Shown: one piece after another, positions 1 through 64,000 of the stretch
Position numbering within the stretch: the first letter of the stretch is position 1
Layout: each line of letters begins with the position of its first letter
Assembly (NCBI RefSeq): GCF_002214185.1
Contig: NZ_CP022161.1
Span: 9,369,486-9,433,485, forward strand
Origin: Streptomyces capitiformicae
GTDB taxonomy: Bacteria; Actinomycetota; Actinomycetes; Streptomycetales; Streptomycetaceae
Length of the DNA stretch: 64,000 bases
Direction of reading: 5' to 3'
The notes under the pieces: generated by a model
Seen by the model: only the letters and a program-made list of their open reading frames with translations
Told to the model about the DNA's origin: nothing
Database searches by the model: none
Position numbers and translations under genes: made by a program

Positions 1-89
1 ATCATGCCGCGGTGGGTTCTGGTGGGCAGCAGCGCCTGTGCGCCGCCTTCCGTGGGGCAGCCAGGCTCGTCCACGAGGCGGAGAGCGGG

Positions 90-677
90 CTACCGCACAG
101 GTGAGGCGTCGAGCAGCGCGAGGGCGTTGTGGACGCCCTGGTCGAGGACGTCGTCGGCGAGCTTGGGGTCGGCCAGGGCGCGGGAGAGTTGCAGCGTCCC
201 GACCATCATGGCGAAGACGCTGAGCGCCTGCGCGCGTGCCGAGGGAGGGTTGTCGGGTGCCAGCCGGGCTGCGATGTCGTCGATAACGGCCAGCATGCCC
301 CCGGTGAACGCCTGCTTGGTCGCGTCCGTGCAGCGTCCGATCTCGTCGAGCAGGGCGGCGGTGGGGCAGCCGTTCTCGGGGTCGTCGCGGTGTCCGGGGG
401 ACAGGTACGCGCGGACGAACTGTTCGAGCCCGGCGCGGCCATGCGCCAGCGTTTCAAGGCTGGCGTTCTGCATGCCCAACTGGTCGGCGACGGCGTTCGC
501 GACGAGGTCCTCCTTGGAGGCGAAGTGGGCGTAGAAGGCGCCGTTGGTCAGCCCCGCGTCCGACATCAGCGTTGAGATCCCGGAACCGTCGATGCCGTCC
601 TTCTTGAACCGGCGGCCGGCCGCGTCGATGATCCGCTGCCGCGTCGCCTGCTTGTGATCTTTCGTGTAGCGCGCCAC
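90..677 (-). CDS. TetR/AcrR family transcriptional regulator
   Basis: A 195-residue protein read from a GTG start that follows a clear GAGGAG ribosome site; the frame stays open further upstream, but that part runs antisense through the neighbouring SDR gene. The N-terminal 50 residues form a TetR helix-turn-helix (RQRIIDAAGRRFKKDGIDGS, then GLTNGAFYAHFASKEDLV), and the rest is a typical helical ligand-binding domain. It is divergent from the SDR gene and a palindrome lies between them, so it probably represses that SDR and itself. The ligand cannot be read from the sequence. Confidence 0.9.
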   Translation of the reverse strand: MARYTKDHKQATRQRIIDAAGRRFKKDGIDGSGISTLMSDAGLTNGAFYAHFASKEDLVANAVADQLGMQNASLETLAHGRAGLEQFVRAYLSPGHRDDPENGCPTAALLDEIGRCTDATKQAFTGGMLAVIDDIAARLAPDNPPSARAQALSVFAMMVGTLQLSRALADPKLADDVLDQGVHNALALLDASPVR

Positions 678-746
678 GCACTCCTCCTCGTCGCTCCGCC
701 CAGGGGGCCGCTTGCCGCTTGCAGACTCCCATCCTAGAGTAATTGC

Positions 747-760
747 ATTACGGTCGTAAT
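747..760. promoter_or_regulatory. Palindromic operator between tetR and SDR genes
   Basis: The sequence ATTACGGTCGTAAT has 6-bp arms, ATTACG and CGTAAT, around a 2-bp centre. It is the only AT-rich symmetric stretch in the 106-bp divergent intergenic region. Its size and place fit the operator of the adjacent TetR protein, where binding would cover both promoters. Binding itself is inferred. Confidence 0.6.
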
Positions 761-783
761 CCAATCGCTGAGGAGACCCCAAC

Positions 784-1599
784 ATGACCACAAACCGGCC
801 GGTAGCACTCGTGACCGGAGCATCGTCAGGCATCGGCAAGGCGGCCGCGCTCGCGCTCGTCGACGCAGGATTTGAGGTCGTCGGAACGAGCCGCCGAACC
901 TCCGGGGAAGCCCACCGCGACGGCGTGACGTTCCTCGACCTCGACGTGGCCAGCGACACCTCGGTCGCCCGCGCGGTCGACCGCGTGATCGAGAAGTTCG
1001 GGCGGATCGACGTCCTGGTCAACAACGCCGGCATCGGCTCCGCCGGCGCCGGCGAGGAACGCTCCCTTACCCAGGACCAGCAGCTGTTCGACATCAACGT
1101 CTTCGGCCTGATCCGCATGACCAAGGCGGTCCTGCCGCACATGCGCGCCCAGGGCCGCGGCCGGATCATCAACATCTCGTCCGTCCTCGGGTTCGTCCCC
1201 GCGCCGTACATGGCCGCCTACGCCGCGTCCAAGCACGCCGTCGAGGGCTACTCCGAGTCCATGGATCACGAGGTCCGCCAGCACGGCGTCCGCGTACTGC
1301 TCGTCGAACCCGCCGTGACCAGGACCGCGTTCGAGGCCAACTCCCCACAACCCGCCACGCCTCTGCCGGTCTACGAGCAGCAGCGGCAGGTCTTCGAGGG
1401 CGTGATGGCCGCGGCGATGAAGGACGGCGACGATCCCGCTACCGTCGCCAAGGCGATCGTCGCCGCGGCGACCGACCCGAAGCCGAAGCTCCGCTACCCC
1501 GCCGGACCGACCGCCGGACGCGTCAGTGCCCTCCGCCGCCTTGTCCCCTCCCGGGCCTTCGACCGGCAGATCCGCAAGCTGAACCAGCTGCCGGCCTGA
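784..1599 (+). CDS. Short-chain dehydrogenase/reductase (SDR)
   Basis: A 271-residue classical SDR preceded by a GAGGAG ribosome site 8 bases before the ATG. It has the nucleotide-binding TGASSGIG near residue 12, the NNAG motif, a catalytic Ser in NISSVLG and the YAASK catalytic Tyr/Lys pair. The extended C-terminus of about 60 residues resembles SDRs annotated as oxidoreductases acting on lipophilic ketones or alcohols. It is probably controlled by the divergent TetR protein. The substrate is unknown. Confidence 0.9.
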   Translation: MTTNRPVALVTGASSGIGKAAALALVDAGFEVVGTSRRTSGEAHRDGVTFLDLDVASDTSVARAVDRVIEKFGRIDVLVNNAGIGSAGAGEERSLTQDQQLFDINVFGLIRMTKAVLPHMRAQGRGRIINISSVLGFVPAPYMAAYAASKHAVEGYSESMDHEVRQHGVRVLLVEPAVTRTAFEANSPQPATPLPVYEQQRQVFEGVMAAAMKDGDDPATVAKAIVAAATDPKPKLRYPAGPTAGRVSALRRLVPSRAFDRQIRKLNQLPA

Positions 1600-1646
1600 C
1601 CGGCACCCCCATCCCCCGCCACCTCAACCTGCACCAGGAGCCTTCC

Positions 1647-1945
1647 GTGGACCTGCGCGCCAGCACCGCCCTCGTCACCGGAGCCAACCACATGGCCGCG
1701 CCCTCGCCGCCGAACTGCTCAGCCGCGGCGCTGCCGTCTACGCCGCAGCACGCAACCCCGACCAGGTCGAACTGCCTGGTGCCAAGCCGATCGCGCTCCA
1801 CATCACCGACCCAGCCTCCGTCGCCGCCGCTGTCCCGGCCACCGGCGACGTCGCTGTCCTGATCAACAACGCCGGCGTCTCTACCGGCGCCAACCTGCCC
1901 GCCAGCGACCAGGACGCCACCCGCCTGGGGATGGACACCCACTAG
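1647..1945 (+). pseudogene. Broken SDR gene fragment
   Basis: The start reads MDLRASTALVTGAN, the beginning of an SDR Rossmann fold. Near 1690 the reading frame changes, and in another frame it continues as ALAAELLSRGAAVYAAARNP, then VAVLINNAGVSTGANLP, ending at a TAG at 1943. The glycine-rich loop is damaged by the frameshift and the catalytic Tyr/Lys half of the enzyme is missing. It lies 47 bp after the intact SDR and reads as a decayed tandem SDR. Residue patterns on both sides of the shift are convincing. Confidence 0.8.
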
Positions 1946-2149
1946 GCAGCACTCAACACGTTGCTACGGGTCAAAGACTCTGCCGCACGGGAGCGAGCCC
2001 GGGTCGCGGGGAAGCGAACGGCGAGCCCTTCGTGCCGGAGGCGATTCCCCTCGACTATTTCAGGCGGGCCGCTCCGGCATCCGAACCCCTACGGTGGCCG
2101 GCATCGCCATCTGCGCTTGCGCCGTCTGGCGTGAGCGCGGATGGCGACC

Positions 2150-3115
2150 CTGACCTTAGAAGGTGAAAAACTTCAGCGCCCAGATGGTGACAACCACCGC
2201 GCTCAACGGAGCGCTGAAGTGCAAGCCACTGGAAGCGCTTGATGACAACTGTCTCGCCCAGCCACACCCGACCCGTGCATTCCGTCGCCCCCCGGCGTGC
2301 CGCATTTCGTCGGCTCCCCGATGAGCGAGCAGGGCGTGGCTTGGAGGCCGCGCCGTCCCGATCCGTACCAGCAGCTTCGACCACAGCGGCGGCCGGAGCC
2401 GCCGAAACGCCGAGGCCGGGACCGCCTTGTGGTCGGTAACGTCGTTGGCCGGGGCGGTGCCCGGCCGCAGCGGCATGGCGACGCGCTCACGGGTGTCGGC
2501 CACCACGCACTCAGCGGCATGTGACCGAAGCTGCCCTTGAAGGTGCCCGCCGCGTCTTCCCTGCGGCTGGTGCAGGTGACGACGGTCGCGTCCAGGTCCA
2601 GGACGTACCAGTTGGCCAACTCGCGGCCGCACACCGAGATCCAGGAGGAGCCGCCGAGTCGCAGGGTGAGCAGCGTCCACACCACGCGGCGTATCGCGGC
2701 GCGGGCGCGCTCGATCCGGGCCCGCGACGGGGGGCGTCGATCGCCGCCGGAGCACGGCGCGAAGTGCTCTTTGAGACCGGCTGGCTGAACACTGCCCGCC
2801 AGTGGTACTGGAGTGCTCGGCCTCCGAGATGTTCGTCGCACCGAGCATGATTGCGCGGGCCGGCTGAACCAGCGCCGTGCCCCGGTCCCGCCGGCCCGGA
2901 CCGGTGCCCTCGGCAACGCCGCATTCAAGGCAGTGGCCAAGGCCGACGCGGTCGGCGACCTTCCGCAGCAGCACCACGCCCGCACGGCCGATCTGGTTCT
3001 TGGCGCCGGCCCGCACGGCAAGCCGATGATCCCAGCCGGCATTCTTCGCCCGTCGGGTGCCTCTCCCTCGCGGTCTTCTTGATCTAGACAGTCCAGATCA
3101 CCCCAGGTGGGAGGC
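2150..3115 (-). pseudogene. Decayed IS1380-family transposase
   Basis: Read on the minus strand across two or more frames, this stretch keeps pieces of an IS1380 transposase. These are an N-terminal LLRKVADRVGLGHCLECGVA, then LVQPARAIMLGATNISEAEH, LANWYVLDLDATVVTCTSR with the first catalytic Asp, TFKGSFGHMPL, and a C-terminal KLLVRIGTA with SHALLAH. Several frameshifts and deletions separate them, so no transposase can be made. No clean terminal inverted repeats were identified. The element sits directly after the truncated end of the aldehyde dehydrogenase operon, and its arrival or decay probably removed downstream operon genes. Confidence 0.75.
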
Positions 3116-3169
3116 ACCCTTCTGCTGTCAGGGCGTCAGGCGATCGTTCCAACTGAATCCATGAGGCTG

Positions 3170-3268
3170 CTACTTACAGACAGTCAGCTGCGCACCATCC
3201 ACAGATCTGACGATTCCTCCGGCCTCGCCGCTGCCCAGTAAGTAGCGGTCGGTGCGGAAGGCGGTCAT
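3170..3268 (-). pseudogene. 32-residue stump of the next operon gene
   Basis: The ATG overlaps the stop of the aldehyde dehydrogenase gene as ATGA, the same coupling seen elsewhere in the window, so this is likely the start of a formerly longer gene. It reads [18 protein letters not shown] and continues to a stop after 32 residues, just before the IS1380 remnant. The opening faintly resembles the start of some PAS-type sensor proteins, but it is too short to assign. Confidence 0.4.
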
Positions 3269-4695
3269 CGCACCCCTTCGGTGATGTGGTTGATGCAGAC
3301 GACCTTGGGCTGGGTCATCTCCTCGAAGGCGAAGCGCACGCCTTCGCGGCCCATGCTGCCGTACTTGAACCCGCCGAACGGCATGGCGTCGAAGCGGTAG
3401 TCGGAGGAGTCGTTGATCATCACTCCGCCTGCTTCCAGCAGCCGGGCCGCGGTCAGGGCGCGGTCCAGGCGCGCGGTGAAGATGCCGGCGTGGAGGCTGT
3501 AGTCGATGGCGTTGGCCTGCTCGATGGCGTCCTCGAAGGACGTGAACGGCTGGAGTACGACGACCGGGGCGAACACCTCCTCCTGCCAGATCGAGCAGGC
3601 CGGCGGGACGTCTTCCAGGACTGCCGGCGCGTACAGCGAACCGGTGACGGTGTTGCCGCACAGCAGTACCGCGCCCTGGGCCACCGCCGTGTCGACCTTG
3701 GCCCGGGTGGCGGCCGCCGCCTGCGGGGTGATCATGGGGCCGACGTCGGTGCGCTCGTCGAGTGGATCGCCGACGCGCAGCAGCCTGGTGCGGGCGACGA
3801 AGGCGTCGCGGAAGCGCTCGTAGACCTCGCCGGCGATGAGGATGCGCTGGGTGCCGATGCAGTTCTGGCCGGCGGCCCAGAAAGCGCCCGAGACACAGGA
3901 GGCGACGGCTTCGTCGAGGTCGGCGTCGTCCATGACGATGACCGGGGCGTTGCCGCCCAGGTCCATGGCGAGCTTCTTGAGGCCGGCGGTGCGGGCGATG
4001 GCCTCGCCGGTGGCGAATCCGCCGGTGAAGGACACCATGCGCACGTCGGGGGCGGCCACGATCGCGGCGGCGATGTCGGCGTCGCCGTTGACGACGGTGA
4101 CGATCTCCTCGGGCAGGCCGGCCTCGATGAGGGTGTCGACCAGCCGCAGGGCGGACAGCGGTGTGAGCGCGGAGGGTTTGAGGATGACGGCGTTGCCGCC
4201 AGCGATGGCCGGGCCGAGTTTGTGGGCGACGAGGTTGAGGGGGTCGTTGAAGGGGGTGATGGCGGCGATGACGCCCAGCGGTTCGCGGGTGAACCAGCCC
4301 TGCCGTTTCTCGGAGCCCTCGTGGGAGTCGAAGGGGATGACCTCGCCGGCGTTGCGCCGTGCCTCGGCTCCGGACAGCGAGAGGGTGTTGACGGCGCGGG
4401 AGACTTCCTTGCGTGCCTGGGTGATGGTCTTGCCGGCCTCGCTGACGATCAGCTGGGCGAAGGACTCGGCGCGCTGCTCGATCAGGCGGGCGGCGCGTTC
4501 CAGGACCGCGGCTCTGGAGGCGCGGGACAGCGCGGCGGCGGTGCGGCGCCCGCACCTGGCCTGCTGCAGGATGCCGCCGATGGCGCCTGCGTCGACGGTG
4601 GGGACCGAGGCGATGACCTCGCCGGTGTAGGGGTTGTGCACGGGCGCCGTGTCGGCGCCGAGTTCGATGCTGGGGGGTACGACGGTGTCAGACAC
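3265..4695 (-). CDS. NAD(P)-dependent aldehyde dehydrogenase
   Basis: A 476-residue ALDH-fold protein from a GTG start behind AAGGAG. It shows the cofactor motif [10 protein letters not shown] (146-155), the NAVILKPS lysine at 173, FTGG at 223-226 and the catalytic cysteine at about 279 in GQNCIG. At the position of the usual general-base glutamate (ELGG) the sequence is MDLGG, with Asp245, an unusual substitution also seen in some divergent ALDH groups. The start codon overlaps the stop of a homoserine-dehydrogenase-like remnant by 8 bp. In this operon it would oxidise an aldehyde made by acid-sugar breakdown, such as a glycolaldehyde- or lactaldehyde-like compound; that is inference. Confidence 0.9.
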
Positions 4696-4960
4696 GGTGA
4701 GTCTCCTTCAGAACGGGGCACGTGGGCGCGACGTAGTCGTCGGCGTGGCGTCGGCGGATGGCGATGATGTCCGAGAGCAGGGCGTAGGCGGTCTCGATGC
4801 GCCCGGCGCCCGGCCCGGACACCGTGACGGTGCCGAGGAGGCTCGGGTCGTGGACGTCGATGGTGCCTCGGGCGCCCGCTCGGCCGCCGCCGATGCGGGC
4901 GACGGCCTCATGGGCGGCGGCCCGGGCGGCCGGGGCGGCGGTGAGGAGTTGTGTGGTGGA
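4688..4960 (-). pseudogene. C-terminal remnant of homoserine dehydrogenase-like gene
   Basis: In one minus frame the sequence reads ARGTIDVHDPSLLGTVTV followed by SGPGAGRIETAYALLSDI, the closing strand-helix motif of homoserine-dehydrogenase-like NAD(P) enzymes (compare the usual V-x-GPGAG-x-x-TA-x-A-V-L-x-D). Its TGA at 4688 overlaps the aldehyde dehydrogenase start. There is no start codon and no Rossmann domain; the piece begins just after the hydroxypyruvate isomerase-like gene. I infer that a full gene once stood between the two and was deleted down to its last 90 or so codons. Confidence 0.6.
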
Positions 4961-5002
4961 GGTTTGGCCAAGGTGACCAGGTCGGGGTCGAGGCCGTACC
5001 GC

Positions 5003-5821
5003 TCAGCCTCGTGCGCTTTCTGCTCGGTGGCTGCGGTAGTCGTCGAGCCAGCCAAGACCTTCGCTCGTGCCGGCGCGGGGGCGGTACTCGCAGCCAATCC
5101 ACCCGTCGAAGCCCAGCTCGTCGACCACGTCGAGCAGGTGGCGGACGTTGAACTCCCCCTGGTCGGGCTCACCCCGGTCGGGCACGCCCGCGATCTGCAG
5201 ATGACCGACCCGGCCGGTCGGCAGGTCGCGGCGCAGTGTCGTGGTGAGGTCGCCCTCGACGATCTGGCAGTGGTAGAGGTCGAGCTGCACCTTGAGATGG
5301 GAGGCTCCCACCTCCTGCACCACGGCGTGGGCCTCGGCCTGGGTGCTCAGGAAGTATCCGGGCATGTCGCGGCCGTTGATCGGCTCGATCAGGATGTCGA
5401 CGCCCGCCGCATCGGCCCGTTCCGCGGCCCACGCCAGGTTGGTCAGGTAGGTGTCGCGGTGCTCGGCCCGCTCGCCGGGTGTCGCGTCCGGTCGTACCAG
5501 TCCGGCCATCAGGTGTACCCGCGGGCAGTCCAGTGCCGCCGCGTACTCCAGCGCCCGGTCGACCCCGGAACGCGTCTCCGCCTCGCGTCCGGGCAGCGCC
5601 GCCGTCCCGCGCTCCCCGGACTCCCACGCTCCGGGAGGCGCGTTGAAGAGCACCTGCTCCAAGCCGCGGTCGTCGAGCCGGCGGCGCAGCTCGGCGGCGT
5701 CGTACGCATAGGGGAAGAGGTACTCGACGCCCTGGAAGCCATCAGATGAGGCCGCGGCGAAGCGGTCGAGGAAATCGTGCTCGTTGTACATCATGGACAG
5801 GTTCGCTGCGAACCTCGGCAT
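5003..5821 (-). CDS. hyi: Hydroxypyruvate isomerase / 2-oxo-tetronate isomerase-like protein
   Basis: A 272-residue TIM-barrel protein of the xylose-isomerase-like superfamily. It opens with [20 protein letters not shown] and keeps the family signatures [23 protein letters not shown] (metal-binding Glu), QLDLYHCQ (Asp/His ligands) and IGCEYRP near the end. These match Hyi/OtnI enzymes, which interconvert hydroxypyruvate and tartronate semialdehyde or isomerise 2-oxo-tetronate to 3-oxo-tetronate. Presence of an OtnK-type kinase in the same operon favours the tetronate role. The last 10 residues look like an extension where the following gene was damaged. Confidence 0.85.
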
Positions 5822-5870
5822 GTTGGCTCCTCGTGTTCCGGCCGGGGACGGCCACGGTCAGTGCTCCAAA

Positions 5871-6620
5871 TCACCTCGCTCCGCAGCCTCCCTGCCATTG
5901 CGTGGTCTCCCAGGCCCTCGCTGTGGCATGGGCAGGTTCAGCCGTCTGCTCGTGCAGCACATGCACCGCGTTCTCCGTTCCGCTGCGCGGGCTGGAGAGC
6001 ACGGGCTTGCCGACGGCTTCGGCGATCGCGGGAGCCAGCCGTGCCATGGACGCCTGGGCCAGCACGATCACGTCGACCTCGGTGGCCAGCGCCCGTGCCC
6101 CGTCCAGCACTATCGCGTCGTGGCGGTCGCGGTCACCGGACATCAGCACCGGGAAAGCGCCCTCGCACAGCTGCTCCTGGACGGTGATGTCGCGGCCGGC
6201 CGCCCTGGCCTTCTCCTCGACGAGGGCACGGGTCGGGGGCAGTGTCGTAGGGACCGTCGCCAGGACGCCGATGGCGCCCGCGGTCTCGACCGCTGACGCG
6301 GTCATCGCGTCGTCGATCTTGACGATCGGGACGGAGACCAGGCGTCGGGCCACGTCGATGGCCGGACCGACCGAGGAGCAGGCGGAGAAGATGACGTCGG
6401 CCCCCGCGGACTCCGCGGCCTGGGCCAGGTGCACCATGCGCTGCGTGCTGGCAGGTGAGACCCCACCGTCGCGCACCACGGCGGCGAGCACGTCGCTGTC
6501 GACGAAGTGCAGGACCTTGGCGTCCGGCGCGAGTTCCGAGAGGTACTCGTTGATGACCGAATCGGCGTCGACGAACAGCAGGCTGGTGTGCAGTATGGCG
6601 ATCGAGGCAGTGGTGGACAT
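5871..6620 (-). CDS. Aspartate/glutamate racemase family protein
   Basis: A protein of 249 residues from the ATG behind TTGGAG; the longer frame adds 16 residues that do not look native. It has both family cysteines: one in FSACSSVGPAID and the second in QEQLCEGAF, flanking a racemase-type two-lobe fold. Members racemise amino acids or hydantoins, isomerise maleate, or decarboxylate malonates, so the exact reaction is open. It lies 49 bp before the hydroxypyruvate isomerase-like gene and 162 bp after the aldolase gene, all one direction. The aspA gene upstream makes an aspartate-related substrate possible but unproved. Confidence 0.8.
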   Translation of the reverse strand: MSTTASIAILHTSLLFVDADSVINEYLSELAPDAKVLHFVDSDVLAAVVRDGGVSPASTQRMVHLAQAAESAGADVIFSACSSVGPAIDVARRLVSVPIVKIDDAMTASAVETAGAIGVLATVPTTLPPTRALVEEKARAAGRDITVQEQLCEGAFPVLMSGDRDRHDAIVLDGARALATEVDVIVLAQASMARLAPAIAEAVGKPVLSSPRSGTENAVHVLHEQTAEPAHATARAWETTQWQGGCGAR

Positions 6621-6782
6621 GATGTCTCCAACAGGGTGTGTTGTCGGCCCGCGTGCCCAGGAGGGCACGAGAGTGCGGGGCAGAGCGGTGCGAAGTGCGC
6701 GCAGCGCGCACGGCTGGAGGGGGGACGACGGTCTTGTGTCCGTCGGTGCGGTGGGCTCCAGGCGGGCGGGGCCGCGTTCAGG

Positions 6783-7646
6783 TCATGTGTCAGCCCCCTC
6801 GGTGCGGGGGCTCAGGCGGCCGATGACGTCCAGGGCGGCGCGGCGGACCGCGTCGCGGCCCGCCGCCCACAGGGAGACGACGTCGGCGCCGGGCAGCGCG
6901 GACGGGAGGGCCGTGCGGGTGGCCTCCAGGTAGGCGCGGCGCAGTTCGGCGTTGACGTTGACCTTGGCGACGCCTCGGGCGAGGGCGCCGTGCAGCTCCT
7001 CGACGGGCAGACCGCTGGCGCCGTGCAGGACGAGCGGGACGGTTACGGCCTCGTGGATCGCGGCCAGCCGCTCCAGGTCCAGGCGCACCGGGTGCTGGGT
7101 GAAGCCGTGGACGTTGCCGACGGCGACGGCGAGTGCGTCCACGCCCGTCGCGGCCACGAATTCGGCCGCCTGCCGCGGGTCCGTCATCGCCGCGGTGTGC
7201 GCGACGGCGTCGGTGGAGACGTCCTCGTCGCCGGGGAGGGCACCGAGTTCGGCCTCCACCCAGGCGCCGTGGTCGCGGGCCCGGCGGACCGCCTCCTTCG
7301 TCAGCGCGATGTTCTCGGCGAACGGCAGGTGGGAGCCGTCGATCATGACGGACGTGTAGCCCGCCTCGAGGCAGGCGGTGATCTCGTCCAGGTCCCGGCT
7401 GTGGTCGAGGTGCACTCCGCAAGGGGCCGTGGAGCGCGCGGCGGCGTCCAGCGCCAGCCGCATCAGGGCCTCGCGGCCGGCGTGCTTGAAGGGACTGGAG
7501 CCCGCCTGGATGATCACCGGCCCTCCGGCTGCCTCGGCGGCGGCCGTGATGCCCTGGACGGTCTCCAGGTTGTAGGCGACGAAGGCGGGCAGGGCGTGAC
7601 CGGCGGCCGCGGCCTCCTTCAGGGCATCGGTTCCGTGCAGCAGCAT
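6783..7646 (-). CDS. Class II fructose-bisphosphate aldolase-like protein
   Basis: A 287-residue zinc-dependent aldolase of the GatY/KbaY/FbaA group. Seen are AFVAYNLETVQG at the N-terminus, VHLDHSRDLDEI with the catalytic Asp and a zinc-binding His, VMIDGSHLPFAENI, VEAELG with the zinc Glu, NVHGFT and the phosphate-binding LHGASGLP and KVNVNAELR. The start codon shares one base with the stop of the DUF1537 kinase gene (TGATG) behind AGGAG, so the two are translationally coupled. It probably splits the phosphorylated acid or sugar made by that kinase, giving a triose-phosphate-size product. Confidence 0.88.
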   Translation of the reverse strand: MLLHGTDALKEAAAAGHALPAFVAYNLETVQGITAAAEAAGGPVIIQAGSSPFKHAGREALMRLALDAAARSTAPCGVHLDHSRDLDEITACLEAGYTSVMIDGSHLPFAENIALTKEAVRRARDHGAWVEAELGALPGDEDVSTDAVAHTAAMTDPRQAAEFVAATGVDALAVAVGNVHGFTQHPVRLDLERLAAIHEAVTVPLVLHGASGLPVEELHGALARGVAKVNVNAELRRAYLEATRTALPSALPGADVVSLWAAGRDAVRRAALDVIGRLSPRTEGADT

Positions 7647-9097
7647 CAGGCACTCCTGAGCAGGTCGAGGGCGTCGGCGAGGGCGTCGGCGCCCCCGACG
7701 TTCCCGGCGAAGACGATGTAGGGGATGCCGGCGGCGGGGCCGTCCACGGGCTCCCAGAGCGAGACGATGCCCGGCAGCAGCGTGCCCCGGGCCCAGGCAC
7801 GGCGGATCTCAAGGCCGTGGGTGGCGGTGTCGCTGGAGGTGATACCGCCCTTGGCGACGACGAAAGCGGGCCGCCGGGCGGCGCTGACCTGGCGCACGGC
7901 CTGAACGAGCGCGGCGGAGACCTTGCGGGAGATCGCCAGACTGTCGTCCGCGTCGGCACCCGTCACCAGCGTGCGAGAGGTGCGGATCACGGCGTCGGCC
8001 GAGTCCAGCGCGCCGGCGGCCGCGGCCGAGACCTCAGCGATGTGGGCGTCACGCCGCTCCTCGTCCAGCAGCAGGGCCACGTCGAGTTCGTACTCGGTGA
8101 TCCCGCCTCGCTCCCGCAGCCGGTCCAACTGCCGTGTCGTCAGCGCCACATGGGACCCCACGACGATGAGACCGTGCGGCGCGGCGTTGCTGCGCAGCGG
8201 GCGCAGTTCGGCGGGGGTGAGCGGTGCCCGTCCGGCTTGTCCGGCGCGGGCCCTGACGAAGGACGGCCCGACCCGGTACAGCAGCCGCGTGCCGTCCTGC
8301 TCCGCCTCGGCGAGGGCCAGGGCGAGCACCCGCAGGTCGTCGTCGCACACCGCGTCGACCACGGCCACCCGTCCGCCGCGCAGCGAGGACAGCAGCCGCG
8401 CCGTGTGCGCCGGGCCGCCGCCGCGCAGGTCATCGAGAGTGACGCGCAGGACCTTGTCCGCGGGGATGCGTCCGCCCGTCTTCTCCTCGACCCACTCGGG
8501 CAGCGAGGAGCTGCGATAGCCGAAGGTGGCGTCGCGGGCGAACTCGCTCATCCCGACCGGAAGCAGCCCGTCAGCGGTCCGCATCCAGTGCTTCGCGCCG
8601 ACGGTCAGCCGGCCCGCCTCGATGTAGGCGGGGACCAGTACCATACCGTCCGGGGCACCTGCGCCCAGCTCGGTCAGCTCCTCGGCGAGGACGTCGGTCT
8701 CCAGCGGGAAGTGGCCGCGCAGCGTGGAGTCGCCGCGGCTGGCCAGGACGTAGCCGGTGCCCTCGGCCGCGGCGGCCGCGTGCAGGGCGCGGACCACTTC
8801 GCGGTTGCGGGCGGCGGCGTCCTCAGCAGGCAGGCTGCGGGTGTTGGTGAGGACGAAGAAGACGGCGCTGTCCTGGCGCAGCGCCCAGCGCAGGTCGTCC
8901 ACCGACCAGGACGTCAGTACGGGCACGTCGGCGACCGTCTGGGTGCCGGTCGGATCGTCGTCGAGGACGACGAGACGGGGACCGCCGGATATCCGGGCGG
9001 CCACTTCCGCGGCGCTCACCTCACGCACCGGGGGAAGCCCTTGAAGCACCGCGGCCTCGGGGACAGGCCGCGTCTGGGCATGGAGGGGTAGGGACAT
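7646..9097 (-). CDS. otnK: Four-carbon acid sugar kinase (OtnK/DUF1537 family)
   Basis: A 483-residue two-domain kinase. The N-terminal domain carries LVVLDDDPTGTQTVADVPVL, the NTRSL segment and RGDSTLRGHFPLE, which are hallmark DUF1537 motifs; the C-terminal nucleotide-binding domain includes FVVAKGGITSSDTA and FAGNVGG. The family phosphorylates 3-oxo-tetronate, threonate, erythronate or 3-oxo-isoapionate at the terminal hydroxyl. Coupled to a class II aldolase here rather than to the adducin-type decarboxylase OtnC, so the downstream chemistry may be a retro-aldol split rather than decarboxylation. Substrate assignment is inference. Confidence 0.88.
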   Translation of the reverse strand: MSLPLHAQTRPVPEAAVLQGLPPVREVSAAEVAARISGGPRLVVLDDDPTGTQTVADVPVLTSWSVDDLRWALRQDSAVFFVLTNTRSLPAEDAAARNREVVRALHAAAAAEGTGYVLASRGDSTLRGHFPLETDVLAEELTELGAGAPDGMVLVPAYIEAGRLTVGAKHWMRTADGLLPVGMSEFARDATFGYRSSSLPEWVEEKTGGRIPADKVLRVTLDDLRGGGPAHTARLLSSLRGGRVAVVDAVCDDDLRVLALALAEAEQDGTRLLYRVGPSFVRARAGQAGRAPLTPAELRPLRSNAAPHGLIVVGSHVALTTRQLDRLRERGGITEYELDVALLLDEERRDAHIAEVSAAAAGALDSADAVIRTSRTLVTGADADDSLAISRKVSAALVQAVRQVSAARRPAFVVAKGGITSSDTATHGLEIRRAWARGTLLPGIVSLWEPVDGPAAGIPYIVFAGNVGGADALADALDLLRSA

Positions 9098-9161
9098 GGC
9101 GAATTCCTGCTCCCTTACGGGTAGTTGGGGGGAACGTCAGTCGGGGTCGCGCTTGATCACG

Positions 9162-10574
9162 TCACACCAGGGCCTGACCGGGTCCCGCGACGGCCTCGGG
9201 ACACAGCAGCTCGGCGAGGGCGCCGGCGGGCAACAGGCCCTTGTCCAGGACGAGTTCGGCGACCCCGCGTCCGGTGGCCAGGGCCTCCTGGGCGATGCCG
9301 GTCGCCGCCTCGTAGCCGATGTACGGGTTGAGGGCGGTGACCAGGCCGATCGAGTTCTCCACCGCCGCCCGCAGCGCCTGGGTGTTGGCCGTGATCCCCG
9401 CGACGCACCGCTCGGCCAGCGCCAGGCACGCGCGCTGCAGGTGCGTGATGCTCTTCGAGAGGGAGTGCCAGATGATCGGCTCGAAGGCGTTGAGCTGGAG
9501 CTGCCCGGCCTCGGCGGCCATGGTGACGGTGACGTCGTTGCCGATCACCTCGAAGGCGACCTGGTTGACGACCTCGGGGATCACCGGGTTGACCTTGCCC
9601 GGCATGATCGACGAACCGGCCTGTACGGGCGGCAGGTTGATCTCGCCGAGCCCGGCGCGCGGCCCGGAGGACAGCAGGCGCAGGTCGTTGCAGCTCTTGG
9701 AGAGCTTGACCGCGATCCGCTTGAGTACACCGGACATCTGGACGAACGCGCCGCAGTCCTGGGTGGCCTCCACCAGGTTGGCGGCGGTGACCAGCGGCAG
9801 TCCGGTGATGGCGGCGAGGTGGCGGCGGGCGGCCTCGGCGTAGCCGGCGGGGGCGTTGAGGCCGGTGCCGATCGCGGTGGCACCGAGGTTGATCTCCTGA
9901 ATGAGTTCCACGGCCTCGGAGAGCCGGCTGCGGTCCTCCTCGATCATGACCGCGTACGCCGAGAACTCCTGACCGAGTGTCATCGGGACCGCGTCCTGGA
10001 GCTGGGTGCGGCCCATCTTGAGGATGTTCCGGAACTCGACCGCCTTCGCGGCGAAGGCGTCCTGGAGTACGAGCATGGCCCTGAGCAGGCCGTGCACCGC
10101 GAACACCGTCGCGATCTTGACCGCGGTCGGGTAGACGTCGTTGGTCGACTGGCCGAGGTTGACGTCCTCGTTGGGGTGCAGGTGCTCGTACCGGCCCCTG
10201 GCGTGCCCCAGCAGCTCCAGCGCCCGGTTCGCCACGACCTCGTCGGCGTTCATGTTGGTGGAGGTGCCAGCGCCGCCCTGGATCGCGTCGACGACGAACT
10301 GGTCGTGCAGCTTGCCCTCACGGATCTCACGGCACGCCTCCACAATGGCGGCCGCCTTCCTCGGATCCAGCAGGCCGAGTTCCTCGTTCGCCAGGGCGGC
10401 GGCCTCCTTCACGGCGGCCAGAGCGTCGATCAGATGCGGGCAGGCGGCAATCGGCGTGCCTGTGATGGCGAAGTTCTCCCGGGCGCGCAGGGTGTGGATG
10501 CCCCAGTACCCCTCGGCGGGGACGTCGCGATAACCGAGCAGGTCGTGCTCGCTGCGGTGCGCTACGGCGGTCAT
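9162..10574 (-). CDS. aspA: Aspartate ammonia-lyase
   Basis: A 470-residue fumarase/aspartase-superfamily enzyme, the usual AspA length, from the ATG that starts MTAVAHRSEHDLLG; the frame extends upstream without coding character. The superfamily signature GSSIMPGKVNPVIPEVVNQV has the Val-Ile-Pro of aspartases instead of the Thr of fumarases. MNADEVVANRALELLG and LHPNEDVNLGQSTND are also aspartase-like. It would deaminate aspartate to fumarate in the cytoplasm. It lies 64 bp upstream of the acid-sugar kinase gene in the same direction and may be the first gene of that operon. Confidence 0.9.
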   Translation of the reverse strand: MTAVAHRSEHDLLGYRDVPAEGYWGIHTLRARENFAITGTPIAACPHLIDALAAVKEAAALANEELGLLDPRKAAAIVEACREIREGKLHDQFVVDAIQGGAGTSTNMNADEVVANRALELLGHARGRYEHLHPNEDVNLGQSTNDVYPTAVKIATVFAVHGLLRAMLVLQDAFAAKAVEFRNILKMGRTQLQDAVPMTLGQEFSAYAVMIEEDRSRLSEAVELIQEINLGATAIGTGLNAPAGYAEAARRHLAAITGLPLVTAANLVEATQDCGAFVQMSGVLKRIAVKLSKSCNDLRLLSSGPRAGLGEINLPPVQAGSSIMPGKVNPVIPEVVNQVAFEVIGNDVTVTMAAEAGQLQLNAFEPIIWHSLSKSITHLQRACLALAERCVAGITANTQALRAAVENSIGLVTALNPYIGYEAATGIAQEALATGRGVAELVLDKGLLPAGALAELLCPEAVAGPGQALV

Positions 10575-10728
10575 GGCAGGCCGGGCCTTCTCTCGGAGCG
10601 TGTTCAGGCGTGCGGGATGTGTGGGGTTGCGGCAAGGGGGGCGAGCGAGCACGAGCCGCCAGGGCGGTGCGATTTGCCACGGCCACGCCGCGGAAAGTCC
10701 GGGCACTCTCACCGCCGTCGGTATCGGC

Positions 10729-10899
10729 TCACAACGACTCGTCCTTCGCCTTGTCGCAGGCGCCGCCGGACGGCAGGAACCAGGCGGTGCCGCCGTAGAA
10801 GGGGACGGGCGCCTTCGGCCATCGCCGGGCGGGCGGCAGGACCTCGGCCCGGAGGCCGTCACCGGGGGCGAGGGCGAGGCGGTGGTTCTGGTTCGTCAT
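10729..10899 (-). CDS. Possible small protein, unrecognised
   Basis: A 56-residue minus-strand frame from an ATG, reading MTNQNHRLALAPGDGLRA at the start and ending CDKAKDESL. The composition is protein-like, with aromatic PVPFYGGTAWF in the middle. No ribosome site of any strength and no family match was recognised. It could be the surviving start of a deleted gene of the aspA operon. Confidence 0.25.
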   Translation of the reverse strand: MTNQNHRLALAPGDGLRAEVLPPARRWPKAPVPFYGGTAWFLPSGGACDKAKDESL

Positions 10900-10954
10900 A
10901 GGCCGATTGCAGCAGCGGGCCGGGCAGCGCGTCCAAGACTCAATCCCGATGTGG

Positions 10955-10975
10955 CTTATAAGGCGGCCCTATAAG
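10955..10975. promoter_or_regulatory. AT-rich inverted repeat, possible operator
   Basis: Arms CTTATA and TATAAG are separated by 9 bp (AGGCGGCCC). In this GC-rich context an AT-rich symmetric site stands out. It lies about 380 bp upstream of aspA and 56 bp upstream of the small minus-strand frame, between it and the PucR fragment. It may be the binding site of the regulator whose truncated gene lies at 11165-11479. Confidence 0.4.
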
Positions 10976-11164
10976 ACGATCTCTACCGCGGTTCAGTCGG
11001 CTCTCCGTCCGGGAGGCCATCGCCAGGACGGCGGACGGCGGACGGCGGGCTGCGGCGGCTGATCAGCGCGATACGCAGCCGCTTCGATCCGGAGCACACC
11101 TTCCGCTTCGCTTCCCTGTCAAGTTCTGCGTGTTGAGCGCATGCCGCCAGTTCATGGAATCCGT

Positions 11165-11479
11165 TCAGTGGGTGAACTCGTCGACAGGCGGACTCGACGC
11201 CCGGCGGGCGGGGACCACGACCCGACTGGCCAGCTCGCGTTCCGGGTCCGCCGGAATACGCACCGGGGCCGTCGCCGTGTCGATGCCGTAGCGGCCGAAC
11301 CACTCGCGTACACACTCGGGCGTCGACCGCAGAAGCAGCGCCTGCCGACGCACCGAATCGATCTCGGCATCGTCGTAAGGTCCGAAAACGAGAGAATTCA
11401 AGCGAGTGTCCGTCAGCGACGTCGGCACACCGACCTCGGCAGAGGTGCCGTTGATGACGTCCTGCAGCTCCTGTAGCAC
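11165..11479 (-). pseudogene. Truncated PucR/CdaR-type regulator, N-terminal part
   Basis: From a GTG start the frame reads VLQELQDVINGTSAEVGV, then LLRSTPECVREWFGRYGI and PVRIPADPERELASRVVVPA, the N-terminal sensing region of Streptomyces PucR-like regulators. It stops after 104 residues in unrelated sequence, so the C-terminal PucR helix-turn-helix is gone. It points toward the aspA/otnK operon and may once have regulated it. Family recognition is by motif memory only. Confidence 0.55.
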
Positions 11480-11562
11480 GGCAGCCTCCCACAACGTTCC
11501 GAGAGCGAGAGAGAAACGGCGTCTACTCCTCCCACCGCTGGGAACATACTCAGACAGGCAGA

Positions 11563-11582
11563 CACTGAGCCTTTTCCAACCT
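11563..11582 (+). repeat. Left terminal inverted repeat of IS element
   Basis: The sequence CACTGAGCCTTTTCCAACCT matches the reverse complement of 12998-13017 at 19 of 20 positions. It starts 113 bp before the transposase ATG. Confidence 0.8.
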
Positions 11583-11675
11583 CCCGCGCGGGATGGCCAG
11601 TTGGCCTGACAGGCGGATGAAACCCCTGGTAGATGGGTTATCGACCAAGAGAACCGTCTCCACCAGAGGCTTCGC

Positions 11676-12439
11676 ATGCTTGTCTACCCGTCCGGCGTCA
11701 ACGTGTCCAGCTCTGCCCTGCGCTTCCTCGTCGCCCGTCTGAAGGAACGCCGGCGCACTCTCGGGACCCGGTGGCGGCGCCTGAGCGCGGGCCGACAGGC
11801 CCTGCTCACCCTCGCCCACCTCCGCAATGGCCAGCCCTACGCCCAGCTCGCAGCCGGTTTCGGGATCGGCACCACCACTGTCTACCGGTACATCACCGAG
11901 GCCGTCGAACTCCTGGCCACCCTCGCCCCCACGCTCGCCGAAGCAGTACAGGCCGCGTCGATGAAGGCGTACCTGATCCTGGACGGGACACTTCTACCGA
12001 TCGACCGGATCGCCGCCGACCGGCCCTTCTTCTCGGGCAAACTCAAGAAGCACGGCATGAACGTGCAGGTCATAGCCGATCCGAGGGGTTGACTGCTGTG
12101 GGCTTCACCGGCCCTGGCCGGAGCGGTCCACGATGTACGGGCCGCACGCGAGCACGGCGTCATCGACGCTCTGCCCAGGCCGGCATCGCCTGCTGGGCGG
12201 ACAAGGGCTACCTGGGCGCAGGCGGGACGGTGCGTCACCCTTTCCGAGGCCGCTGGGAGAAGTTGTCCACTGGCCAGCAGGCCGTCAACCGGTCCCAGGC
12301 CAAGATCCGGGCACTGGTCGAACAAGCCATCGCTACCCTCAAGTCCTGGCGGCTCCTTGGCAAACTCCGCTGTTCAACGACCCGGATCACGAACATCGTC
12401 CAAGCCGTCCTCACCCTCCAACTGGCCAGCTCAGACTGA
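11676..12439 (+). pseudogene. IS5-family (DDE_Tnp_4-like) transposase, inactivated
   Basis: The first frame reads MLVYPSGVNVSSSALRFL, GQPYAQLAAGFGIGTTTVYR (helix-turn-helix) and LILDGTLLPIDRI with the first catalytic Asp. A TGA at 12090 interrupts it where the protein should continue as LLWASPALAGAVHDVRAA. Near 12173 the frame shifts, and the rest (ACWADKGYLGAG with the second Asp, then RSQAKIRALVEQAIATLKSW with the Glu) lies in a different frame to 12439. The full DDE set is recognisable but split over a nonsense codon and a frameshift. Confidence 0.85.
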
Positions 12440-12456
12440 GGCAGTCACCGAACTCG

Positions 12457-12462
12457 TATGAT
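12457..12462 (+). promoter_or_regulatory. -10 element for a leaderless transcript
   Basis: TATGAT ends 6 bases before the GTG of the 130-codon gene, the spacing expected when transcription begins at the start codon itself. There is no ribosome-binding site upstream of that GTG, which agrees with a leaderless message, common in actinomycetes. A weak -35-like GACTGA sits about 17 bp further upstream. Confidence 0.5.
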
Positions 12463-12468
12463 CTCGCG

Positions 12469-12861
12469 GTGAGGACCTGGACGGAGCACCCTGCCAAGGC
12501 GGACGTCGAAGCTGTCGTTCGCCGCTACTTCAGCCTGCTCCGAGCCGGGAGGATCCCTGAGGCCGAACAGCTCATCGACCACAGCGCGGTCCGTCCTGTG
12601 CTCAAGTCGCTGTGGACCGGGTCCGTCGAAGCAAGCGCCGATGGGGACGAGGCGAGCAGAAGCCCTGCTGCCGACGAGTGGGAGCAGGATCTGTCCTGGC
12701 TCGGCGAACTTAATCTCGCAGACTTCCACTGGGGCGACACCGGCAGCCATTTCTACGTTGAGATCACCTACCGCGCACAGATAATCGAGGTGGCATTGAG
12801 CTTCTGGGTCAAGCCTGTCGCCGCCAACTGGGTCATCGCGGGACCGGGCACCCTCTGGTAG
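12469..12861 (+). CDS. Unknown 130-residue protein carried inside the IS element
   Basis: Starts at a GTG directly after a -10-like TATGAT and begins VRTWTEHPAKADVEAVVRRY, followed by FSLLRAGRIPEAEQLIDH. That opening resembles the first helices of NTF2/SnoaL-like folds, and the end (VEITYRAQIIEVALSFWVK) reads as the strands of such a fold. Acidic overall. It lies between the broken transposase and the right terminal repeat, so it appears to be a passenger. No catalytic motif was recognised and the function is unknown. Confidence 0.6.
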   Translation: MRTWTEHPAKADVEAVVRRYFSLLRAGRIPEAEQLIDHSAVRPVLKSLWTGSVEASADGDEASRSPAADEWEQDLSWLGELNLADFHWGDTGSHFYVEITYRAQIIEVALSFWVKPVAANWVIAGPGTLW

Positions 12862-12997
12862 GACACACGAAAGAGCAGCACGATCCAGGTGCCGGCGCAA
12901 TCCTCCTGCTGGCGGACCATCACATACTGTCGATCAAGGACCCGGCCAGCCCGAGCACCCCGCCCCGTCCCACGCCAGCCCCGTGACCTGCAACATC

Positions 12998-13017
12998 AGG
13001 TTGGAAAAGGCTCACTG
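12998..13017 (-). repeat. Right terminal inverted repeat of IS element
   Basis: Read on the minus strand it is CAGTGAGCCTTTTCCAACCT, one mismatch to the left end. The LysR gene stop lies 17 bp further right. Confidence 0.8.
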
Positions 13018-13033
13018 TGAGGGCGCCTGTTCA

Positions 13034-14011
13034 TCAGTCAGCGGCGCTCATCGCTTGTTGGGCGGCCCGCTGCAGTACACCGCGGAACCAGAGGTGCCCT
13101 GGATCTTCGGTCAGCCGGTGGTGCCACCGCAGCGAGAGCGCGACGCTGACGTCCACGGGACTGGGCAGGACGCGGACGGCGACGATGGGCGTGAGCCGGT
13201 GCGCCAGCCGCTCGTGCAGGAACGCAATCCGGTTGCTGCCCGCGACGAGGAACGGCACTGAGACGAAACTGTCGGTTGTCACCTCGATCTGCGGATCGAT
13301 GCCGAGTGACCGCAGCCGGCGCAGCGGCTCGGTGGCCGACCCGGGGTCCATTCGGCTGAGCGGGCTGACCCAGGGCAGGGTGGCCAGGTGTTCGAGGGTC
13401 AGCTCCGTGCCGACGACGGTGTTGCTGTTGGCGACGATGCCCACCCAGCGGTCCTCCAGCAACGGCTGGCCGGGATATCCCTGGACCAGCTCGTGCGGCA
13501 GGACCACGCCATCGGCGTGCCGGATCAGGGTGTCGGCGTCGAGATGGGCTGCGGCAGTCAACTGCTGGATGTCCAGTGTGGCTCTGGGAGCCTCCGTGGC
13601 GAGGATCCGGTTGAGCTCCTCGGACATCACGGCGACCACGTAGTCGGAGACCGCCAGGGTGAACCGCCGGGTGGTGGTGCCGGGGTCGAACTCGTCGCCG
13701 AAGAGACGCTCCAGTGCCTCGGTGGCCGTCTCCAGCCTGGACAGGAGGCTGGCCGCGAGCGGTGTGAGCTCGTACTGCCGGCCCACGCGTACCAGCAGCT
13801 GGTCCCCGAACCGTCGGCGCAGCCGCGCAAGCACGGCGCTGGTCGCCGGCTGGCTCAGACCGACGGTCTCTCCCGCGCGGGTGACGCTGCGCTCGATCAG
13901 TAGCGCGCGCAGTACCGGCAGGGTGACGAGGTCCTGGCTGCGCAGCACCTGGAGGAACGGCTCGGGGCCGTATCCCTCTCCGGCCCCGCGCGCCGATGGT
14001 TCTTTGGACAC
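13034..14011 (-). CDS. LysR-type regulator of the LigAB cluster
   Basis: A 325-residue LysR protein with a longer N-terminus than its paralogues. The helix-turn-helix is around residues 30-85 (LPVLRALLIERSVTRAGETV, then GLSQPATSAVLARLRRRFG), followed by the effector domain with RRFTLAVSDYVVAVM and a C-terminal FLVAGSNRIAFLHERLAHRL. It resembles the NahR/LinR-type subgroup that responds to aromatic compounds. It is divergent from the LigB-LigA operon across 253 bp and likely activates it. Confidence 0.88.
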   Translation of the reverse strand: MSKEPSARGAGEGYGPEPFLQVLRSQDLVTLPVLRALLIERSVTRAGETVGLSQPATSAVLARLRRRFGDQLLVRVGRQYELTPLAASLLSRLETATEALERLFGDEFDPGTTTRRFTLAVSDYVVAVMSEELNRILATEAPRATLDIQQLTAAAHLDADTLIRHADGVVLPHELVQGYPGQPLLEDRWVGIVANSNTVVGTELTLEHLATLPWVSPLSRMDPGSATEPLRRLRSLGIDPQIEVTTDSFVSVPFLVAGSNRIAFLHERLAHRLTPIVAVRVLPSPVDVSVALSLRWHHRLTEDPGHLWFRGVLQRAAQQAMSAAD

Positions 14012-14264
14012 TGCATCTCTCCGTCCGCCGTCCGGCCTCGCGACTCTGCGCTGCCTCGCGCGTCATCATCTGCGAGCACACACGGCGTGCCAAGGCCGTA
14101 GCGCGATTCCCGCAGGTGGAGGGCTCAATATCCACCGCTTCAATGCGTCGTATAACCAGCTGCCTATTCCTGCCTGGAGTTCCCCCTGATCAAGATGGTC
14201 GAACTTCTTCGAACCGTCGTCCATCGCCGCACGGTCCGGGCGACGCGGTGGTGAAAGGTGATCC
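14012..14264. promoter_or_regulatory. Divergent LysR / LigB promoter region
   Basis: A 253-bp intergenic region between oppositely oriented genes, expected to hold both promoters and the LysR site. The stretch around 14145-14175 (TGCGTCGTATAACCAGCTGC and following) is less GC-rich than its surroundings and has a TATAAC -10-like hexamer. No clear T-N11-A dyad was settled on. Confidence 0.4.
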
Positions 14265-15149
14265 ATGGCTTCCGTAGTGCAGGTGCTGTGTGTGCCGCAC
14301 GATCCGACGTTTTCCCGAGTCGTCGCCGAGGGACCGGCGGCGCCCGAGCCGCTGCGGCGGACGATCGCCGAATACGCCGTGCTGCGCGAGCAGCTGGCGG
14401 CGGCGCAGCCCGACGTTCTGGTCGTGGTGTCCGGCGACCACTTCAACCAGTGGTTCTACGACAACATGCCGACCTTCCTCATCGGGAAGGCGGCCCGGGC
14501 GCGGGGCCCGTTCCCGCACGAGCAGCAGATGTTCGGCCTGCCCGCGTGGGACTCCGCGCTCGAAGGTGACATGGCACGCCACTTGCTGCGGCAGGGGTTC
14601 CAGCGGAGCATCGACTTCTCCTACAGCGATGACTTCCTCCTTGACCACGGGTTCACCGTGCCGCTGCAGTTCCTGCGGCCGGAGCAGGACCTGCCGGTCG
14701 TCCCGATCTTCACCAACGTCATGGCCCCGCCAGTGGCCACAGGGCGCCGCTTCTTCGACCTCGGTGCCGCCGTCGTGGAGATGATCGAGGCGCACCCCTC
14801 GAACCTCCGGGTGGCGATCATCGCCAGCGGTCACCTGACCAATGCGATCGGCGGACCGCAGATGATGGACTTCGTCACCGAGCCCGAGAACGCCTGGGAC
14901 CGGCGGGTGTGGTCGCAGCTCCTGGCCGGCGACACCGAGACTCTGCTGGAGGAGAGCACGTTCGAGGCCCTCGCCGCGGTCGGCAACGGAACGCCGGGTT
15001 TCCTGGACTACCTGTTCGCGCTCGGCGCCGTCGGCGGTGAGGTGCCCGCCTACGCCGAGATGATCGCGAGCAGGTTCGGCCCTCCCGCCGGATTCCTCGC
15101 CTGGGGTGCCGGCATCGCAGTTCCGCGGGCGGAGGTGAACGTCGCGTGA
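14265..15149 (+). CDS. Class III extradiol dioxygenase, catalytic (LigB-type) subunit
   Basis: A 294-residue LigB-fold protein. It begins VVQVLCVPHDPTFSRVV, where the early His is an iron ligand, and continues with DVLVVVSGDHFNQWFYDNMP carrying the second His region; further on are DFLLDHGFTVPLQFL and VAIIASGHLTNAIGG with a catalytic histidine. This matches the beta subunits of protocatechuate 4,5-dioxygenase-like and 2,3-dihydroxyphenylpropionate dioxygenase-like enzymes, which use non-haem Fe(II) to open catechols next to the diol. Its stop overlaps the start of a LigA-type gene as GTGA, so the two are probably subunits of one enzyme. Confidence 0.88.
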   Translation: MASVVQVLCVPHDPTFSRVVAEGPAAPEPLRRTIAEYAVLREQLAAAQPDVLVVVSGDHFNQWFYDNMPTFLIGKAARARGPFPHEQQMFGLPAWDSALEGDMARHLLRQGFQRSIDFSYSDDFLLDHGFTVPLQFLRPEQDLPVVPIFTNVMAPPVATGRRFFDLGAAVVEMIEAHPSNLRVAIIASGHLTNAIGGPQMMDFVTEPENAWDRRVWSQLLAGDTETLLEESTFEALAAVGNGTPGFLDYLFALGAVGGEVPAYAEMIASRFGPPAGFLAWGAGIAVPRAEVNVA

Positions 15150-15430
15150 GCTACGCCGCCAACCGCCTCCTGTGGGAGATCGCCGCCGACGGTGACCTGG
15201 CGGAGACGCTGAGGTCGGAGCCGGACACCGCTTTCGCCGGTCGTGACCTCACAGACGAGGAGCGTGCCGCTTTCACGGCGAACGACATCCGCGGGCTCTA
15301 CCTGCTCGGCGTCCACCCCTTCCTGCTCTTCAACTACGCCCTGCGCCTTAACGGCGGCTTCACCCATCCGTTCGCCGACGCCTACATCGAGCAGCTCGAG
15401 GGCCTCGACGCCACCGACCTGGAGACCTGA
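15146..15430 (+). CDS. Class III extradiol dioxygenase, small (LigA-type) subunit
   Basis: A 94-residue helical protein from a GTG overlapping the LigB-type stop. It reads SYAANRLLWEIAADGDLAET and LTDEERAAFTANDIRGLYLL, with GVHPFLLFNYAL, the LigA fold that caps the catalytic subunit of protocatechuate 4,5-dioxygenase and gallate dioxygenase. Its presence favours a carboxylated or bulky catechol rather than plain catechol as substrate, though MhpB-type enzymes lack this subunit. Confidence 0.85.
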   Translation: MSYAANRLLWEIAADGDLAETLRSEPDTAFAGRDLTDEERAAFTANDIRGLYLLGVHPFLLFNYALRLNGGFTHPFADAYIEQLEGLDATDLET

Positions 15431-15435
15431 TCGCC

Positions 15436-16491
15436 ATGACCGACACCACTCCGGCCAGCCGCGCCCCCGAGTACGCCGTCGACCCCGCCACCGGGCTGCG
15501 CGCGGACACGTTCGCCTTGGGCACCTTCGCCGACGGAGAACGCAGCTTCCCCGCCCTGGTGGGCGCCGACGGCACGGTCACCGACCTGTCGGACCGCTTC
15601 CGTGATCTGCACGAGGTGTTCGACGACTGGGGCCGCAACCTCCAGCTGGTCGGCAACCTGTGGGCCGACGCCTCCCGTACCACGAGGCCGCTGGCGAGCC
15701 TGCGGCCGTTGCCGCCGCTCAGCCACCCCAACCTCCTCGGCGCGGGCGCCAACTACAAGACGCACTCGGCGCAGATGCTGACCAAGAACGAGTTCAACCA
15801 GCACAACCGCAAGCCCGGAGAGACGGACGAGGAGTTCTTCCAGCGGAACTACGAGTTGATGGAGCGCCGGTCCCGGGAAGGCATGCCGTTCCTCTGGGCG
15901 GGCCTGCACTCCTCGCTGACCGGCGCCAACGACGACGTGATCCTGCCGGCCCTGGGTGACGAGCCCGACTGGGAACTGGAACTGGGCGTGGTCGTCGGCC
16001 GCACCGGACGCAACGTCACCCCCGACGAGGCGACGGACATGATCGCCGGTTACACCATCGTCAACGACCTCGGCACCATCGACATCTTCCGGCGCACCGA
16101 CATCCCCTGGGGCTACGACTGGATGAGCAAGCACCAGCCGTCCTTCAAGGTCGCCGGCCCGCTCGTCGTCCCCGCTCAGTTCTTCACCCTGGACGACACC
16201 ATCCGCACGACGTTGAAGGTCAGCGGGCAGGTGATGCAGGACTGGCCGACCAACGACGTCATCTTCGCCCCGAACCAGTTCGTGTCCTACGCCTCCGAGC
16301 GGGTCAACCTCCTCCCCGGCGACATCATCTTCCTGGGCTCACCCCCCGGCAACGGCAAGCACCACGGCCGCTTCCTCAAGGACGGCGACGTGATCGACAG
16401 CGAGATCACCTACCTCGGCAGACAGCGCAACCGCTGCGTCGCCGAGCCACGCGACCGCAAGCTCCACTACGGCCCCTTCCAGACCGACTGA
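15436..16491 (+). CDS. Fumarylacetoacetate hydrolase family protein (FAH1 type)
   Basis: A 351-residue FAH-superfamily protein starting 5 bp after the LigA-type stop. It has the substrate-entry segment LLGAGANYKTHSAQM, the metal ligands in WELELGVVVGRTGRNV, GYTIVNDLGTIDIF, the lid-like SKHQPSFKVAGPL and LLPGDIIFLGSPPGNG. It belongs to the same long subgroup as the proteins at 46396 and 57712 but is more divergent, with an insert of about 20 charged residues (KNEFNQHNRKPGETDEEFF). It should hydrolyse or hydrate the ring-cleavage product of the neighbouring dioxygenase using Mg or Mn. Confidence 0.88.
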   Translation: MTDTTPASRAPEYAVDPATGLRADTFALGTFADGERSFPALVGADGTVTDLSDRFRDLHEVFDDWGRNLQLVGNLWADASRTTRPLASLRPLPPLSHPNLLGAGANYKTHSAQMLTKNEFNQHNRKPGETDEEFFQRNYELMERRSREGMPFLWAGLHSSLTGANDDVILPALGDEPDWELELGVVVGRTGRNVTPDEATDMIAGYTIVNDLGTIDIFRRTDIPWGYDWMSKHQPSFKVAGPLVVPAQFFTLDDTIRTTLKVSGQVMQDWPTNDVIFAPNQFVSYASERVNLLPGDIIFLGSPPGNGKHHGRFLKDGDVIDSEITYLGRQRNRCVAEPRDRKLHYGPFQTD

Positions 16492-16547
16492 GCGTCGACC
16501 GGCGGGCCCGGCCCGCCACCACGCGAGCTGCCTGAGGAGAGGATCAC

Positions 16548-17732
16548 ATGTCGCCCGACGCAGAGGTGCATGTCGAGCCGGACTGGTATCCGGAGGAGGA
16601 CCGGGAAGGCCGCTCCCGCGGTGGCGGACTCCGCTCGCCCGAGCGATACGCGAAATACGCTCGTCTGCGCCGCGAGTGCCCGGTCGCTTTCAGCGACGCC
16701 CTCGAGGTACACGCGACCCTGACCCGGTACACGGACGTCACCGCCGTAGCTCTGGACACGGCGCGCTTCCGCAGCGATCCCTCGGTCACCCCGTTCATCG
16801 GGGTGTCGCTCGGCGACCAGATCCCCATCACGTTGAACCCGCCCGAGCACACTCCGTTCCGGCGCATGCTCAGCCACTACGTCCGGCCGAACCGCATGCC
16901 GCGCTGGAGCCGCTCATCCGGCGCTACGCCGTCGAGCACATCGAGTCGCTGCTCGCCGCCGGGGAGGCCGACGTGGTCCCTGCGCACTGCAGGCCTCTGC
17001 CGACGCAGGCCCTGGCGGCGCTGCTCCACCTGCCCGACGAGGCGGGACGCGAGCCGAGGCCGTGTTCGGCGTCTTCGCGCGACATATCGGCGCTGTCGTG
17101 GCGCAGCGCCGCACCGCACCGCTCGATCCCCGACGAGGACATGATCAGCGGTGCCCTCACCGCCGAGATCGACGGCGCCGCCCTCACCGACGGACAGGTC
17201 GCCGAGATCGGGGTCCAGATGATCGCCGCCGGGTTCTTCACCATCGCGAAGGCACTCGGGGCGGCGATCTTCCGGGTGGCCACCGTTCCCCGACTGCAGG
17301 AGACACTGCGGTCGCGGCCCGATCTGATCCCGCGTGCCGTGGAGGAGACGCTCCGGCTCGACCTGCCCCTGCACGAACTCGGCCGGCTGTCCGCCACCGA
17401 CATGGAACTGCACGGCCGCGCCATTCCGCGGGCCTGCTCCGTCGGGCTGAACTTCGCCGCCGCCAACCGTGACCCCGAGGTCTTCGAGGACGCCGACGAG
17501 TTCGACCTCGACCGGAGTCCGAACCGCCACCTCGGCTTTCGGGCACGGTGTCCACAAGTGCATCGGCGCCCCGCTGGCCCGCCTGGAGATGACGGTCGTC
17601 CTGGAGGAGATCCTGGCCAGGACGACGTACATCGAGCTCGCCGGCGAGCCCCACAACGACCTGGGCCTGGTGGGCGGGAGCTTCGACCGGGTGCCCGTCC
17701 GTCTCCAGAACGCGGTCGGCCACAACCGCTGA
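16548..17732 (+). pseudogene. Cytochrome P450, frameshifted
   Basis: A bacterial P450 of about 390 codons split over at least three frames. The first frame (from ATG behind GAGGAG) gives YAKYARLRRECPVAFSDALE and ITLNPPEHTPFRRML; near 16890 it shifts to ALEPLIRRYAVEHIESLL and AVEETLRLDLPLHELGRLSA; near 17530 it shifts again to FGHGVHKCIGAPLARLEM, the haem-binding loop with the proximal cysteine. The I-helix reads AAGFFTIAKAL without the usual acid/Thr pair. Damage in 17040-17115 suggests more shifts. No functional P450 is expected unless the sequence has errors. Confidence 0.85.
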
Positions 17733-17852
17733 CCCGGTCCGACCTGCCTTTCCCGCGTGGCCCCGGACCGCGCCGTCCCCTTCCACGAGACATACCGACA
17801 CCAGAACGCGGCCGTAATACGGTCTCCAGCATTCTCACGGAGCTGATCCCAA

Positions 17853-19481
17853 GTGACGAAACTCTCCACTGGCGACTTCGACGTCGCGATCATCGGCTAC
17901 GGGCCGGTAGGACAGTGCGCGGCAGCACTCCTCGGCCGCGCCGGCCACCGGGTCGTAGTCCTGGAGCGGCACCCGAACCTCTATGAGGGCCCACGTGCCA
18001 CGCACATCGACCAGGAGGTGCTGCGTCTACTCGACGCCGTCGGAGCACGGGAGAGCTTCGACGACTACACCCCGCTGTACTGCGTCCATGTCATCAACGG
18101 CCAGGGTCAGCCGCTGGCCGAGGCGCCCTCCCCCTTCGACGATTCCATCGCCTACGGGACTGACTACCAGTCCTGGCAGCCCAACCTCGAAGCGGCGCTC
18201 GACGGCGCAGTCGCCGACTGCCCGTCGGTCGAACTGCGCCGAGGATTCGAGGTGGTGGACCTACGAGACCTCGGCGGCAGGGTCGAGATCCAGGCCGAGC
18301 GACAGGAGATCGGCGATGACGGCCGGCGTCGCGGCACCGGGGAGATCGTCCGGCTCACCGCCACGTACGCGATCGCCGCAGACGGCGCGAACAGCCGGGT
18401 GCGCGAGATCCTGGGGATCGAGCGCCACGACTTCGGGTTCGAGGGGACCTGGGCCAACTGCGATGTCGCTTCCAACGTCGACTTCTCCCAGCACCCGGTG
18501 ACCATCGGCGAGGGCACCTTCGCCCTCGGCAACCACGATCTGTGGATGGTCATGGACCCGGAACGTGACATCGCGGCCCTGCCCATGGGCAAGAGCCGGA
18601 GGCGGTTCGGCTGGGCCTTGCTCCCGGACGAGGACCGCGCCCACTTCGAGAGCGAGCAGTTGCGCTGGGAGGTCCTCGGCCGGTGGGGACTGACCGCGAA
18701 CGACGTCGAGGTCCTGAGCCAGACCTTCTACGCGTTCGAAGCGCGGCTCGCCAAGAAGTTCCGTCAGGGCAACGTCTTCCTGGCAGGCGACGCGGCACAC
18801 ACCATGCCTCCCCATATGGGGATGGGAATGCGCACCGGCATACGCGACGCCAGGAATCTGAGCTGGAAGCTGGACCTCGTGCTGCGGGGCCTCGCACCGG
18901 ACGCGTTCCTCAACAGCTACGAGGATGAGCGGCTTCCCCACAGCAGGATCTGGATCGAGACCTCGAAGGCCATCGGTGACACGACCTTCGTCGTGGACAC
19001 GGACGAGGCCGCTGCGCGCGACGAGGCATATCGCTCCGGCCGCCAGGCACCGCCCGCCGGAAACCAGTTCCCGCTGGAGACCGGGCTGAAGCCGCACGAC
19101 CCCGACCAGGCGGCGCTCTCCGGAAAGATGTCGCCGCAGGGGTTCGTGGAACGTGAGGGTGTCCAAGCCCACCTGGACGCGTTGCTGCCGACGCTGGGTT
19201 TCCGCATTATCAGCGTGGCGGGAGATCCCCGGGAATTCCTGGGTGCTGCCGCGTTGGCATTCCTCCACAGCGTGGATACGTCCTTCGTGACCCTGACGTC
19301 TGATTCGGTCGTCGGTGAGGACGAGGTCATCGATGTTGGAGGGGTCTACTCCGACTTCATGAAGGAGAACGGGATACAGGTTCTTGTACTGCGGCCCGAT
19401 CTCTACATCTTTGGGGCCGCGGCCAGAACCGACCAGGTGGGAACGCTTGTGGCCGCTCTGCGGAAACACATCGAGTCCTGA
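17853..19481 (+). CDS. MhpA-like FAD-dependent aromatic hydroxylase
   Basis: A 542-residue group A flavoprotein monooxygenase from a GTG start with an ACGGAG about 12 bp upstream. It has the ADP-binding DVAIIGYGPVGQCAAALLG (10-28), the AIAADGANSRVREILG motif, and the FAD/NADPH GD motif NVFLAGDAAHTMPPHMGMGM, followed by a thioredoxin-like C-terminal domain. Length and motifs match 3-(3-hydroxyphenyl)propionate hydroxylase-type enzymes. It is the last gene of the LigBA-FAH-P450 set and probably supplies the catechol that LigBA opens. Confidence 0.88.
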   Translation: MTKLSTGDFDVAIIGYGPVGQCAAALLGRAGHRVVVLERHPNLYEGPRATHIDQEVLRLLDAVGARESFDDYTPLYCVHVINGQGQPLAEAPSPFDDSIAYGTDYQSWQPNLEAALDGAVADCPSVELRRGFEVVDLRDLGGRVEIQAERQEIGDDGRRRGTGEIVRLTATYAIAADGANSRVREILGIERHDFGFEGTWANCDVASNVDFSQHPVTIGEGTFALGNHDLWMVMDPERDIAALPMGKSRRRFGWALLPDEDRAHFESEQLRWEVLGRWGLTANDVEVLSQTFYAFEARLAKKFRQGNVFLAGDAAHTMPPHMGMGMRTGIRDARNLSWKLDLVLRGLAPDAFLNSYEDERLPHSRIWIETSKAIGDTTFVVDTDEAAARDEAYRSGRQAPPAGNQFPLETGLKPHDPDQAALSGKMSPQGFVEREGVQAHLDALLPTLGFRIISVAGDPREFLGAAALAFLHSVDTSFVTLTSDSVVGEDEVIDVGGVYSDFMKENGIQVLVLRPDLYIFGAAARTDQVGTLVAALRKHIES

Positions 19482-19594
19482 ACCCAGCCGACGCGAAGCC
19501 GTGAGCGCCGGTTCCTCATCGCGACACCGGCGCACGTTCTTTGGTCCTCTGCGCACATGCCGCAGCCGCAGCGGCCTCGTTCTGGGTGTCGTGT

Positions 19595-19774
19595 TCTCTC
19601 TTCGGCCTCGATCTCAACCCCGCCCTGCCCCTGCGGGCTTTGTTGGAGGAGCACAACGTCACCCGTGCCGGGCATCGCGTCGGGCTCAGTCAGCCGGCGA
19701 TGAGCGCGGCCTTGGCCCGGCTGCGCCGCCACTTCGACGACGATCTGCTCGCGCGTACCGGCAACACCGAGCAC
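19595..19774 (+). pseudogene. LysR N-terminal fragment
   Basis: The frame reads FGLDLNPALPLRALLEEHNV, TRAGHRVGLSQPAMSAALAR and LRRHFDDDLLARTGN, nearly the same DNA-binding domain as the LysR proteins at 32065 and 45322. No proper start is present and the sequence breaks at about residue 60 into unrelated DNA. It is the fifth LysR copy in the window and evidence of past shuffling of these clusters. Confidence 0.85.
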
Positions 19775-19782
19775 GGATTCGC

Positions 19783-20237
19783 GCGACATCTTCACCAACC
19801 CCGAGGTCCTCGCCGTCGACCAGGACTCGCGCGGTCTGCCGGGCGACAAGGTCGCCGAGGACACCCGGGGCCTGCAGGTGTACGGCAAGGTGCTCTCCGG
19901 CACCGGCAAGCGCGCGGTGCTGCTGTTCACCGCACCGGCTCCGCCGCGAACACCACCGTCCGCTGGGCCGACCTGGACCTGACCTCGGCATCCGCCGGCG
20001 TACGCAACGCCTGGACCCGTACCGACGCCAGCTCGTTCACCACCGGCTACACCACCTCCGTCCCCGCCAACGACGCGGCCCTGCTCACCGTCTCCGGCAC
20101 CGAGGCCACCGGCTCCACGTACGAGGACACCACCACCGCCACTACCCCCACGTTCACCGGCGTCACCGCCCCTGCGGCGGGCACGAAGCTGGTGGACATC
20201 ACCTACGCCAACGGCGGTAGCGCCGCCCGCAAGGCTG
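19783..20237 (+). pseudogene. Fragment of a GH27 alpha-galactosidase-like gene
   Basis: Reading starts directly after the LysR fragment with RDIFTNPEVLAVDQDSRGLP and VYGKVLSGTGKRAVLLF, the end of a GH27 catalytic domain and start of its C-terminal beta domain. After a shift near 19929 it continues as TGSAANTTVRWADLDLTSAS and PAAGTKLVDITYANGGSAAR. Most of the enzyme is absent. The LysR fragment and this piece are fused with no spacer, so a deletion or recombination joined two unrelated genes. Confidence 0.75.
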
Positions 20238-20753
20238 CCCGACACGGCACCCGCACGCTCGTCGGCCCACCTCGTTTTCCACAGTCGGCGGTCCTGCGGG
20301 GGCTGAGGGCGGTGGCCCGAGCTGCCCGATCAGATCGTCCCGCTGGAAAGGGGTTAGAAGATCTTCGCCACCACTGCCTTGCTCACCAAGGCGGCGCAGG
20401 ACGCCGGCCCCCGACGCATGGCGCCGCAGCATCGCCTTCATGCTCGACGGCCTGCGCGCCGAGGCCGCCCACCCGATGCCCACCGGCCCCTTGTGGCGTT
20501 GCACGGGCTCTGTCCATTGACCGAGTTCCTGGTCCGGCGGTCGTTCATCGATTCGGCGAGGGCGCGGACCTGTCCGGTAGGTCGGTCGAGGGCGGGGCAG
20601 CGGGCGAGGACCTGCTTGAGCTGCTGGGCCTGCCGGCCCCCGGGGACCTCCTCGCCGGTGCACCGACCGGTGCACCGCACCGCGTCGTCGAGCAGCCTTC
20701 GTCCCCGCCGCCGACTTTATGTCACTACGTCGTCGCGGCGGGCCGACGGCGTC
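20238..20753. other. Mosaic of gene scraps
   Basis: About 500 bp without an intact gene. The plus strand at 20350-20510 reads KIFATTALLTKAAQDAG and FMLDGLRAEAAHPMP in broken frames, which resembles a TetR C-terminus. The minus strand at 20490-20680 has an ISL3 transposase scrap, listed separately. The rest is unrecognised. Confidence 0.5.
20490..20680 (-). pseudogene. ISL3-family transposase scrap
   Basis: The minus strand reads RQAQQLKQVLARCPALDRPT and GQVRALAESMNDRRTRN, matching the C-terminal region of ISL3 transposases, where a helix of ARxPxL is followed by a VRAFAxxMxxRR motif. Only about 60 codons remain. Confidence 0.5.
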
Positions 20754-21773
20754 TCAGGCCGGGTTGCGGCCGATGAAGAACTCGCGGAACGGGTCCATGC
20801 TCGGTTCCAGGCCGGCGTCGATCAGGCCCTTGCGCAGGGCGGTCATCTGCGCGTCGTGGATGCGCTGGGTGGGCTGGCGCAGCGGGCCGCCGTTGTAGCC
20901 CTGGAGCCAGCCCTGGAACTTCCACGCCTGCCGGTTGATGAACGCCCCGCCGTGCAGCGCCGGGGCCAGCCCTCCCTTGATCTTGCGGGCGGGGTGCAGT
21001 TGCCAGTAGATGTCTGCGGCGTCGTCGTACTTGCTCTCACGCAGCAGCTGGAAGACGCGCGGGATCATCGGGCCGTAGTACTCGTGGTCGCTGGTGGCGG
21101 AGAACTGGATCGGCATGATCTGGGACAGCGGGATCAGCTCGCCCTCGATCGGCATGGAGATGACCACCTCGTCGCCGAAGTGCCGGTGGCATTCGATGAC
21201 GCTCTGGATGCTGGGGAAGCCGCCCTCCGCCTTGATCGCAACGATGTTGGGGCAGTCGTCGATCAGACGGCGGATGAGGCGTACGGGGATGTCGGAGGGG
21301 TGGATGCGGGGGCTGAAGCCCCACAGATACATGGGGAAGAGCATGACGCCGAGGTTCGTCGCGTCGCAGACGGCCTTGGTGTAGTCGTAGATCTCCTGCT
21401 CGGACTCGGGGTAGAAGTTCGGCGGGTACGACAGCAGCACCAGCTCGGCGCCCGCCTCCTCCGCCCCCTTCACGGCCTCGAGGTTCTGCTCCAGCGTGCT
21501 CCAGCTGGCGTGATGGGTGAGCAGCAGCCGGTCGCCGGCCTCGTCCTTGATGATGCGCAGGAAGTCGAGGTACTCGGGGAGCTGGATGGCGACTTCCGAG
21601 ACGCCGAGGGTGCCCATGAAGCCGTGCTCGATGGCGCGCCGAGTGTCGTGGCGGATCGCCTTTTCGTTGATGTTCTTCAGGTCGCCGGTGAAGGACGGGA
21701 TGGTGCAGTTGACGACGCCGACGAGGTTCTCGCGCGCCCAGTCGCGGGCTTCGGCGCGGGTGTAACGGGCCAT
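20754..21773 (-). CDS. DapA/dihydrodipicolinate synthase-superfamily aldolase or hydratase
   Basis: A 339-residue TIM-barrel protein with the DapA-like Schiff-base lysine at residue 181 (NIVAIKAEGG), a proton-relay tyrosine region LVLLSYPPNFYP and GFMGTLGVSE near the phosphate-side loop. The long LWGFSPRIHPSDIP insert and a C-terminal extension to REFFIGRN separate it from true DapA. The superfamily includes hydratase-aldolases that split ring-cleavage products such as hydroxybenzylidenepyruvates. As the last gene of the cluster A operon it could release pyruvate and an aldehyde; the adjacent semialdehyde dehydrogenase would then oxidise the aldehyde. Inference. Confidence 0.8.
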   Translation of the reverse strand: MARYTRAEARDWARENLVGVVNCTIPSFTGDLKNINEKAIRHDTRRAIEHGFMGTLGVSEVAIQLPEYLDFLRIIKDEAGDRLLLTHHASWSTLEQNLEAVKGAEEAGAELVLLSYPPNFYPESEQEIYDYTKAVCDATNLGVMLFPMYLWGFSPRIHPSDIPVRLIRRLIDDCPNIVAIKAEGGFPSIQSVIECHRHFGDEVVISMPIEGELIPLSQIMPIQFSATSDHEYYGPMIPRVFQLLRESKYDDAADIYWQLHPARKIKGGLAPALHGGAFINRQAWKFQGWLQGYNGGPLRQPTQRIHDAQMTALRKGLIDAGLEPSMDPFREFFIGRNPA

Positions 21774-21797
21774 GGTGGAGTGCTCCTTGTTCGGTGA

Positions 21798-23288
21798 TCA
21801 GGGTTGGGGGGTTTTCGCGCCTTCCCAGGCGAGGTACTTGAGCTCCAGGAACTCGTCGAGGCCGTAGACCGAGCCTTCGCGGCCGATGCCCGACTGCTTG
21901 ATGCCACCGAAGGGGGCGGTCTCGTTGGAGATCAGGCCGGTGTTGATGCCGACCATGCCCGCCTCCAGGGCGGCGCCGACGCGCCAGATGCGCTCGGCGT
22001 CCTTGGCGAACAGGTAGGCGGCGAGGCCGAATTCGGTGTCGTTGGCCATGCGGATCGCGTCGCTCTCGTCGGTGAACCGCACCAGCGGGGTCACCGGGCC
22101 GAAGGTCTCCTCGTGGGTGACGGCCATCTCGGCGGTGACGCCGGTCAGGACGGTCGGCTCGTAGAAGAGGCCGCCGCGCGCGTGGGGCTTGCCGCCGTGC
22201 AACACGGTGGCGCCGTGGGCGACGGCATCGGCGACGTGGGACTCGACCTTTGCCACCGCGTCCTCGTCGATGAGCGGGCCCTGCTGGACGTCGGCGTCGA
22301 AGCCGTCGCCGACGGCGAGGGCGGCGACCCGCGCGGCCAGCTTCTTCGCAAACGCGTCGTAGATGCCGTCCTGTACGTAGACGCGGTTGGCGCTGATGCA
22401 CGCCTGGCCGGTGTTGCGGTACTTGGTGGCGATCAGGCCTTCGACGGCCTCGTCGAGATCGGCGTCGTCGAAGACGAGGACGGGTGCGTTGCCGCCAAGC
22501 TCCATGGACGTCTTCTTCACTGTCTGCGCCGACTGGGCCAGCAGGAGTCGGCCGACCTCGGTGGAACCGGTGAAGGTGATCTTGCGAACGAGCGGGTTGC
22601 CCGTGAGCTCGGGGCCGATCTCGCGCGGGTCGCCGGTGACCACGTTGAACACGCCCGCCGGGATGCCCGCACGGTCGGCCAGTTCGGCGAGCGCGAGGGC
22701 GGTCAGCGGGGTCTGCTCGGCGGGCTTGAGGACCATGGTGCAGCCCGCGGCCAGCGCGGGACCCGCCTTGCGGGTGATCATCGCGGCGGGGAAGTTCCAC
22801 GGGGTGATCGCCGCGCACACGCCGACCGGCTCCCTGAGGACGACGATCCTGCGCGAGGCTTCCGGCGCCTCCATGACGTCGCCCCGTATGCGCTTGGCCT
22901 CCTCGGCGAACCACTCCAGGAACGAGGCGGCATACGCGACCTCGCCCAGGGCTTCGGCGTAGGGCTTGCCCTCTTCCAAGACGATCAGCCGGGCGAGGTC
23001 CTCCGCATGTGCGGTGACCAGGTCGAACCAGCGCCGCAGGAGCCGGGACCGCTCCTTGGCCGGGCGTGCCCGCCATGCCGGCAGCGCGCGGTGCGCCGCG
23101 TCGATGGCCGCGGCGGTCTGCGCGGCGTCGAGGAGCGGTACCTCGGCCAGCAGGTCGCCGGTGGACGGGTTGTGCACGGGGAAGGAGTCGGTGGTGGTGA
23201 TCCAGGTGCCGTCGACGTACGCGGCGGTCTTCAGCAGGGACGGATCGTCGAGTTCTCGGCGCACTGGGCTGCTCACGGGGTTGCTCAC
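21798..23288 (-). CDS. Succinate-semialdehyde dehydrogenase-like aldehyde dehydrogenase
   Basis: A 496-residue ALDH from a GTG that overlaps the preceding gene's stop by 4 bp; the longer frame reading MHPAGRR is upstream antisense-like sequence. It has AITPWNFPAAMITRK, the MELGGNAP general-base Glu, the catalytic Cys in TGQACIS and the C-terminal PFGGIKQSGIGREGS. The overall pattern is that of GabD-type succinate-semialdehyde dehydrogenases. It lies 24 bp before the DapA-like gene. Confidence 0.9.
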   Translation of the reverse strand: MSNPVSSPVRRELDDPSLLKTAAYVDGTWITTTDSFPVHNPSTGDLLAEVPLLDAAQTAAAIDAAHRALPAWRARPAKERSRLLRRWFDLVTAHAEDLARLIVLEEGKPYAEALGEVAYAASFLEWFAEEAKRIRGDVMEAPEASRRIVVLREPVGVCAAITPWNFPAAMITRKAGPALAAGCTMVLKPAEQTPLTALALAELADRAGIPAGVFNVVTGDPREIGPELTGNPLVRKITFTGSTEVGRLLLAQSAQTVKKTSMELGGNAPVLVFDDADLDEAVEGLIATKYRNTGQACISANRVYVQDGIYDAFAKKLAARVAALAVGDGFDADVQQGPLIDEDAVAKVESHVADAVAHGATVLHGGKPHARGGLFYEPTVLTGVTAEMAVTHEETFGPVTPLVRFTDESDAIRMANDTEFGLAAYLFAKDAERIWRVGAALEAGMVGINTGLISNETAPFGGIKQSGIGREGSVYGLDEFLELKYLAWEGAKTPQP

Positions 23289-24265
23289 TTCGAGACCGGG
23301 GAGATGGTGACGGGCAGCTTGGTGCCCAGGGACAGTTCGGCGGCCCGCCGGGTGCACATCGCGGCGACGGCGAGGTCCTGCGCGGCCGAGCCGACGGACT
23401 TGTAGATCACGACCGCGTCCGGGTCGTGTGCCGGCCGGCCGGTCGTGCGGCCGGAGACGACGTCGGCGAGCGAGACCACCTTCCCGGCGAAGTCGACGCC
23501 CGCCTCCTTGGCAGCGATCAGATCTCCCGTGTCATGGGCGACCTCCTCGACCATGTCGGCGACGATCACCTTGGCGCGGGCGATCACCTCGGTCGCCAGC
23601 TCGCGCTGCTCGGGCAGGGTGGACCCGATCGACACAACGGTCGCCCCGGCCGGTGCCTCCCGCAGTGTCGGCTGCTCGTCGCGGGACCGGGCCGCGCAGA
23701 TCACCAGGTCGGCGTCAGCAATGGCTGCCTCAGCGCTCTCCACGGGGGCGAGCGGCAGCCCCAGATCCGCGAGCTCCTGGGTGAACCGGGTGCGGCTGGC
23801 CGGGTTGGGGCTGAACACGGTGACGGACGACAGGGTGCGTATCGCCGCCAGAGCCCGGACGTGGTTCTGCGCCTCGAAGCCCGAGCCGATCACAGCGACG
23901 TGCAGCGGGCCGGCGGGGGCCAGCAGGTCGGCGGCGAGCGCCGAAGTGGCCGCCGTACGGAAACCCGTGATCGAGTGGCCGTCCAGGAGCGCGGTCAGCT
24001 CCACGCTCTCCTGATCGAACAGCGGGATCAGATACGAGGCGCGCCGATGCCGCAGCGAGGCGGCGATCAACTTGGCGCCCATGGGGCCACCGTCGCCGGG
24101 CACACCGCTGAGCGTGCGCAGCCACAGGCCGTCTCCGCGAGCCATCGTGCGCGAGGGGAAGCGCGTCTCGTCGGGTGGCGCACTGTAAGCGCTGCGGAGC
24201 GCGGCGATGGCGTCGGCCCAGTCGAAGGCGGCTCTGACGTCGGCGTCGGTGATAAAGAGGGTCAT
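23285..24265 (-). CDS. Ornithine cyclodeaminase/mu-crystallin family protein
   Basis: A 326-residue protein from an ATG behind AAGGAG. Seen are ETRFPSRTMARGDGLWLRT, MGAKLIAASLRHR with the substrate-binding Lys, ITGFRTAATSALAADLLA and the NAD-binding VAVIGSGFEAQNHVRALA. The family covers ornithine cyclodeaminase, ketimine reductases and alanine dehydrogenase; the first two clues do not discriminate. Its role in an aromatic-type operon is unclear, perhaps reduction of an imine or oxo acid. It is coupled to the aldehyde dehydrogenase gene by a GTGA overlap. Confidence 0.85.
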   Translation of the reverse strand: MTLFITDADVRAAFDWADAIAALRSAYSAPPDETRFPSRTMARGDGLWLRTLSGVPGDGGPMGAKLIAASLRHRRASYLIPLFDQESVELTALLDGHSITGFRTAATSALAADLLAPAGPLHVAVIGSGFEAQNHVRALAAIRTLSSVTVFSPNPASRTRFTQELADLGLPLAPVESAEAAIADADLVICAARSRDEQPTLREAPAGATVVSIGSTLPEQRELATEVIARAKVIVADMVEEVAHDTGDLIAAKEAGVDFAGKVVSLADVVSGRTTGRPAHDPDAVVIYKSVGSAAQDLAVAAMCTRRAAELSLGTKLPVTISPVSK

Positions 24266-24302
24266 CAGGGCTCCTTGAGCCAGGGGAGGGGACACGCTGT
24301 TG

Positions 24303-24953
24303 TCAGCAGGCGACGTGTGCGGACTCCAACAGGAGCGGTGCGTTGGTGCGGGTGGTGATGTCCTGCACGGTGACGCCGGGCGCGGTCTCCACCAGGGCGA
24401 GGCCGTCGTCCGTGACATCGAGGACGCCGAGGTCGGTGATGATCCGGTGGACGCACCGTTCGCCGGTGAGTGGCAGGGTGCACTCCTCGACGATCTTCGG
24501 TGAGCCGTCCTTGGCGGTGTGCTCCATGAGGACGATGACGCGGCGGGCCCCGTGGACGAGGTCCATGGCGCCGCCCATGCCCTTGACCATCTTGCCGGGG
24601 ATCATCCAGTTGGCGAGATCACCGTGGGCGGAGACCTGCATGGCGCCGAGGACGGCGGTGTCGATGTGGCCGCCGCGGATCATGCCGAAGGACAGGGCGG
24701 AGTCGAAGAAGGAAGCGCCGGGCAGGACGGTGACGGTCTCCTTGCCGGCGTTGATGAGGTCGGGGTCGACCTCGTCGTCGGTGGGGTAGGGGCCGGTGCC
24801 GAGGATGCCGTTCTCGGAGTGCAGGACGACGTGGACACCGGGCGGGAGGTGGCCGGGGACGAGGGTGGGCAGGCCGATGCCGAGGTTGACGTAGGAGCCG
24901 TCGGTGAGTTCGGCGGCGGCGCGGGCGGCCATCTGGTCGCGGGTCCAGCTCAT
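24303..24953 (-). CDS. 3-oxoacid CoA-transferase subunit B
   Basis: A 216-residue class I CoA-transferase beta subunit. It has [17 protein letters not shown], the catalytic glutamate in [10 protein letters not shown], and [15 protein letters not shown] with [20 protein letters not shown]. PcaJ/CatJ/ScoB-type enzymes move CoA from succinyl-CoA to 3-oxoadipate or acetoacetate. It overlaps subunit A by 4 bp (ATGA), so the two are made together. In this cluster it would activate the final beta-keto acid. Confidence 0.92.
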
Positions 24954-25705
24954 GAACGTACGGTCCTTTTCTCTATCTGCTTGTCGGTAGCCTCTGCGGC
25001 GGTGAGCGCCACGACGCGCTGTACGAACACACCTGGCAGGTGGATCTCGTCGGGGCTGAGCTCACCCGGTTCGACGAGCCCCTCGACCTCGGCGACGGTG
25101 ATCCGCCCGGCCATGGCGGCCGACGGGTTGAAGTTGGCGGCGGCCTTGCGGAAGACCAGGTTTCCGTGGCGGTCGCCGCGCCAGGCCCGTACCAGGGCGA
25201 AGTCGGTGGTGATGCCGTGTTCCAGGACGTACGCGCGGCCCGCGAAATCGCGGGTCTCCTTGGGCGGCGAGGCCACCGCGACCGAACCGTCCTGGGCGTA
25301 CCGCCAGGGCAGTCCGCCCCGGGCGACCTGGGTGCCGACACCGGCCGGGGTGTAGAAGGCCGGAATGCCGGCGCCTCCCGCGCGCAGCCGCTCGGCGAGC
25401 GTGCCCTGCGGGACGAGTTCGACCTCCAACTCCCCGGACAGGTACTGGCGGGCGAACTCCTTGTTCTCGCCCACGTAGGAGCCGGTCACCCGGGCGATGC
25501 GGCCCGCGGCTAGGAGAACACCGAGGCCGCGGCCATCGACCCCGCAGTTGTTGGAGACGACTTTCAGACCGCCCGCGCCCTGCGCGTACAGGGCGCGGAT
25601 GAGGATCTCCGGAACCCCGCTGAGGCCGAAGCCGCCGACGGCGAGCGAGGCGCCGTCGGGGATGTCGGCGATCGCCTCAGCGGCGCTGCCGCGGACTTTG
25701 TTCAT
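24950..25705 (-). CDS. 3-oxoacid CoA-transferase subunit A
   Basis: A 251-residue alpha subunit starting [20 protein letters not shown], with [12 protein letters not shown], the [14 protein letters not shown] loop, [13 protein letters not shown] and [20 protein letters not shown]. It partners with subunit B. A short piece of a second copy of this gene's start is found at 54260 downstream of cluster B. It is preceded by a truncated SDR fragment. Confidence 0.92.
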
Positions 25706-25718
25706 GTGCAGGGTCCCT

Positions 25719-25907
25719 TCATGGGTTGACGCCGTGCAGGACGGCGGACCAGCCGCCGCGGACGACAAGGTTGGCGCCGGTCGGCGGAGGGATGTCGCGG
25801 GCGACGTGCCGCATGTGGGTGGTCGTCGGCGAGCAGATCGCCGCGGCCTGGCCCTGGCCGCACGCGACGCCGGGGATCAGGGCCATCGTGCCGTCGAGAC
25901 GTTTCAC
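25719..25907 (-). pseudogene. Truncated SDR N-terminus
   Basis: A 62-codon frame with a strong GGAGG site and a GTG overlapping the preceding SDR stop (GTGA). It begins KRLDGTMALIPGVACGQGQA, recognisable as a degenerate version of the SDR start K-R-L-D-G-K-x-A-L-V-T-G-A-A-R-G-Q-G: the TGxxxGxG loop has become PGVACGQG. After about residue 22 the match is lost and the frame ends before the CoA-transferase. Translation may still occur because the initiation signals are good. Confidence 0.6.
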
Positions 25908-26656
25908 GGTGCCTCCGATCGCAGTGCGTCAGAGACGGACTTGACGCCGCCGTGTGCGGTGAGGCCCCCGTCGATGGGGATCTCGGCTCCGGTGATGAAC
26001 GACGACTCGTCCGACAGCAGGAACACGACCAGCGGGGTGACCTCGTCCACGGAGCCGGTGCGGCCGAGCGGAGTCTCGCGGATGTTGGCCTCCCGGAAGG
26101 CAGGGGCGTCGGAGGCGGTCATCTCGGTGTCGATGTAGCCCGGGTGAATCGTGTTGACGCGGATGCCTCGGGGGCCGAGCTCCAGCGTGGCGGTCTTCGA
26201 CAGGCCGCGCAGCGCCCACTTGCTCGCCGTGTACGCCACCGGGTAGTGGGCGGTGAGTGCGGCGGAGGAGCCGACGTTCACGATCGAGGAGCCGGGCGGC
26301 ATCAGCGGCGCGAGGTGCTGCATGCCCAGCAGCGGGCCGGTGACGTTGACGGCGTGAACGCGGTCGAAGTCCTCGGGACGTACGTCGCCGAGCCGGGCCC
26401 GCCAGGTGACGCCGGCGTTGTTGACCAGGCCGTGCACCTGCCCGTACGCCTCGCGCAGGTCGGCGGCGAGCTCCGTCCAGTCTTTCCCGCTGGTGACGTC
26501 GAGGCGCCGGCAGCCGGGAGCCTCCCTCACATCGGTGGCGATCACCCGCGCGCCTTCGCGGGTCAGTGCATCAGCTTCCGTGGCGCCCTGTCCGCGAGCC
26601 GCGCCGGTGACCACGACGACCTTGCCCAGCAGCCGTTTCGAGTGAAGGTCGGTCAT
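25904..26656 (-). CDS. SDR family oxidoreductase of cluster A
   Basis: A 250-residue classical SDR, starting MTDLHSKRLLGKVVVVTGAA with the RGQG continuation of the cofactor loop; Asp in IATDVRE suggests NAD preference. It has LVNNAGVTW, the Ser in NVGSSAALT and YTASKWALRG. It ends IPIDGGLTAHGG, a tail that also survives as a fragment after the cluster B transporter gene. Its ATG overlaps the FAH2 stop (ATGA). It probably oxidises a hydroxyl or reduces a keto group of a ring-cleavage intermediate. Confidence 0.9.
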   Translation of the reverse strand: MTDLHSKRLLGKVVVVTGAARGQGATEADALTREGARVIATDVREAPGCRRLDVTSGKDWTELAADLREAYGQVHGLVNNAGVTWRARLGDVRPEDFDRVHAVNVTGPLLGMQHLAPLMPPGSSIVNVGSSAALTAHYPVAYTASKWALRGLSKTATLELGPRGIRVNTIHPGYIDTEMTASDAPAFREANIRETPLGRTGSVDEVTPLVVFLLSDESSFITGAEIPIDGGLTAHGGVKSVSDALRSEAP

Positions 26657-27613
26657 GGCCGCTCCCGCGATCGGCGCCGTGCGGGCGGGAGCGGCACCGC
26701 ATCGGCGCCTGCCACCACGGTGTTGGAGACGCTGCCCATGCCCTCGACGGTGAGGGTGACCGTGTCGCCGGGCTTGAGCGGCGGTGGGTCCTGTCTGCCC
26801 CGTACGCCCCATAGCTCGGCGAGGCAGCCGCCGTTGCCGCAGGTGCCCGAGCCGAGGACGTCACCGGGGCGCACCCAGGTGCCGCGCGAGGCGTAGGCGA
26901 CCATCTCCTCGAACGTCCAGCTCATGTTGGACAGCAGGTCCTCGCCGACCAGCTCACCGTTTACGAAGGCGGTCAGGGCGAGGCGCAGGAAGCCGTCCTC
27001 GTCCCGGTACTTCTCCAGCTCGTCGGTGGTGACCAGGTACGGGCCGAGGGTGGTGGCGGTGTCCTTGCCCTTGCAGGGGCCGAGGCCGACCTTCATCTCG
27101 GCGGACTGCAGGTCGCGGGCGGACCAGTCGTTGAAGATGGTGTAGCCGACGATGTGGTCGCGGGCCTGCTCGGGGGTGAGGTCGCGGCCCTCCTTGCCGA
27201 TCACGACGGCGACTTCGAGTTCGAAGTCGAGCACGCTCGAACCCGGCGGCATGGGAATGTCTTCGTGCGGGCCGCACACTGCGTACGGGTTGGGTGAAGT
27301 AGAAGGTCGGGGCCGCGTACCACTGCTCGGGCACCCCGGAGGCCCCGTCGACAGACCGTCGTACACCCTCGACGTGTTCCTCGAAGGTGACGAAGTCGCG
27401 CACGGTGGGCGGCTGGAGCGGGGGGAGCAGCCGCACCTCGGAGACATGGGGGCCGGCCGGAGCTTCAAGGGCCACTGTGCCTGCCTCGCACAGACCGCCG
27501 GACGCGATCAGTTCGGTGAGCGTGCACTCGCCGGGGACCGGGTGCAGCCGGCCGTCCTCGCCGACGACGGCGACACGGCGCTGGTGTTGGTGTTCGTACG
27601 CGGCGAAGCGCAT
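26653..27613 (-). pseudogene. FAH family protein (FAH2 type) of cluster A, one-base frameshift
   Basis: The intact-looking first part starts MRFAAYEHQHQRRVAVVGED and runs to APTFYFTQP; from there the protein continues in another frame as NPYAVCGPHEDIPMPPGSSV through LDFELEVAVVIGKEG, FNDWSARDLQ, GKDTATTLGPYLV and GSGTCGNGGCLAELWG. One extra C in the run near 27298-27301 (ACCCAACCC where ACCAACCC is expected) explains the break. The paralogue at 51664 is intact at the same point. A single homopolymer base could also be a sequencing error, in which case this is a working 320-residue enzyme. Confidence 0.85.
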
Positions 27614-27729
27614 GTGCGGCTCCAGGCTTCGGGACTACCGGGACTACGCGGTCTTCGGGTGGTGGGCCGGGGGCGCGGCGTGGAGCGTCAGGGCAGTTGA
27701 CAGGGCCACCGCGCCCCCGGAGCTCGGGA

Positions 27730-28665
27730 TCAGACGGGCGGGGCGACGAACACGCCGCGGTCGACGTCGTTGAACGACTCCTTGGCGACGAGTTCGTTCA
27801 TCGGGTTGGCCGTCCCCCACTGGTCGGCGATGTCGGGATCGGAGAAGTCGTAGACGTGCGGGTGCCAGGTGTCCTCGTCCAGGACCTCCAGCTCCGTCGT
27901 GTACTCGACGGTGTTGCCGTGCGGATCGAGGAAGTAGGTGAACGTGTTGTCGCCGGCCGTGTGCCGCCCCGGGCCCCAGAGCTTCCTGAAGCCCGCACGG
28001 ATGACCCGGCCGGAGCCGCGCAGGTACTCGTCGATGCCGCGCATCTCGAAGGAGACGTGGTGCAGCGAGGTGTGCGGGCCCTGCGCGATGGCCATCGAGT
28101 GGTGCTGGTTGCTGATCCGCATGAAGTGCATGGCCTCGCCCATGCGGGGATGCCAGAGAGTGTCGGAGAGACGGAAACCGAGGTGAGTCTCGTACCACTC
28201 CCGGGTTTTGTTCAGGTCCGGCGAATTGAGGACGACGTGCGACAGCTTGACCGGAATCGACTCCCTCTCCTCGATCTTGCGATGCTGTCGCACCTCGACG
28301 TCCGCCGAGACCTCGATGGTGCGCCCATCGACGTCGAAGAAGCGGAAGCCGTAACCGCCGCCGGGGGTGTCCGCCTTGCCCGGCTGGGAGACCAGTTGCA
28401 CTCCGCCGGCCAGCAGCCGCTCGGCGAGGGTGTCCACGTCCTGCGGTGAAGCCGCACCGTAGGAGATCAGGTCGAGCCGCTTCTCGTCAGCCTTGCGCAG
28501 CCGGACGACGTAGTTCTCGGGGGAGCCCTCGGCGGCCAGGAAGGAGACACCGGAGTCCTCGGCGACCTTGGTCAGGCCCCATACGCCGCCGTAGAAGTCG
28601 AGTTGCTTGTCGTAATCGGGCACGGCGAGGTCAACGTGCCGCAGATGGGTGAGCAGGCGGTTCAT
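27730..28665 (-). CDS. VOC-family extradiol dioxygenase, cluster A
   Basis: A 311-residue two-domain type I extradiol dioxygenase. The start MNRLLTHLRHVDLAVPDYDK was chosen by match to the cluster B copy. The C-terminal domain supplies the Fe(II) ligands: His in KLSHVVLNSPD, His in SLHHVSFEMRG and Glu in HGNTVEYTTELE. DTLWHPRMGEAMHFM and NPMNELVAKESFND are shared with the paralogue at 50640. It should open a catechol at a meta position, after hydroxylation by the monooxygenase encoded at 29467. Confidence 0.9.
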   Translation of the reverse strand: MNRLLTHLRHVDLAVPDYDKQLDFYGGVWGLTKVAEDSGVSFLAAEGSPENYVVRLRKADEKRLDLISYGAASPQDVDTLAERLLAGGVQLVSQPGKADTPGGGYGFRFFDVDGRTIEVSADVEVRQHRKIEERESIPVKLSHVVLNSPDLNKTREWYETHLGFRLSDTLWHPRMGEAMHFMRISNQHHSMAIAQGPHTSLHHVSFEMRGIDEYLRGSGRVIRAGFRKLWGPGRHTAGDNTFTYFLDPHGNTVEYTTELEVLDEDTWHPHVYDFSDPDIADQWGTANPMNELVAKESFNDVDRGVFVAPPV

Positions 28666-28678
28666 CGTGGGTGTCCTC

Positions 28679-29467
28679 TCAGGTGAGGTTGAGCAGCGCG
28701 GCCGCGTTGCCGCCGCGCACGGCGTCGAAGTCGGCGTCAGGCAGGGGGCGGCACGCAGAGCGCCGACGGGGTCGTCGGTGCCCATGTCGAAGGGGTAGTC
28801 GGAGCCCAGGAGGACCCGGTCGGCGTCTGCGGCAGTGATGCAGGCGGGCGCAGCCCGCGCCCACGTCGGAACGGGCTGTCCAGGCGTGGTCGGATCGGCC
28901 GATGTGCGTAGGGAGACAGCCGCCCCCTTGCGCGGCTGTCAGCTTCAGCTCGGGGCGCGGGCCAACACCCCCGAGAAGATGAGGTGCGAGAGGGCGACAG
29001 TGTTCTCGGTCAGCTGGCCGACAGTGTCGGACAGGTACCACTGGTCGAGACGTTCGTCGAGGGTGCAGCCAGGAGTGCAGGAAGACGAGCGTGCCCGTCT
29101 TCTCCACTCGTGACCAGAAAGTCTCGTAGACCGTGTCCGACAGTTCGCGTCCCGTTACGTGGCTGGAGATCTCCTCGTTCCGTTTCTCGTCCGCCCAGTA
29201 GTGGTAGTGCGATGGCGAGGGACTGACCAGCTGCACGTCCACGCCCTGCACGTCCACGCCCTGCGCGTCCATGGCGGCCAGTCGGGCGGACACGTCGGTC
29301 GGCCGCGACCTGGGCTCGCGCAGCATCGTCCCGTTGACGGCCAGGGCGACCGGTCCCTGGCGGCGGGCCTCGACCTCCTGGGCCGCCGCGGGTCTGGACC
29401 GGCCGGCTACCACGGCCTCGACCTTGGGCAGCAGGACGTGCGCGTGCACATCTACGGTGAGTCGCAT
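28679..29467 (-). pseudogene. ACMSD-like amidohydrolase, cluster A, deleted and frameshifted
   Basis: Compared with the intact gene at 49574, this copy starts properly (MRLTVDVHAHVLLPKVEAVV) and reaches HYHYWADEKRNE, then jumps to EISSHVTGRELSD: about 57 residues are missing. Later, after TLVFLHSW, the frame shifts; ELKLTAAQGGGCLPTHIGRS shows two substitutions in the metal site (H to Q in AxHGGG), and the region of GSDFPFDMG is read out of frame. The last DADFDAVRGGNAAALLNLT is back in frame. An enzyme is not expected. Confidence 0.9.
29231..29260. repeat. Exact 15-bp tandem repeat inside amidohydrolase pseudogene
   Basis: The unit CTGCACGTCCACGCC occurs twice in a row, giving GVDVQGVDVQ in the protein where the intact paralogue has a single copy. 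It is an in-frame slippage product. Confidence 0.85.
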
Positions 29468-30594
29468 CAGGGGAGCGCCTTGAGGAAGGTCATGGACCGG
29501 CCGATCAGCCCCGACATGTCGCCGTGCACTGCGTCCAGCTGCCACTGGCCGAGCTGCACGGACGCGTCGACGACTGTCCGCACCCGGGGAATGCGACGCT
29601 CGTAGTAGGCATGGAACAGCTCGTCGTCCCAGTCCCGTCCGCTCGTGAGCAGCTCGGCGAGGACGAGGGCATCCTCGAGCGACATGGCCGCCCCCTGCGC
29701 GAGGCTGGGCGGGCAGCAGTGGACGGCATCGCCGATCAGGACGATCCGGCCGCGGTGCCAGGAGCCCTCGACCAGCAACCGGTGGTACCAGGTGTAGTTG
29801 ATCTTCGCTGGGTCGGTGATGTGCTTGGCGATCTCGGGCCAGACACCGCCGTAATGGTCGGCGAGGCGGCGCATCTCGTCCGCGTACGACTCCGGCGGGA
29901 CCGCGTCACGGCTGCGGCATGCCTCGACGACGTAGGCGTAGAGAGTGGTCTCGCTGGTCGGGCAGTACCCTGCGGTGTACGCGGGGCCGCCGAACGTCAG
30001 GTCGGTGCGGGTGACGTCGGCAGGGCGCGGTGCGGGGGTGCGCCAGATCGCCTGGCCTGTGGGTTCGGGTTCGGCCGTGATGCCGATGGCCGCGCGAGTG
30101 GCCGAGTTGAGGCCGTCGGCGCCGATGACCAGGTCGTAGCGACCGTTCGTGCCGTCGCTGAACCGCACCGAGACTCCGTCGGCGTCCTGCTCCAGGTTCT
30201 CAGCGGTGGTGCCCAGACGGACGGTGGCGCCGGAGGCGCGGACCGCGTCGATGAGGATCTGCTGGAGCTCGGGGCGCTGCATGCCAACGGTGGCGGGCAG
30301 GTCCTCCCCACCGGTCTTGATGTCCTCGAAGACGTGCAGGAGGGTGCCGCCCAGGTCGGTGATGCCCAGCGAGCCGAAGGGGAAGCAGGAGGCTTCCACC
30401 TGCTCCCAGACACCCAGTTCACGCAGGACACGCAGGGCATTGCCCTGGACGGTGATCCCGGAGCCGGTGGTGGCGTTCCAGTCGGGCTTGGCCTCGATGA
30501 GGTCGACGGTGAGGCCGGCGCGCCTGAGCAGGATCGTCACCGAGTTGCCGGCGGAGCCGCCGCCGATGACGAGGACTCTACGGGCTGTGGTCAT
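29467..30594 (-). CDS. Group A FAD monooxygenase, cluster A
   Basis: A 375-residue single-component flavoprotein hydroxylase. It has VLVIGGGSAGNSVTILLRRA at residue 6 onward, LVIGADGLNSATRAAIG, and RIVLIGDAVHCCPPSLAQGA with AMSLEDALVLAELL. The size and motifs resemble salicylate- and 6-hydroxynicotinate-hydroxylase-type enzymes. Its stop meets the start of the amidohydrolase pseudogene, and it lies 22 bp after the cyclase gene. It would hydroxylate an aromatic ring to yield the diol opened by the VOC dioxygenase. Confidence 0.9.
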   Translation of the reverse strand: MTTARRVLVIGGGSAGNSVTILLRRAGLTVDLIEAKPDWNATTGSGITVQGNALRVLRELGVWEQVEASCFPFGSLGITDLGGTLLHVFEDIKTGGEDLPATVGMQRPELQQILIDAVRASGATVRLGTTAENLEQDADGVSVRFSDGTNGRYDLVIGADGLNSATRAAIGITAEPEPTGQAIWRTPAPRPADVTRTDLTFGGPAYTAGYCPTSETTLYAYVVEACRSRDAVPPESYADEMRRLADHYGGVWPEIAKHITDPAKINYTWYHRLLVEGSWHRGRIVLIGDAVHCCPPSLAQGAAMSLEDALVLAELLTSGRDWDDELFHAYYERRIPRVRTVVDASVQLGQWQLDAVHGDMSGLIGRSMTFLKALP

Positions 30595-30616
30595 GGGAAC
30601 TCCCTTGTCCCGTGGG

Positions 30617-31609
30617 TTACTTGACGGCGATGGGGTTGACGGGTGAGCCGACGGCTCCGGTGATGGGCAGGGGTGCCGCGGTGAGCCAGAACTCGTAGAC
30701 GCCGTCGTCCGCGCAGTCCGCGGCGAGCGTGTCGAGGTCCCACATCTCGCCGACCAGCAGACCCATGTTGGGGATGGCGATGTGGTGCAGCGGCTGGAAG
30801 GCGCCCTCGAACTCATTGGGCCGCACCTCGAAGCCCCAAGTGTCGGTGGCAATGGCGGCGATCTCCGTGCCGTGCAGCCAGCCGGCGCTGGTGAAGGAGA
30901 GGCCGGGCGCCGGCCCTCCCGCGTAGTCGCCCCAGCCGTCGCGCCGGGCGCGGGCGAGGTGACCGGTGCGGACGAGGACGATGTCACCACGTCCGACGGT
31001 CACCCCGTGCGCCGTGGCGGTCGCGGTCAGATGCTCCTCGGCGATCGCGAACCCGTCGGGCAACTCTCCCCCACTCTCGGCTGCGCTCGAGCGGGAGGTG
31101 CCCCCACGGTCACCGATCACCCGTCCGGCGTCCAGGAGAACGCCGCGCCCGGCGACGTACGGCGCCATGTGCTCGATCCCGGTGACCAGGTCGCCGTCGG
31201 AGGTGACGACCTTCTCGGCCGCCCGCCCGTTCCACGCCTTGCCGTGGTCGAAGATGTGCCCGAGCCCGTCCCACTGGGTCGAGCACTGCAGCGGCATCGC
31301 GATCACGTCGTCGGCGCCGCCGATGCCGTGCGGGAAGCCCTGGTTGCCGAGGGCGGCGTCGGTGCCGGTGTCGAGCATGGTGTGCACCGGGTTGGTCCGA
31401 CGCCGCCAGCCCTTCTGCGGGCCGTTCATGTCGAAGGACTGCGACAGCGAGAAGCTCGCGCCCCGCCGCACCAGAGCGGCACCCTCGCGCCGCTTGGCCT
31501 CGTCGAGGAAGTTCAGGGTGCCGAGGACGTCGTCCTCGCCCCAACGCCCCCAGTTCGAGTACTTCTTGGCGGCCTCCGCGATCGCGCCCTCGGGATCATG
31601 CCGGTTCAC
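30617..31609 (-). CDS. Cyclase family (kynurenine formamidase-like) protein, cluster A
   Basis: A 330-residue protein of the metal-dependent cyclase/formamidase family from a GTG overlapping the FAH1 remnant (GTGA). It has the N-terminal KYSNWGRWGEDDVLGTLNFL and the metal site QCSTQWDGLGHIFDHG, where the canonical HxGTHxDxPxH appears as TQWDGLGH, normal for this long subgroup. Family members hydrolyse amides, lactones or act on acid esters. A 43-bp palindromic GC repeat encodes the GGTSRSSAAESGGEL stretch in the middle. Confidence 0.88.
   Translation of the reverse strand: MNRHDPEGAIAEAAKKYSNWGRWGEDDVLGTLNFLDEAKRREGAALVRRGASFSLSQSFDMNGPQKGWRRRTNPVHTMLDTGTDAALGNQGFPHGIGGADDVIAMPLQCSTQWDGLGHIFDHGKAWNGRAAEKVVTSDGDLVTGIEHMAPYVAGRGVLLDAGRVIGDRGGTSRSSAAESGGELPDGFAIAEEHLTATATAHGVTVGRGDIVLVRTGHLARARRDGWGDYAGGPAPGLSFTSAGWLHGTEIAAIATDTWGFEVRPNEFEGAFQPLHHIAIPNMGLLVGEMWDLDTLAADCADDGVYEFWLTAAPLPITGAVGSPVNPIAVK
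31064..31106. repeat. Streptomyces-type palindromic GC repeat in cyclase gene A
   Basis: The region CTCTCCCCCACTCTCGGCTG to GGAGGTGCCCCCA is an imperfect palindrome with a CTCGAGC centre. It resembles short dispersed repeats common between Streptomyces genes. Here it is in frame inside a coding sequence and is present at the same place in the paralogue (47897-47939). Confidence 0.65.
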
Positions 31610-31932
31610 GCGCACTCCTCGACACATCGGGGGCGCTGCAGGCCGAGCGGGAAGATCTGCCGGGGCTCGACCGGGGCGTGCACGCGCAGGCCCTCCCGCG
31701 GCTGCCAAGCAGCCCTCTCGCCCGCCGCGAGGGCGCGCAGACGGGGCATTTCCTCGTCCCAGCTCTCCAGGAGCGTGCGGATCGTAACCACCTGTTCACC
31801 GAAGGCGGTGCGCAGGTCGAGAGCGCGGCCGTCCGGCATTACCAGGGCGGGAAACGGGACCCCGTCGGGGGCGGAGAGGCGGCCGAGAGCGAAGGGACCG
31901 GTGAAAAGGACTGACGTGGCTGCGGGTTTCAC
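31606..31932 (-). pseudogene. FAH1 of cluster A with internal deletion
   Basis: A 108-codon frame from a GTG behind AGGAGG. It starts like the 331-residue FAH1 of cluster B (FTGPFALGRLSAPDGVPFPA) up to VEPRQIFP, then jumps directly to LGLQRPRCVEECA, the last residues of the enzyme. About 220 residues with the whole metal site are gone, but the deletion is in frame and the GTGA overlap with the cyclase gene is kept. It cannot be a catalyst. It may persist because translating it feeds ribosomes to the coupled cyclase gene. Confidence 0.88.
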
Positions 31933-31957
31933 GGACGTGTCCTCCTGATTGCGATGG

Positions 31958-31998
31958 GACTAATGTGGCCGCACCTCACCCGATCTGAGAAATTGATT
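31958..31998. promoter_or_regulatory. Conserved promoter/operator of cluster A
   Basis: On the minus strand this holds AATCAATTTC followed 14 bp later by GGTGCGGCCACATTAGTC, then a ribosome site and the GTG of FAH1. The same block with the same spacing lies at 46330-46370 in front of FAH1 of cluster B. It sits between FAH1 and its divergent LysR gene, so it is probably the LysR binding site together with the FAH1 promoter. Confidence 0.7.
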
Positions 31999-32064
31999 AT
32001 GTGGATCCGATCATCCGTCCTGCTGATGGGGGCGGGATCGTCGTCGTCTTTGCTGGAGCGCGCC

Positions 32065-32982
32065 GTGAACCTGGCAAGTCTTGATCTCAACCTGGTCGTC
32101 GCCCTGCGCGCCCTGTTGGAGGAGCGCAATGTGACGCGGGCCGGTCGGCGCATCGGCCTGAGTCAGCCCGCGATGAGCGCCGCTCTGGCCAAGCTGCGCC
32201 GGCACTTCGACGACGAGCTGCTCGCCCGCGTCGGCGGTCACTACGAGCTGACGGCCCTGGGCGAGGTCCTTCTCGATCGCACCATGGCGACCTGCGGCCT
32301 GTTGGAACGCCTCTTCACCAGTCAGGCCGACTTCGATCCGACCGCAGAGTCAAGGGAATTCACCCTCGCCGCCACCGACTACGCGGTGACCGTCTTCGGG
32401 GCCGACCTTGCCCGCGCCTTCGACCGTGAGGCCCCTGGCATCCGCGTGCGCTTCGTGCAGATCCCGAACGGCATCAGTGAGGAGCCGGGCGCGCTGCTGA
32501 GCACCGTCGACGGCATGATCATGCCGCATGGCATCATCAGCGACTTCCCCGCCACCGAGCTGTTCCAGGACGGTTGGGTCTTCCTCGTCGCCGAGGACAA
32601 CCGCGAGGTGGGTGATCACCTCACCCGTGAGGACGTGGCGCGGCTGCCGTGGGTGACGTACCTGCGCGCCTACGACTCACCGGCGGTCCGCCAGCTCGGG
32701 ATGCTCGGCATCGAACCACGGGTGGACGTCTCCGTCGGCAGCTTCACGACGCTTCCCTTCCTGGTGGCCGGCACGCGTCGCATCGCCCTCATCCCCGCAC
32801 TCCTCGCCGAACGCCTCCGTGGAACCGCACCGGTACGGATCATGAAACCGCCCTACGAGTCCGTACCGCTGCAGGAGGCGCTGTGGTGGCATCCCCTGCA
32901 CACCCGCGACGCCGCGCACATCTGGCTGCGGGAGACCGCGGCGCGCGTGGCGGCGGCCAAGAAACAGCAGACCATCCGCTGA
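32065..32982 (+). CDS. LysR-type regulator, cluster A
   Basis: A 305-residue LysR protein. The GTG start giving VNLASLDLNLVVALRALLEE was chosen over an upstream ATG because the cluster B paralogue starts at the same point (MHLASLDLN) and a GGAG precedes it. The helix-turn-helix covers about residues 18-45 (NVTRAGRRIGLSQPAMSAAL). The effector domain includes EFTLAATDYAVTVFG and FLVAGTRRIALIPALLAERL. It is divergent from the cluster A catabolic operon and probably activates it in response to the aromatic substrate. Confidence 0.9.
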   Translation: MNLASLDLNLVVALRALLEERNVTRAGRRIGLSQPAMSAALAKLRRHFDDELLARVGGHYELTALGEVLLDRTMATCGLLERLFTSQADFDPTAESREFTLAATDYAVTVFGADLARAFDREAPGIRVRFVQIPNGISEEPGALLSTVDGMIMPHGIISDFPATELFQDGWVFLVAEDNREVGDHLTREDVARLPWVTYLRAYDSPAVRQLGMLGIEPRVDVSVGSFTTLPFLVAGTRRIALIPALLAERLRGTAPVRIMKPPYESVPLQEALWWHPLHTRDAAHIWLRETAARVAAAKKQQTIR

Positions 32983-33173
32983 GCGGATGAGGGGATCCGG
33001 CAGTTCGATGGCGCGAAGGCTAGGCGACGGGAGTGGGCTGGCTCATAGTCGGGGCAGTTCCTGACGTGCGCTGTTCCTGGGCGCGATCCCTCGGGTGCAT
33101 CGGCGCCCCACGGCGCGGCACAGCCACGCCCACGCCACGGCGCCCCACCCTGCCACCACACGTGGAGTCCGGC

Positions 33174-34412
33174 ATGTCCAGATCCGTTTCCCTGCCCGCG
33201 CCAACCGACAAGACCCACCCGAGCGCCGCGAACGCGGGCCCACTGCGCGCCACGCTGCTGATGGCCGGCAGCTGTCTGCCAGTGCTGGGCGCCGTCCTGA
33301 TCGCGCCGGTCCTGCCGAAGATGCAGGAACACTTCGATGCCGTACCCGGCGCCAAGACCCTCGTCCCCGTCGTCCTGACCATCCCGGCGCTCGCGCTGGC
33401 ACTGCTGGCCCCCTTCGCGGGCGTCATCGTGGACCGCCTCGGCCGCGTTCGCCTGCTCGTCTGGGCGACGGCGCTGTACGCGCTGCTCGGTACCGCCCCG
33501 CTGTGGCTGGACTCGCTCGACGCCATCCTGGTCAGCCGGGTGCTGGTCGGCATCACCGAGGCAGCCATCATGACCTGCTGCACCACGCTGATCGGCGACT
33601 ACTACACAGGGTCCGTGCGCGACCGCTACCTCGCCCTGCAGACCATGTGCGCCTCCGTCTCCGCCACCGCGTTCTTCGTCATCGGCGGCGCCGCCGGCTC
33701 AGCGGGCTGGCGCGCGCCCTTCTGGGTGTACGCCATAGGTCTGCTGCTGGCCCCCGCCATGGCCGCCACCCTGTCCAAGCCCCGGCCCGAGAGCGCGGGG
33801 GTGCCCCAAGAGCCAGCGGCCGAGAAGAAGCCATTCCCCGTGCGACGGCTGGCGGGCATCTGCACGCTCACGGTGTTCGGCGCGATGGTCTTCTACACCG
33901 TGCCCGTCGAGATGTCCTACCTGCTCGACGACCTGGGCGTGAAGTCCACCGGCGTCATCGGCCTGGCCACCGCCCTCGCCAGCGCCGCCACCGTGGCGGG
34001 GTCCATCGCCTTCACCAAACTAGCGGGCAACCCTGCCGGCAGGCTGCCCCTGGTCTTCGCCCTGTGCGCGGCCGGATTCGTGGTGATCGCCCTGGCGAGC
34101 AGCCCGCTGGTGGTGATCGCCGGTGCCGTACTCAACTGCCTGGGCACCGGAATCCTGCTGCCCTCACTGCTCACCATCGCGATGTCCCGGCTTGACTACG
34201 CCGACCGAGGCCGCGGCACCGGACTGTGGACGGCCGCGTTCTTCGCGGGCGAGTTCGTCTGCCCGCTCGTCCTGATCGCCCTGGAGTCGGCCACCGGCAG
34301 CCTGGCCCACGCCGTCGGCCTCCTCGGCCTCGCCTCGGCTCTGACGGCCGGCGGGTTGCTGCTCGGCCGCCGTCGGCTTGCGACACGGCTCAGTGAAGGC
34401 GAAGCCGTATAG
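33174..34412 (+). CDS. MFS transporter, cluster A
   Basis: A 412-residue 12-helix major facilitator protein starting MSRSVSLPAPTDKT behind GGAG. It has LLMAGSCLPVLGAVLIAPVL as the first membrane helix, the loop 2-3 motif GVIVDRLGRVRLLV, and ITEAAIMTCCTTLIGDYYTG in helix 4-5. A close paralogue is at 52864. Expected to take up the aromatic substrate or export a toxic intermediate at the inner membrane. It lies 191 bp after the LysR gene, in the same direction. Confidence 0.9.
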   Translation: MSRSVSLPAPTDKTHPSAANAGPLRATLLMAGSCLPVLGAVLIAPVLPKMQEHFDAVPGAKTLVPVVLTIPALALALLAPFAGVIVDRLGRVRLLVWATALYALLGTAPLWLDSLDAILVSRVLVGITEAAIMTCCTTLIGDYYTGSVRDRYLALQTMCASVSATAFFVIGGAAGSAGWRAPFWVYAIGLLLAPAMAATLSKPRPESAGVPQEPAAEKKPFPVRRLAGICTLTVFGAMVFYTVPVEMSYLLDDLGVKSTGVIGLATALASAATVAGSIAFTKLAGNPAGRLPLVFALCAAGFVVIALASSPLVVIAGAVLNCLGTGILLPSLLTIAMSRLDYADRGRGTGLWTAAFFAGEFVCPLVLIALESATGSLAHAVGLLGLASALTAGGLLLGRRRLATRLSEGEAV

Positions 34413-34574
34413 CGCGCCCCAGGTTTCCTGTGATCCGTCCCGGGTCGACCCGGCGTTCTAGGCGTCGTTGCGGGTGGAACCGCCCGCCCAGGGCTTCTTC
34501 CGGCTTACCACCGAGCGGGTGGCCATCGGGGACGTCATTATTTCGGTCGAGAGGGAGGAGGGTGACATAACCCG

Positions 34575-35103
34575 GACCACCTGCTCGCCTACAACCAGCT
34601 GTACCTCGCTCTGCCGGACGAGGTACAGCGCGCGACCGGCTCCCAGGCAGCCCTTTCCTGGTTGTTCGCCCTGTCCTCCCTGCTGGTCGTCTGTGCCCAC
34701 CTGTCCATCACACGCTGGGCAGGTGACCGGCTCGGCCTGCGCCGCTCAATGATCGGCGGGCTGCTGCTCATCGCGGCCGGTTTCGGGGTCGTGCCCGTCG
34801 GCCCGCCGACTGGACGGGGTGGCCGGGTTGTTGCCCGCCGCCGGGTACGTCGTCCTGCTCACCCTCGGCCAGATGCTGGTCGTCCCCGCCGACCGCGCCT
34901 GGGTGCCCGACCTCGCCGAGGACGGCCGCATCGGCCTCTACACCGGCGCGCTGTCCTCCGTCTCCGGCCTGATCGTCCTTATCGGCAGCTCGGCGACGGG
35001 CTCCCTGCTCGATCTGGGCCTCCCGGCCGCCGTGCCCTGGCTGGTCCTGGCCGCAGTGCCGGCCGTAGCGGTGGCGATCCTGCCGAGCTGCTCGGAACGG
35101 TAG
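34575..35103 (+). pseudogene. MFS transporter fragment, frameshifted
   Basis: One frame reads LLAYNQLYLALPDEVQRATG and LFALSSLLVVCAHLSITRWA, then GDRLGLRRSMIGGLLLIAAG; after a shift near 34805 another reads LPAAGYVVLLTLGQMLVVPA and ends ALSSVSGLIVLIGSSATG. These are the second half of an MdtH/MFS-type transporter not closely similar to the neighbour at 33174. The N-terminal half is missing. Confidence 0.75.
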
Positions 35104-35514
35104 GCGGATACGGGAGTGGACGGGAAGGACATGGACGGCCGGGTCGGGAGCTGACAGCAGTCCGCGCAGCTGCCGGTTTTCCAAGGTCAGTTGGTTGACC
35201 ACCCGGACCAGACCTTGAACGTCGGCGCGGAGTTGTTCGAGTTCGGCTTTGTCCTTCTCGCGGAGTTCCTTGAGCCGTACGACTTGCTTGCGGAGCCGGG
35301 TCTCGGCGTCGGTGGGTTGTCCGCGTTCTTTGACCTTGGCGTAGAACTCGTTCTTCAGGTCGAGGTGGCGCTGGGTGAGGGCGTTGCGGGGGACGCCGGC
35401 CTCGATGGCGAGGGCCACGATGGTCAGGGCTCCGTTGGAGCGCTCGGGTCGGCCGGTCAGGATGCGGTCCATGGCGGCGCGGATGCGGTCGCGCTCGTCT
35501 GCTGTTCCGCTCAC
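34768..35514 (-). CDS. Integrase-associated coiled-coil protein, 3' end rebuilt
   Basis: The GTG overlaps the integrase stop (GTGA), a pairing usual for small helper proteins encoded after some actinobacterial tyrosine recombinases. Residues 1-60 look like a DNA-binding head (RIRAAMDRILTGRPERSNGA), followed by a coiled coil of about 50 residues (RKQVVRLKELREKDKAELEQ). From roughly residue 135 onward the frame only runs antisense through the MFS remnant, so the natural end was lost. Function by association only. Confidence 0.55.
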   Translation of the reverse strand: MSGTADERDRIRAAMDRILTGRPERSNGALTIVALAIEAGVPRNALTQRHLDLKNEFYAKVKERGQPTDAETRLRKQVVRLKELREKDKAELEQLRADVQGLVRVVNQLTLENRQLRGLLSAPDPAVHVLPVHSRIRLPFRAARQDRHRYGRHCGQDQPGHGGREAQIEQGARRRAADKDDQAGDGGQRAGVEADAAVLGEVGHPGAVGGDDQHLAEGEQDDVPGGGQQPGHPVQSAGRRARPRNRPR

Positions 35515-36455
35515 GGGGTGGGGTCCTTCAGGGTGATCCGGGTGCGGTCATGGGTGTCGGCGATGCCGCGTAGGCGGTCGGCGTGGTCGCGTAGCCGTTC
35601 ACTGATCGGCTGGGGCACGTGCGTGGCCTGTCTGTCGAGGGTGTCGGCGCGGTCGCGCAGTGATGTGGCGTGGTGGTCGGTGCGGACGATGTTGCCGCAG
35701 CCGGGCATGCAGTGATCGAGCCGTGGGGAATCGCGGACGCCGGTGCGGTGGCACAGGGCCTGTTCCCGCTTGTAGTGGCACAGCAGGAGCGCCTGCGGGT
35801 TGTCGTACAGCATGGCGTCGTCGTTGGCGAGGAGGCGGCGGGCGGTGGTGGCGTTGATGACGGTGCCCTCGAAGCGCGGGGCGCGGGCGGTGGCCTTGAT
35901 GGCGCGCCGGGCGGCCGGGCCGGAGAGGCCGCCGCCTGACTGGAGGTCGTCGTTGAGGTCGGCGACGGTGTCGGCGACGGCGCGGACGGTTTCGATGTCG
36001 ATCAGTTCGTGGATGCCGTCGCGGCTGCGCGCGGCATAGCCTTCGGAGACCAGCGCGGTGCGTAGGTGGCCGTACTGGATGGCGAGAGCGACGAGCCCGC
36101 CAGGGCGGCGGGCGACGTGCCAGGCCAGGGTGCGGCGGAAGCGCCTTGTGCCGACCGCTCCGTGCGGGTCGGGCGGGATCACTTCGCCGGGCACGCGGTG
36201 GCGGGCGGCTTCGGCGTTTGCCCAGGTGACGAAGTCCTCGATCCTCACGCGCAGGGCGGGTGAGCGCAGGGAGCCGGTGCTGGGGCCGGCCATGGCGCCG
36301 TGCACGGCGTGGGCGAACAGCAGCTCGCCGCATTCGACCATGCGCTCCAGTGCGCGGATGGCGTGGACGACGGGGGTGATGGCCACCCAGGGGACGTCGC
36401 GCTCGCGTCCGGCGGAGTGGTGGTTGCCGTGCGCGTCGGTGGCGTTGTCCCGATC
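35511..36455 (-). pseudogene. Tyrosine recombinase/integrase, N-terminally truncated
   Basis: Coding character begins near 36455 (DRDNATDAHGNHHSAGRERD) without a start codon, and an in-frame stop lies just upstream. The remaining part has RTLAWHVARRPGGLVALAIQ followed by YGH, the conserved box II region of a large actinobacterial integrase, and a C-terminal zinc-finger-like block (CHYKREQALCHRTG and CMPGCGNI). The catalytic N-terminal Arg box is missing. A GTG at 36386 could give a 291-residue product, but not an active recombinase. Confidence 0.7.
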
Positions 36456-36753
36456 GCTCCGCGATCGTGCCTCCTCCCCGACTTACCTTCGCTTTCAAGT
36501 CCAACATGACCGGGGTGCAGGTTAATTCAGCTAGCAGCAAGGGTCGGCGGTCGTTGCTCTATCCGACTGGGTGCTTGGTGACGGCTCGTCAGTTACAACT
36601 AGAACGTCGAGCCGTGCCAATCCTGTGTGCCGCTGCTTCCTTGTCTCCCAAACTTTGGAGTATTCGAGTTCTGCCACTCCCCCGCTTACCGGAGATGGGA
36701 CCCGGGAGCACATGAAACGCGTCTGCTGTCGCACTGAGCTCAGCGGCCAAACC
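36456..36753. other. Spacer between integrase and helicase genes
   Basis: About 300 bp, clearly less GC-rich than its surroundings (for example TTACAACTAGAACGTCGAGC). No gene, repeat or structure was recognised. The composition change at the integrase break suggests a junction of foreign DNA. Confidence 0.4.
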
Positions 36754-39179
36754 TCAGCCGTTTGATGGCCCGATGGTCCCGGGAGCACGGACCAGATCGA
36801 CGCCGTGCTGGGCAAGGGTAGCGGACACCAACTCTTCTTGCGCTGAGGGTAGTTGATCAGCGTTCAGCTTGGTGCGGACCTTGGCGAACCAGGGGCCGAT
36901 CATGGCACGGTCGCCGTCCACCTCGATCCACTCTCGGGCCCCGGGGGTGCGTCCCCACCGTGCCACGAAGAGCCCGAGGATCTCGGTGGTCTGTGCGAAC
37001 GTGCGCCGCCGCGATGTGCTCGGCCTGCCCGCGGCGTGCTCTTGGTCCAGGAGGGCGCGGCCGGGGGTGATTCCGATGCGGGCGAGCAGGTCGCACCGGC
37101 CGGGGTCGAGGTCGGGCCAGCTGGTGAGCTGGCGGTGCAGCCAGCTGCCCGCCTTCACTCCGTGGATGACCGTGTCGCGGCGCAGCGTGCTGGGGTGGTT
37201 GCCGGCTTCCAGGTGGCGGCGCAGCAGATGGTACTTGCGATGCCAGTCGGGGCCGTAGGGGAGTTTCCAGTCTGGGTCGAGGGCTGTGAGCTGGTTGTCG
37301 CGGTCGGGGGTGAGGCGGTCCTTTCGGGCCAGGGCGCGCTGGTCGGCAAGGAATTGGCCGCCGGGTAGTTGGGTGGGGATGGCAAGGTGGCCGTGTTCGG
37401 CGTGGAAGGTCTCGACGGTGGCCAGGTGGCCTTGCCAGGTGGCCTCGTGGTCGTCCCAGATCATGCCGAGATCCTCGAGCTCGGCGATCCATTCGGGATC
37501 GAGGGCGCCTGCCTGGTAGGCGGTGCGCTGGCCGGTGATGAATTGCCCCAGCCGGTAGCCGTAGGCGTCCTCGTAGTCGGCGCTCACGCGCAGGTGGCTG
37601 TGTTCGCTTTGGTAGCGGATGGCGGCGGCTAGGCCGGCGCGGCGGGGGGCGGACAGGACGGCGCCGTGGGAGGGCCAGACGAGCAGGTCCAGGGCGCGGG
37701 CGATCGCGGTGGGGTCGAGGGTGTGGTCGAAGCGGAAGCGGCGGGTGATGTAGGTGTGGGAGTCGCGGGCGGGGTGCTGGTTCTTGGCGCGGGGGGCGCG
37801 GGCGGCGATGGTCTGGTCGTGGTGGCGCAGGGCAGAGGTGACCAGCCAGAGGGCTTCGTAGGGGGTGCCGAGGAGGTCGGTGGGGTCGGCACCGGGCGGG
37901 ATGTAGGCGGGGACAACGAAGCTGGCCGTCTTCGTCGTGGCGGTGGGTGGTTTGCGCAGGGCACGGCCCAGGGCCTGGACGATGCGGCGGACGCTGGCGG
38001 TGCGGTCGGCGAAGACGACGGCGTCGACGGCCGGCAGGTCGACCCCTTCGCCAAGGACTTTGGCGTTGGCCAGCACGGCCCGGTCGGCGTCGGTGAAGCG
38101 GGCGATGATGTCGGCGCGCCGGCGGGGGCTGTGGGTGCCGTCGATGGACTGCACGACGACGTCGTCCGCCCAGTCGGGGCGCAGTTCGTCGGGGAGGGTG
38201 CGCAGGGTGTGGGCGAACTGGCGGGCAAAGTCGGCGGCGTCGGCGATCTGCTGGAAGTAGACGAACACGTGCCGTAGGTCCTGCTCGCGCATGGCTTTGA
38301 GGATGGCCACGTGCAGGGCTGTGGTGCGGCGCGCGGTGGGCCCGGCTTCCGGGTCGGTGAGCGCGGTGTGCAGTTCAGTGTCGGTGACGGTGGGGACGAC
38401 GAGTTGGTAGTCGGCCAGGACGCCGTCATCGATGGCGTCGGCGTGGGAGTAGGTGTGCAGGCGGGGGCCGAAGATCTGCGGCTGGTCCATGGTGGCCAGC
38501 AGTGCCGGGTCGTCCCAGGGCGGTGCTGTGGCGGCTGTGCGCTTGGGCTGCGCCCTGGTGGTGGGCGGCTCGGTCAGGCGTGGGGCTTCCCATACATAGG
38601 GGGTGGCGGTGAGGTAGAGGCGGCGCTCGGCAGGGATGCGTTCGTTGTCGTGCAGCGCGGTCCAGCTCTTCTCCCAGGTGCCGGCCGTGGCGTGTGCTTC
38701 GTCCACGATGAGCAGGCCGAAGACGGGGGCGGGGAAGATCGCGGAGTGTTGGGCTTCTTCGATCTTGGACAGCGAGTCGTAGGTGAAGAAGACCGTTGCT
38801 TTGGGGTGGCGGGCGAGCCAGTAGGCCAGGTACTCCCCGCGTTGGCCGAGTCGACCTTGGCTTCGGCGAGGAGCGGGTGTGATTCGGCGCGCAGCGAGGA
38901 GACCGTGATCATCGGCTCCTGGCGGCCGTCCGCGCGAGCCGCTGCCGCCCACTGCGCGACCAGGTCCAGGCTGGGTACTGCCACTGCCAGGTGTCGCACT
39001 CCGAGTTCTTCGGCGACGCGCAGTGCGAAGAGGGTCTTGCCGGTGCCGCAGGCCGAGACGGCGTGTCCGCGGGTGCGCGGGCGGCGTAGGTGGCGGATTG
39101 TGTTGGCGAGGCCCTCTTGTTGGTCGGTGCGCAGGGCCAGACGCCCGGTGTGTTCTGTTGCGGTGGGACTGGCGGTCAT
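36754..39179 (-). pseudogene. DEAD/DEAH helicase with helicase-associated repeats, one-base frameshift
   Basis: The first 115 or so codons (start MTASPTATEHTGRLALRTDQ behind GAGGAA) carry the Walker A motif AVSACGTGKTLFALRVAEEL. Near 38835-38838 one G is missing from a run, and the rest lies in another frame: LLIVDEAHATAG (Walker B), LYLTATPYVW (motif III), LGEGVDLPAVDAVVFAD and VRRIVQALGRALR (motifs V and VI), then at least two helicase-associated repeats (for example WQGHLATVETFHAEHGHLAI). Such helicases are frequent near the ends of Streptomyces chromosomes and linear plasmids. Without the indel the protein would be about 805 residues. Confidence 0.85.
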
Positions 39180-39811
39180 CGCGCGGTTCCTCGGCATGCG
39201 TGAGGGGCTGACTCGTGTTCATTCTCGCGTACGGAGGGGGTGTGGCGCGGTGTTTCTTGGTTGGCGGGGGCGCGCTGCGGGCCACGCGGGCCCCGTGATC
39301 TGCGTCGTTGGTTGTGGGGCATGGGCGATGGTGGCGGCTACGTTGTGCTGGGGAGAGCGCGAGTTGATCGCCGTGGGGCCCGGAGAGGGCCGGTCTTCCT
39401 CTTCTTGATTGCGGGCGTTCCGATTGGTTGTGTTTTGTGGTGGTTGAGCTCTCTCCCCTTGATCGTGCGCGGAGAGGGCAAATGGGAGTACACCGGCCGC
39501 ACCTACCGAAGCATCGTCCGCTACCGCGGTGGACACCACTCACTCGCCCATCGGCACCACCTTCAGCAACCTCTTCCGGTCCACCGGACTCACGATGCCG
39601 ACGCTGCGGCAGGACCGGATCCGCGACGAGGCGTTCGAGGTCGACGACCCGCTTCGCCTGATGCGCCTGTTCGGCATCTCGTCTCACACCGCGATGCGGT
39701 ACATCACGTTTCGGCCCACCCCGAACGCACAGCGAAGCTCCCACGGTGAGGCGAGCGGGTCAGGAGCAGACGCCGCCAGGTGGGCGAAGGTCATGCAGCG
39801 TGTGCTGCACG
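39180..39811. other. Spacer with integrase scrap
   Basis: About 630 bp without an intact gene. The only recognisable coding piece is the integrase C-terminal scrap at 39520-39720. The part 39205-39500 shows no supportable gene on either strand. Confidence 0.5.
39520..39720 (+). pseudogene. C-terminal scrap of a second tyrosine integrase
   Basis: The frame reads THSPIGTTFSNLFRSTGLTM, TLRQDRIRDEAFEVDDPLRL and MRLFGISSHTAMRYI. This is the C-terminal helix-turn-helix end found on a group of actinobacterial integrases (x-D-P-x-x-L-M-x-x-F-G-I-S-x-x-T-A-M-x-Y). It faces the opposite way to the integrase fragment at 35511, with the helicase between them. Confidence 0.6.
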
Positions 39812-41572
39812 TCATGCGGGTCGGCGGAGCACCATGGTCAGCGCCTCCCGCAGCAGTCGGGTCGCCTCGGTGATGTCGGCGGCGCCGTCCGGCCGGCGCC
39901 AGGCCACGTATCCGTCGGGGCGGACGAGCAGCGCACCCTCCTCGTCGATCTCGGCGCGGCGGCTCCACTCGCCGTACGCGTCGTGCGCGTCGCGGTCGAT
40001 GACGACGGTGCGCAGGTCGAGACCGAGTTCCCGGGCCAGGGTGTCGGCGGCGTCGGCCCACGGGGCTCCGGCCAGGCCGGTGACGATGGAGAACCTGCCC
40101 CTGCCGACCAGGTCGAGCGTCGAGATGCGCCCGCCCCTGTGGTCCACGAGCCAGGCGTGCGGCAGTTTCGCGCCGGGGCGGGAGGTCGGGCGTCCGAAGA
40201 GTTCGTTGTCGCGGGTGATCGTTTCGGCGGTGCCGTCGGGGATGACGGCGGCCGACTTGTAGCGCTGGTTGTGCTCGATGCCGTGGGCGTTGAACTCGTA
40301 GTGCTTCAGTTCGATCGCCTCGCGGATGGCCCGCCGCTTCTTCGCCCCGTCGGCGTCCGGCTGCCGGGCCGCGTGCAGCGCTTTGGTGATGCCCTCCTCG
40401 TCGCCGCCGACGACGCCGAGGGCCTCGAACAGGGGCAGGAACTGGTCCCGGGAGAGGTTGGCGCGTTCGACGATCTGCTGGGCGACGGGGGCTCGTTCGT
40501 CGGAGTAGGTGTCCAGCAGCTCGGGCCCGGCGTGTCCCTTGAGGACGGTCGCCAGCTTCCACGCCAGGTTGTAGGAGTCCTGGACGGAGGTGTTGGAGCC
40601 GAGGCCGTTGGACGGCGGATGCCGGTGGACGGCGTCCCCGGCACAGAAGACGCGGCCGGCGTGGAGCCGGGTGGCGTAGGCGTGGTTGACGGTCCACAGG
40701 GAGGCGCTGTCGATCTGCACGTCGAGTTCGTCGTCACCCACGAGGTCGCGGACGATCGCTGCCGCGGCTTCGTCGGTGAGCGCGGGCGGGGGGTTGTCGA
40801 TGTCGTAGCCCCAGACGATGAGCCACTCGTTCCAGGGTCGGACCATGCGCAGCAGGCCCATGCCGATGCCTCCGACGTCGGCGCCCGGGCGCATGATCCA
40901 GTACAGGACGCTGGGACGGTGTTCGACGTACTGTCCGAGGTCGGCTCTGAAGACGATGTTCATGCTGCCGGCCTTGCCCATCTGCCCCTCCATGGGCAGC
41001 CCCAGCTTCTGCGCGACGATGCTGCGGCCGCCGTCGGCGCCGATCATGTAGCGGGCGCGGACGGTGTGTTCAGTGCCGCTGGGCCGGTCGCGCAGGCGTG
41101 CGGTCACGCCGTGCGCGTCCTGTTCGAAGTCGACGAGTTCTGTGTTGAGCCGGACCACGGCGCCGCGCTTGGCGGCGCCTGCCAGGAGGATGGGCTCCAG
41201 GTAGGTCTGCGGGAGGTCGATCATCTGGCAGGGGCTCTGGGAGGCGTATTCGGTCAGGCTCTCGTCGCCGGTGCCCCAGGTGCGGATGCGGCCGATCTCC
41301 TCGCCCAGGAGTGAGGTGGCGAAGACGGTGTCGCCCATCAGGTGGCTCGGTGTGCCCTTCTCCAGGGCCTCTTGCTCGATGCCGAGGTCGCGGAAGACCT
41401 CCATGGCGCGCTGGTTGGTGATGTGGGCCCGTGGGGTGTCGGCGAGCCATCCGTACTTGGTGACCAGGTGGGTGCGCACACCGTAGGTGGCCAGCAGCAG
41501 GGCGGCGGTTCCGCCGGCGGGTCCGCTGCCGACGACGAGAACATCGGTGTCGTAGCTTTCAGGCGTGCTCAT
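39812..41572 (-). CDS. TfdB/phenol hydroxylase-type FAD monooxygenase
   Basis: A 586-residue group A flavoprotein with the thioredoxin-like C-terminal domain. It has DVLVVGSGPAGGTAALLLAT at residue 10, ARYMIGADGGRSIVAQKLG, and VFCAGDAVHRHPPSNGLGSN. PRAHITNQRAMEVFRDLGIE is typical of 2,4-dichlorophenol 6-monooxygenase and resorcinol hydroxylase-like enzymes. The next gene upstream (45 bp) is a maleylacetate reductase-hydroxyquinol dioxygenase fusion, so the likely product is hydroxyquinol, made from a resorcinol- or phenol-type substrate. Confidence 0.9.
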   Translation of the reverse strand: MSTPESYDTDVLVVGSGPAGGTAALLLATYGVRTHLVTKYGWLADTPRAHITNQRAMEVFRDLGIEQEALEKGTPSHLMGDTVFATSLLGEEIGRIRTWGTGDESLTEYASQSPCQMIDLPQTYLEPILLAGAAKRGAVVRLNTELVDFEQDAHGVTARLRDRPSGTEHTVRARYMIGADGGRSIVAQKLGLPMEGQMGKAGSMNIVFRADLGQYVEHRPSVLYWIMRPGADVGGIGMGLLRMVRPWNEWLIVWGYDIDNPPPALTDEAAAAIVRDLVGDDELDVQIDSASLWTVNHAYATRLHAGRVFCAGDAVHRHPPSNGLGSNTSVQDSYNLAWKLATVLKGHAGPELLDTYSDERAPVAQQIVERANLSRDQFLPLFEALGVVGGDEEGITKALHAARQPDADGAKKRRAIREAIELKHYEFNAHGIEHNQRYKSAAVIPDGTAETITRDNELFGRPTSRPGAKLPHAWLVDHRGGRISTLDLVGRGRFSIVTGLAGAPWADAADTLARELGLDLRTVVIDRDAHDAYGEWSRRAEIDEEGALLVRPDGYVAWRRPDGAADITEATRLLREALTMVLRRPA

Positions 41573-41617
41573 GCTGTCTCCGTGAAGATCTGTGGAAATC
41601 CGTCAGGGGATGGGCGC

Positions 41618-43567
<1,950 letters not shown>

Positions 43568-43636
43568 GAAGCTGCTCTCCGTGCTGCGGGGGTCAGGGGG
43601 TCTGTCGCAGTATTCGAGGCCGTGCACCGGTGTTCC

Positions 43637-43663
43637 TGCACAATCTCGGCATCGCTTTGCACA
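43637..43663. promoter_or_regulatory. Direct TGCACA repeats, likely AraC binding site
   Basis: TGCACA occurs at 43637-43642 and 43658-43663, 21 bp apart, which is two helical turns and puts both on one face of DNA, as AraC-type activators require. A related TGCACC lies at 43623. They sit in the 177-bp region between the divergent fusion gene and the AraC gene. Confidence 0.5.
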
Positions 43664-43744
43664 GAAACGGCGTCGGCCGCCGCCTGGTCCGTGCTTGCCC
43701 GCCCGTACGGAAGGCAGCGAGACTGTGCCGCGAAGGAGGGCCGC

Positions 43745-44650
43745 ATGAGCGAGATGGGACTCGGTGACACCCACGGAATACTGGTTCGGCCAGGGGTGCG
43801 TCCCGTCCGCACGAGTGCGGGTCTGGGCTGGGAGGGGCTGTATGTGTCGACGCAGCGGGAGCTGCCGTACCGGGATGCCTTTCAGGGAGCCGGCAGCCAC
43901 CTGGTGATCCTGCATCTGGACGGGCCCGTCACCGTCCGCAGGGGACGCCGCGGGTTGACGGCCGCGCGGCAGGTGCCGCCCGGCGGTCTGTTCCTGCATC
44001 CGGCCGAGACGGAGCTGGACGTGGAACTCGGCGGTTATCTGAACACCGTGCATGTCTACCTGTCGGACGCGGTCCTCCAAGCGACCGCAGAGGGTGGACG
44101 GCCGGTACGGCTGGAGGAGGAGTTCGGCACCACGGATCCGCTCCTGGAGCAGCTGGTTCTGGCCCTCGACGGTGTTGTACGGCGCTGGGAGCCCAGTGCC
44201 GGCGCCTACGCGGATCAGCTCGCGCTCATGACCGCGGCCCAGCTGGCCCGTCGCCACAGCGTGCGGCTGGGGGCACCCCCGGCCGGAGGCTGGGGGAGGG
44301 TCGGCGAGCGGGCGGGGCGGCAGGTGGGGCTCACCGACCGGCAGTTCGCGGCCGTTCGGGAGCTCATCGACGCCCGGCTTTCCGAGCCGCTGTCGCTGGA
44401 GGACCTCGCCTCGGCCGCGGGTCTCGGCGTCAGCCAGTTCGCCCGGCGTTTCAAGGCCCGCGTCGGGTGCCCTCCCCACCGGTACCTCGTGCGCGTGCGT
44501 GTGGAGCAGGCCGCCCGCCTGCTGCGCGCGGGTTCCATGCCCATCGCGCAGGTTGCGGCGGCGTGCGGCTTCTCCCACCAGGAGCACCTGAGCCGAGTGG
44601 TCCGCGCCCACTTCGGTACGACGCCGGCCGCTCTGCGCCGTGAGGGCTGA
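43745..44650 (+). CDS. AraC/XylS-family regulator of the hydroxyquinol genes
   Basis: A 301-residue protein from an ATG behind GGAGG. The N-terminal cupin-like sensing domain has ELPYRDAFQGAGSHLVILHL, and the C-terminal 100 residues hold two helix-turn-helices (SLEDLASAAGLGVSQFARRF, and MPIAQVAAACGFSHQEHLSR, with HFGTTPAALRREG at the end). The linker VRLGAPPAGGWGRVGERAG is encoded by a palindromic GC repeat. It is divergent from the fusion gene and likely activates it. Confidence 0.9.
   Translation: MSEMGLGDTHGILVRPGVRPVRTSAGLGWEGLYVSTQRELPYRDAFQGAGSHLVILHLDGPVTVRRGRRGLTAARQVPPGGLFLHPAETELDVELGGYLNTVHVYLSDAVLQATAEGGRPVRLEEEFGTTDPLLEQLVLALDGVVRRWEPSAGAYADQLALMTAAQLARRHSVRLGAPPAGGWGRVGERAGRQVGLTDRQFAAVRELIDARLSEPLSLEDLASAAGLGVSQFARRFKARVGCPPHRYLVRVRVEQAARLLRAGSMPIAQVAAACGFSHQEHLSRVVRAHFGTTPAALRREG
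44267..44298. repeat. Palindromic GC repeat in the AraC gene linker
   Basis: CTGGGGGCACCCCCGGCCGG runs on into AGGCTGGGGGAG: a short stem-loop-type repeat of the kind scattered in Streptomyces genomes. It encodes the flexible linker between the two domains, where an insertion is tolerated. Confidence 0.55.
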
Positions 44651-44721
44651 CGGAATCGCTGTGTGAGGCGCGCGGGCCACAGCGGGCTATAGTTCCCCGT
44701 CGTCGAACGAAGGGAGCGACG

Positions 44722-45309
44722 ATGGTCGCGCGCCTTGCAGGGTTTCTCCCCGGCGATCTGACCGAGGAACAGGCCGCGGTCTACCAGGCCATATCCGGAG
44801 GCCCACGTGCCGCCGGTCCCCAGCTCTTCGCCCTCACCGACAGCGAAGGACGGCTTCGGGGACCGTTCAACGCGATGCTTCTCAGCCCTCCGGTCGGCGC
44901 CGCTGTGCAGGCCGTGGGTGCGGCGGTGCGCTATCGGTCCTCGCTCAGCGACCGTGTCCGGGAGATGGCCGTGCTCCTCGTCGCCGCTCACTGGGGCAGC
45001 GCTTTCGAACGAGAGGCGCACGAGGCCGTGGGGCGTGCCTGCGGTCTGACCGAGGAGGAGCTCGGCTCCCTGCGCTCCGGTGCGCTGCCGGCCCTGACCG
45101 ATCCCGACGAGAGCATCGCGCTGCGGACCACGGCCGCCCTGCTGCGCTCCGGCAGCCTGGGCGACGACGAGTACAACGCGGCGGTGTCGGCGATCGGTGA
45201 GCGCGGCCTGTTCGAGCTGACGACCCTGGTGGGCTACTACTCCACGCTCGCCCTACAGCTCCGCGTTTTCGCAGGTGAGGAAGGCGAGCCGAGGCCGTCG
45301 GTGCCCTGA
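44722..45309 (+). CDS. Carboxymuconolactone decarboxylase/AhpD-like protein
   Basis: A 195-residue all-helical protein of the CMD family behind AAGGGAG. LRGPFNAMLLSPPVGAAVQA and VREMAVLLVAAHWGSAFERE are typical, with His/Glu in HWGSAFEREAHE; the CxxC of peroxidase members is absent. CMD enzymes decarboxylate 4-carboxymuconolactone in protocatechuate breakdown, but many homologues in such clusters have unknown substrates. It lies 71 bp after the AraC gene and is convergent with the cluster B LysR gene, with 12 bp between them. Confidence 0.8.
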   Translation: MVARLAGFLPGDLTEEQAAVYQAISGGPRAAGPQLFALTDSEGRLRGPFNAMLLSPPVGAAVQAVGAAVRYRSSLSDRVREMAVLLVAAHWGSAFEREAHEAVGRACGLTEEELGSLRSGALPALTDPDESIALRTTAALLRSGSLGDDEYNAAVSAIGERGLFELTTLVGYYSTLALQLRVFAGEEGEPRPSVP

Positions 45310-45321
45310 GGGAAAGCCCGG

Positions 45322-46242
45322 TCACCCCTCCTGTGAGCGCTCTGCCATCCGTTTCGCGACCCGCGCGATGGTCTCGCGAAGCCACGTGTGCGCCGCGTCG
45401 TGGGTGTGGACGGGGTGCCACCAGAGAGCTTCGTGGAGGGGCATCGTGCCGTGCGGCGGCTCCATGATCCGAATGCCTGCGGCGTCCCGCAGCCGCTCGG
45501 CGAGCCTGGCCTGGACGAGAGCGATTCTCCCGGTTCCGGCGACGAGGAAGCACAGTGCCTGGAAGGTGTCGGCGGAGACCTCCGAGCGGGGCTCGATGCC
45601 GAGCATGCTCAGCTGTCGCGTGGATGTTGTGTCGTACAGCCGCCGGTATGTCACCCAGGGCAGCCGGGTCAGGTCGTTCGGTGTGAGTTCGTCGCCCACC
45701 TCCGTATTGTCCTGTGAGACCACGAAGACCCAGCGGTCCTGGAAGACGTCGACCGCCGGGTAACCGCTGATGAAGCCGTGCGGCAGCAGTAGCCCGTCGG
45801 TGGTGCTCAGCAGTGCGGCTGTCTCCTCGGTGACCGTGGCGGGAGTCAGCTCGAAGTGGAGCCGGACCCCGGGCGCCTCCGCGTGAATGGTGCGGGTCAG
45901 TTCGGTGCCGAAGACCGTCACCGCGTAGTCCGAAATGATGATCTTGAATTCGTGGCGGTCCTCGGCCGGGTCGAATTCGGCCTGGCTGCTGAAGACCCGT
46001 TCCGCCATGTCGCAGGCCCTGGCCGTGCGGTCCAGCAGCGCCTGGCCGAGGGCGGTCAGCTCGTAGTTGTTGCCGGTCCTGAAGAGGAGTTCGTCGTCGA
46101 AATGCCGGCGCAGTCGCGCGAGGGCGCCGCTCATCGCGGGCTGGCTGAGCCCGATGCGCTGTCCGGCCCTGGTGACGTTGCGTTCCTCCAGCAGAGCGCG
46201 CAGAGCAACCAGGAGATTGAGGTCGAGGCTGGCCAGGTGCAT
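45322..46242 (-). CDS. LysR-type regulator, cluster B
   Basis: A 306-residue LysR protein starting MHLASLDLNLLVALRALLEE behind GGGAG, closely matching the cluster A regulator in the DNA-binding domain (NVTRAGQRIGLSQPAMSGAL) and more divergent in the effector domain (EFKIIISDYAVTVFG, FLVAGTGRIALVQARLAERL). It is divergent from FAH1 of cluster B across a conserved promoter block, so it likely recognises the same DNA as its paralogue and could cross-regulate both clusters. Confidence 0.9.
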   Translation of the reverse strand: MHLASLDLNLLVALRALLEERNVTRAGQRIGLSQPAMSGALARLRRHFDDELLFRTGNNYELTALGQALLDRTARACDMAERVFSSQAEFDPAEDRHEFKIIISDYAVTVFGTELTRTIHAEAPGVRLHFELTPATVTEETAALLSTTDGLLLPHGFISGYPAVDVFQDRWVFVVSQDNTEVGDELTPNDLTRLPWVTYRRLYDTTSTRQLSMLGIEPRSEVSADTFQALCFLVAGTGRIALVQARLAERLRDAAGIRIMEPPHGTMPLHEALWWHPVHTHDAAHTWLRETIARVAKRMAERSQEG

Positions 46243-46329
46243 GGCGCTCCCGAGGGCTGGTCACCCGCCGCAAGGCGAGAGACGAGAGACGAGAAGCTCA
46301 TCGGTGCCGCCGATGGGCTTCATCCGGCG

Positions 46330-46370
46330 AATCGATTTCCCCAATGGGATGCGGTGCGGCCAGATTAGTC
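46330..46370. promoter_or_regulatory. Conserved promoter/operator of cluster B
   Basis: Holds AATCGATTTC and, after 13 bp, GGTGCGGCCAGATTAGTC, 25 bp before the FAH1 start codon. It matches the block at 31958-31998 in sequence and in distance to the gene. The flanking GAGGACACATCCGTGAAA is also shared. Conservation in otherwise diverging DNA argues for a functional LysR site and promoter. Confidence 0.7.
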
Positions 46371-46395
46371 GCACCGCCACCGAGAGGACACATCC

Positions 46396-47391
46396 GTGAA
46401 ACGTGATGTTGATTCGCCGGCCTTCTCCGGCTCCTTCGCGCTCGGCACCGTCAGCGCACAGGGCCGGGATCCGTTCCCCGCTCTGGTCGTGCCGGGCCGC
46501 CGCGTGCTTGACCTGCGTGCCGCTCTGGGCGCGCCGGAGCTCACCGTGCGCGCGCTGCTGGAGGGCTGGGATGAGGTGCTGCCCCGTCTGCGCACTCTGG
46601 CCGCGGACACGGCCGGCGACTGGCTGCCGCTGGACGGCCTGCGGGTGCATGCCCCGGTGGAGCCACGGCAGGTGTTCCAGTCCGGCGCCAACTACCGGCA
46701 GCACGTGATCGATCTGGCCGTCGCCCACCGCTCCCCCGACGACCCCCGCACGGTCGAGGAGGCGCGGACAAAGTTCGCGGAGGTCATGGACCGGCGGGCG
46801 CGCGAGGACCTGCCGTATGTGTTCATCGGTCTGCCGAGCGCGATCACCGGCCCGTACGACGACGTGGTGCTCCCCGCATGGGCCGCACAGCCGGACTGGG
46901 AACTGGAGCTGGCGGCCGTGATCGCCAGGCCCGCCCACCGGGTCTTGGTGGAGGAGGCCCTGGAGTACGTCGCCGGCTACACGATCGCCAACGATCTCAC
47001 CGATCGCGCCTCCGTCTTCCGCCAGGACATGCCCGGCATCGGCACCGACTGGCTGCGCAGCAAGAACGCTCCCGGCTTCACCCCGCTCGGCCCCTGGATC
47101 GTCCCCGCCGAGTCCGTCGCGGACCCCGGTGACCTGCGGGTCACGCTGAAGCTGAACGGCGACACCATGCAGGACGAGTCCACCAAGGACATGCTCTTCG
47201 GCATCGCCCGGCTGGTGTCGTACATCTCCCAGGCTGCCCGGCTGCTGCCCGGTGACCTGGTGCTCACGGGCAGTCCGGCCGGCAACGGCATCCACTGGGG
47301 GCGCCTGCTGCAGGGCGGCGACGTCATGGAGGGCTCCATCACCGGGCTCGGTGTGCAGCGCACCCGTTGTGTGGCGGGGACACCGGCGTGA
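46396..47391 (+). CDS. Fumarylacetoacetate hydrolase family protein (FAH1 type), cluster B
   Basis: A 331-residue intact FAH protein from a GTG. It has VHAPVEPRQVFQSGANYRQH, DWELELAAVIARPAHRVLVE with metal-binding acids, GYTIANDLTDRASVF, DWLRSKNAPGFTPLGP and ARLLPGDLVLTGSPAGNG. The cluster A counterpart (31606) lacks everything from about residue 93 to the last dozen. It should hydrolyse or hydrate a ring-cleavage product. Its TGA overlaps the cyclase GTG. Confidence 0.92.
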   Translation: MKRDVDSPAFSGSFALGTVSAQGRDPFPALVVPGRRVLDLRAALGAPELTVRALLEGWDEVLPRLRTLAADTAGDWLPLDGLRVHAPVEPRQVFQSGANYRQHVIDLAVAHRSPDDPRTVEEARTKFAEVMDRRAREDLPYVFIGLPSAITGPYDDVVLPAWAAQPDWELELAAVIARPAHRVLVEEALEYVAGYTIANDLTDRASVFRQDMPGIGTDWLRSKNAPGFTPLGPWIVPAESVADPGDLRVTLKLNGDTMQDESTKDMLFGIARLVSYISQAARLLPGDLVLTGSPAGNGIHWGRLLQGGDVMEGSITGLGVQRTRCVAGTPA

Positions 47392-48386
47392 GCCTGGACC
47401 GGCGCGATCCCGAGGGCGCGATCGCCGGGGCCGCGAAGGCGTACTCGAACTGGGGACGCTGGGGCGAGGACGACGTGCTCGGCACCCTCAACTTCCTCGA
47501 CGAGGCGAAACGCCGCGAGGGTATGGCCCTGGGCCGGCGCGGGGTGAGTTTCTCTCTCTCGCAGCGCTTCGACATGAACGGCCCGCAGAAGGGCTGGCGC
47601 AGGCGCACCAACCCCATCCACACCATGCTGATGACCGGCACCGACGCCGCCCTCGGCAACCAGGGCTCCCCGCACGGCATCGGCGGCGCCGACGACCTCA
47701 TCACGATGCCGCTGCAGTGTTCCACCCAGTGGGACGGACTCGGCCACGTCTTCGACCACGGCAAGGCGTGGAACGGACGCGACGCGCAGAAGGTCGTCAC
47801 CGCCGACGGTGACCTCGTCACCGGCATCGAGCACATGGCCCCGCACGTCGCCGGGCGCGGCGTCCTCCTCGACGTGGGACGGGTCTTCGGCGTCGGTGGG
47901 GGCACCTCCCGCTCGAGCGGAGCCGACAGTGGGGGAGAGCTGCCCGACGGCTTCGCCATCACCGAGGAGCATCTGACGGCCACGGCCGAGGCACACGGCG
48001 TCATCGTCGGCCGGGGTGACATCGTCCTCGTGCGCACCGGGCAGCTGGCCCGGGTGCGCCGTGAGGGCTGGGGCGACTACGCGGGCGGTGACGCACCCGG
48101 CCTGTCCTTCACCACCGCCGGCTGGCTGCACACGAGCGAGATCGCCGCGATCGCCACCGACACCTGGGGCTTCGAGGTCCGGCCCAACGAGTTCGAGTGC
48201 GCCTTCCAGCCGCTGCACCAGGTCGTCATCCCCAACATGGGCCTGCTGGTCGGCGAGATGTGGGACCTCGACGCGCTCGCCGCGGACTGCGCGGACGACG
48301 GCGTGTACGAGTTCTGGCTCACCGCCGCACCCCTGCCCATCACCGGAGCCGTCGGCTCCCCCGTCAACCCGATCGCCGTCAAGTAG
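47388..48386 (+). CDS. Cyclase family (kynurenine formamidase-like) protein, cluster B
   Basis: A 332-residue paralogue of the protein at 30617, very similar over its whole length, starting at a GTG that overlaps the FAH1 stop. The metal-site stretch is QCSTQWDGLGHVFDHG and the C-terminus EFWLTAAPLPITGAVGSP is almost unchanged from the other copy. The same in-frame palindromic repeat is present as GGTSRSSGADSGGEL. It probably acts as an amide, ester or lactone hydrolase in the pathway. Confidence 0.9.
   Translation: MSLDRRDPEGAIAGAAKAYSNWGRWGEDDVLGTLNFLDEAKRREGMALGRRGVSFSLSQRFDMNGPQKGWRRRTNPIHTMLMTGTDAALGNQGSPHGIGGADDLITMPLQCSTQWDGLGHVFDHGKAWNGRDAQKVVTADGDLVTGIEHMAPHVAGRGVLLDVGRVFGVGGGTSRSSGADSGGELPDGFAITEEHLTATAEAHGVIVGRGDIVLVRTGQLARVRREGWGDYAGGDAPGLSFTTAGWLHTSEIAAIATDTWGFEVRPNEFECAFQPLHQVVIPNMGLLVGEMWDLDALAADCADDGVYEFWLTAAPLPITGAVGSPVNPIAVK
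47897..47939. repeat. Streptomyces-type palindromic GC repeat in cyclase gene B
   Basis: The 43-bp block TGGGGGCACCTCCCGCTCGA to GTGGGGGAGAG is the counterpart of 31064-31106, at the same codon positions. The repeat was therefore present in the common ancestor of the two genes. Confidence 0.65.
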
Positions 48387-48422
48387 CTGGATCGGCGCGA
48401 TCGCCGTGAAGTGGCTGGATCG
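48371..48422. repeat. Imperfect 28-bp tandem duplication at the cyclase B stop
   Basis: GATCGCCGTCAAGTAGCTGG at 48371 recurs as GATCGCCGTGAAGTGGCTGG at 48399, covering the last codons and stop of the cyclase gene and the following spacer. The second copy has lost the stop. It lies just before the ribosome site of the monooxygenase gene and widens the spacer; cluster A lacks it. Confidence 0.7.
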
Positions 48423-48449
48423 CGCAGCCAGAGGAACAAGGGAGTTCCC

Positions 48450-49577
48450 ATGACCGACACTCGCACCGTCCTCGTCGTCGGCGGCGGCACCGCAGGAAAC
48501 GGCCTGACCGTCCTGCTGCGCAAAGCCGGCATCGGCGTCGACCTCGTCGAAGCCAGGGCCGACTGGAACGTCCACGGCTCCGGAATCACCACTCAAGGCA
48601 ACGCCCTGCGCGTCCTGCGCGAGATCGGCGTGTGGGAGGAGGTCGAGAAGCACGGCTTCGGGTTCGACGCGCTCGGCATCACCGCTCCCGACGGGACGGT
48701 ACTGCACGTCGACGCGCATCACCGCACCGGCGGAGGGGACCTGCCCGCGGTTGTCGGCATGCAGCGGGCGGACCTCCAGCGCATCCTCATCGACGCGGTC
48801 CGAAGATCCGGTGCCCGGGTCCGGCTCGGCACCACCGTCCAGCAGCTGGAACAGGACGCCGCAGGTGTCGACGTCACCTTCAGCGACGGCACGTCGGGCC
48901 GGTACGACCTGGTCGTCGCCGCCGACGGACTGCACTCCGCGACCCGCGCCATGATCGGCATGAGCGAGCGGCCCGAACCCGTCGGCATGGGGATCTGGCG
49001 CGTCTGCGCCCCTCGTCCCGCACGTGTCGAGCGCACTGACCTCGCTTACGGCGGACCCTGTTACATCGCCGGCTACTGTCCCACCGGCCCGGACTCCCTC
49101 TACGCGTACCTGGTGGAACCCCAGCGGGAACGCGCGAGCCTCGTCCCCGACGCCTACGCCGAGGAGATGCGGCGTCTCGCCGAGCCGTACGGCGGTGCCT
49201 GGGACGAGATCCGCGCGTCCATCACCGATCCGAAGAAAGTCAACTACACGGTGTTCACCCGGCATCTGGTCGAGGGCTCCTGGCACCGCGGCCGCGTCGT
49301 GCTCGTCGGTGACACCGCGCACAGCTGCCCGCCCACTCTCGCCCAGGGCGCGGCGATGTCCCTGGAGGACGCCCTGGTCCTGGCGGAGCTGCTCGCCGGC
49401 CGCGACGACTGGGACGACGAACTGCTCACGGCCTACTACGAGCGGCGCATCCCCCGAGTCCGGCTGGTCGTGGACGGCGCCGTCCAGATCTGCCGGTGGC
49501 AGCTGGACGGGGTACGCGACGCCGACGTGCCCGGTCTGATCGGCCGCACGATGACCATGCTGACGGAACTGCCGTGA
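48450..49577 (+). CDS. Group A FAD monooxygenase, cluster B
   Basis: A 375-residue paralogue of the protein at 29467, starting MTDTRTVLVVGGGTAGNGLT behind GGGAG. It has LVVAADGLHSATRAMIG and RVVLVGDTAHSCPPTLAQGA. Substrate-side differences from the cluster A copy are concentrated around residues 65-85 and 190-230, where the pair could differ in substrate range. Its stop overlaps the amidohydrolase start (GTGA). Confidence 0.9.
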   Translation: MTDTRTVLVVGGGTAGNGLTVLLRKAGIGVDLVEARADWNVHGSGITTQGNALRVLREIGVWEEVEKHGFGFDALGITAPDGTVLHVDAHHRTGGGDLPAVVGMQRADLQRILIDAVRRSGARVRLGTTVQQLEQDAAGVDVTFSDGTSGRYDLVVAADGLHSATRAMIGMSERPEPVGMGIWRVCAPRPARVERTDLAYGGPCYIAGYCPTGPDSLYAYLVEPQRERASLVPDAYAEEMRRLAEPYGGAWDEIRASITDPKKVNYTVFTRHLVEGSWHRGRVVLVGDTAHSCPPTLAQGAAMSLEDALVLAELLAGRDDWDDELLTAYYERRIPRVRLVVDGAVQICRWQLDGVRDADVPGLIGRTMTMLTELP

Positions 49578-50614
49578 CACCGCCCACCCGTCTCCCACCA
49601 CCGCCCTTCCAAGGAAGCGCTGCGCGCCCTTTGACTGTCGACGTCCACGCCCACGTCGTACTCCCCGAGCTGGAGGAGGCCGTCGCCGGGTGGCCGGAAC
49701 GCGCCGCCGCCCGCGCTCTGGAGGCCCGCCGCACCGGCCCAAAGGCCCAGGCCGTCAGTGGGCCCATGATCCGTGAACGCATCCCCATGCTGACCGACGC
49801 CACAGCCCGCCTGGCCGCGATGGACGCCTGCGGTGTCGACATACAGCTTGTGTCTCCCGTCCCCGACTACCACTACTGGGCGGACGAGGAGCTGGCCCGC
49901 ACCGTGTGGGAGCTGGCCAACACCGGTGTCGCGGCACACTGCGCGCAGGCACCGGAGCGGCTGCGCGGCCTCGGGCTGGTCCCGCTCCAGCACCCGCACC
50001 TGGCCGTCGAGGCTCTCGAACACGCCTTGGAGCAGGGCCTGTCGGGTGTCGAGATCTCCTCGCACGCACCCGGCCGCGAACTGTCGGACCCCGCATACGA
50101 ACCCTTCTGGAGCCGCGCGGAGGAGACCGGGGCGGTGCTGTTCCTGCACCCCTACGGCTGCACCCTCGACGAACGCCTGGACCAGTGGTACCTGTCCAAC
50201 ACCGTCGGCCAGCCCACCGAGAACGCCGTCGCGCTCTCCCACCTGATCTTCTCCGGCGTCCTGGACCGCCACCCGGAGCTGAAGCTGATCGCCGCGCACG
50301 GGGGCGGCTATCTGCCCACCCACATCGGCCGCTCCGACCACGCCTGGCGGGTCCGTCCCGATGCCAGGGGCTGCGCCCGCCCACCCAGCAGCTACCTCAA
50401 GCGGCTGTACTTCGACTCGCTCGTCCACGACCCGTCCGTCCTGCGCGAGCTGATCCGGATCGCGGGCGCCGACCGGGTGCTGCTCGGTTCCGACTTCCCC
50501 TTCGACATGGGGGCCGACGACCCACTGGCCGCCCTGCGCGCCGCTCACCTGCCCGACCCCGACTTCCACGCCATTCGCGGTGCCAACGCGGCATCGCTGC
50601 TGCGCCTCACCTGA
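49574..50614 (+). CDS. ACMSD-like amidohydrolase, cluster B
   Basis: A 346-residue amidohydrolase-2 family protein from a GTG overlapping the monooxygenase stop. Metal-binding features are VDVHAHVVLP, FLHPYG, IAAHGGGYLPTHIGRSDHAW and the Asp in LLGSDFPFDMGADDP, matching aminocarboxymuconate-semialdehyde decarboxylase-like enzymes. Such enzymes decarboxylate or hydrolyse ring-cleavage products. The first 20 residues (PPTRLPPPPFQG) look unstructured, and a TTG at 49634, matching the cluster A start, is an alternative. The cluster A copy is destroyed. Confidence 0.9.
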   Translation: MTPPTRLPPPPFQGSAARPLTVDVHAHVVLPELEEAVAGWPERAAARALEARRTGPKAQAVSGPMIRERIPMLTDATARLAAMDACGVDIQLVSPVPDYHYWADEELARTVWELANTGVAAHCAQAPERLRGLGLVPLQHPHLAVEALEHALEQGLSGVEISSHAPGRELSDPAYEPFWSRAEETGAVLFLHPYGCTLDERLDQWYLSNTVGQPTENAVALSHLIFSGVLDRHPELKLIAAHGGGYLPTHIGRSDHAWRVRPDARGCARPPSSYLKRLYFDSLVHDPSVLRELIRIAGADRVLLGSDFPFDMGADDPLAALRAAHLPDPDFHAIRGANAASLLRLT

Positions 50615-50639
50615 GGCCACTCGAACAGGAGCCCCACTC

Positions 50640-51578
50640 ATGACCGAGCGTCTGCTCACCCACCTGAGGCATGTCGACCTCGCCGTTCCCGACTACGACC
50701 AACAACTCGACTTCTACGCCGGCATCTGGGGCCTGACCAAGGTCGCCGAGGACTCCGGCATCTCCTTCCTCGCCGCCGAGGGCAGCCCCGAGCAGTACAT
50801 CGTGCGCCTGCGCAAGGCCGAGGACAAGCGCCTTGACCTCATCTCCTACGGCGCCGCCAGCCCGGCCGACGTCGACACCCTCGCCGAGCAACTCCTCGCC
50901 GGCGGCGTGCAGTTGATCTCCCAGCCGGGCAAGGTCGACACCCCCGGCGGCGGCTACGGCTTCCGCTTCTTCGACATCGACGGCCGCACCATCGAGGTCT
51001 CCGCCGACGTCGCCGCACGACAGCACCGCAAGATCGAGGAGAAGGAGTCGATCCCGGTCAAGCTGTCGCACGTCGTCATCAACTCCCCCGACCTGGGCGC
51101 CACCAAGGAGTGGTACGAGCACCACCTCGGCTTCCGGCTCTCCGACACCCTCTGGCACCCCAAGATGGGCGAGGCCATGCATTTCATGCGGATCAGCTCC
51201 CAGCACCACTCCATGGCCATCGCCCAGGGCCCGCACACCTCCCTGCACCACATCTCCTTCGAGATGCGCGGCATCGACGAGTACATGCGCGGCACCGGCC
51301 GACTGCTGCGCGCCGGGGTGCACAAGGTCTGGGGCCCCGGCCGCCACTACGCGGGCGACAACACCTTCTCCTACTTCCACGACCCGCACGGCAACACCGT
51401 CGAGTACACCACCGAGCTGGAGCAGCTGGACGAGGACACCTGGCACCCCCACGTCTACGACTTCTCCACCGACGAGGTCTCCGACCAGTGGGGCACGGCC
51501 AACCCCGTGAACGAACTGGTCGCCAAGGAGTCCTTCAACGACCCCGACCGCGGCTGCTTCATCGCCCCGCCGGTCTGA
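50640..51578 (+). CDS. VOC-family extradiol dioxygenase, cluster B
   Basis: A 312-residue type I extradiol dioxygenase starting MTERLLTHLRHVDLAVPDYD. Iron ligands are the His of KLSHVVINSPD, the His of SLHHISFEMRG and the Glu of HGNTVEYTTELE; AEDSGISFLAAEGSPEQY is in the non-catalytic N-domain. Very similar to the copy at 27730, so both probably open the same or similar catechols. Confidence 0.92.
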   Translation: MTERLLTHLRHVDLAVPDYDQQLDFYAGIWGLTKVAEDSGISFLAAEGSPEQYIVRLRKAEDKRLDLISYGAASPADVDTLAEQLLAGGVQLISQPGKVDTPGGGYGFRFFDIDGRTIEVSADVAARQHRKIEEKESIPVKLSHVVINSPDLGATKEWYEHHLGFRLSDTLWHPKMGEAMHFMRISSQHHSMAIAQGPHTSLHHISFEMRGIDEYMRGTGRLLRAGVHKVWGPGRHYAGDNTFSYFHDPHGNTVEYTTELEQLDEDTWHPHVYDFSTDEVSDQWGTANPVNELVAKESFNDPDRGCFIAPPV

Positions 51579-51663
51579 TCCTCCCTACTCCGGGGGCGCG
51601 GCGATGCCCCCGCTCATTGCCCTGAGTGCCCGCCGCGCCCCGGCCCAGCCCCTTGGAGCCCCC

Positions 51664-52617
51664 ATGCGCTTCGCCACATACGAGTATCAGGGCCGCCGCC
51701 ACTGCGGCGTGCTGGACGGTGCCGCCATACGTCCCTTCCCCGACGGCACGACACTGCTCGACCTGATCCGCTCCGGCCTCCCGCGAGCGGCAACGGACCT
51801 CCCACCCACCGCGGACCCGGTCCCGCTGGACGCCGTAAGGCTGCTTCCGCCCCTGGAACCGCCGTCCGTGCGCGACTTCTACACCTTCGAAGAGCACATC
51901 GAGGGCGTACGGCGCTCCGGGGACCGCGGCGTACCCGAGGCGTGGTACGACGCACCCACCTTCTACTTCACCAACCCCCAAGCCCTGATCGGCGCGCGCG
52001 ACGACGTCCCGTATCCGCCCGGCAGCAAGGTGCTGGACTTCGAACTCGAGGTCGCGGTCGTCATCGGCCGCGAGGGCCGTGACCTGACGCCCGAGCAAGC
52101 GCGCGACCACATCGCCGGATACACCCTGTTCAATGACTGGTCGGCCCGTGACCTCCAGGTCCACGAAATGCAGGTCGGACTCGGCCCCTGCAAGGGCAAG
52201 GACACCGCCACCACCCTCGGCCCCCACCTCGTGACCCCGGACGAGCTGGAGCCGTACCGGGACGCCGACGGCTTCCTGCGCCTCGCCCTGACCTCGGAGA
52301 TCAACGGCGAGGTCGTCGGCAAGGACCTGCTGTCCAACATGAGCTGGACCTTCGAGGAGATGATCGCCTACGCCTCACGCGGAACCGTCGTCCGAGCCGG
52401 CGACGTGCTCGGCTCGGGCACCTGCGGCAACGGCGGCTGCCTGGCCGAACTGTGGGGCATCCGCGGCGAGCGGATCCCGCCGCCGCTGAAGCCGGGCGAC
52501 ACCGTCACCCTCACCGCGGACGTCCTCGGCTCCGTCCGCAACACCGTCATCCCCGGCCCCGAGCCGGTACCCCTCCCGACCGGACGCCGTCGTCCCCGAA
52601 GCCGTCCCCGTCCCTGA
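51664..52617 (+). CDS. Fumarylacetoacetate hydrolase family protein (FAH2 type), cluster B
   Basis: A 317-residue intact member of the shorter FAH subgroup, from an ATG behind GGAG. It has PPSVRDFYTFEEHIEGVRRS, APTFYFTNPQALIGARDDVP, LDFELEVAVVIGREGRDLTP with metal ligands, FNDWSARDLQ and GSGTCGNGGCLAELWG. The paralogue at 26653 is frameshifted right after APTFYFT. Together with FAH1 this gives two FAH steps per cluster, for example a hydratase or isomerase followed by an acylpyruvate-type hydrolase. Confidence 0.92.
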   Translation: MRFATYEYQGRRHCGVLDGAAIRPFPDGTTLLDLIRSGLPRAATDLPPTADPVPLDAVRLLPPLEPPSVRDFYTFEEHIEGVRRSGDRGVPEAWYDAPTFYFTNPQALIGARDDVPYPPGSKVLDFELEVAVVIGREGRDLTPEQARDHIAGYTLFNDWSARDLQVHEMQVGLGPCKGKDTATTLGPHLVTPDELEPYRDADGFLRLALTSEINGEVVGKDLLSNMSWTFEEMIAYASRGTVVRAGDVLGSGTCGNGGCLAELWGIRGERIPPPLKPGDTVTLTADVLGSVRNTVIPGPEPVPLPTGRRRPRSRPRP

Positions 52618-52863
52618 ACGGACCGGACTCCGCCGGCACAACCCGACCTGCTCAAGGCCACGACACCGCATCGGTCGCGCGGATGAGCCGGATCGGGCAT
52701 ACCGATCGCACGGAGGGTGGGCGGCGGGCCCCCGAGGCCGCATAGTCGTCCCACCTGCACGCCGCGTCCCCGTTCTGCGTCGGCGTGACGTCCTCCCAGC
52801 ATGCCGAACGCCGCCCGCGCCTGTACGGCATGCCCACTGCACACACCGTCCCTGGGAGTTGCC

Positions 52864-54120
52864 ATGCCTGCTTCCGTTCCCTTGCCCTCCGCCGCGATCG
52901 GCGAGTTGGCCCCGCCGTGCGTGAGTGTGTCGGGCCCGGCACACCTGCTTCGGGTGAGCGCGCTGATGGCGGGCAGCTGTCTGCCCGTGCTGGGGGCGGT
53001 ACTGATCGCTCCTGTGCTGCCGAAAATGCAGGACCACTTCGCCTCGACCCCCGGCGCCACGGCGCTCGTGCCCCTCGCGCTGACCATTCCGGCACTGGCA
53101 CTTGCGCTGCTGGCACCGTTCGCCGGAGTGATCGTGGACCGCGTGGGCCGCAAGCGTCTGCTGCTGGTGGCGACCGTCCTGTACGCGCTGTTCGGCACCG
53201 CACCGCTCTGGCTGGACTCGCTGGGCGCGATCATTGCCAGCCGCGCCCTGGTCGGCGTCGCCGAGGCTGCCATCATGACCTGCTGCACCACCCTGATCGG
53301 CGACTACTACTCCGGCCGGCGGCGGGTGAAGTACCTCGCCCTGCAGACCATGTGCGCCTCCGCGTCCGCCACGGCGTTCTTCGTGCTCGGAGGTGCTGCC
53401 GGTGCGGCGGGCTGGCGGGTCCCGTTCTGGGTGTACGCGGTGAGCCTGCTGCTCGCCCCGGTGCTGGCCTTCGCCCTGCCCGGCCCGACGGTGCGCGAGG
53501 TCCCAAAGACAGCCGTGGAAGGTCTCCCGGCGGCCCATCGCCCCTTCCCTTGGCGGCAGATGACGGGCATCTGCGCCCTTACCTTCTTCGGGGCGATGGT
53601 GTTCTACACCGTTCCCGCGGAGATGTCGTACCTGCTCGATGACCTCGGTGTGGAGAACACCGGTGTCATTGGTCTGGCAACCGCGGGCGCGAGCGCCGCC
53701 ACGGTGGCCGGAGCGATCACCTTCGCCCGGCTGAAGCGCTCCCCCGACCCGATGCTGCCCGTCATCTTCGCGGTTTGCACGGCCGGCTTCGGGGTGATGT
53801 TCCTCGCCGACAGCATCCCGCTGATGGCCGTCGGTGCAGTGATCAACTGCCTGGGTACGGGAATGCTGTTGCCGGCGCTCCTCACCAGTGCCATGTCCCG
53901 GCTGAAGTACGAGGACCGCGGCCGGGGCACGGGGCTGTGGACATCTGCCTACTTCGGTGGCTGTTTCGTGTGCCCGCTGGTGCTGCTCGCCGTCGAGTCG
54001 GTGGTCGGCACGCTGGCCGGTGCCGTGGGCCTGCTGGGCCTGACCACCGCGGCAATCGCGCTCGGGCTGCTGGTCGCCGGGCGGCGGGCCGTGCACACGG
54101 GCCCCGCACGATCTGTGTGA
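52864..54120 (+). CDS. MFS transporter, cluster B
   Basis: A 418-residue 12-helix transporter, starting MPASVPLPSAAIGELAPPC behind GGGAG, and a close paralogue of that at 33174 (LMAGSCLPVLGAVLIAPVLP, GVIVDRVGRKRLLLVATVLY). Here it follows FAH2 by 246 bp, a spacer in which no gene was seen, whereas in cluster A it follows the LysR gene. The gene replaced or displaced the SDR/CoA-transferase end of the cluster, remnants of which follow directly. Confidence 0.9.
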   Translation: MPASVPLPSAAIGELAPPCVSVSGPAHLLRVSALMAGSCLPVLGAVLIAPVLPKMQDHFASTPGATALVPLALTIPALALALLAPFAGVIVDRVGRKRLLLVATVLYALFGTAPLWLDSLGAIIASRALVGVAEAAIMTCCTTLIGDYYSGRRRVKYLALQTMCASASATAFFVLGGAAGAAGWRVPFWVYAVSLLLAPVLAFALPGPTVREVPKTAVEGLPAAHRPFPWRQMTGICALTFFGAMVFYTVPAEMSYLLDDLGVENTGVIGLATAGASAATVAGAITFARLKRSPDPMLPVIFAVCTAGFGVMFLADSIPLMAVGAVINCLGTGMLLPALLTSAMSRLKYEDRGRGTGLWTSAYFGGCFVCPLVLLAVESVVGTLAGAVGLLGLTTAAIALGLLVAGRRAVHTGPARSV

Positions 54121-54123
54121 ACG

Positions 54124-54222
54124 CCGTGGAGACCCCGATCGACGGCGGCCTCACCGCGCACAGCGGCGCCGAGCCGGTCTCGGACGCCGTGCGCCAGGAA
54201 ACCGAATCACGCGCCCCGCGCC
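54124..54222 (+). pseudogene. C-terminal scrap of the cluster SDR gene
   Basis: Directly after the transporter stop the sequence reads TPIDGGLTAHSGAEPVSDAV followed by RQETESRAP, matching the end of the cluster A SDR (IPIDGGLTAHGGVKSVSDAL). Only about 33 codons remain. Confidence 0.8.
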
Positions 54223-54259
54223 GCCGGGCACCCGAACCAGCAGAAAGGCCCTCTCGCCC

Positions 54260-54349
54260 ATGGACAAGGCCCGCCCAAGCGCCGACGAGGCGCCTCGCCG
54301 ACATCCCCGACGGAGCCTGCCTGGCCGTCGGCGGCTTCGGCCTCAGATA
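54260..54349 (+). pseudogene. N-terminal scrap of CoA-transferase subunit A
   Basis: Starts ATG GAC AAG GCC, reading MDKARPSADEA, and after a one-base shift continues [18 protein letters not shown] before a stop; compare [20 protein letters not shown] and [12 protein letters not shown] of the cluster A gene. It shows that cluster B once carried the SDR and CoA-transferase in the same order as cluster A. Confidence 0.85.
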
Positions 54350-54432
54350 ACCACACCAACGAACAAGGTCGTGCACCGCTCAGGCGCAAGGTCGATACGC
54401 GAATTCCCCCCGTACAGGCCGGTGACAGCTTC

Positions 54433-55563
54433 TCAGGCAGGTTCCGTCACCAGCGCGGCGATCTGAGCCTGCAAGGCGGGTACGTCGCCCGGGTCCCGGG
54501 CCAGTGTCCAGCGCACGATCTGCCGGGAGGCTTTCACGATGGCCCTGGTCCTGGGCAGTCGGCGCATCGTGAACGACTCCAGCACCTCGTCACTCACCCG
54601 GTCTCTGTTCACCAGTATGTCTGTCAGCACGTGCGCATCCTCCAGGGCCATGGCGGCTCCCTGAGCGAGGGTGGGCGGGCAGGCGTGGGCCGCGTCGCCT
54701 ATGAGGAGCACGCGGCCCTGGTGCCAGGGCCCGTCGAGCAGGTGGGACTCGAACCAGGTGTAGTGGATGGCGGAAGGGTCGGTCAGTGTTTCCCTGATCT
54801 CGTCCCAAGGACCGTGATAGTGCTCGGCGAATCCGCGCACGATGGCGAGCTTTTCCTCCGGGGTCGTCCGCATGCGGTCCTGCGCGATCTCGGTGAAATA
54901 GGCGTACATGGCCCGGTCGTTGATCGGGCAGTAGCCGGAGATGTAAGAGGGTCCGCCGTAGTAGAGCTCGGTGTGGCTGACCGAAGCCGGGCGGGGCACG
55001 ATGACTCGCCACGCGCCAAGGCTCTCCCCCTGGATGTCCGCGTCGATCCCCAGCGCCTGCCGCGTCGCGGAGCGGATCCCGTCGGCGCCGACCACCAGGT
55101 CATAACGTCCGGTCGAGCCGTCGGTGAACTCTACGGTCACTCCCGTGCTGTCCTGCGTGAGGTCGGCGAACGTCGTACCTGTGCGGACCTTCACTCCCAT
55201 CGCCACCACGCGATCCATGAGGATGCGTGCCAGCGCGGGACGGTACATGCCGACGGTGGCGGGCAGGTCCGGCCCACCGGTCCGATCGACGTCGAGCTTG
55301 ACGATGACGCCAGCCGCGGCACCGGCTGCGCGCAGGGCGAGCTGATTGTGCGAGTGCCCCCCGCGTTTCACGTCCTCCCATACTCCGAGCCGCCGCAGCA
55401 CCCTCAGCGCGTTGCCCTGCAGGGTGATACCCGATCCCAGGGCGGTGATGTCGGGTTTGAGTTCGACGAGGTCGACGGCGACGCCCGCCTCGGCGAGCAG
55501 GATCGCGGCGGCGGTACCTGCTGTACCACCTCCCACAACAAGTACGGTGCTGACTGCGGGCAT
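54433..55563 (-). CDS. Group A FAD monooxygenase, cluster C
   Basis: A 376-residue flavoprotein hydroxylase, starting MPAVSTVLVVGGGTAGTAAA behind GGGAG. LVVGADGIRSATRQALG and RVLLIGDAAHACPPTLAQGA are the FAD-binding motifs. It is related to the copies at 29467 and 48450 but clearly more distant. It is the last gene of the leftward cluster C operon and 95 bp after the dioxygenase gene. Confidence 0.9.
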   Translation of the reverse strand: MPAVSTVLVVGGGTAGTAAAILLAEAGVAVDLVELKPDITALGSGITLQGNALRVLRRLGVWEDVKRGGHSHNQLALRAAGAAAGVIVKLDVDRTGGPDLPATVGMYRPALARILMDRVVAMGVKVRTGTTFADLTQDSTGVTVEFTDGSTGRYDLVVGADGIRSATRQALGIDADIQGESLGAWRVIVPRPASVSHTELYYGGPSYISGYCPINDRAMYAYFTEIAQDRMRTTPEEKLAIVRGFAEHYHGPWDEIRETLTDPSAIHYTWFESHLLDGPWHQGRVLLIGDAAHACPPTLAQGAAMALEDAHVLTDILVNRDRVSDEVLESFTMRRLPRTRAIVKASRQIVRWTLARDPGDVPALQAQIAALVTEPA

Positions 55564-55658
55564 CGTCGTGCTCCCTCCGAGCCGATTCGTCGTCAAACGC
55601 GAGTGTTCGCGTTCGTGGTGCTGGGGCCCGAAGGTGAGTGCCCCCTCGGACCTCCTCG

Positions 55659-56585
55659 TCAGGACAGGTAGGGCTTGACCGTCTCGTTGGGCTGGAAGCG
55701 GAACTTGTGTCCCCACATCTCTGGCCGCTTGCCCTTGCGCAGATTGATGAAGTGCGGCGACCTGCGCTCCAGGTCGTCGATGGCCAGGCCGTCCCAGCCG
55801 TACTCGATGAAGAAGCCGGCCGGCGAGTGGATGTAGAAGGACACTGTCTGGTCCCCGATGTGGCGTCCGAGGTTCATCAGCAGGTCGGGGTTCTCGTCCC
55901 CGCCCAGGACGTCGTAGTAGGAGTAACCGACGTCGTCCAGGCTGCGGGATTCCAGGTAGACGTGGTGCAGGCCGAGCGAGTTGGGCACTTCGAGCAGAGC
56001 GACGCTGTGGTGGCGCGGGTTGGCCCGGAGGAACCACATCTGTCCCAGCGGCTCCTTGAGCGTGATGATGTCGCTGGTGAGGAAGCCCATGGCGTCGACG
56101 TAGAAGTCCACCGCCTTGCGGGCGTCGGGCACGGCGAAGACGACGTGGCCAAGGCCCTGGTCGCCGGTGACGAACCCGGCGTGCGGCCGGGGCGGGTCCC
56201 AGTCGCGGTAGCCGGAGTCCTGGTAGCAGTACAGCTCCAGGCGCTGGCCGAAGGGGTCTTCGAAGTGCACCAGCCGGTCCACGCCGCGTGCTTCGGTGGT
56301 CGCCTGGTCGGCGACTTCGGTCTTGACGCCGGCGTTCTCCAGCCGCTTCACGGCGGTGTCCAGGTCGCGGTGGTTCAGGACTTCCCAGCCCGCGTAAGCG
56401 AACCTGTGCTCCGTGCCGGGGTGCACGGAGATCCGGTAATCGGCATCGTCGATCTTGACGCGTACGGCGCCGTCCGCCCCGTCGGGACCGAGCATGCATC
56501 CGAGCACCTTCGGGGCCCAGGTGCGCCACTCCTCGTGGTCGGGGGATTCGACTCCCACGTAACCGAGTTTGGCGATCTCTCCCAT
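55659..56585 (-). CDS. Biphenyl-2,3-diol dioxygenase-like VOC extradiol dioxygenase, cluster C
   Basis: A 308-residue BphC-type protein, starting MGEIAKLGYVGVESPDHEEW. Fe(II) ligands are His in GLGHVVFAVPD, His in GLHHVYLESRS and Glu in GFFIEYGWDG; YDVLGGDENPDLLMNLGRHI lies between them. It is much closer to classical BphC and HsaC enzymes than the copies in clusters A and B, so it may act on a different, bulkier catechol. A 165-bp gap separates it from the reductase gene upstream. Confidence 0.92.
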   Translation of the reverse strand: MGEIAKLGYVGVESPDHEEWRTWAPKVLGCMLGPDGADGAVRVKIDDADYRISVHPGTEHRFAYAGWEVLNHRDLDTAVKRLENAGVKTEVADQATTEARGVDRLVHFEDPFGQRLELYCYQDSGYRDWDPPRPHAGFVTGDQGLGHVVFAVPDARKAVDFYVDAMGFLTSDIITLKEPLGQMWFLRANPRHHSVALLEVPNSLGLHHVYLESRSLDDVGYSYYDVLGGDENPDLLMNLGRHIGDQTVSFYIHSPAGFFIEYGWDGLAIDDLERRSPHFINLRKGKRPEMWGHKFRFQPNETVKPYLS

Positions 56586-56750
56586 CAGGGTTCTCCACTC
56601 CCCGCCTGACGGCGGTGTTGCGCAGGGAATTTGTGTTGACGCGACGTTAGAAGCAAGCGGTAACACCGCGGAAATAGTTGTCCTCTATTGCTGGCATGCG
56701 GGAATTCGAATAGATCGCTGCCCTCACCCGATTCCGGGCCCGTGGGGGCG

Positions 56751-57704
56751 TCACAAGTCGAGGACGATCCCGTCGTCTGCCGCACGCGAGACACAGGTGA
56801 TGATCAAATTTCCCGCGTCGCGTTCCGACCTGCTGAGTACGGAATCGCGGTGGTCGATCCGTCCCTCGACAACCCGCACGGCGCATGCACCGCAGATTCC
56901 GGCGCCACAGGCGTACGGCACGTCGACGCCGGCGTCGAGCAGCGCGGTCAGGATGGGAGTGCCCGCCTCGACGTGGACCTGTTCGTGACGCCGTGCCAGC
57001 ACGATGTCGCAGGGGCGACCGGCGCCCTCACGGAGTGCCGCCGCGTCGAAGCGCTGCCTGTTCACCTGTATGCGTGGAGTCTGCTGCGCGGCCTTCTCCA
57101 CCGCGGCCACGAAGTGGTCCGGCCCGCAGACGTACACCGCGGTCCCAGCTGCGGCCGCACTGAGCGTCGCGTCGATATCCAGGCCATCGCTGACCGAGGC
57201 AGGCGGCCCCAGGGCGAGCACCTCTTTGCGCAGTGCCCCGTTGCCCGACCCACGGTCGACATGGATCAGGGACCACGGGTAGACGCGGGCCGTGCCGATC
57301 AAGCGAGCCATCGGCAGGAGCGGTGCGATCCCCGCACCCGAGGCCAGGAACAGATAGGCGCTTGCTCCTGCCAGCCGGAAGCGGTCGTACGGCCCACGTG
57401 CTCTCACCCGGTCTCCGGCGGCGAGGACGTCCCGCACGTACACGGAAGCCGAGGCGGCCGCGCCCCGCTCGTCCACGGGCGGCGGGCACCTGATCAACAG
57501 GCGCCAGTCGGCATCGGAAGGCTCTCCGGCCAGGGAGTACGAACGGATCAGCCGGTTGGGCAGCAGCAGGTCGATATGTGCTCCCGGCGGCCACTTGGGC
57601 AGCCTTCCGCCGTCCGGATCCGACAGCAGGACTTCCACGGTACGGGCGCCGGCTGGACGCTTCTTGCGTACGACGAGGTCGCGCACACGTCGCGTCTCAC
57701 CCAC
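56751..57704 (-). CDS. Phthalate dioxygenase reductase-type iron-sulfur flavoprotein
   Basis: A protein of 317 residues if the GTG at 57704 is used, 7 bp after the FAH stop. In order it has a flavin domain (RLIRSYSLAGEP), an NAD domain (LFLASGAGIAPLLPMARLIG, VYVCGPDHFVAAVE) and a C-terminal plant-type [2Fe-2S] domain with PYACGAGICGACAVRVVEG and a later Cys in LIITCVSR. This is the PDR/VanB layout. It passes electrons from NAD(P)H to an oxygenase; no Rieske oxygenase is encoded in the window, and the only P450 is broken, so the partner is unknown. Confidence 0.9.
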   Translation of the reverse strand: MGETRRVRDLVVRKKRPAGARTVEVLLSDPDGGRLPKWPPGAHIDLLLPNRLIRSYSLAGEPSDADWRLLIRCPPPVDERGAAASASVYVRDVLAAGDRVRARGPYDRFRLAGASAYLFLASGAGIAPLLPMARLIGTARVYPWSLIHVDRGSGNGALRKEVLALGPPASVSDGLDIDATLSAAAAGTAVYVCGPDHFVAAVEKAAQQTPRIQVNRQRFDAAALREGAGRPCDIVLARRHEQVHVEAGTPILTALLDAGVDVPYACGAGICGACAVRVVEGRIDHRDSVLSRSERDAGNLIITCVSRAADDGIVLDL

Positions 57705-57711
57705 GGCGTGG

Positions 57712-58686
57712 TCACACCTTCTCCGCCACGCAGGTGTTGCGCTGGCCGCCGAGCCCGGTGATCGCGGCCTCCAGTACATCGCCGGGGCGCAGCCAGCGCT
57801 TCCAGCGGCCTGCGTTGCCCGCGGGGCTGCCCGTGAGGACCAGGTCGCCCGGGTGGAGCGTCGTGGCCGCCGAGGCCTCGGCGATCAATGTAGGCACGTC
57901 GAAGAGGAGGTTGGCTGCGGTGTCCTGCTGTTTGCGCTCGCCGTTGAGGTCGAGCGTCAACTGCAACTGGCGGTGATCGGCGATGAGGTCGGCCGGTACG
58001 ACGAACGGTCCGCACGGCAGGAAGGTCGGTCGGTTCTTGGACCGGAGCCAGTCGCCGCCCAGGGCACGGTGTTCGGCGGGGAACTGGAGGTCACGGGCGC
58101 TGATGTCGTTGCAGACGGTGTATCCGGCGACATGGTCCATGGCTTTCTCGGGCGGCACGCGCCGGGCGGTTCTGCCGATGACGACGGTCAGTTCGACTTC
58201 CCAGTCGACCTGGTGCGCCTCGTCCGGCAGGATGACGTCGTCGTCGGGGCCGCACAGGGCGGATGCCATACCGGTGAAGAAGAACGGGCTTCCGGTGCGG
58301 GCCCGCTCGTCCATCATCTCCTCTGCCGCGCGGCGCAGTTCGTCGTCGGAGCGCGGGTCGTCGGCGGCACGGCCGGAGACGATGATCTCGGCAACGTGGG
58401 ATCGGTAGTTGGCGCCGGCCTGGATGATCTGACGCGGCTCGACAGGAGCGTGAACACGCACCTGCGCCAGCGGCTGCGCGGAGGCCTCACCAGCCGTCGC
58501 CGCTATCTCCGGCAGTCTGGGGCGAACGGCATCCCAATGCTCCAGAAGCGCTCTGACCGTCACCGGAGGGTCCACGAGTCCGAAACGGTCGAGACGTATC
58601 ACCTGGTCCCCGACGATCAGACCGGCGTACCGGTCCTGACCGTTCGAGAAGGTGCCGAGGGCATGACCTTCCACCCAGCGCTTCAC
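57712..58686 (-). CDS. Fumarylacetoacetate hydrolase family protein (FAH1 type), cluster C
   Basis: A 324-residue intact FAH protein. It has VHAPVEPRQIIQAGANYRSH, DWEVELTVVIGRTARRVPPE, GYTVCNDISARDLQF, DWLRSKNRPTFLPCGP and LHPGDLVLTGSPAGNAGRWK. Related to 46396 and to 15436. It heads the leftward operon; a shared regulatory block lies about 47 bp upstream of its ATG, within the end of the LysR gene. Confidence 0.92.
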   Translation of the reverse strand: MKRWVEGHALGTFSNGQDRYAGLIVGDQVIRLDRFGLVDPPVTVRALLEHWDAVRPRLPEIAATAGEASAQPLAQVRVHAPVEPRQIIQAGANYRSHVAEIIVSGRAADDPRSDDELRRAAEEMMDERARTGSPFFFTGMASALCGPDDDVILPDEAHQVDWEVELTVVIGRTARRVPPEKAMDHVAGYTVCNDISARDLQFPAEHRALGGDWLRSKNRPTFLPCGPFVVPADLIADHRQLQLTLDLNGERKQQDTAANLLFDVPTLIAEASAATTLHPGDLVLTGSPAGNAGRWKRWLRPGDVLEAAITGLGGQRNTCVAEKV

Positions 58687-58715
58687 TGCGTTCTCCTTCG
58701 CATCCGCCGGTGACG

Positions 58716-59732
58716 CTAGTGACGATGCCGGGGCGGGCGGAAATAAACGCTGTGAATACGAGGTATCGCTGGACCTGTGCCGCGGCCGTCGCGTCTGGGC
58801 ACGTCACAGGGTGCGACCGCCGTCTGTGCATGGGCGACGGCCAGCAGTTGTTCGCGCAGCCAGCGGTGCCCGGGGTCGGCGTCGCGCCTGGAGTGCCAGT
58901 AGGCGGACTGGCGCAGCGGCTGGAGGTCGATGTCGGTCTCAAGCAGGACGATGTCCGCCCCGTCCGCGACCCTGCGCCCGAGGCGTTCCGGGATGATCGC
59001 GATGAGTTCTGTCTCCGCGAGCATGAACGGCATGGCCGTGAAGGTGCTGGCGGTGGCCTCGGTCCGGCGCTGCACCGAGGCTGCGTCCAGATCTTCCTCC
59101 ACCAGACTGTTGCCCCCGGGCGGCTGGTAGGCCAGGTAGGGGTGAGCCGCGAGGAGCTCAGCGGTGAGCCGTTTTTCGGCCCGGGGGTGTTCCTTCCAGA
59201 CGGCGCCGACGAACCGGTCCTCGATCACGGGCATCCGGGAGCAGTCCGCGAGGTCGTCGTCGGCGACGAGCCGGTCGGGCAGGACGGCCAGGTCCATCTC
59301 GTCCCGCTGCAGTGCGGTGAGGTATCGCTCGCTGATCGGCCCGAGATCGAGTCGGAGGTGCGGTGCCAGGCTGGCAAGGGCACTCAGCAACGGTCTGATC
59401 AGCACGACGCCGATGTAGTCACTGGCTGTCATGGCGAACACCCGGCTGTCGCGGGCGGGATCAAAGCCAGGCGGCCTCACGATGGTCTGCTCGATCGTGG
59501 CCAGCACGCTGCGTACCGGCTCAATGAGCGTCTCGGCCCGCGGCGTCAGCTGCATGTGCCGCCCCTGTTTCACGAGCAGCGGGTCACCCAGCACCTTCCT
59601 GAGCCTGGCAAGAGCGGTGCTGGTGGCCGGCTGGGTCATGTGCAGCCTCTCCGCCGCCCGGGTCACGTTCTGCTCACGCAGCAGGGCGTCGAGGACGACG
59701 AGGAGGTTGAGGTCCACTTGGCCGAGCTTCAT
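58716..59732 (-). CDS. LysR-type regulator, cluster C/D
   Basis: A 338-residue LysR protein, starting MKLGQVDLNLLVVLDALLRE. The helix-turn-helix has NVTRAAERLHMTQPATSTAL; the effector domain includes FAMTASDYIGVVLIRPLLSA and FMLAETELIAIIPERLGRRV. The last 20 or so residues (IHSVYFRPPRHRH at the very end) are encoded by DNA that looks like the promoter of the downstream FAH gene, so the reading frame seems to have grown into it. It is divergent from FAH2 of cluster D and in the same direction as the FAH1 gene of cluster C, and may control both. Confidence 0.9.
   Translation of the reverse strand: MKLGQVDLNLLVVLDALLREQNVTRAAERLHMTQPATSTALARLRKVLGDPLLVKQGRHMQLTPRAETLIEPVRSVLATIEQTIVRPPGFDPARDSRVFAMTASDYIGVVLIRPLLSALASLAPHLRLDLGPISERYLTALQRDEMDLAVLPDRLVADDDLADCSRMPVIEDRFVGAVWKEHPRAEKRLTAELLAAHPYLAYQPPGGNSLVEEDLDAASVQRRTEATASTFTAMPFMLAETELIAIIPERLGRRVADGADIVLLETDIDLQPLRQSAYWHSRRDADPGHRWLREQLLAVAHAQTAVAPCDVPRRDGRGTGPAIPRIHSVYFRPPRHRH
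58733..58759 (-). promoter_or_regulatory. Shared regulatory block upstream of FAH1, cluster C
   Basis: On the minus strand the core is TTCACAGCGTTTATTTCCGC followed by CCGCC, ending 47 bp before the FAH1 ATG. It agrees at 20 of 25 positions with the block upstream of FAH2 of cluster D at nearly the same distance. It overlaps the last codons of the LysR gene. Confidence 0.65.
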
Positions 59733-59826
59733 CGCTCATCACCTGCTCACTGGTACTGCGGCACGGGCCGCCACGGCTCACGACATGTAGCGCGCACCCG
59801 TGCCGTCCCTGGCGCAGATGTATACG

Positions 59827-59869
59827 CAGCGTTTATGCCAGCCAATCACACTGTGTATTTCCGCCCGTC
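59827..59869 (+). promoter_or_regulatory. Shared regulatory block upstream of FAH2, cluster D
   Basis: ATCACACTGTGTATTTCCGC followed by CCGTC (59845-59869) ends 47 bp before the FAH2 ATG and matches the block upstream of the cluster C FAH1. Just upstream, GCAGCGTTTATG at 59827 repeats part of the cluster C version. It lies between the divergent LysR and FAH2 genes and is the best candidate for the LysR operator. Confidence 0.65.
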
Positions 59870-59916
59870 TCGCGGCCTCCCTAGCATCAGCGCTCAGAGT
59901 CGCACAAGGAGGCGTG

Positions 59917-60933
59917 ATGCGGTTTGCCCGCCACCGGACGCAGCGGGGCCCACGGCTCGCCGTCCTGGATGCCGAGGACCATCTGGTCGATCTACCCGCG
60001 CACAGTGAGCTGCCGGCCTTGCTCGCCGAGGACGGTCGCCTGGCTGACACGGCAGCCACCGCCCTGCGGACCAGGCTCCGGGTCACCCCCCTGACCACGG
60101 CCGACCTGATGGCCCCGCTGGATCCGCCCACCGTACGGGACTTCTCGATATTCCCCGAACACACCGCCGGCATCGTGAAAACCCTGGATCCGTCCGGGGG
60201 CACCCCCCCGGAGTTCTGGGAGATACCGACGTTCTACTTCTCCCACCCGTACGCGACGATCGGTCCGCACGACGACGTGCCTGTACCTCCCGGGGCGCAG
60301 CGGTTCGACTACGAGCTGGAGGCGGCGGCCGTCGTCGGAGCGGCCGGCAGTGACCTGAGCGTCGAAGAGGCCGCGTCGCACATCGCCGGTTTCGTGGTGC
60401 TGAACGACTTCTCGGCGCGGGACGTGCAGTTCCACGAAATGCGGATGCGGCTCGGTCCGGCCAAGGGCAAGGACACCGCCACGGCGCTCGGCGGCTTCTT
60501 CGTCACCGTCGACGTGCTGCGAGAGCGACGCTCGGGAGCGTCGTTCGACCTGACCATGGAGGTTCGCGTCAACGGCGAGCTCCTCGGCAGCGACCGACTG
60601 GACACCATGGCCTGGAGCTTCGAAGCCCTCGCCGCCTACGCCTCGCGGGGCACGTGGATCCGCCCGGGAGACCTGCTGGGGTCCGGCACCTGCCCAGGCG
60701 GATGCGGCCGAGACGACGAGCTGTCTCAGGCGGGTACGCATGGGGGGCCGCTGCCAGTCGAAGGCGAACGACAGGTCCTGGCGGAGATGTGGGGTCGGCA
60801 CGGTGATGACTTCCACCGGCCCCTTCAGCCGGGTGACACCGTCACCACCAGCGTCGAGTTGCTCGGTGAAACCCGGAACCGCGTCGTCGCCGGCACCAAG
60901 CCCCGCGACCTTCAGCCCTGGAGCCGACCGTGA
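59917..60933 (+). CDS. Fumarylacetoacetate hydrolase family protein (FAH2 type), cluster D
   Basis: A 338-residue FAH protein from an ATG behind AAGGAGG. It matches the shorter FAH2 subgroup: PPTVRDFSIFPEHTAGIVKT, IPTFYFSHPYATIGPHDDVP, FDYELEAAAVVGAAGSDLSV, NDFSARDVQFHEMRMRLGPA. Between GSGTC and LAEMWG it has an extra loop of roughly 22 residues (GGCGRDDELSQAGTHGGPLP) not seen in the other copies. Its stop overlaps the next gene's GTG. Confidence 0.9.
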   Translation: MRFARHRTQRGPRLAVLDAEDHLVDLPAHSELPALLAEDGRLADTAATALRTRLRVTPLTTADLMAPLDPPTVRDFSIFPEHTAGIVKTLDPSGGTPPEFWEIPTFYFSHPYATIGPHDDVPVPPGAQRFDYELEAAAVVGAAGSDLSVEEAASHIAGFVVLNDFSARDVQFHEMRMRLGPAKGKDTATALGGFFVTVDVLRERRSGASFDLTMEVRVNGELLGSDRLDTMAWSFEALAAYASRGTWIRPGDLLGSGTCPGGCGRDDELSQAGTHGGPLPVEGERQVLAEMWGRHGDDFHRPLQPGDTVTTSVELLGETRNRVVAGTKPRDLQPWSRP

Positions 60934-61931
60934 GCACGTTCAAGGTGCTCGTCACCGACCATGCCTGGCCGACGCTGGACGTCGAGACTGGCGTACTCGC
61001 CCCGGTGGACGCCGAACTGATCGTCGCCGAAACCGGTGAGAGCGCGGAACTGATCCGGCTGGCCAAGGACGCCGACGCGATCCTGACCTGCTTCGCGAAG
61101 GTGTCCCGGGAGGTCCTGGACGCCGCGCCGAACTGCCGCACGGTAGCCCGCTACGGCGTGGGCGTGGACAACATCGACGTCGGCCACGCGACACGGCTCG
61201 GCATGATCGTCAGCAACGTCCCGGACTACTGCTCCGAGGAAGTCGCGGACCACACCCTGCTGCTGCTCCTGGCCCTGTCCAGGCGTCTTCTCCCCCTGGC
61301 ACGGCAGATCAGCGGCGGCGAATGGGACGGGAGCGCCGTACCGGCTCCGACGCGGCTGCGGGGCAAGGTTCTCGGCCTGGTCGGCCTGGGCACCATAGGG
61401 CGGGCCCTGATCCCCCGCGCGCAGGCACTCGGCATGGACGTGGTGGCCCTGCGGCGGCGGTCAGGCGGGGTCCCCGATGGCGTGCGCAACGCCTCCTCAC
61501 TGGAGGAGCTGTTGCGTGAGGCTGACGTGGTCTCGCTGCACTGTCCGCTTACCGAGGACACGCGGGGCCTGATCGGTGCCGCCGAACTCGCCGCGATGAA
61601 GCCGACGGCCGTCCTGCTGAACACCGCGCGGGGACCGCTGGTGGACACCCAGGCGCTGGTTTCGGCCCTGGGCCGTGGCGGCATCGCCGGTGCCGGCCTC
61701 GATGTCACCGATCCCGAACCACTGCCCATGGACCATCCGCTGCGCCGCCGCGACAACGTGGTGGTCACCCCGCACGTCGCCTTCTCGTCCGACGGCTCCC
61801 TGGCCGAGCTGGCGAGGAAGGCGGCCACCAACGCGGCCGATGTGCTGCTCGGGCGCACACCCGCGACCGTCGTCAACCCCGCGGTCCTGGACAGTCCCAC
61901 ACTGCGCACGGCCCTGGAGAACCGTTCATGA
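60930..61931 (+). CDS. D-2-hydroxyacid dehydrogenase
   Basis: A 333-residue NAD-dependent 2-hydroxyacid dehydrogenase of the phosphoglycerate dehydrogenase-like branch. It has RYGVGVDNIDV in the substrate domain, the NAD motif GLVGLGTIG at 149-157, the catalytic Arg at 234 (NTARGPLVD), Glu at 263 (DPEPLP) and His at 282 (TPHVAF). It would reduce a 2-oxo acid such as hydroxypyruvate to the D-hydroxy acid, or the reverse. It is coupled on both sides by 4-bp overlaps. Confidence 0.9.
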   Translation: MSTFKVLVTDHAWPTLDVETGVLAPVDAELIVAETGESAELIRLAKDADAILTCFAKVSREVLDAAPNCRTVARYGVGVDNIDVGHATRLGMIVSNVPDYCSEEVADHTLLLLLALSRRLLPLARQISGGEWDGSAVPAPTRLRGKVLGLVGLGTIGRALIPRAQALGMDVVALRRRSGGVPDGVRNASSLEELLREADVVSLHCPLTEDTRGLIGAAELAAMKPTAVLLNTARGPLVDTQALVSALGRGGIAGAGLDVTDPEPLPMDHPLRRRDNVVVTPHVAFSSDGSLAELARKAATNAADVLLGRTPATVVNPAVLDSPTLRTALENRS

Positions 61932-62926
61932 CCGTCCAGAGCACCAGCGCCGAACAAGCGATGGCACTCACCGAACACCTCGTGCGTCGCGGTCTCGCCG
62001 CTGCGGACTCCGCCCTGACCATCCGGCCGCTGACGGGCGGCGTCTCCAACGACGTCTTCGCCGCCACCGGTCCTGGCCTCGATGTCGTGGTCAAACGTGC
62101 CCTGAGTCAGCTGCGCGTGGCCCAGTCGTGGACCGCCGACACGGCGCGTCTGGACACCGAGGGCCGCGCACTGCGCCTGGCCGGTCGTCTCACCCCGACG
62201 TCGGTGCCGCAGGTGCACGATCTGAGCGACGGGTATCTGGTGATCGAGCGTGCGCCCCACAGCTGGCACACCTGGCGGGACGACCTCTTCGCCGGCGCCG
62301 TAAGCCTGTCAGTCGCCGAACGACTGGGCCGTGTGCTCGGCACCTGGCAGCGTACGACCGCCCAGGATCCGCTCTTGGTAGCCGAATTCGCGGACCTGAC
62401 GGTGTTCAGGCAACTGCGCGTAGATCCCTTCCATCAAGCCGTCCGCGAGCGTCATCGAGACCTGGCCGAGCCGATCGACGAGACCGTCGCCGTCATGGCT
62501 GACGCGCGAACTTGCCTGGTGCATGGCGACTACACGCCCAAGAACGTGCTCGCTGACCCCGCCGGGGGCGGCGTGTGGGTGATCGACTGGGAGGTCGCAC
62601 ACGTCGGTGACCCGACCTTCGACCCCGCCTGGGCCATCGGCCACCTGCTGCTCAAGACGCTCAACGAGCCTCGTTACGCAGCGTCGTACGCCGAGGCGGC
62701 ACAGATCTTCCTCCGCACCCTGCTCACCGAGACTCACGCGGTGGTCTCCCTCGACCCCGCCCAGCTCGTTCGGCAGACCGCCTGTGTCGTTCTCGCTCGG
62801 GTCGACGGCAAGAGTCCCGCCGCTTACCTCGACGCGGAGACGCGTGACCGCGCCCGCGCACTTGGCCGCGACCTCCTGCACCACCCGCCTGCACTCGTCA
62901 CCGATGCCTGGGAGTACCTGAAGTGA
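61928..62926 (+). CDS. APH-fold small-molecule kinase
   Basis: A 332-residue protein of the aminoglycoside phosphotransferase/choline kinase superfamily, starting MTVQSTSAEQAMALTEHLVR. It has the nucleotide loop LTGGVSNDVFAATGPGLDVV with the following VVK lysine, the catalytic HGDYTPKNVLAD and the metal-binding VIDWEVAHVGDPTFDPAW. The substrate is not set by the sequence. Its place between a 2-hydroxyacid dehydrogenase and an enolase, with 4-bp overlaps, suggests it phosphorylates a hydroxy acid rather than an antibiotic. Confidence 0.85.
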   Translation: MTVQSTSAEQAMALTEHLVRRGLAAADSALTIRPLTGGVSNDVFAATGPGLDVVVKRALSQLRVAQSWTADTARLDTEGRALRLAGRLTPTSVPQVHDLSDGYLVIERAPHSWHTWRDDLFAGAVSLSVAERLGRVLGTWQRTTAQDPLLVAEFADLTVFRQLRVDPFHQAVRERHRDLAEPIDETVAVMADARTCLVHGDYTPKNVLADPAGGGVWVIDWEVAHVGDPTFDPAWAIGHLLLKTLNEPRYAASYAEAAQIFLRTLLTETHAVVSLDPAQLVRQTACVVLARVDGKSPAAYLDAETRDRARALGRDLLHHPPALVTDAWEYLK

Positions 62927-64000
62927 ACGACACCCTCATCACCTGCTTGTTCGCCTGGGAGGCACTCGACTCCCGCGGCAAGCCCACTGTCGGATGCGAA
63001 GTCGCCCTGGCGGGCGGCGGCCGAGGCACAACGACGGTGCCCTCGGGTGCCTCCACCGGCCGGCATGAGGCCAGGGAACTCCGTGACGGCGACGCCCGCT
63101 ACGGCGGCAACGGCGTCAGCCGCGCCGTGGCGAACGTGACCGGCGAGATCGCCGACGCCGTACGCGGTCTGGACGCCACCGACCAACGGCAACTCGACAC
63201 CACCCTGCGCACCCTGGACGGAACCGCCGACCTCGGGCGTCTGGGCTCCAACGCGGTTCTGGCCGTGTCCGTGGCGGCGGCACGTGCAGCCGCCGATGCC
63301 CGGCGCGTCTCGCTGTACGAGGCCATCGCCGAACCCGGCACCACTCCCCTGCTCCCGCTGCCGATGATCAACATCATTTCGGGTGGCGCGCATGCGGGGC
63401 GTGCTCTCGACGTGCAAGATTTCCTCGCCGTGCCCCTGGGAGCGACTGCCTTCGCGCAGGCCATCTCCTGGGCTTCCCGCGTGCGAGCCGGCACTGCGGA
63501 CATCCTGGCCGAACGGGGCCTTCCCGTTGCCCTCGTCGCCGACGAGGGGGGCCTGGGTCCCGTCCTGCCCAGCAACCGTACGGCGCTGGACATGCTTGTC
63601 CAGGGCATCGAACGGGCTGGACTACGTCCCGGCGACGACGTCGGCATCGCCATCGACATCGCGGCCACCCAGTTCCAGCAAGAGGACGGCTCCTACCGGC
63701 TCGCCGCGGAGGATCGCGAGCTGACCTCGGCCGCGCTGGTGGAAGAGCTGGCCGACTGGTGTGCCGGTTACCCGATCGTCTCCTTGGAGGACGCCCTGGC
63801 CGAGGACGACTGGGACGGGTGGTCACTGGCGAGCAGGCGGCTCGCGGGACGGCAACTGCTGGGGGACGACCTCTTCGTCACCGACCTGGACCGACTCGGC
63901 CGCGGCATCAACCAGGGGGTCGCGAACGCCGTGCTGGTCAAGCCGAACCAGACCGGCACGCTGGACGCCGCCCGCACCGTCGTCCGCAGCGCACACGCCG
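62923..64000 (+). CDS. Divergent enolase paralogue, partial at window end
   Basis: From a GTG overlapping the kinase stop the frame runs off the window after 359 residues, about 70 short of a normal enolase. Enolase motifs in order are ALDSRGKPTVGCEV, PSGASTGRHEA (active-site loop), GGAHAGR with the catalytic His near 157, DEGG at 208-211, AIDIAATQF, SLEDALAEDDWDGW, LGDDLFVTD and VLVKPNQTGTL with the catalytic Lys near 340. The usual QEFM is VQDFL, so a conserved active-site Glu is Asp (about 166). Genes for housekeeping enolase are not found in such operons, so this is probably a specialised copy. Confidence 0.88.
   Translation, partial: MNDTLITCLFAWEALDSRGKPTVGCEVALAGGGRGTTTVPSGASTGRHEARELRDGDARYGGNGVSRAVANVTGEIADAVRGLDATDQRQLDTTLRTLDGTADLGRLGSNAVLAVSVAAARAAADARRVSLYEAIAEPGTTPLLPLPMINIISGGAHAGRALDVQDFLAVPLGATAFAQAISWASRVRAGTADILAERGLPVALVADEGGLGPVLPSNRTALDMLVQGIERAGLRPGDDVGIAIDIAATQFQQEDGSYRLAAEDRELTSAALVEELADWCAGYPIVSLEDALAEDDWDGWSLASRRLAGRQLLGDDLFVTDLDRLGRGINQGVANAVLVKPNQTGTLDAARTVVRSAHA

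Follow-up and report, generated by a model that had tools for sequence, protein, structure and literature searches.

What does an enolase do when it is encoded at the end of a catabolic operon, translationally coupled to a small-molecule kinase, in a genome that already has an ordinary enolase? This question is raised by four genes of Streptomyces capitiformicae (assembly GCF_002214185.1, NZ_CP022161.1, a single contig of 10.99 Mb), located in the region 9369486-9433485, a stretch of 64,000 nucleotides that was analysed as a whole and is referred to below as the window. The four genes encode a FAH-family hydrolase (FAH), a dehydrogenase (DH), a kinase (KIN) and an enolase paralogue (ENO2); they and the genes divergent from them are as follows, in window coordinates:

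59917..60933, plus strand, FAH-family hydrolase, first gene of the operon (338 aa; PF01557, 157.5 bits)
60930..61931, plus strand, DH, D-2-hydroxyacid dehydrogenase (333 aa, GTG start; PF02826, 194.5 bits, and PF00389)
61928..62926, plus strand, KIN, APH-fold small-molecule kinase (332 aa, ATG start; PF01636, 69.5 bits)
62923..64000 (window end), plus strand, ENO2, enolase paralogue (GTG start; PF00113/PF03952; TIGR01060, 477 bits, cut-off 300)
58716..59732, minus strand, LysR-type regulator, divergent from the operon (PF00126, PF03466)
57712..58686, minus strand, second FAH-family hydrolase, in the divergent aromatic gene group (PF01557, 211 bits)
56751..57779, minus strand, ferredoxin/flavin reductase subunit of aromatic oxygenase type (PF00111; best NCBIfam match BenC, 63.5 bits, below cut-off)
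55659..56666, minus strand, extradiol ring-cleavage dioxygenase of the VOC fold, BphC/HsaC-like (TIGR03213, 253 bits, below the cut-off of 366)
54433..55560, minus strand, FAD-dependent aromatic hydroxylase-like protein (PF01494, 127 bits for 54433-55500; approximate start, the open frame being longer)

The initial annotation had assigned the four enzyme families and noted their 4-base overlaps, and both assignments were confirmed by the open reading frame list, Pfam and NCBIfam profile searches and the junction sequences. All four genes are on the plus strand, and the junctions FAH/DH, DH/KIN and KIN/ENO2 are 4-base overlaps (two GTGA, one ATGA), with an AGGAGG, located by eye, directly 5' of the FAH ATG at 59917. 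ENO2 extends 221 bases beyond the window, to the equivalent of window base 64221, and is 432 aa long (L004:409-1707). The divergent LysR-type gene, found in the same position in several relatives, is probably the regulator of the operon. Neither hydrolase reached the NCBIfam equivalog NF053535 (2,4-didehydro-3-deoxy-L-rhamnonate hydrolase, cut-off 500): the best equivalog score of the operon FAH is 80 bits, and the second FAH, a homologue of which lies directly 3' of ENO2 in Frankia, Blastococcus and others, scores 173 bits.

The recurrence of the four-gene order in other genomes, which the initial annotation had named as its own check, was found in a species-wide scan for the kinase, in which the best 80 of 575 confirmed KIN loci were examined. 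Among these 80 loci, FAH-DH-KIN-ENO2 occurs in seven (L026, L027, L036, L038, L040, L041, L045), a contiguous DH-KIN-ENO2 or KIN-ENO2-DH in 21, and adjacent KIN and ENO2 in 70, and the four-gene order is therefore not a matter of chance; of the same 80 loci, 24 have a DH match and 35 a FAH cluster. KIN and ENO2 are on the same strand in all 70 loci from which both frames were extracted. Conservation of the four genes as such was dropped, given 7 versus 70 of these best 80 loci: the conserved core is the KIN-ENO2 pair. In the scan, the pair spans five bacterial phyla and haloarchaea, and plasmids add the Pseudomonadota; a purely Streptomyces or aromatic-only feature is ruled out by the distant loci and by copies in sugar-acid operons. 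Eight of the ten genomes in which KIN has no adjacent enolase carry an enolase of the altered type described below elsewhere (in L071, about 9 kb away), and two KIN-bearing MAGs, which may be incomplete, lack it. The distance matrices of KIN and ENO2 are strongly correlated over 84 pairs (Mantel r 0.84, with none of 999 permutations as high; L071, L095 and L141 were left out), a value to which shared species history contributes. It should be noted that contig ends truncate L095 and L099, of which L099 was not extracted.

The kinase belongs to the APH-fold superfamily, the motifs of which are the Lys and Glu of the ATP site, HxDxxxxN and the Asp of the metal site. All of these are present in 84/84 homologues, and ten positions (K56, E78, H199, D201, N206, D220, E222, R291, G294, S296) are invariant in the same set. 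PF01636 (APH) is the only Pfam match of KIN at an E-value threshold of 0.001, and the kinase falls in none of the three published glycerate kinase families. These three classes have no common origin, and none is described there as APH-fold (PMC2063504). Automatic names, e.g., aminoglycoside phosphotransferase and methylthioribose kinase, speak for a reading in which KIN is a resistance or salvage enzyme that is only incidentally linked to an enolase, or ENO2 a non-catalytic protein. We consider this very improbable: the nearest NCBIfam model, methylthioribose kinase TIGR01767, gives 53 bits versus a cut-off of 275, the context is catabolic, linkage is seen in 70 of the best 80 of 575 loci, and catalytic residues are conserved in both proteins. 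Methylthioribose salvage was rejected on this score, and for aminoglycoside resistance we found nothing beyond the names.

DH has PF02826, PF00389 and the R-E-H catalytic triad of D-2-hydroxyacid dehydrogenases, which is present in 24 of 25 DH sequences (L039 is without the His); its best NCBIfam models, phosphoglycerate dehydrogenase (232 bits) and glyoxylate reductase (230 bits), remain below their cut-offs. The end of strand beta-2 is Arg-rich in the window DH, in place of an Asp, and since 6 of 25 aligned sequences have Asp there, a preference for NADPH is not general in DH.

The usual view of enolase is that of a glycolytic enzyme with a single function, and the paralogues considered here are entered in databases as phosphopyruvate hydratase. 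In the window ENO2 (yeast numbering unless stated otherwise), Glu168 is replaced by Asp and His373 by Ala, whereas K345, E211, K396, R374, S375, S39, the Mg(I) ligands and the phosphate ligands are kept. Among the best 80 of 575 KIN loci, Asp168 is found in 70/70 ENO2 sequences and Ala373 in 68 of 69 readable ones, with a single Gly. Over all 86 altered copies, residue 168 is Asp throughout and residue 373 is Ala in 84 and Gly in two; the base K345, K396, R374, S375, H159 and the Mg(I) ligands are kept in 86/86, the general acid E211 in 85/86 (Lys in L141), and the Mg(II) ligand S39 in all 85 readable copies (one gap). Two further changes, G207 to A and T394 to V/I (E. coli numbering), are nearly fixed and lie beside the general acid and K396. 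We take His373 and E168 to face the C3 hydroxyl of the substrate. The PSGAST loop has Ala in place of its first Ser in 14 of the 85 altered copies, and the second Ser, the Mg(II) ligand, is kept in 85/85; the first-Ser changes were counted against the explanation that we prefer.

An important distinction of the comparison is in the choice of controls, which were 27 loci (L109-L135) selected for the absence of a KIN neighbour, because it would be circular to group by residue 373 and then to count that residue. Of these enolases, 26 are Glu/His; the remaining one, L121, is disturbed and was placed in neither group. A Glu/His enolase is also kept in 22/22 module genomes checked, and S. capitiformicae itself has another PF00113 enolase with Glu168/His373 (7890496-7891338, minus strand), so that a misplaced housekeeping enolase was rejected; ENO2 is a dedicated paralogue. 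In the FastTree phylogeny, 28 Glu/His enolases form one split with support of 1.0, with the disturbed L121 on the other side; under midpoint rooting, the altered group is not a rooted clade.

Taken with the invariant kinase residues, this pattern suggests to us that KIN and ENO2 probably constitute a phosphorylate-then-eliminate module acting on a glycerate-like 2-hydroxy acid. KIN would transfer a phosphate from ATP to the 2-hydroxyl, and ENO2 would then remove the C2 proton and expel the C3 substituent, yielding phosphoenolpyruvate (PEP) or a close analogue. We infer the substrate, the order of the reactions and the product from the enzyme families and gene contexts. The sequence of steps in the initial annotation, hydrolase, dehydrogenase, kinase, enolase, is plausible for the window on the strength of the KIN residues (84/84) and the DH triad (24/25), but the four genes are not the conserved unit.

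Plain glycerate is the simplest candidate for the acid: DH would reduce hydroxypyruvate to D-glycerate, KIN would represent a fourth, APH-fold class of glycerate 2-kinases, and ENO2 would be an extra enolase for 2-phospho-D-glycerate. The existence of three unrelated glycerate kinase classes, contexts able to deliver glycerate and the neighbouring PEP carboxylase of rhizobia speak for this route, which we regard as possible but short of even chances. The replacement of E168 and H373 across the subfamily makes plain 2-phosphoglycerate uncertain as a substrate, and a second enolase for it would be redundant, since the hosts already have a Glu/His enolase. Alternatively, the acid could bear a substituent at C3 or O3 (such as a tetronate, 3-O-methylglycerate or some other 3-substituted lactate), for which the Glu to Asp and His to Ala changes would make room, with ENO2 expelling an alcohol or other group or forming a 3-substituted PEP. 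A sulfonate and a methoxyl were also considered as hypothetical leaving groups. E168 is one of four residues, with E211, K345 and K396, listed as catalytic in yeast enolase (PMC4922564). PMC4450660 gives K345 as the base, E211 as the acid and S39 as a Mg(II) ligand, and reports that in the C. aurantiacus structure 2-PGA is bound by Glu165, the E168 counterpart, and by an Arg-Ser pair; in our motif alignment, the changed His373 directly precedes this pair. The G207 and T394 changes and the dedicated paralogy point the same way, as does a Zn alcohol dehydrogenase of unassigned substrate that recurs in aromatic clusters. However, no methanol- or formaldehyde-specific model reached its cut-off for two of these dehydrogenases, and no gene of this type was seen in the sugar operons examined, so that we offer the substituted acid tentatively. 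Overall, glycerate fits the contexts, and the altered residues suggest that the substrate may be other than plain 2-phosphoglycerate.

The neighbours of KIN-ENO2 are sugar-acid or aromatic catabolic genes, and the source of the acid would vary by lineage, via different upstream enzymes. We found (i) a GhrB-like reductase (below cut-off) upstream in Halalkalibacter (L089); (ii) an aldehyde dehydrogenase upstream in Flammeovirga (L104); (iii) FAH with a galactonate dehydratase (D-galactonate; above cut-off) in Cohnella (L103); and (iv) a FAH-SDR-sugar transporter context in Roseibium and Paracoccus. Each of these four could supply glycerate or an analogue. On three Rhizobium plasmids, DH-KIN follows a PEP carboxylase gene, the set adjoins an HpaD-like dioxygenase gene, and neither annotation nor tblastn gave a FAH in these stretches. 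Since most of the distant loci lack DH and the three rhizobial stretches gave no FAH, none of the upstream reactions is common to all loci. For the FAH neighbours of L103 and L064, the 2,4-didehydro-3-deoxy-L-rhamnonate hydrolase model gives the highest score, one below its cut-off, which could indicate the opposite stereochemistry, with L-glycerate released from L-sugar acids by FAH and ENO2 acting on 2-phospho-L-glycerate; this is unlikely, given that DH is of a D-specific family, that the Cohnella dehydratase is for D-galactonate, and that ENO2 retains the base K345 on the usual side.

These contexts bear on the proposed outlet of the pathway, and the pathway idea of the initial annotation is partly supported. 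An outlet at PEP is supported by the rhizobial PEP carboxylase, but the route is not tied to aromatics, several copies being in sugar-acid operons; conversion of plain 2-phosphoglycerate to PEP is compatible with glycerate in these contexts, but is uncertain wherever ENO2 was read beside KIN, Glu168 and His373 being altered there.

The module resembles several known systems in part. ENO2 has both domains of enolase (EC 4.2.1.11), a TIGR01060 score above cut-off, and its base, acid, metal sites and phosphate ligands, and differs in Asp168, Ala373 (two Gly), paralogy beside a Glu/His enolase and linkage to a kinase. The reaction proposed for KIN, from ATP to O2 of glycerate and feeding an enolase, is that of glycerate kinase classes I and II (MOFRL), whereas its APH-only Pfam match separates it from classes I, II and III. 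The serine-cycle segment consists of hydroxypyruvate reductase, glycerate 2-kinase, enolase and PEP carboxylase; the rhizobial PPC-DH-KIN with ENO2 follows the same logic, but with another kinase family, another enolase variant and the adjoining HpaD-like dioxygenase. Non-phosphorylative 2,4-diketo-3-deoxy pathways (L-rhamnonate, L-fuconate) share the dehydrogenases, the dehydratase and FAH-family enzymes that split 2,4-diketo-3-deoxy sugar acids into pyruvate and a hydroxy acid; the L-fuconate pathway ends at lactate and pyruvate (PMC13406643), whereas the present gene set continues with a kinase and an enolase. We recognised no description of this kinase-enolase pair in the open-access literature, subscription papers being outside the scope of the search.

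In the module as we favour it, the DH of the window operon would reduce a 2-oxo acid (hydroxypyruvate or a 3-substituted pyruvate) to the acid, FAH would release the acid from a 2,4-dioxo-3-deoxy sugar acid in sugar operons, and PEP carboxylase would take the product onward in rhizobia, so that, of the fragments left by the breakdown of aromatics or sugar acids, the one other than pyruvate would enter central metabolism at PEP. More speculatively, and in our estimate doubtful, the Asp168/Ala373 enolases might be a separate family inactive on 2-phosphoglycerate that, together with KIN, activates 2-hydroxy acids substituted at C3 or O3 and eliminates the substituent, either an alcohol or, with a larger sugar acid, water, to give PEP or a 3-substituted PEP; if so, aromatic and sugar-acid breakdown would share, in bacteria as in archaea, a new lyase chemistry driven by phosphorylation. 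A widespread altered subfamily with a dedicated kinase would mean one of two things, a fourth class of glycerate 2-kinases that has an enolase to itself or a new lyase reaction. In either case, the final steps would be supplied for several pathways of sugar-acid and aromatic breakdown, which at present break off at a kinase without an assigned role and an enolase to spare.

The initial annotation had described an FAH-type hydrolase (FAH), a D-2-hydroxyacid dehydrogenase (DH), an APH-fold small-molecule kinase (KIN) and an enolase paralogue (ENO2) whose genes are joined by 4-bp overlaps, and had read them as a possible phosphoenol route out of aromatic catabolism. Both the families and the overlaps were confirmed, and every junction (FAH/DH, DH/KIN and KIN/ENO2) is a 4-base stop/start overlap:

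59917-60933, + strand, FAH, PF01557
60930-61931, + strand, DH, PF02826 with PF00389
61928-62926, + strand, KIN, PF01636
from 62923, beyond the window end, + strand, ENO2, PF00113 with PF03952; 432 aa in the genome

In an NCBIfam model search of the window proteins, FAH, DH and KIN were below every cut-off; ENO2 scored 477 bits with TIGR01060 (cut-off 300). The host genome is a single contig of 10.99 Mb, with its other enolase at a separate site. Divergent from the operon are genes for a LysR regulator, a second FAH, a reductase, an extradiol dioxygenase and an FAD hydroxylase, and past ENO2 are those for DoxX, another LysR, a LigB-type dioxygenase and another FAH; therefore, this copy of the operon is located within an aromatic-catabolism region. 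The window DH has Arg-rich residues at the position of Asp in NAD-specific relatives; assuming that Arg-rich versus Asp residues indicate the cofactor, it would fit NADPH and reduction, but Asp occupies this position in 6 of 25 relatives. Elsewhere in the window, a single open frame of 1019 aa (41618-44680, - strand) comprises an iron alcohol dehydrogenase, which we take to be of the maleylacetate reductase type, and an intradiol dioxygenase. An aromatic hydroxylase (39812-41572) adjoins this frame, and the group may be a cluster of the hydroxyquinol/resorcinol type that includes a fused gene.

Conservation of gene linkage was analyzed by scanning one genome per species with an alignment of 34 kinase sequences. 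The KIN family has 1105 homologues at E <= 0.001 among 8000 scored candidates; the best 80 loci of at least 575 confirmed relatives were kept and searched by tblastn with the window proteins. Among these best 80, an ENO2 match is found in 71 and adjoins KIN in 70 (in locus L071 it is ~9 kb away), and tblastn gave no ENO2 match at nine; KIN and ENO2 are on one strand in all 70 loci from which both reading frames were extracted. In the same best 80, an FAH-family cluster is present in 35, and 21 have DH directly next to the pair. The four genes, previously considered a unit, do recur in the full order FAH-DH-KIN-ENO2 in seven of the 80, but the KIN-ENO2 pair is far commoner. By record titles, the paired loci range over Actinomycetota, Acidobacteriota, Chloroflexota, Bacillota, Bacteroidota and Haloferacaceae.

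A KIN search of plasmids yielded 30 records (Rhizobium, Rhodococcus, Haladaptatus, Cupriavidus, Sphingobium and others). Fourteen were inspected, two of them unannotated, and 13 carry an enolase with Asp and Ala at the positions of Glu168 and His373 (yeast numbering; Asp/Ala), the 14th being the Enterobacter plasmid L141. This enolase adjoins KIN in ten; in three Rhizobium plasmids, with the order LysR-ppc-DH-KIN, it lies ~5 kb off on the opposite strand. Within the same genus as the window, 19 of 295 genomes encode KIN homologues at E 1e-20. Among 21 genus KIN loci, window included, an Asp/Ala enolase is within 1.5 kb at five, a partial ENO2 match with Asp168 is present at L010, and 15 have DH and no ENO2 within 1.5 kb; when three of those 15 were extended (L198-L200), an Asp/Ala enolase was found 6-7 kb distant in all three. 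The extension of L010 (L201, genome G292) contains two Asp/Ala enolases ~2 kb apart near one KIN.

The active-site changes are nearly uniform: the Glu168 equivalent is Asp in 70/70 ENO2 proteins extracted from the best 80 loci, and of the 69 readable His373 equivalents, 68 are Ala and one is Gly. An alignment of 116 enolases contains 84 Asp/Ala, two Asp/Gly (L068 and L141), 28 Glu/His, one disturbed (L121) and one cut-off (L095) sequence; the 27 enolases fetched without a KIN match are 26 Glu/His and the disturbed L121. Eighteen copies from plasmids and other Streptomyces are all Asp/Ala, and in 11 of them the PSGAST loop has Ala for its first Ser. The catalytic residues of yeast enolase are given as E168, E211, K345 and K396 (PMC4922564); K345 is described as the base, E211 as the general acid aiding hydroxide departure, and S39 as a Mg(II) ligand, and the substrate contacts listed for the C. 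aurantiacus enolase structures are Glu165, Glu206, Lys338, Arg367 and Ser368 (PMC4450660). The altered (Asp/Ala or Asp/Gly) enolases retain H159, K345, K396, R374, S375 and the three Mg(I) ligands in 86/86 cases, S39 in 85/85 readable cases, and E211 in 85/86. The altered His373 position immediately precedes the substrate-contacting Arg-Ser pair. Both His373 and Glu168 presumably point towards the C3 hydroxyl. Further positions separating the groups include N155 > S/G, G207 > A and T394 > V/I (E. coli numbering). ENO2 resembles canonical enolase in fold and TIGR01060 score but departs from it at two conserved positions, of which one is catalytic, and is therefore not classed as a canonical enolase, though it probably has an enolase-like function.

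In KIN, K56, E78, H199, D201, N206, D220 and E222 are invariant (84/84). Within an ARVDGKSP-like motif, R291, G294 and S296 do not vary either (84/84), and the R, G and S of this motif are also present in all ten kinases without an adjoining enolase. The closest solved structures by profile are weak matches: 2pyw (uncharacterised protein, E 1e-11) and 2olc (methylthioribose kinase, E 5e-11). By Pfam, KIN fits none of the three classes of glycerate kinases as outlined in PMC2063504.

KIN and ENO2 are a dedicated pair. A PF00113 search in 13 genomes with KIN loci (the L036 genome not among them) found a single Asp/Ala enolase and one or more Glu/His enolases in each, the Asp/Ala copy adjoining KIN in 12 (the exception is Actinopolymorpha rutila). 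Nine more genomes have KIN without an adjoining enolase: seven of these, including that of L071, contain an Asp/Ala enolase, and no altered enolase was found in two KIN-bearing MAGs among the nine. When the non-adjacent genomes are pooled, an altered enolase is located elsewhere in 8/10. A Glu/His enolase is present in 9/9 of the further genomes and in 22/22 checked overall. The sequence distance matrices of KIN and ENO2 are correlated (r 0.84, 84 loci with both; 0/999 permutations as high), with a contribution of common species descent. An altered-enolase profile run on 396 genomes of the phylum ranks ordinary enolases too; three of the 30 top loci fetched, window included, are altered, and KIN adjoins all three. 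The Flammeovirga genome has a second Glu/His form, and a haloarchaeon (L162, genome of L098) encodes, in addition to its Glu/His and Asp/Ala copies, a third enolase in which both positions are Glu.

The genomic contexts of the pair are as follows: (i) sugar-acid contexts, represented by Cohnella L103 (FAH - Zn-ADH - KIN - ENO2 - galactonate dehydratase - Zn-ADH, the first Zn-ADH by clustering only; the dehydratase scores 676 bits with NF010624, cut-off 311), Roseibium and Paracoccus (LacI / KIN - ENO2 - FAH - SDR - sugar ABC transporter - SDR), haloarchaea (mandelate-racemase-type dehydratases and SDRs near the pair; in Halomarina additionally galactonate dehydratase and a CtBP-type dehydrogenase), and freshwater-type actinobacteria (MR_MLE or IlvD dehydratases, SDRs, ALDH and FAH); (ii) minimal contexts, i.e., aldehyde dehydrogenase-KIN-ENO2 in Flammeovirga and Persicobacter, and a GhrB-like dehydrogenase, GntR, KIN and ENO2 in Halalkalibacter; (iii) the aromatic context, seen in Rhizobium, Sphingobium and other Streptomyces, where DH, KIN and ENO2 are repeatedly accompanied by an HpaD-like dioxygenase, a cupin and a Zn-ADH. 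Relative to the Rhizobium protein, the Zn-ADH matches from two Streptomyces, Sphingobium and Rhodococcus show 69-78% identity (three of the four partial at stretch ends), and this identity across lineages suggests that the aromatic-type cluster was transferred between them. The Zn-ADH accompanies DH-KIN-ENO2 in loci L198, L199, L136, L140 and L142, and the substrate of this travelling enzyme might identify the aromatic compound.

The Enterobacter plasmid L141 (NZ_CP097174.1, 7214-10901) encodes a far-diverged enolase-like Asp/Gly protein with Lys aligned at E211, adjoining a KIN-like kinase and a U32-type protein; the latter shares 30% identity across 283 aa with the U32 protein next to KIN-ENO2 in the freshwater-type actinobacterium L064, and this segment looks like a biosynthetic cluster. 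Two plasmids, L137 (Haladaptatus) and L147 (Halomarina), have a ketol-acid reductoisomerase homologue near KIN-ENO2, annotated ilvC in both (KARI_N and KARI_C domains in L137); no other branched-chain amino-acid genes are annotated in these stretches, and the homologue might act as a hydroxy-acid reductase.

The pathway proposed initially is partly supported: its genes, their linkage and the conserved residues are observed, and we infer the substrate, reaction order and product. In the most likely scheme, a 2-hydroxy acid would be delivered by DH, FAH or aldehyde dehydrogenase, KIN would put phosphate on its O2, and ENO2 would then eliminate at C3, giving PEP or an analogue that in rhizobia would be used by PEP carboxylase. 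The role of FAH is not fixed, because FAH enzymes are described both as releasing pyruvate plus a hydroxy acid from 2,4-diketo-3-deoxy sugar acids (PMC13406643) and, for some, as dehydratases (PMC9795676). If a hexonate is the starting compound, glycerate would be the acid released. Plain D-glycerate, handled by an odd enolase, is a tentative candidate for the substrate: the contexts observed could deliver it and the PEP carboxylase neighbour favours PEP as the product; however, an enolase of the Glu/His type is retained by the hosts, and different phyla share the altered residues. Taken together, these points leave this reading nearly level with one in which a C3- or O3-substituted acid is, possibly, the substrate; L-glycerate ranks behind both and is improbable. 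A search of open-access papers found no description of the KIN-ENO2 pair. The main result reaches beyond the four genes: KIN and ENO2 form a dedicated module in which the active site of the enolase is changed.
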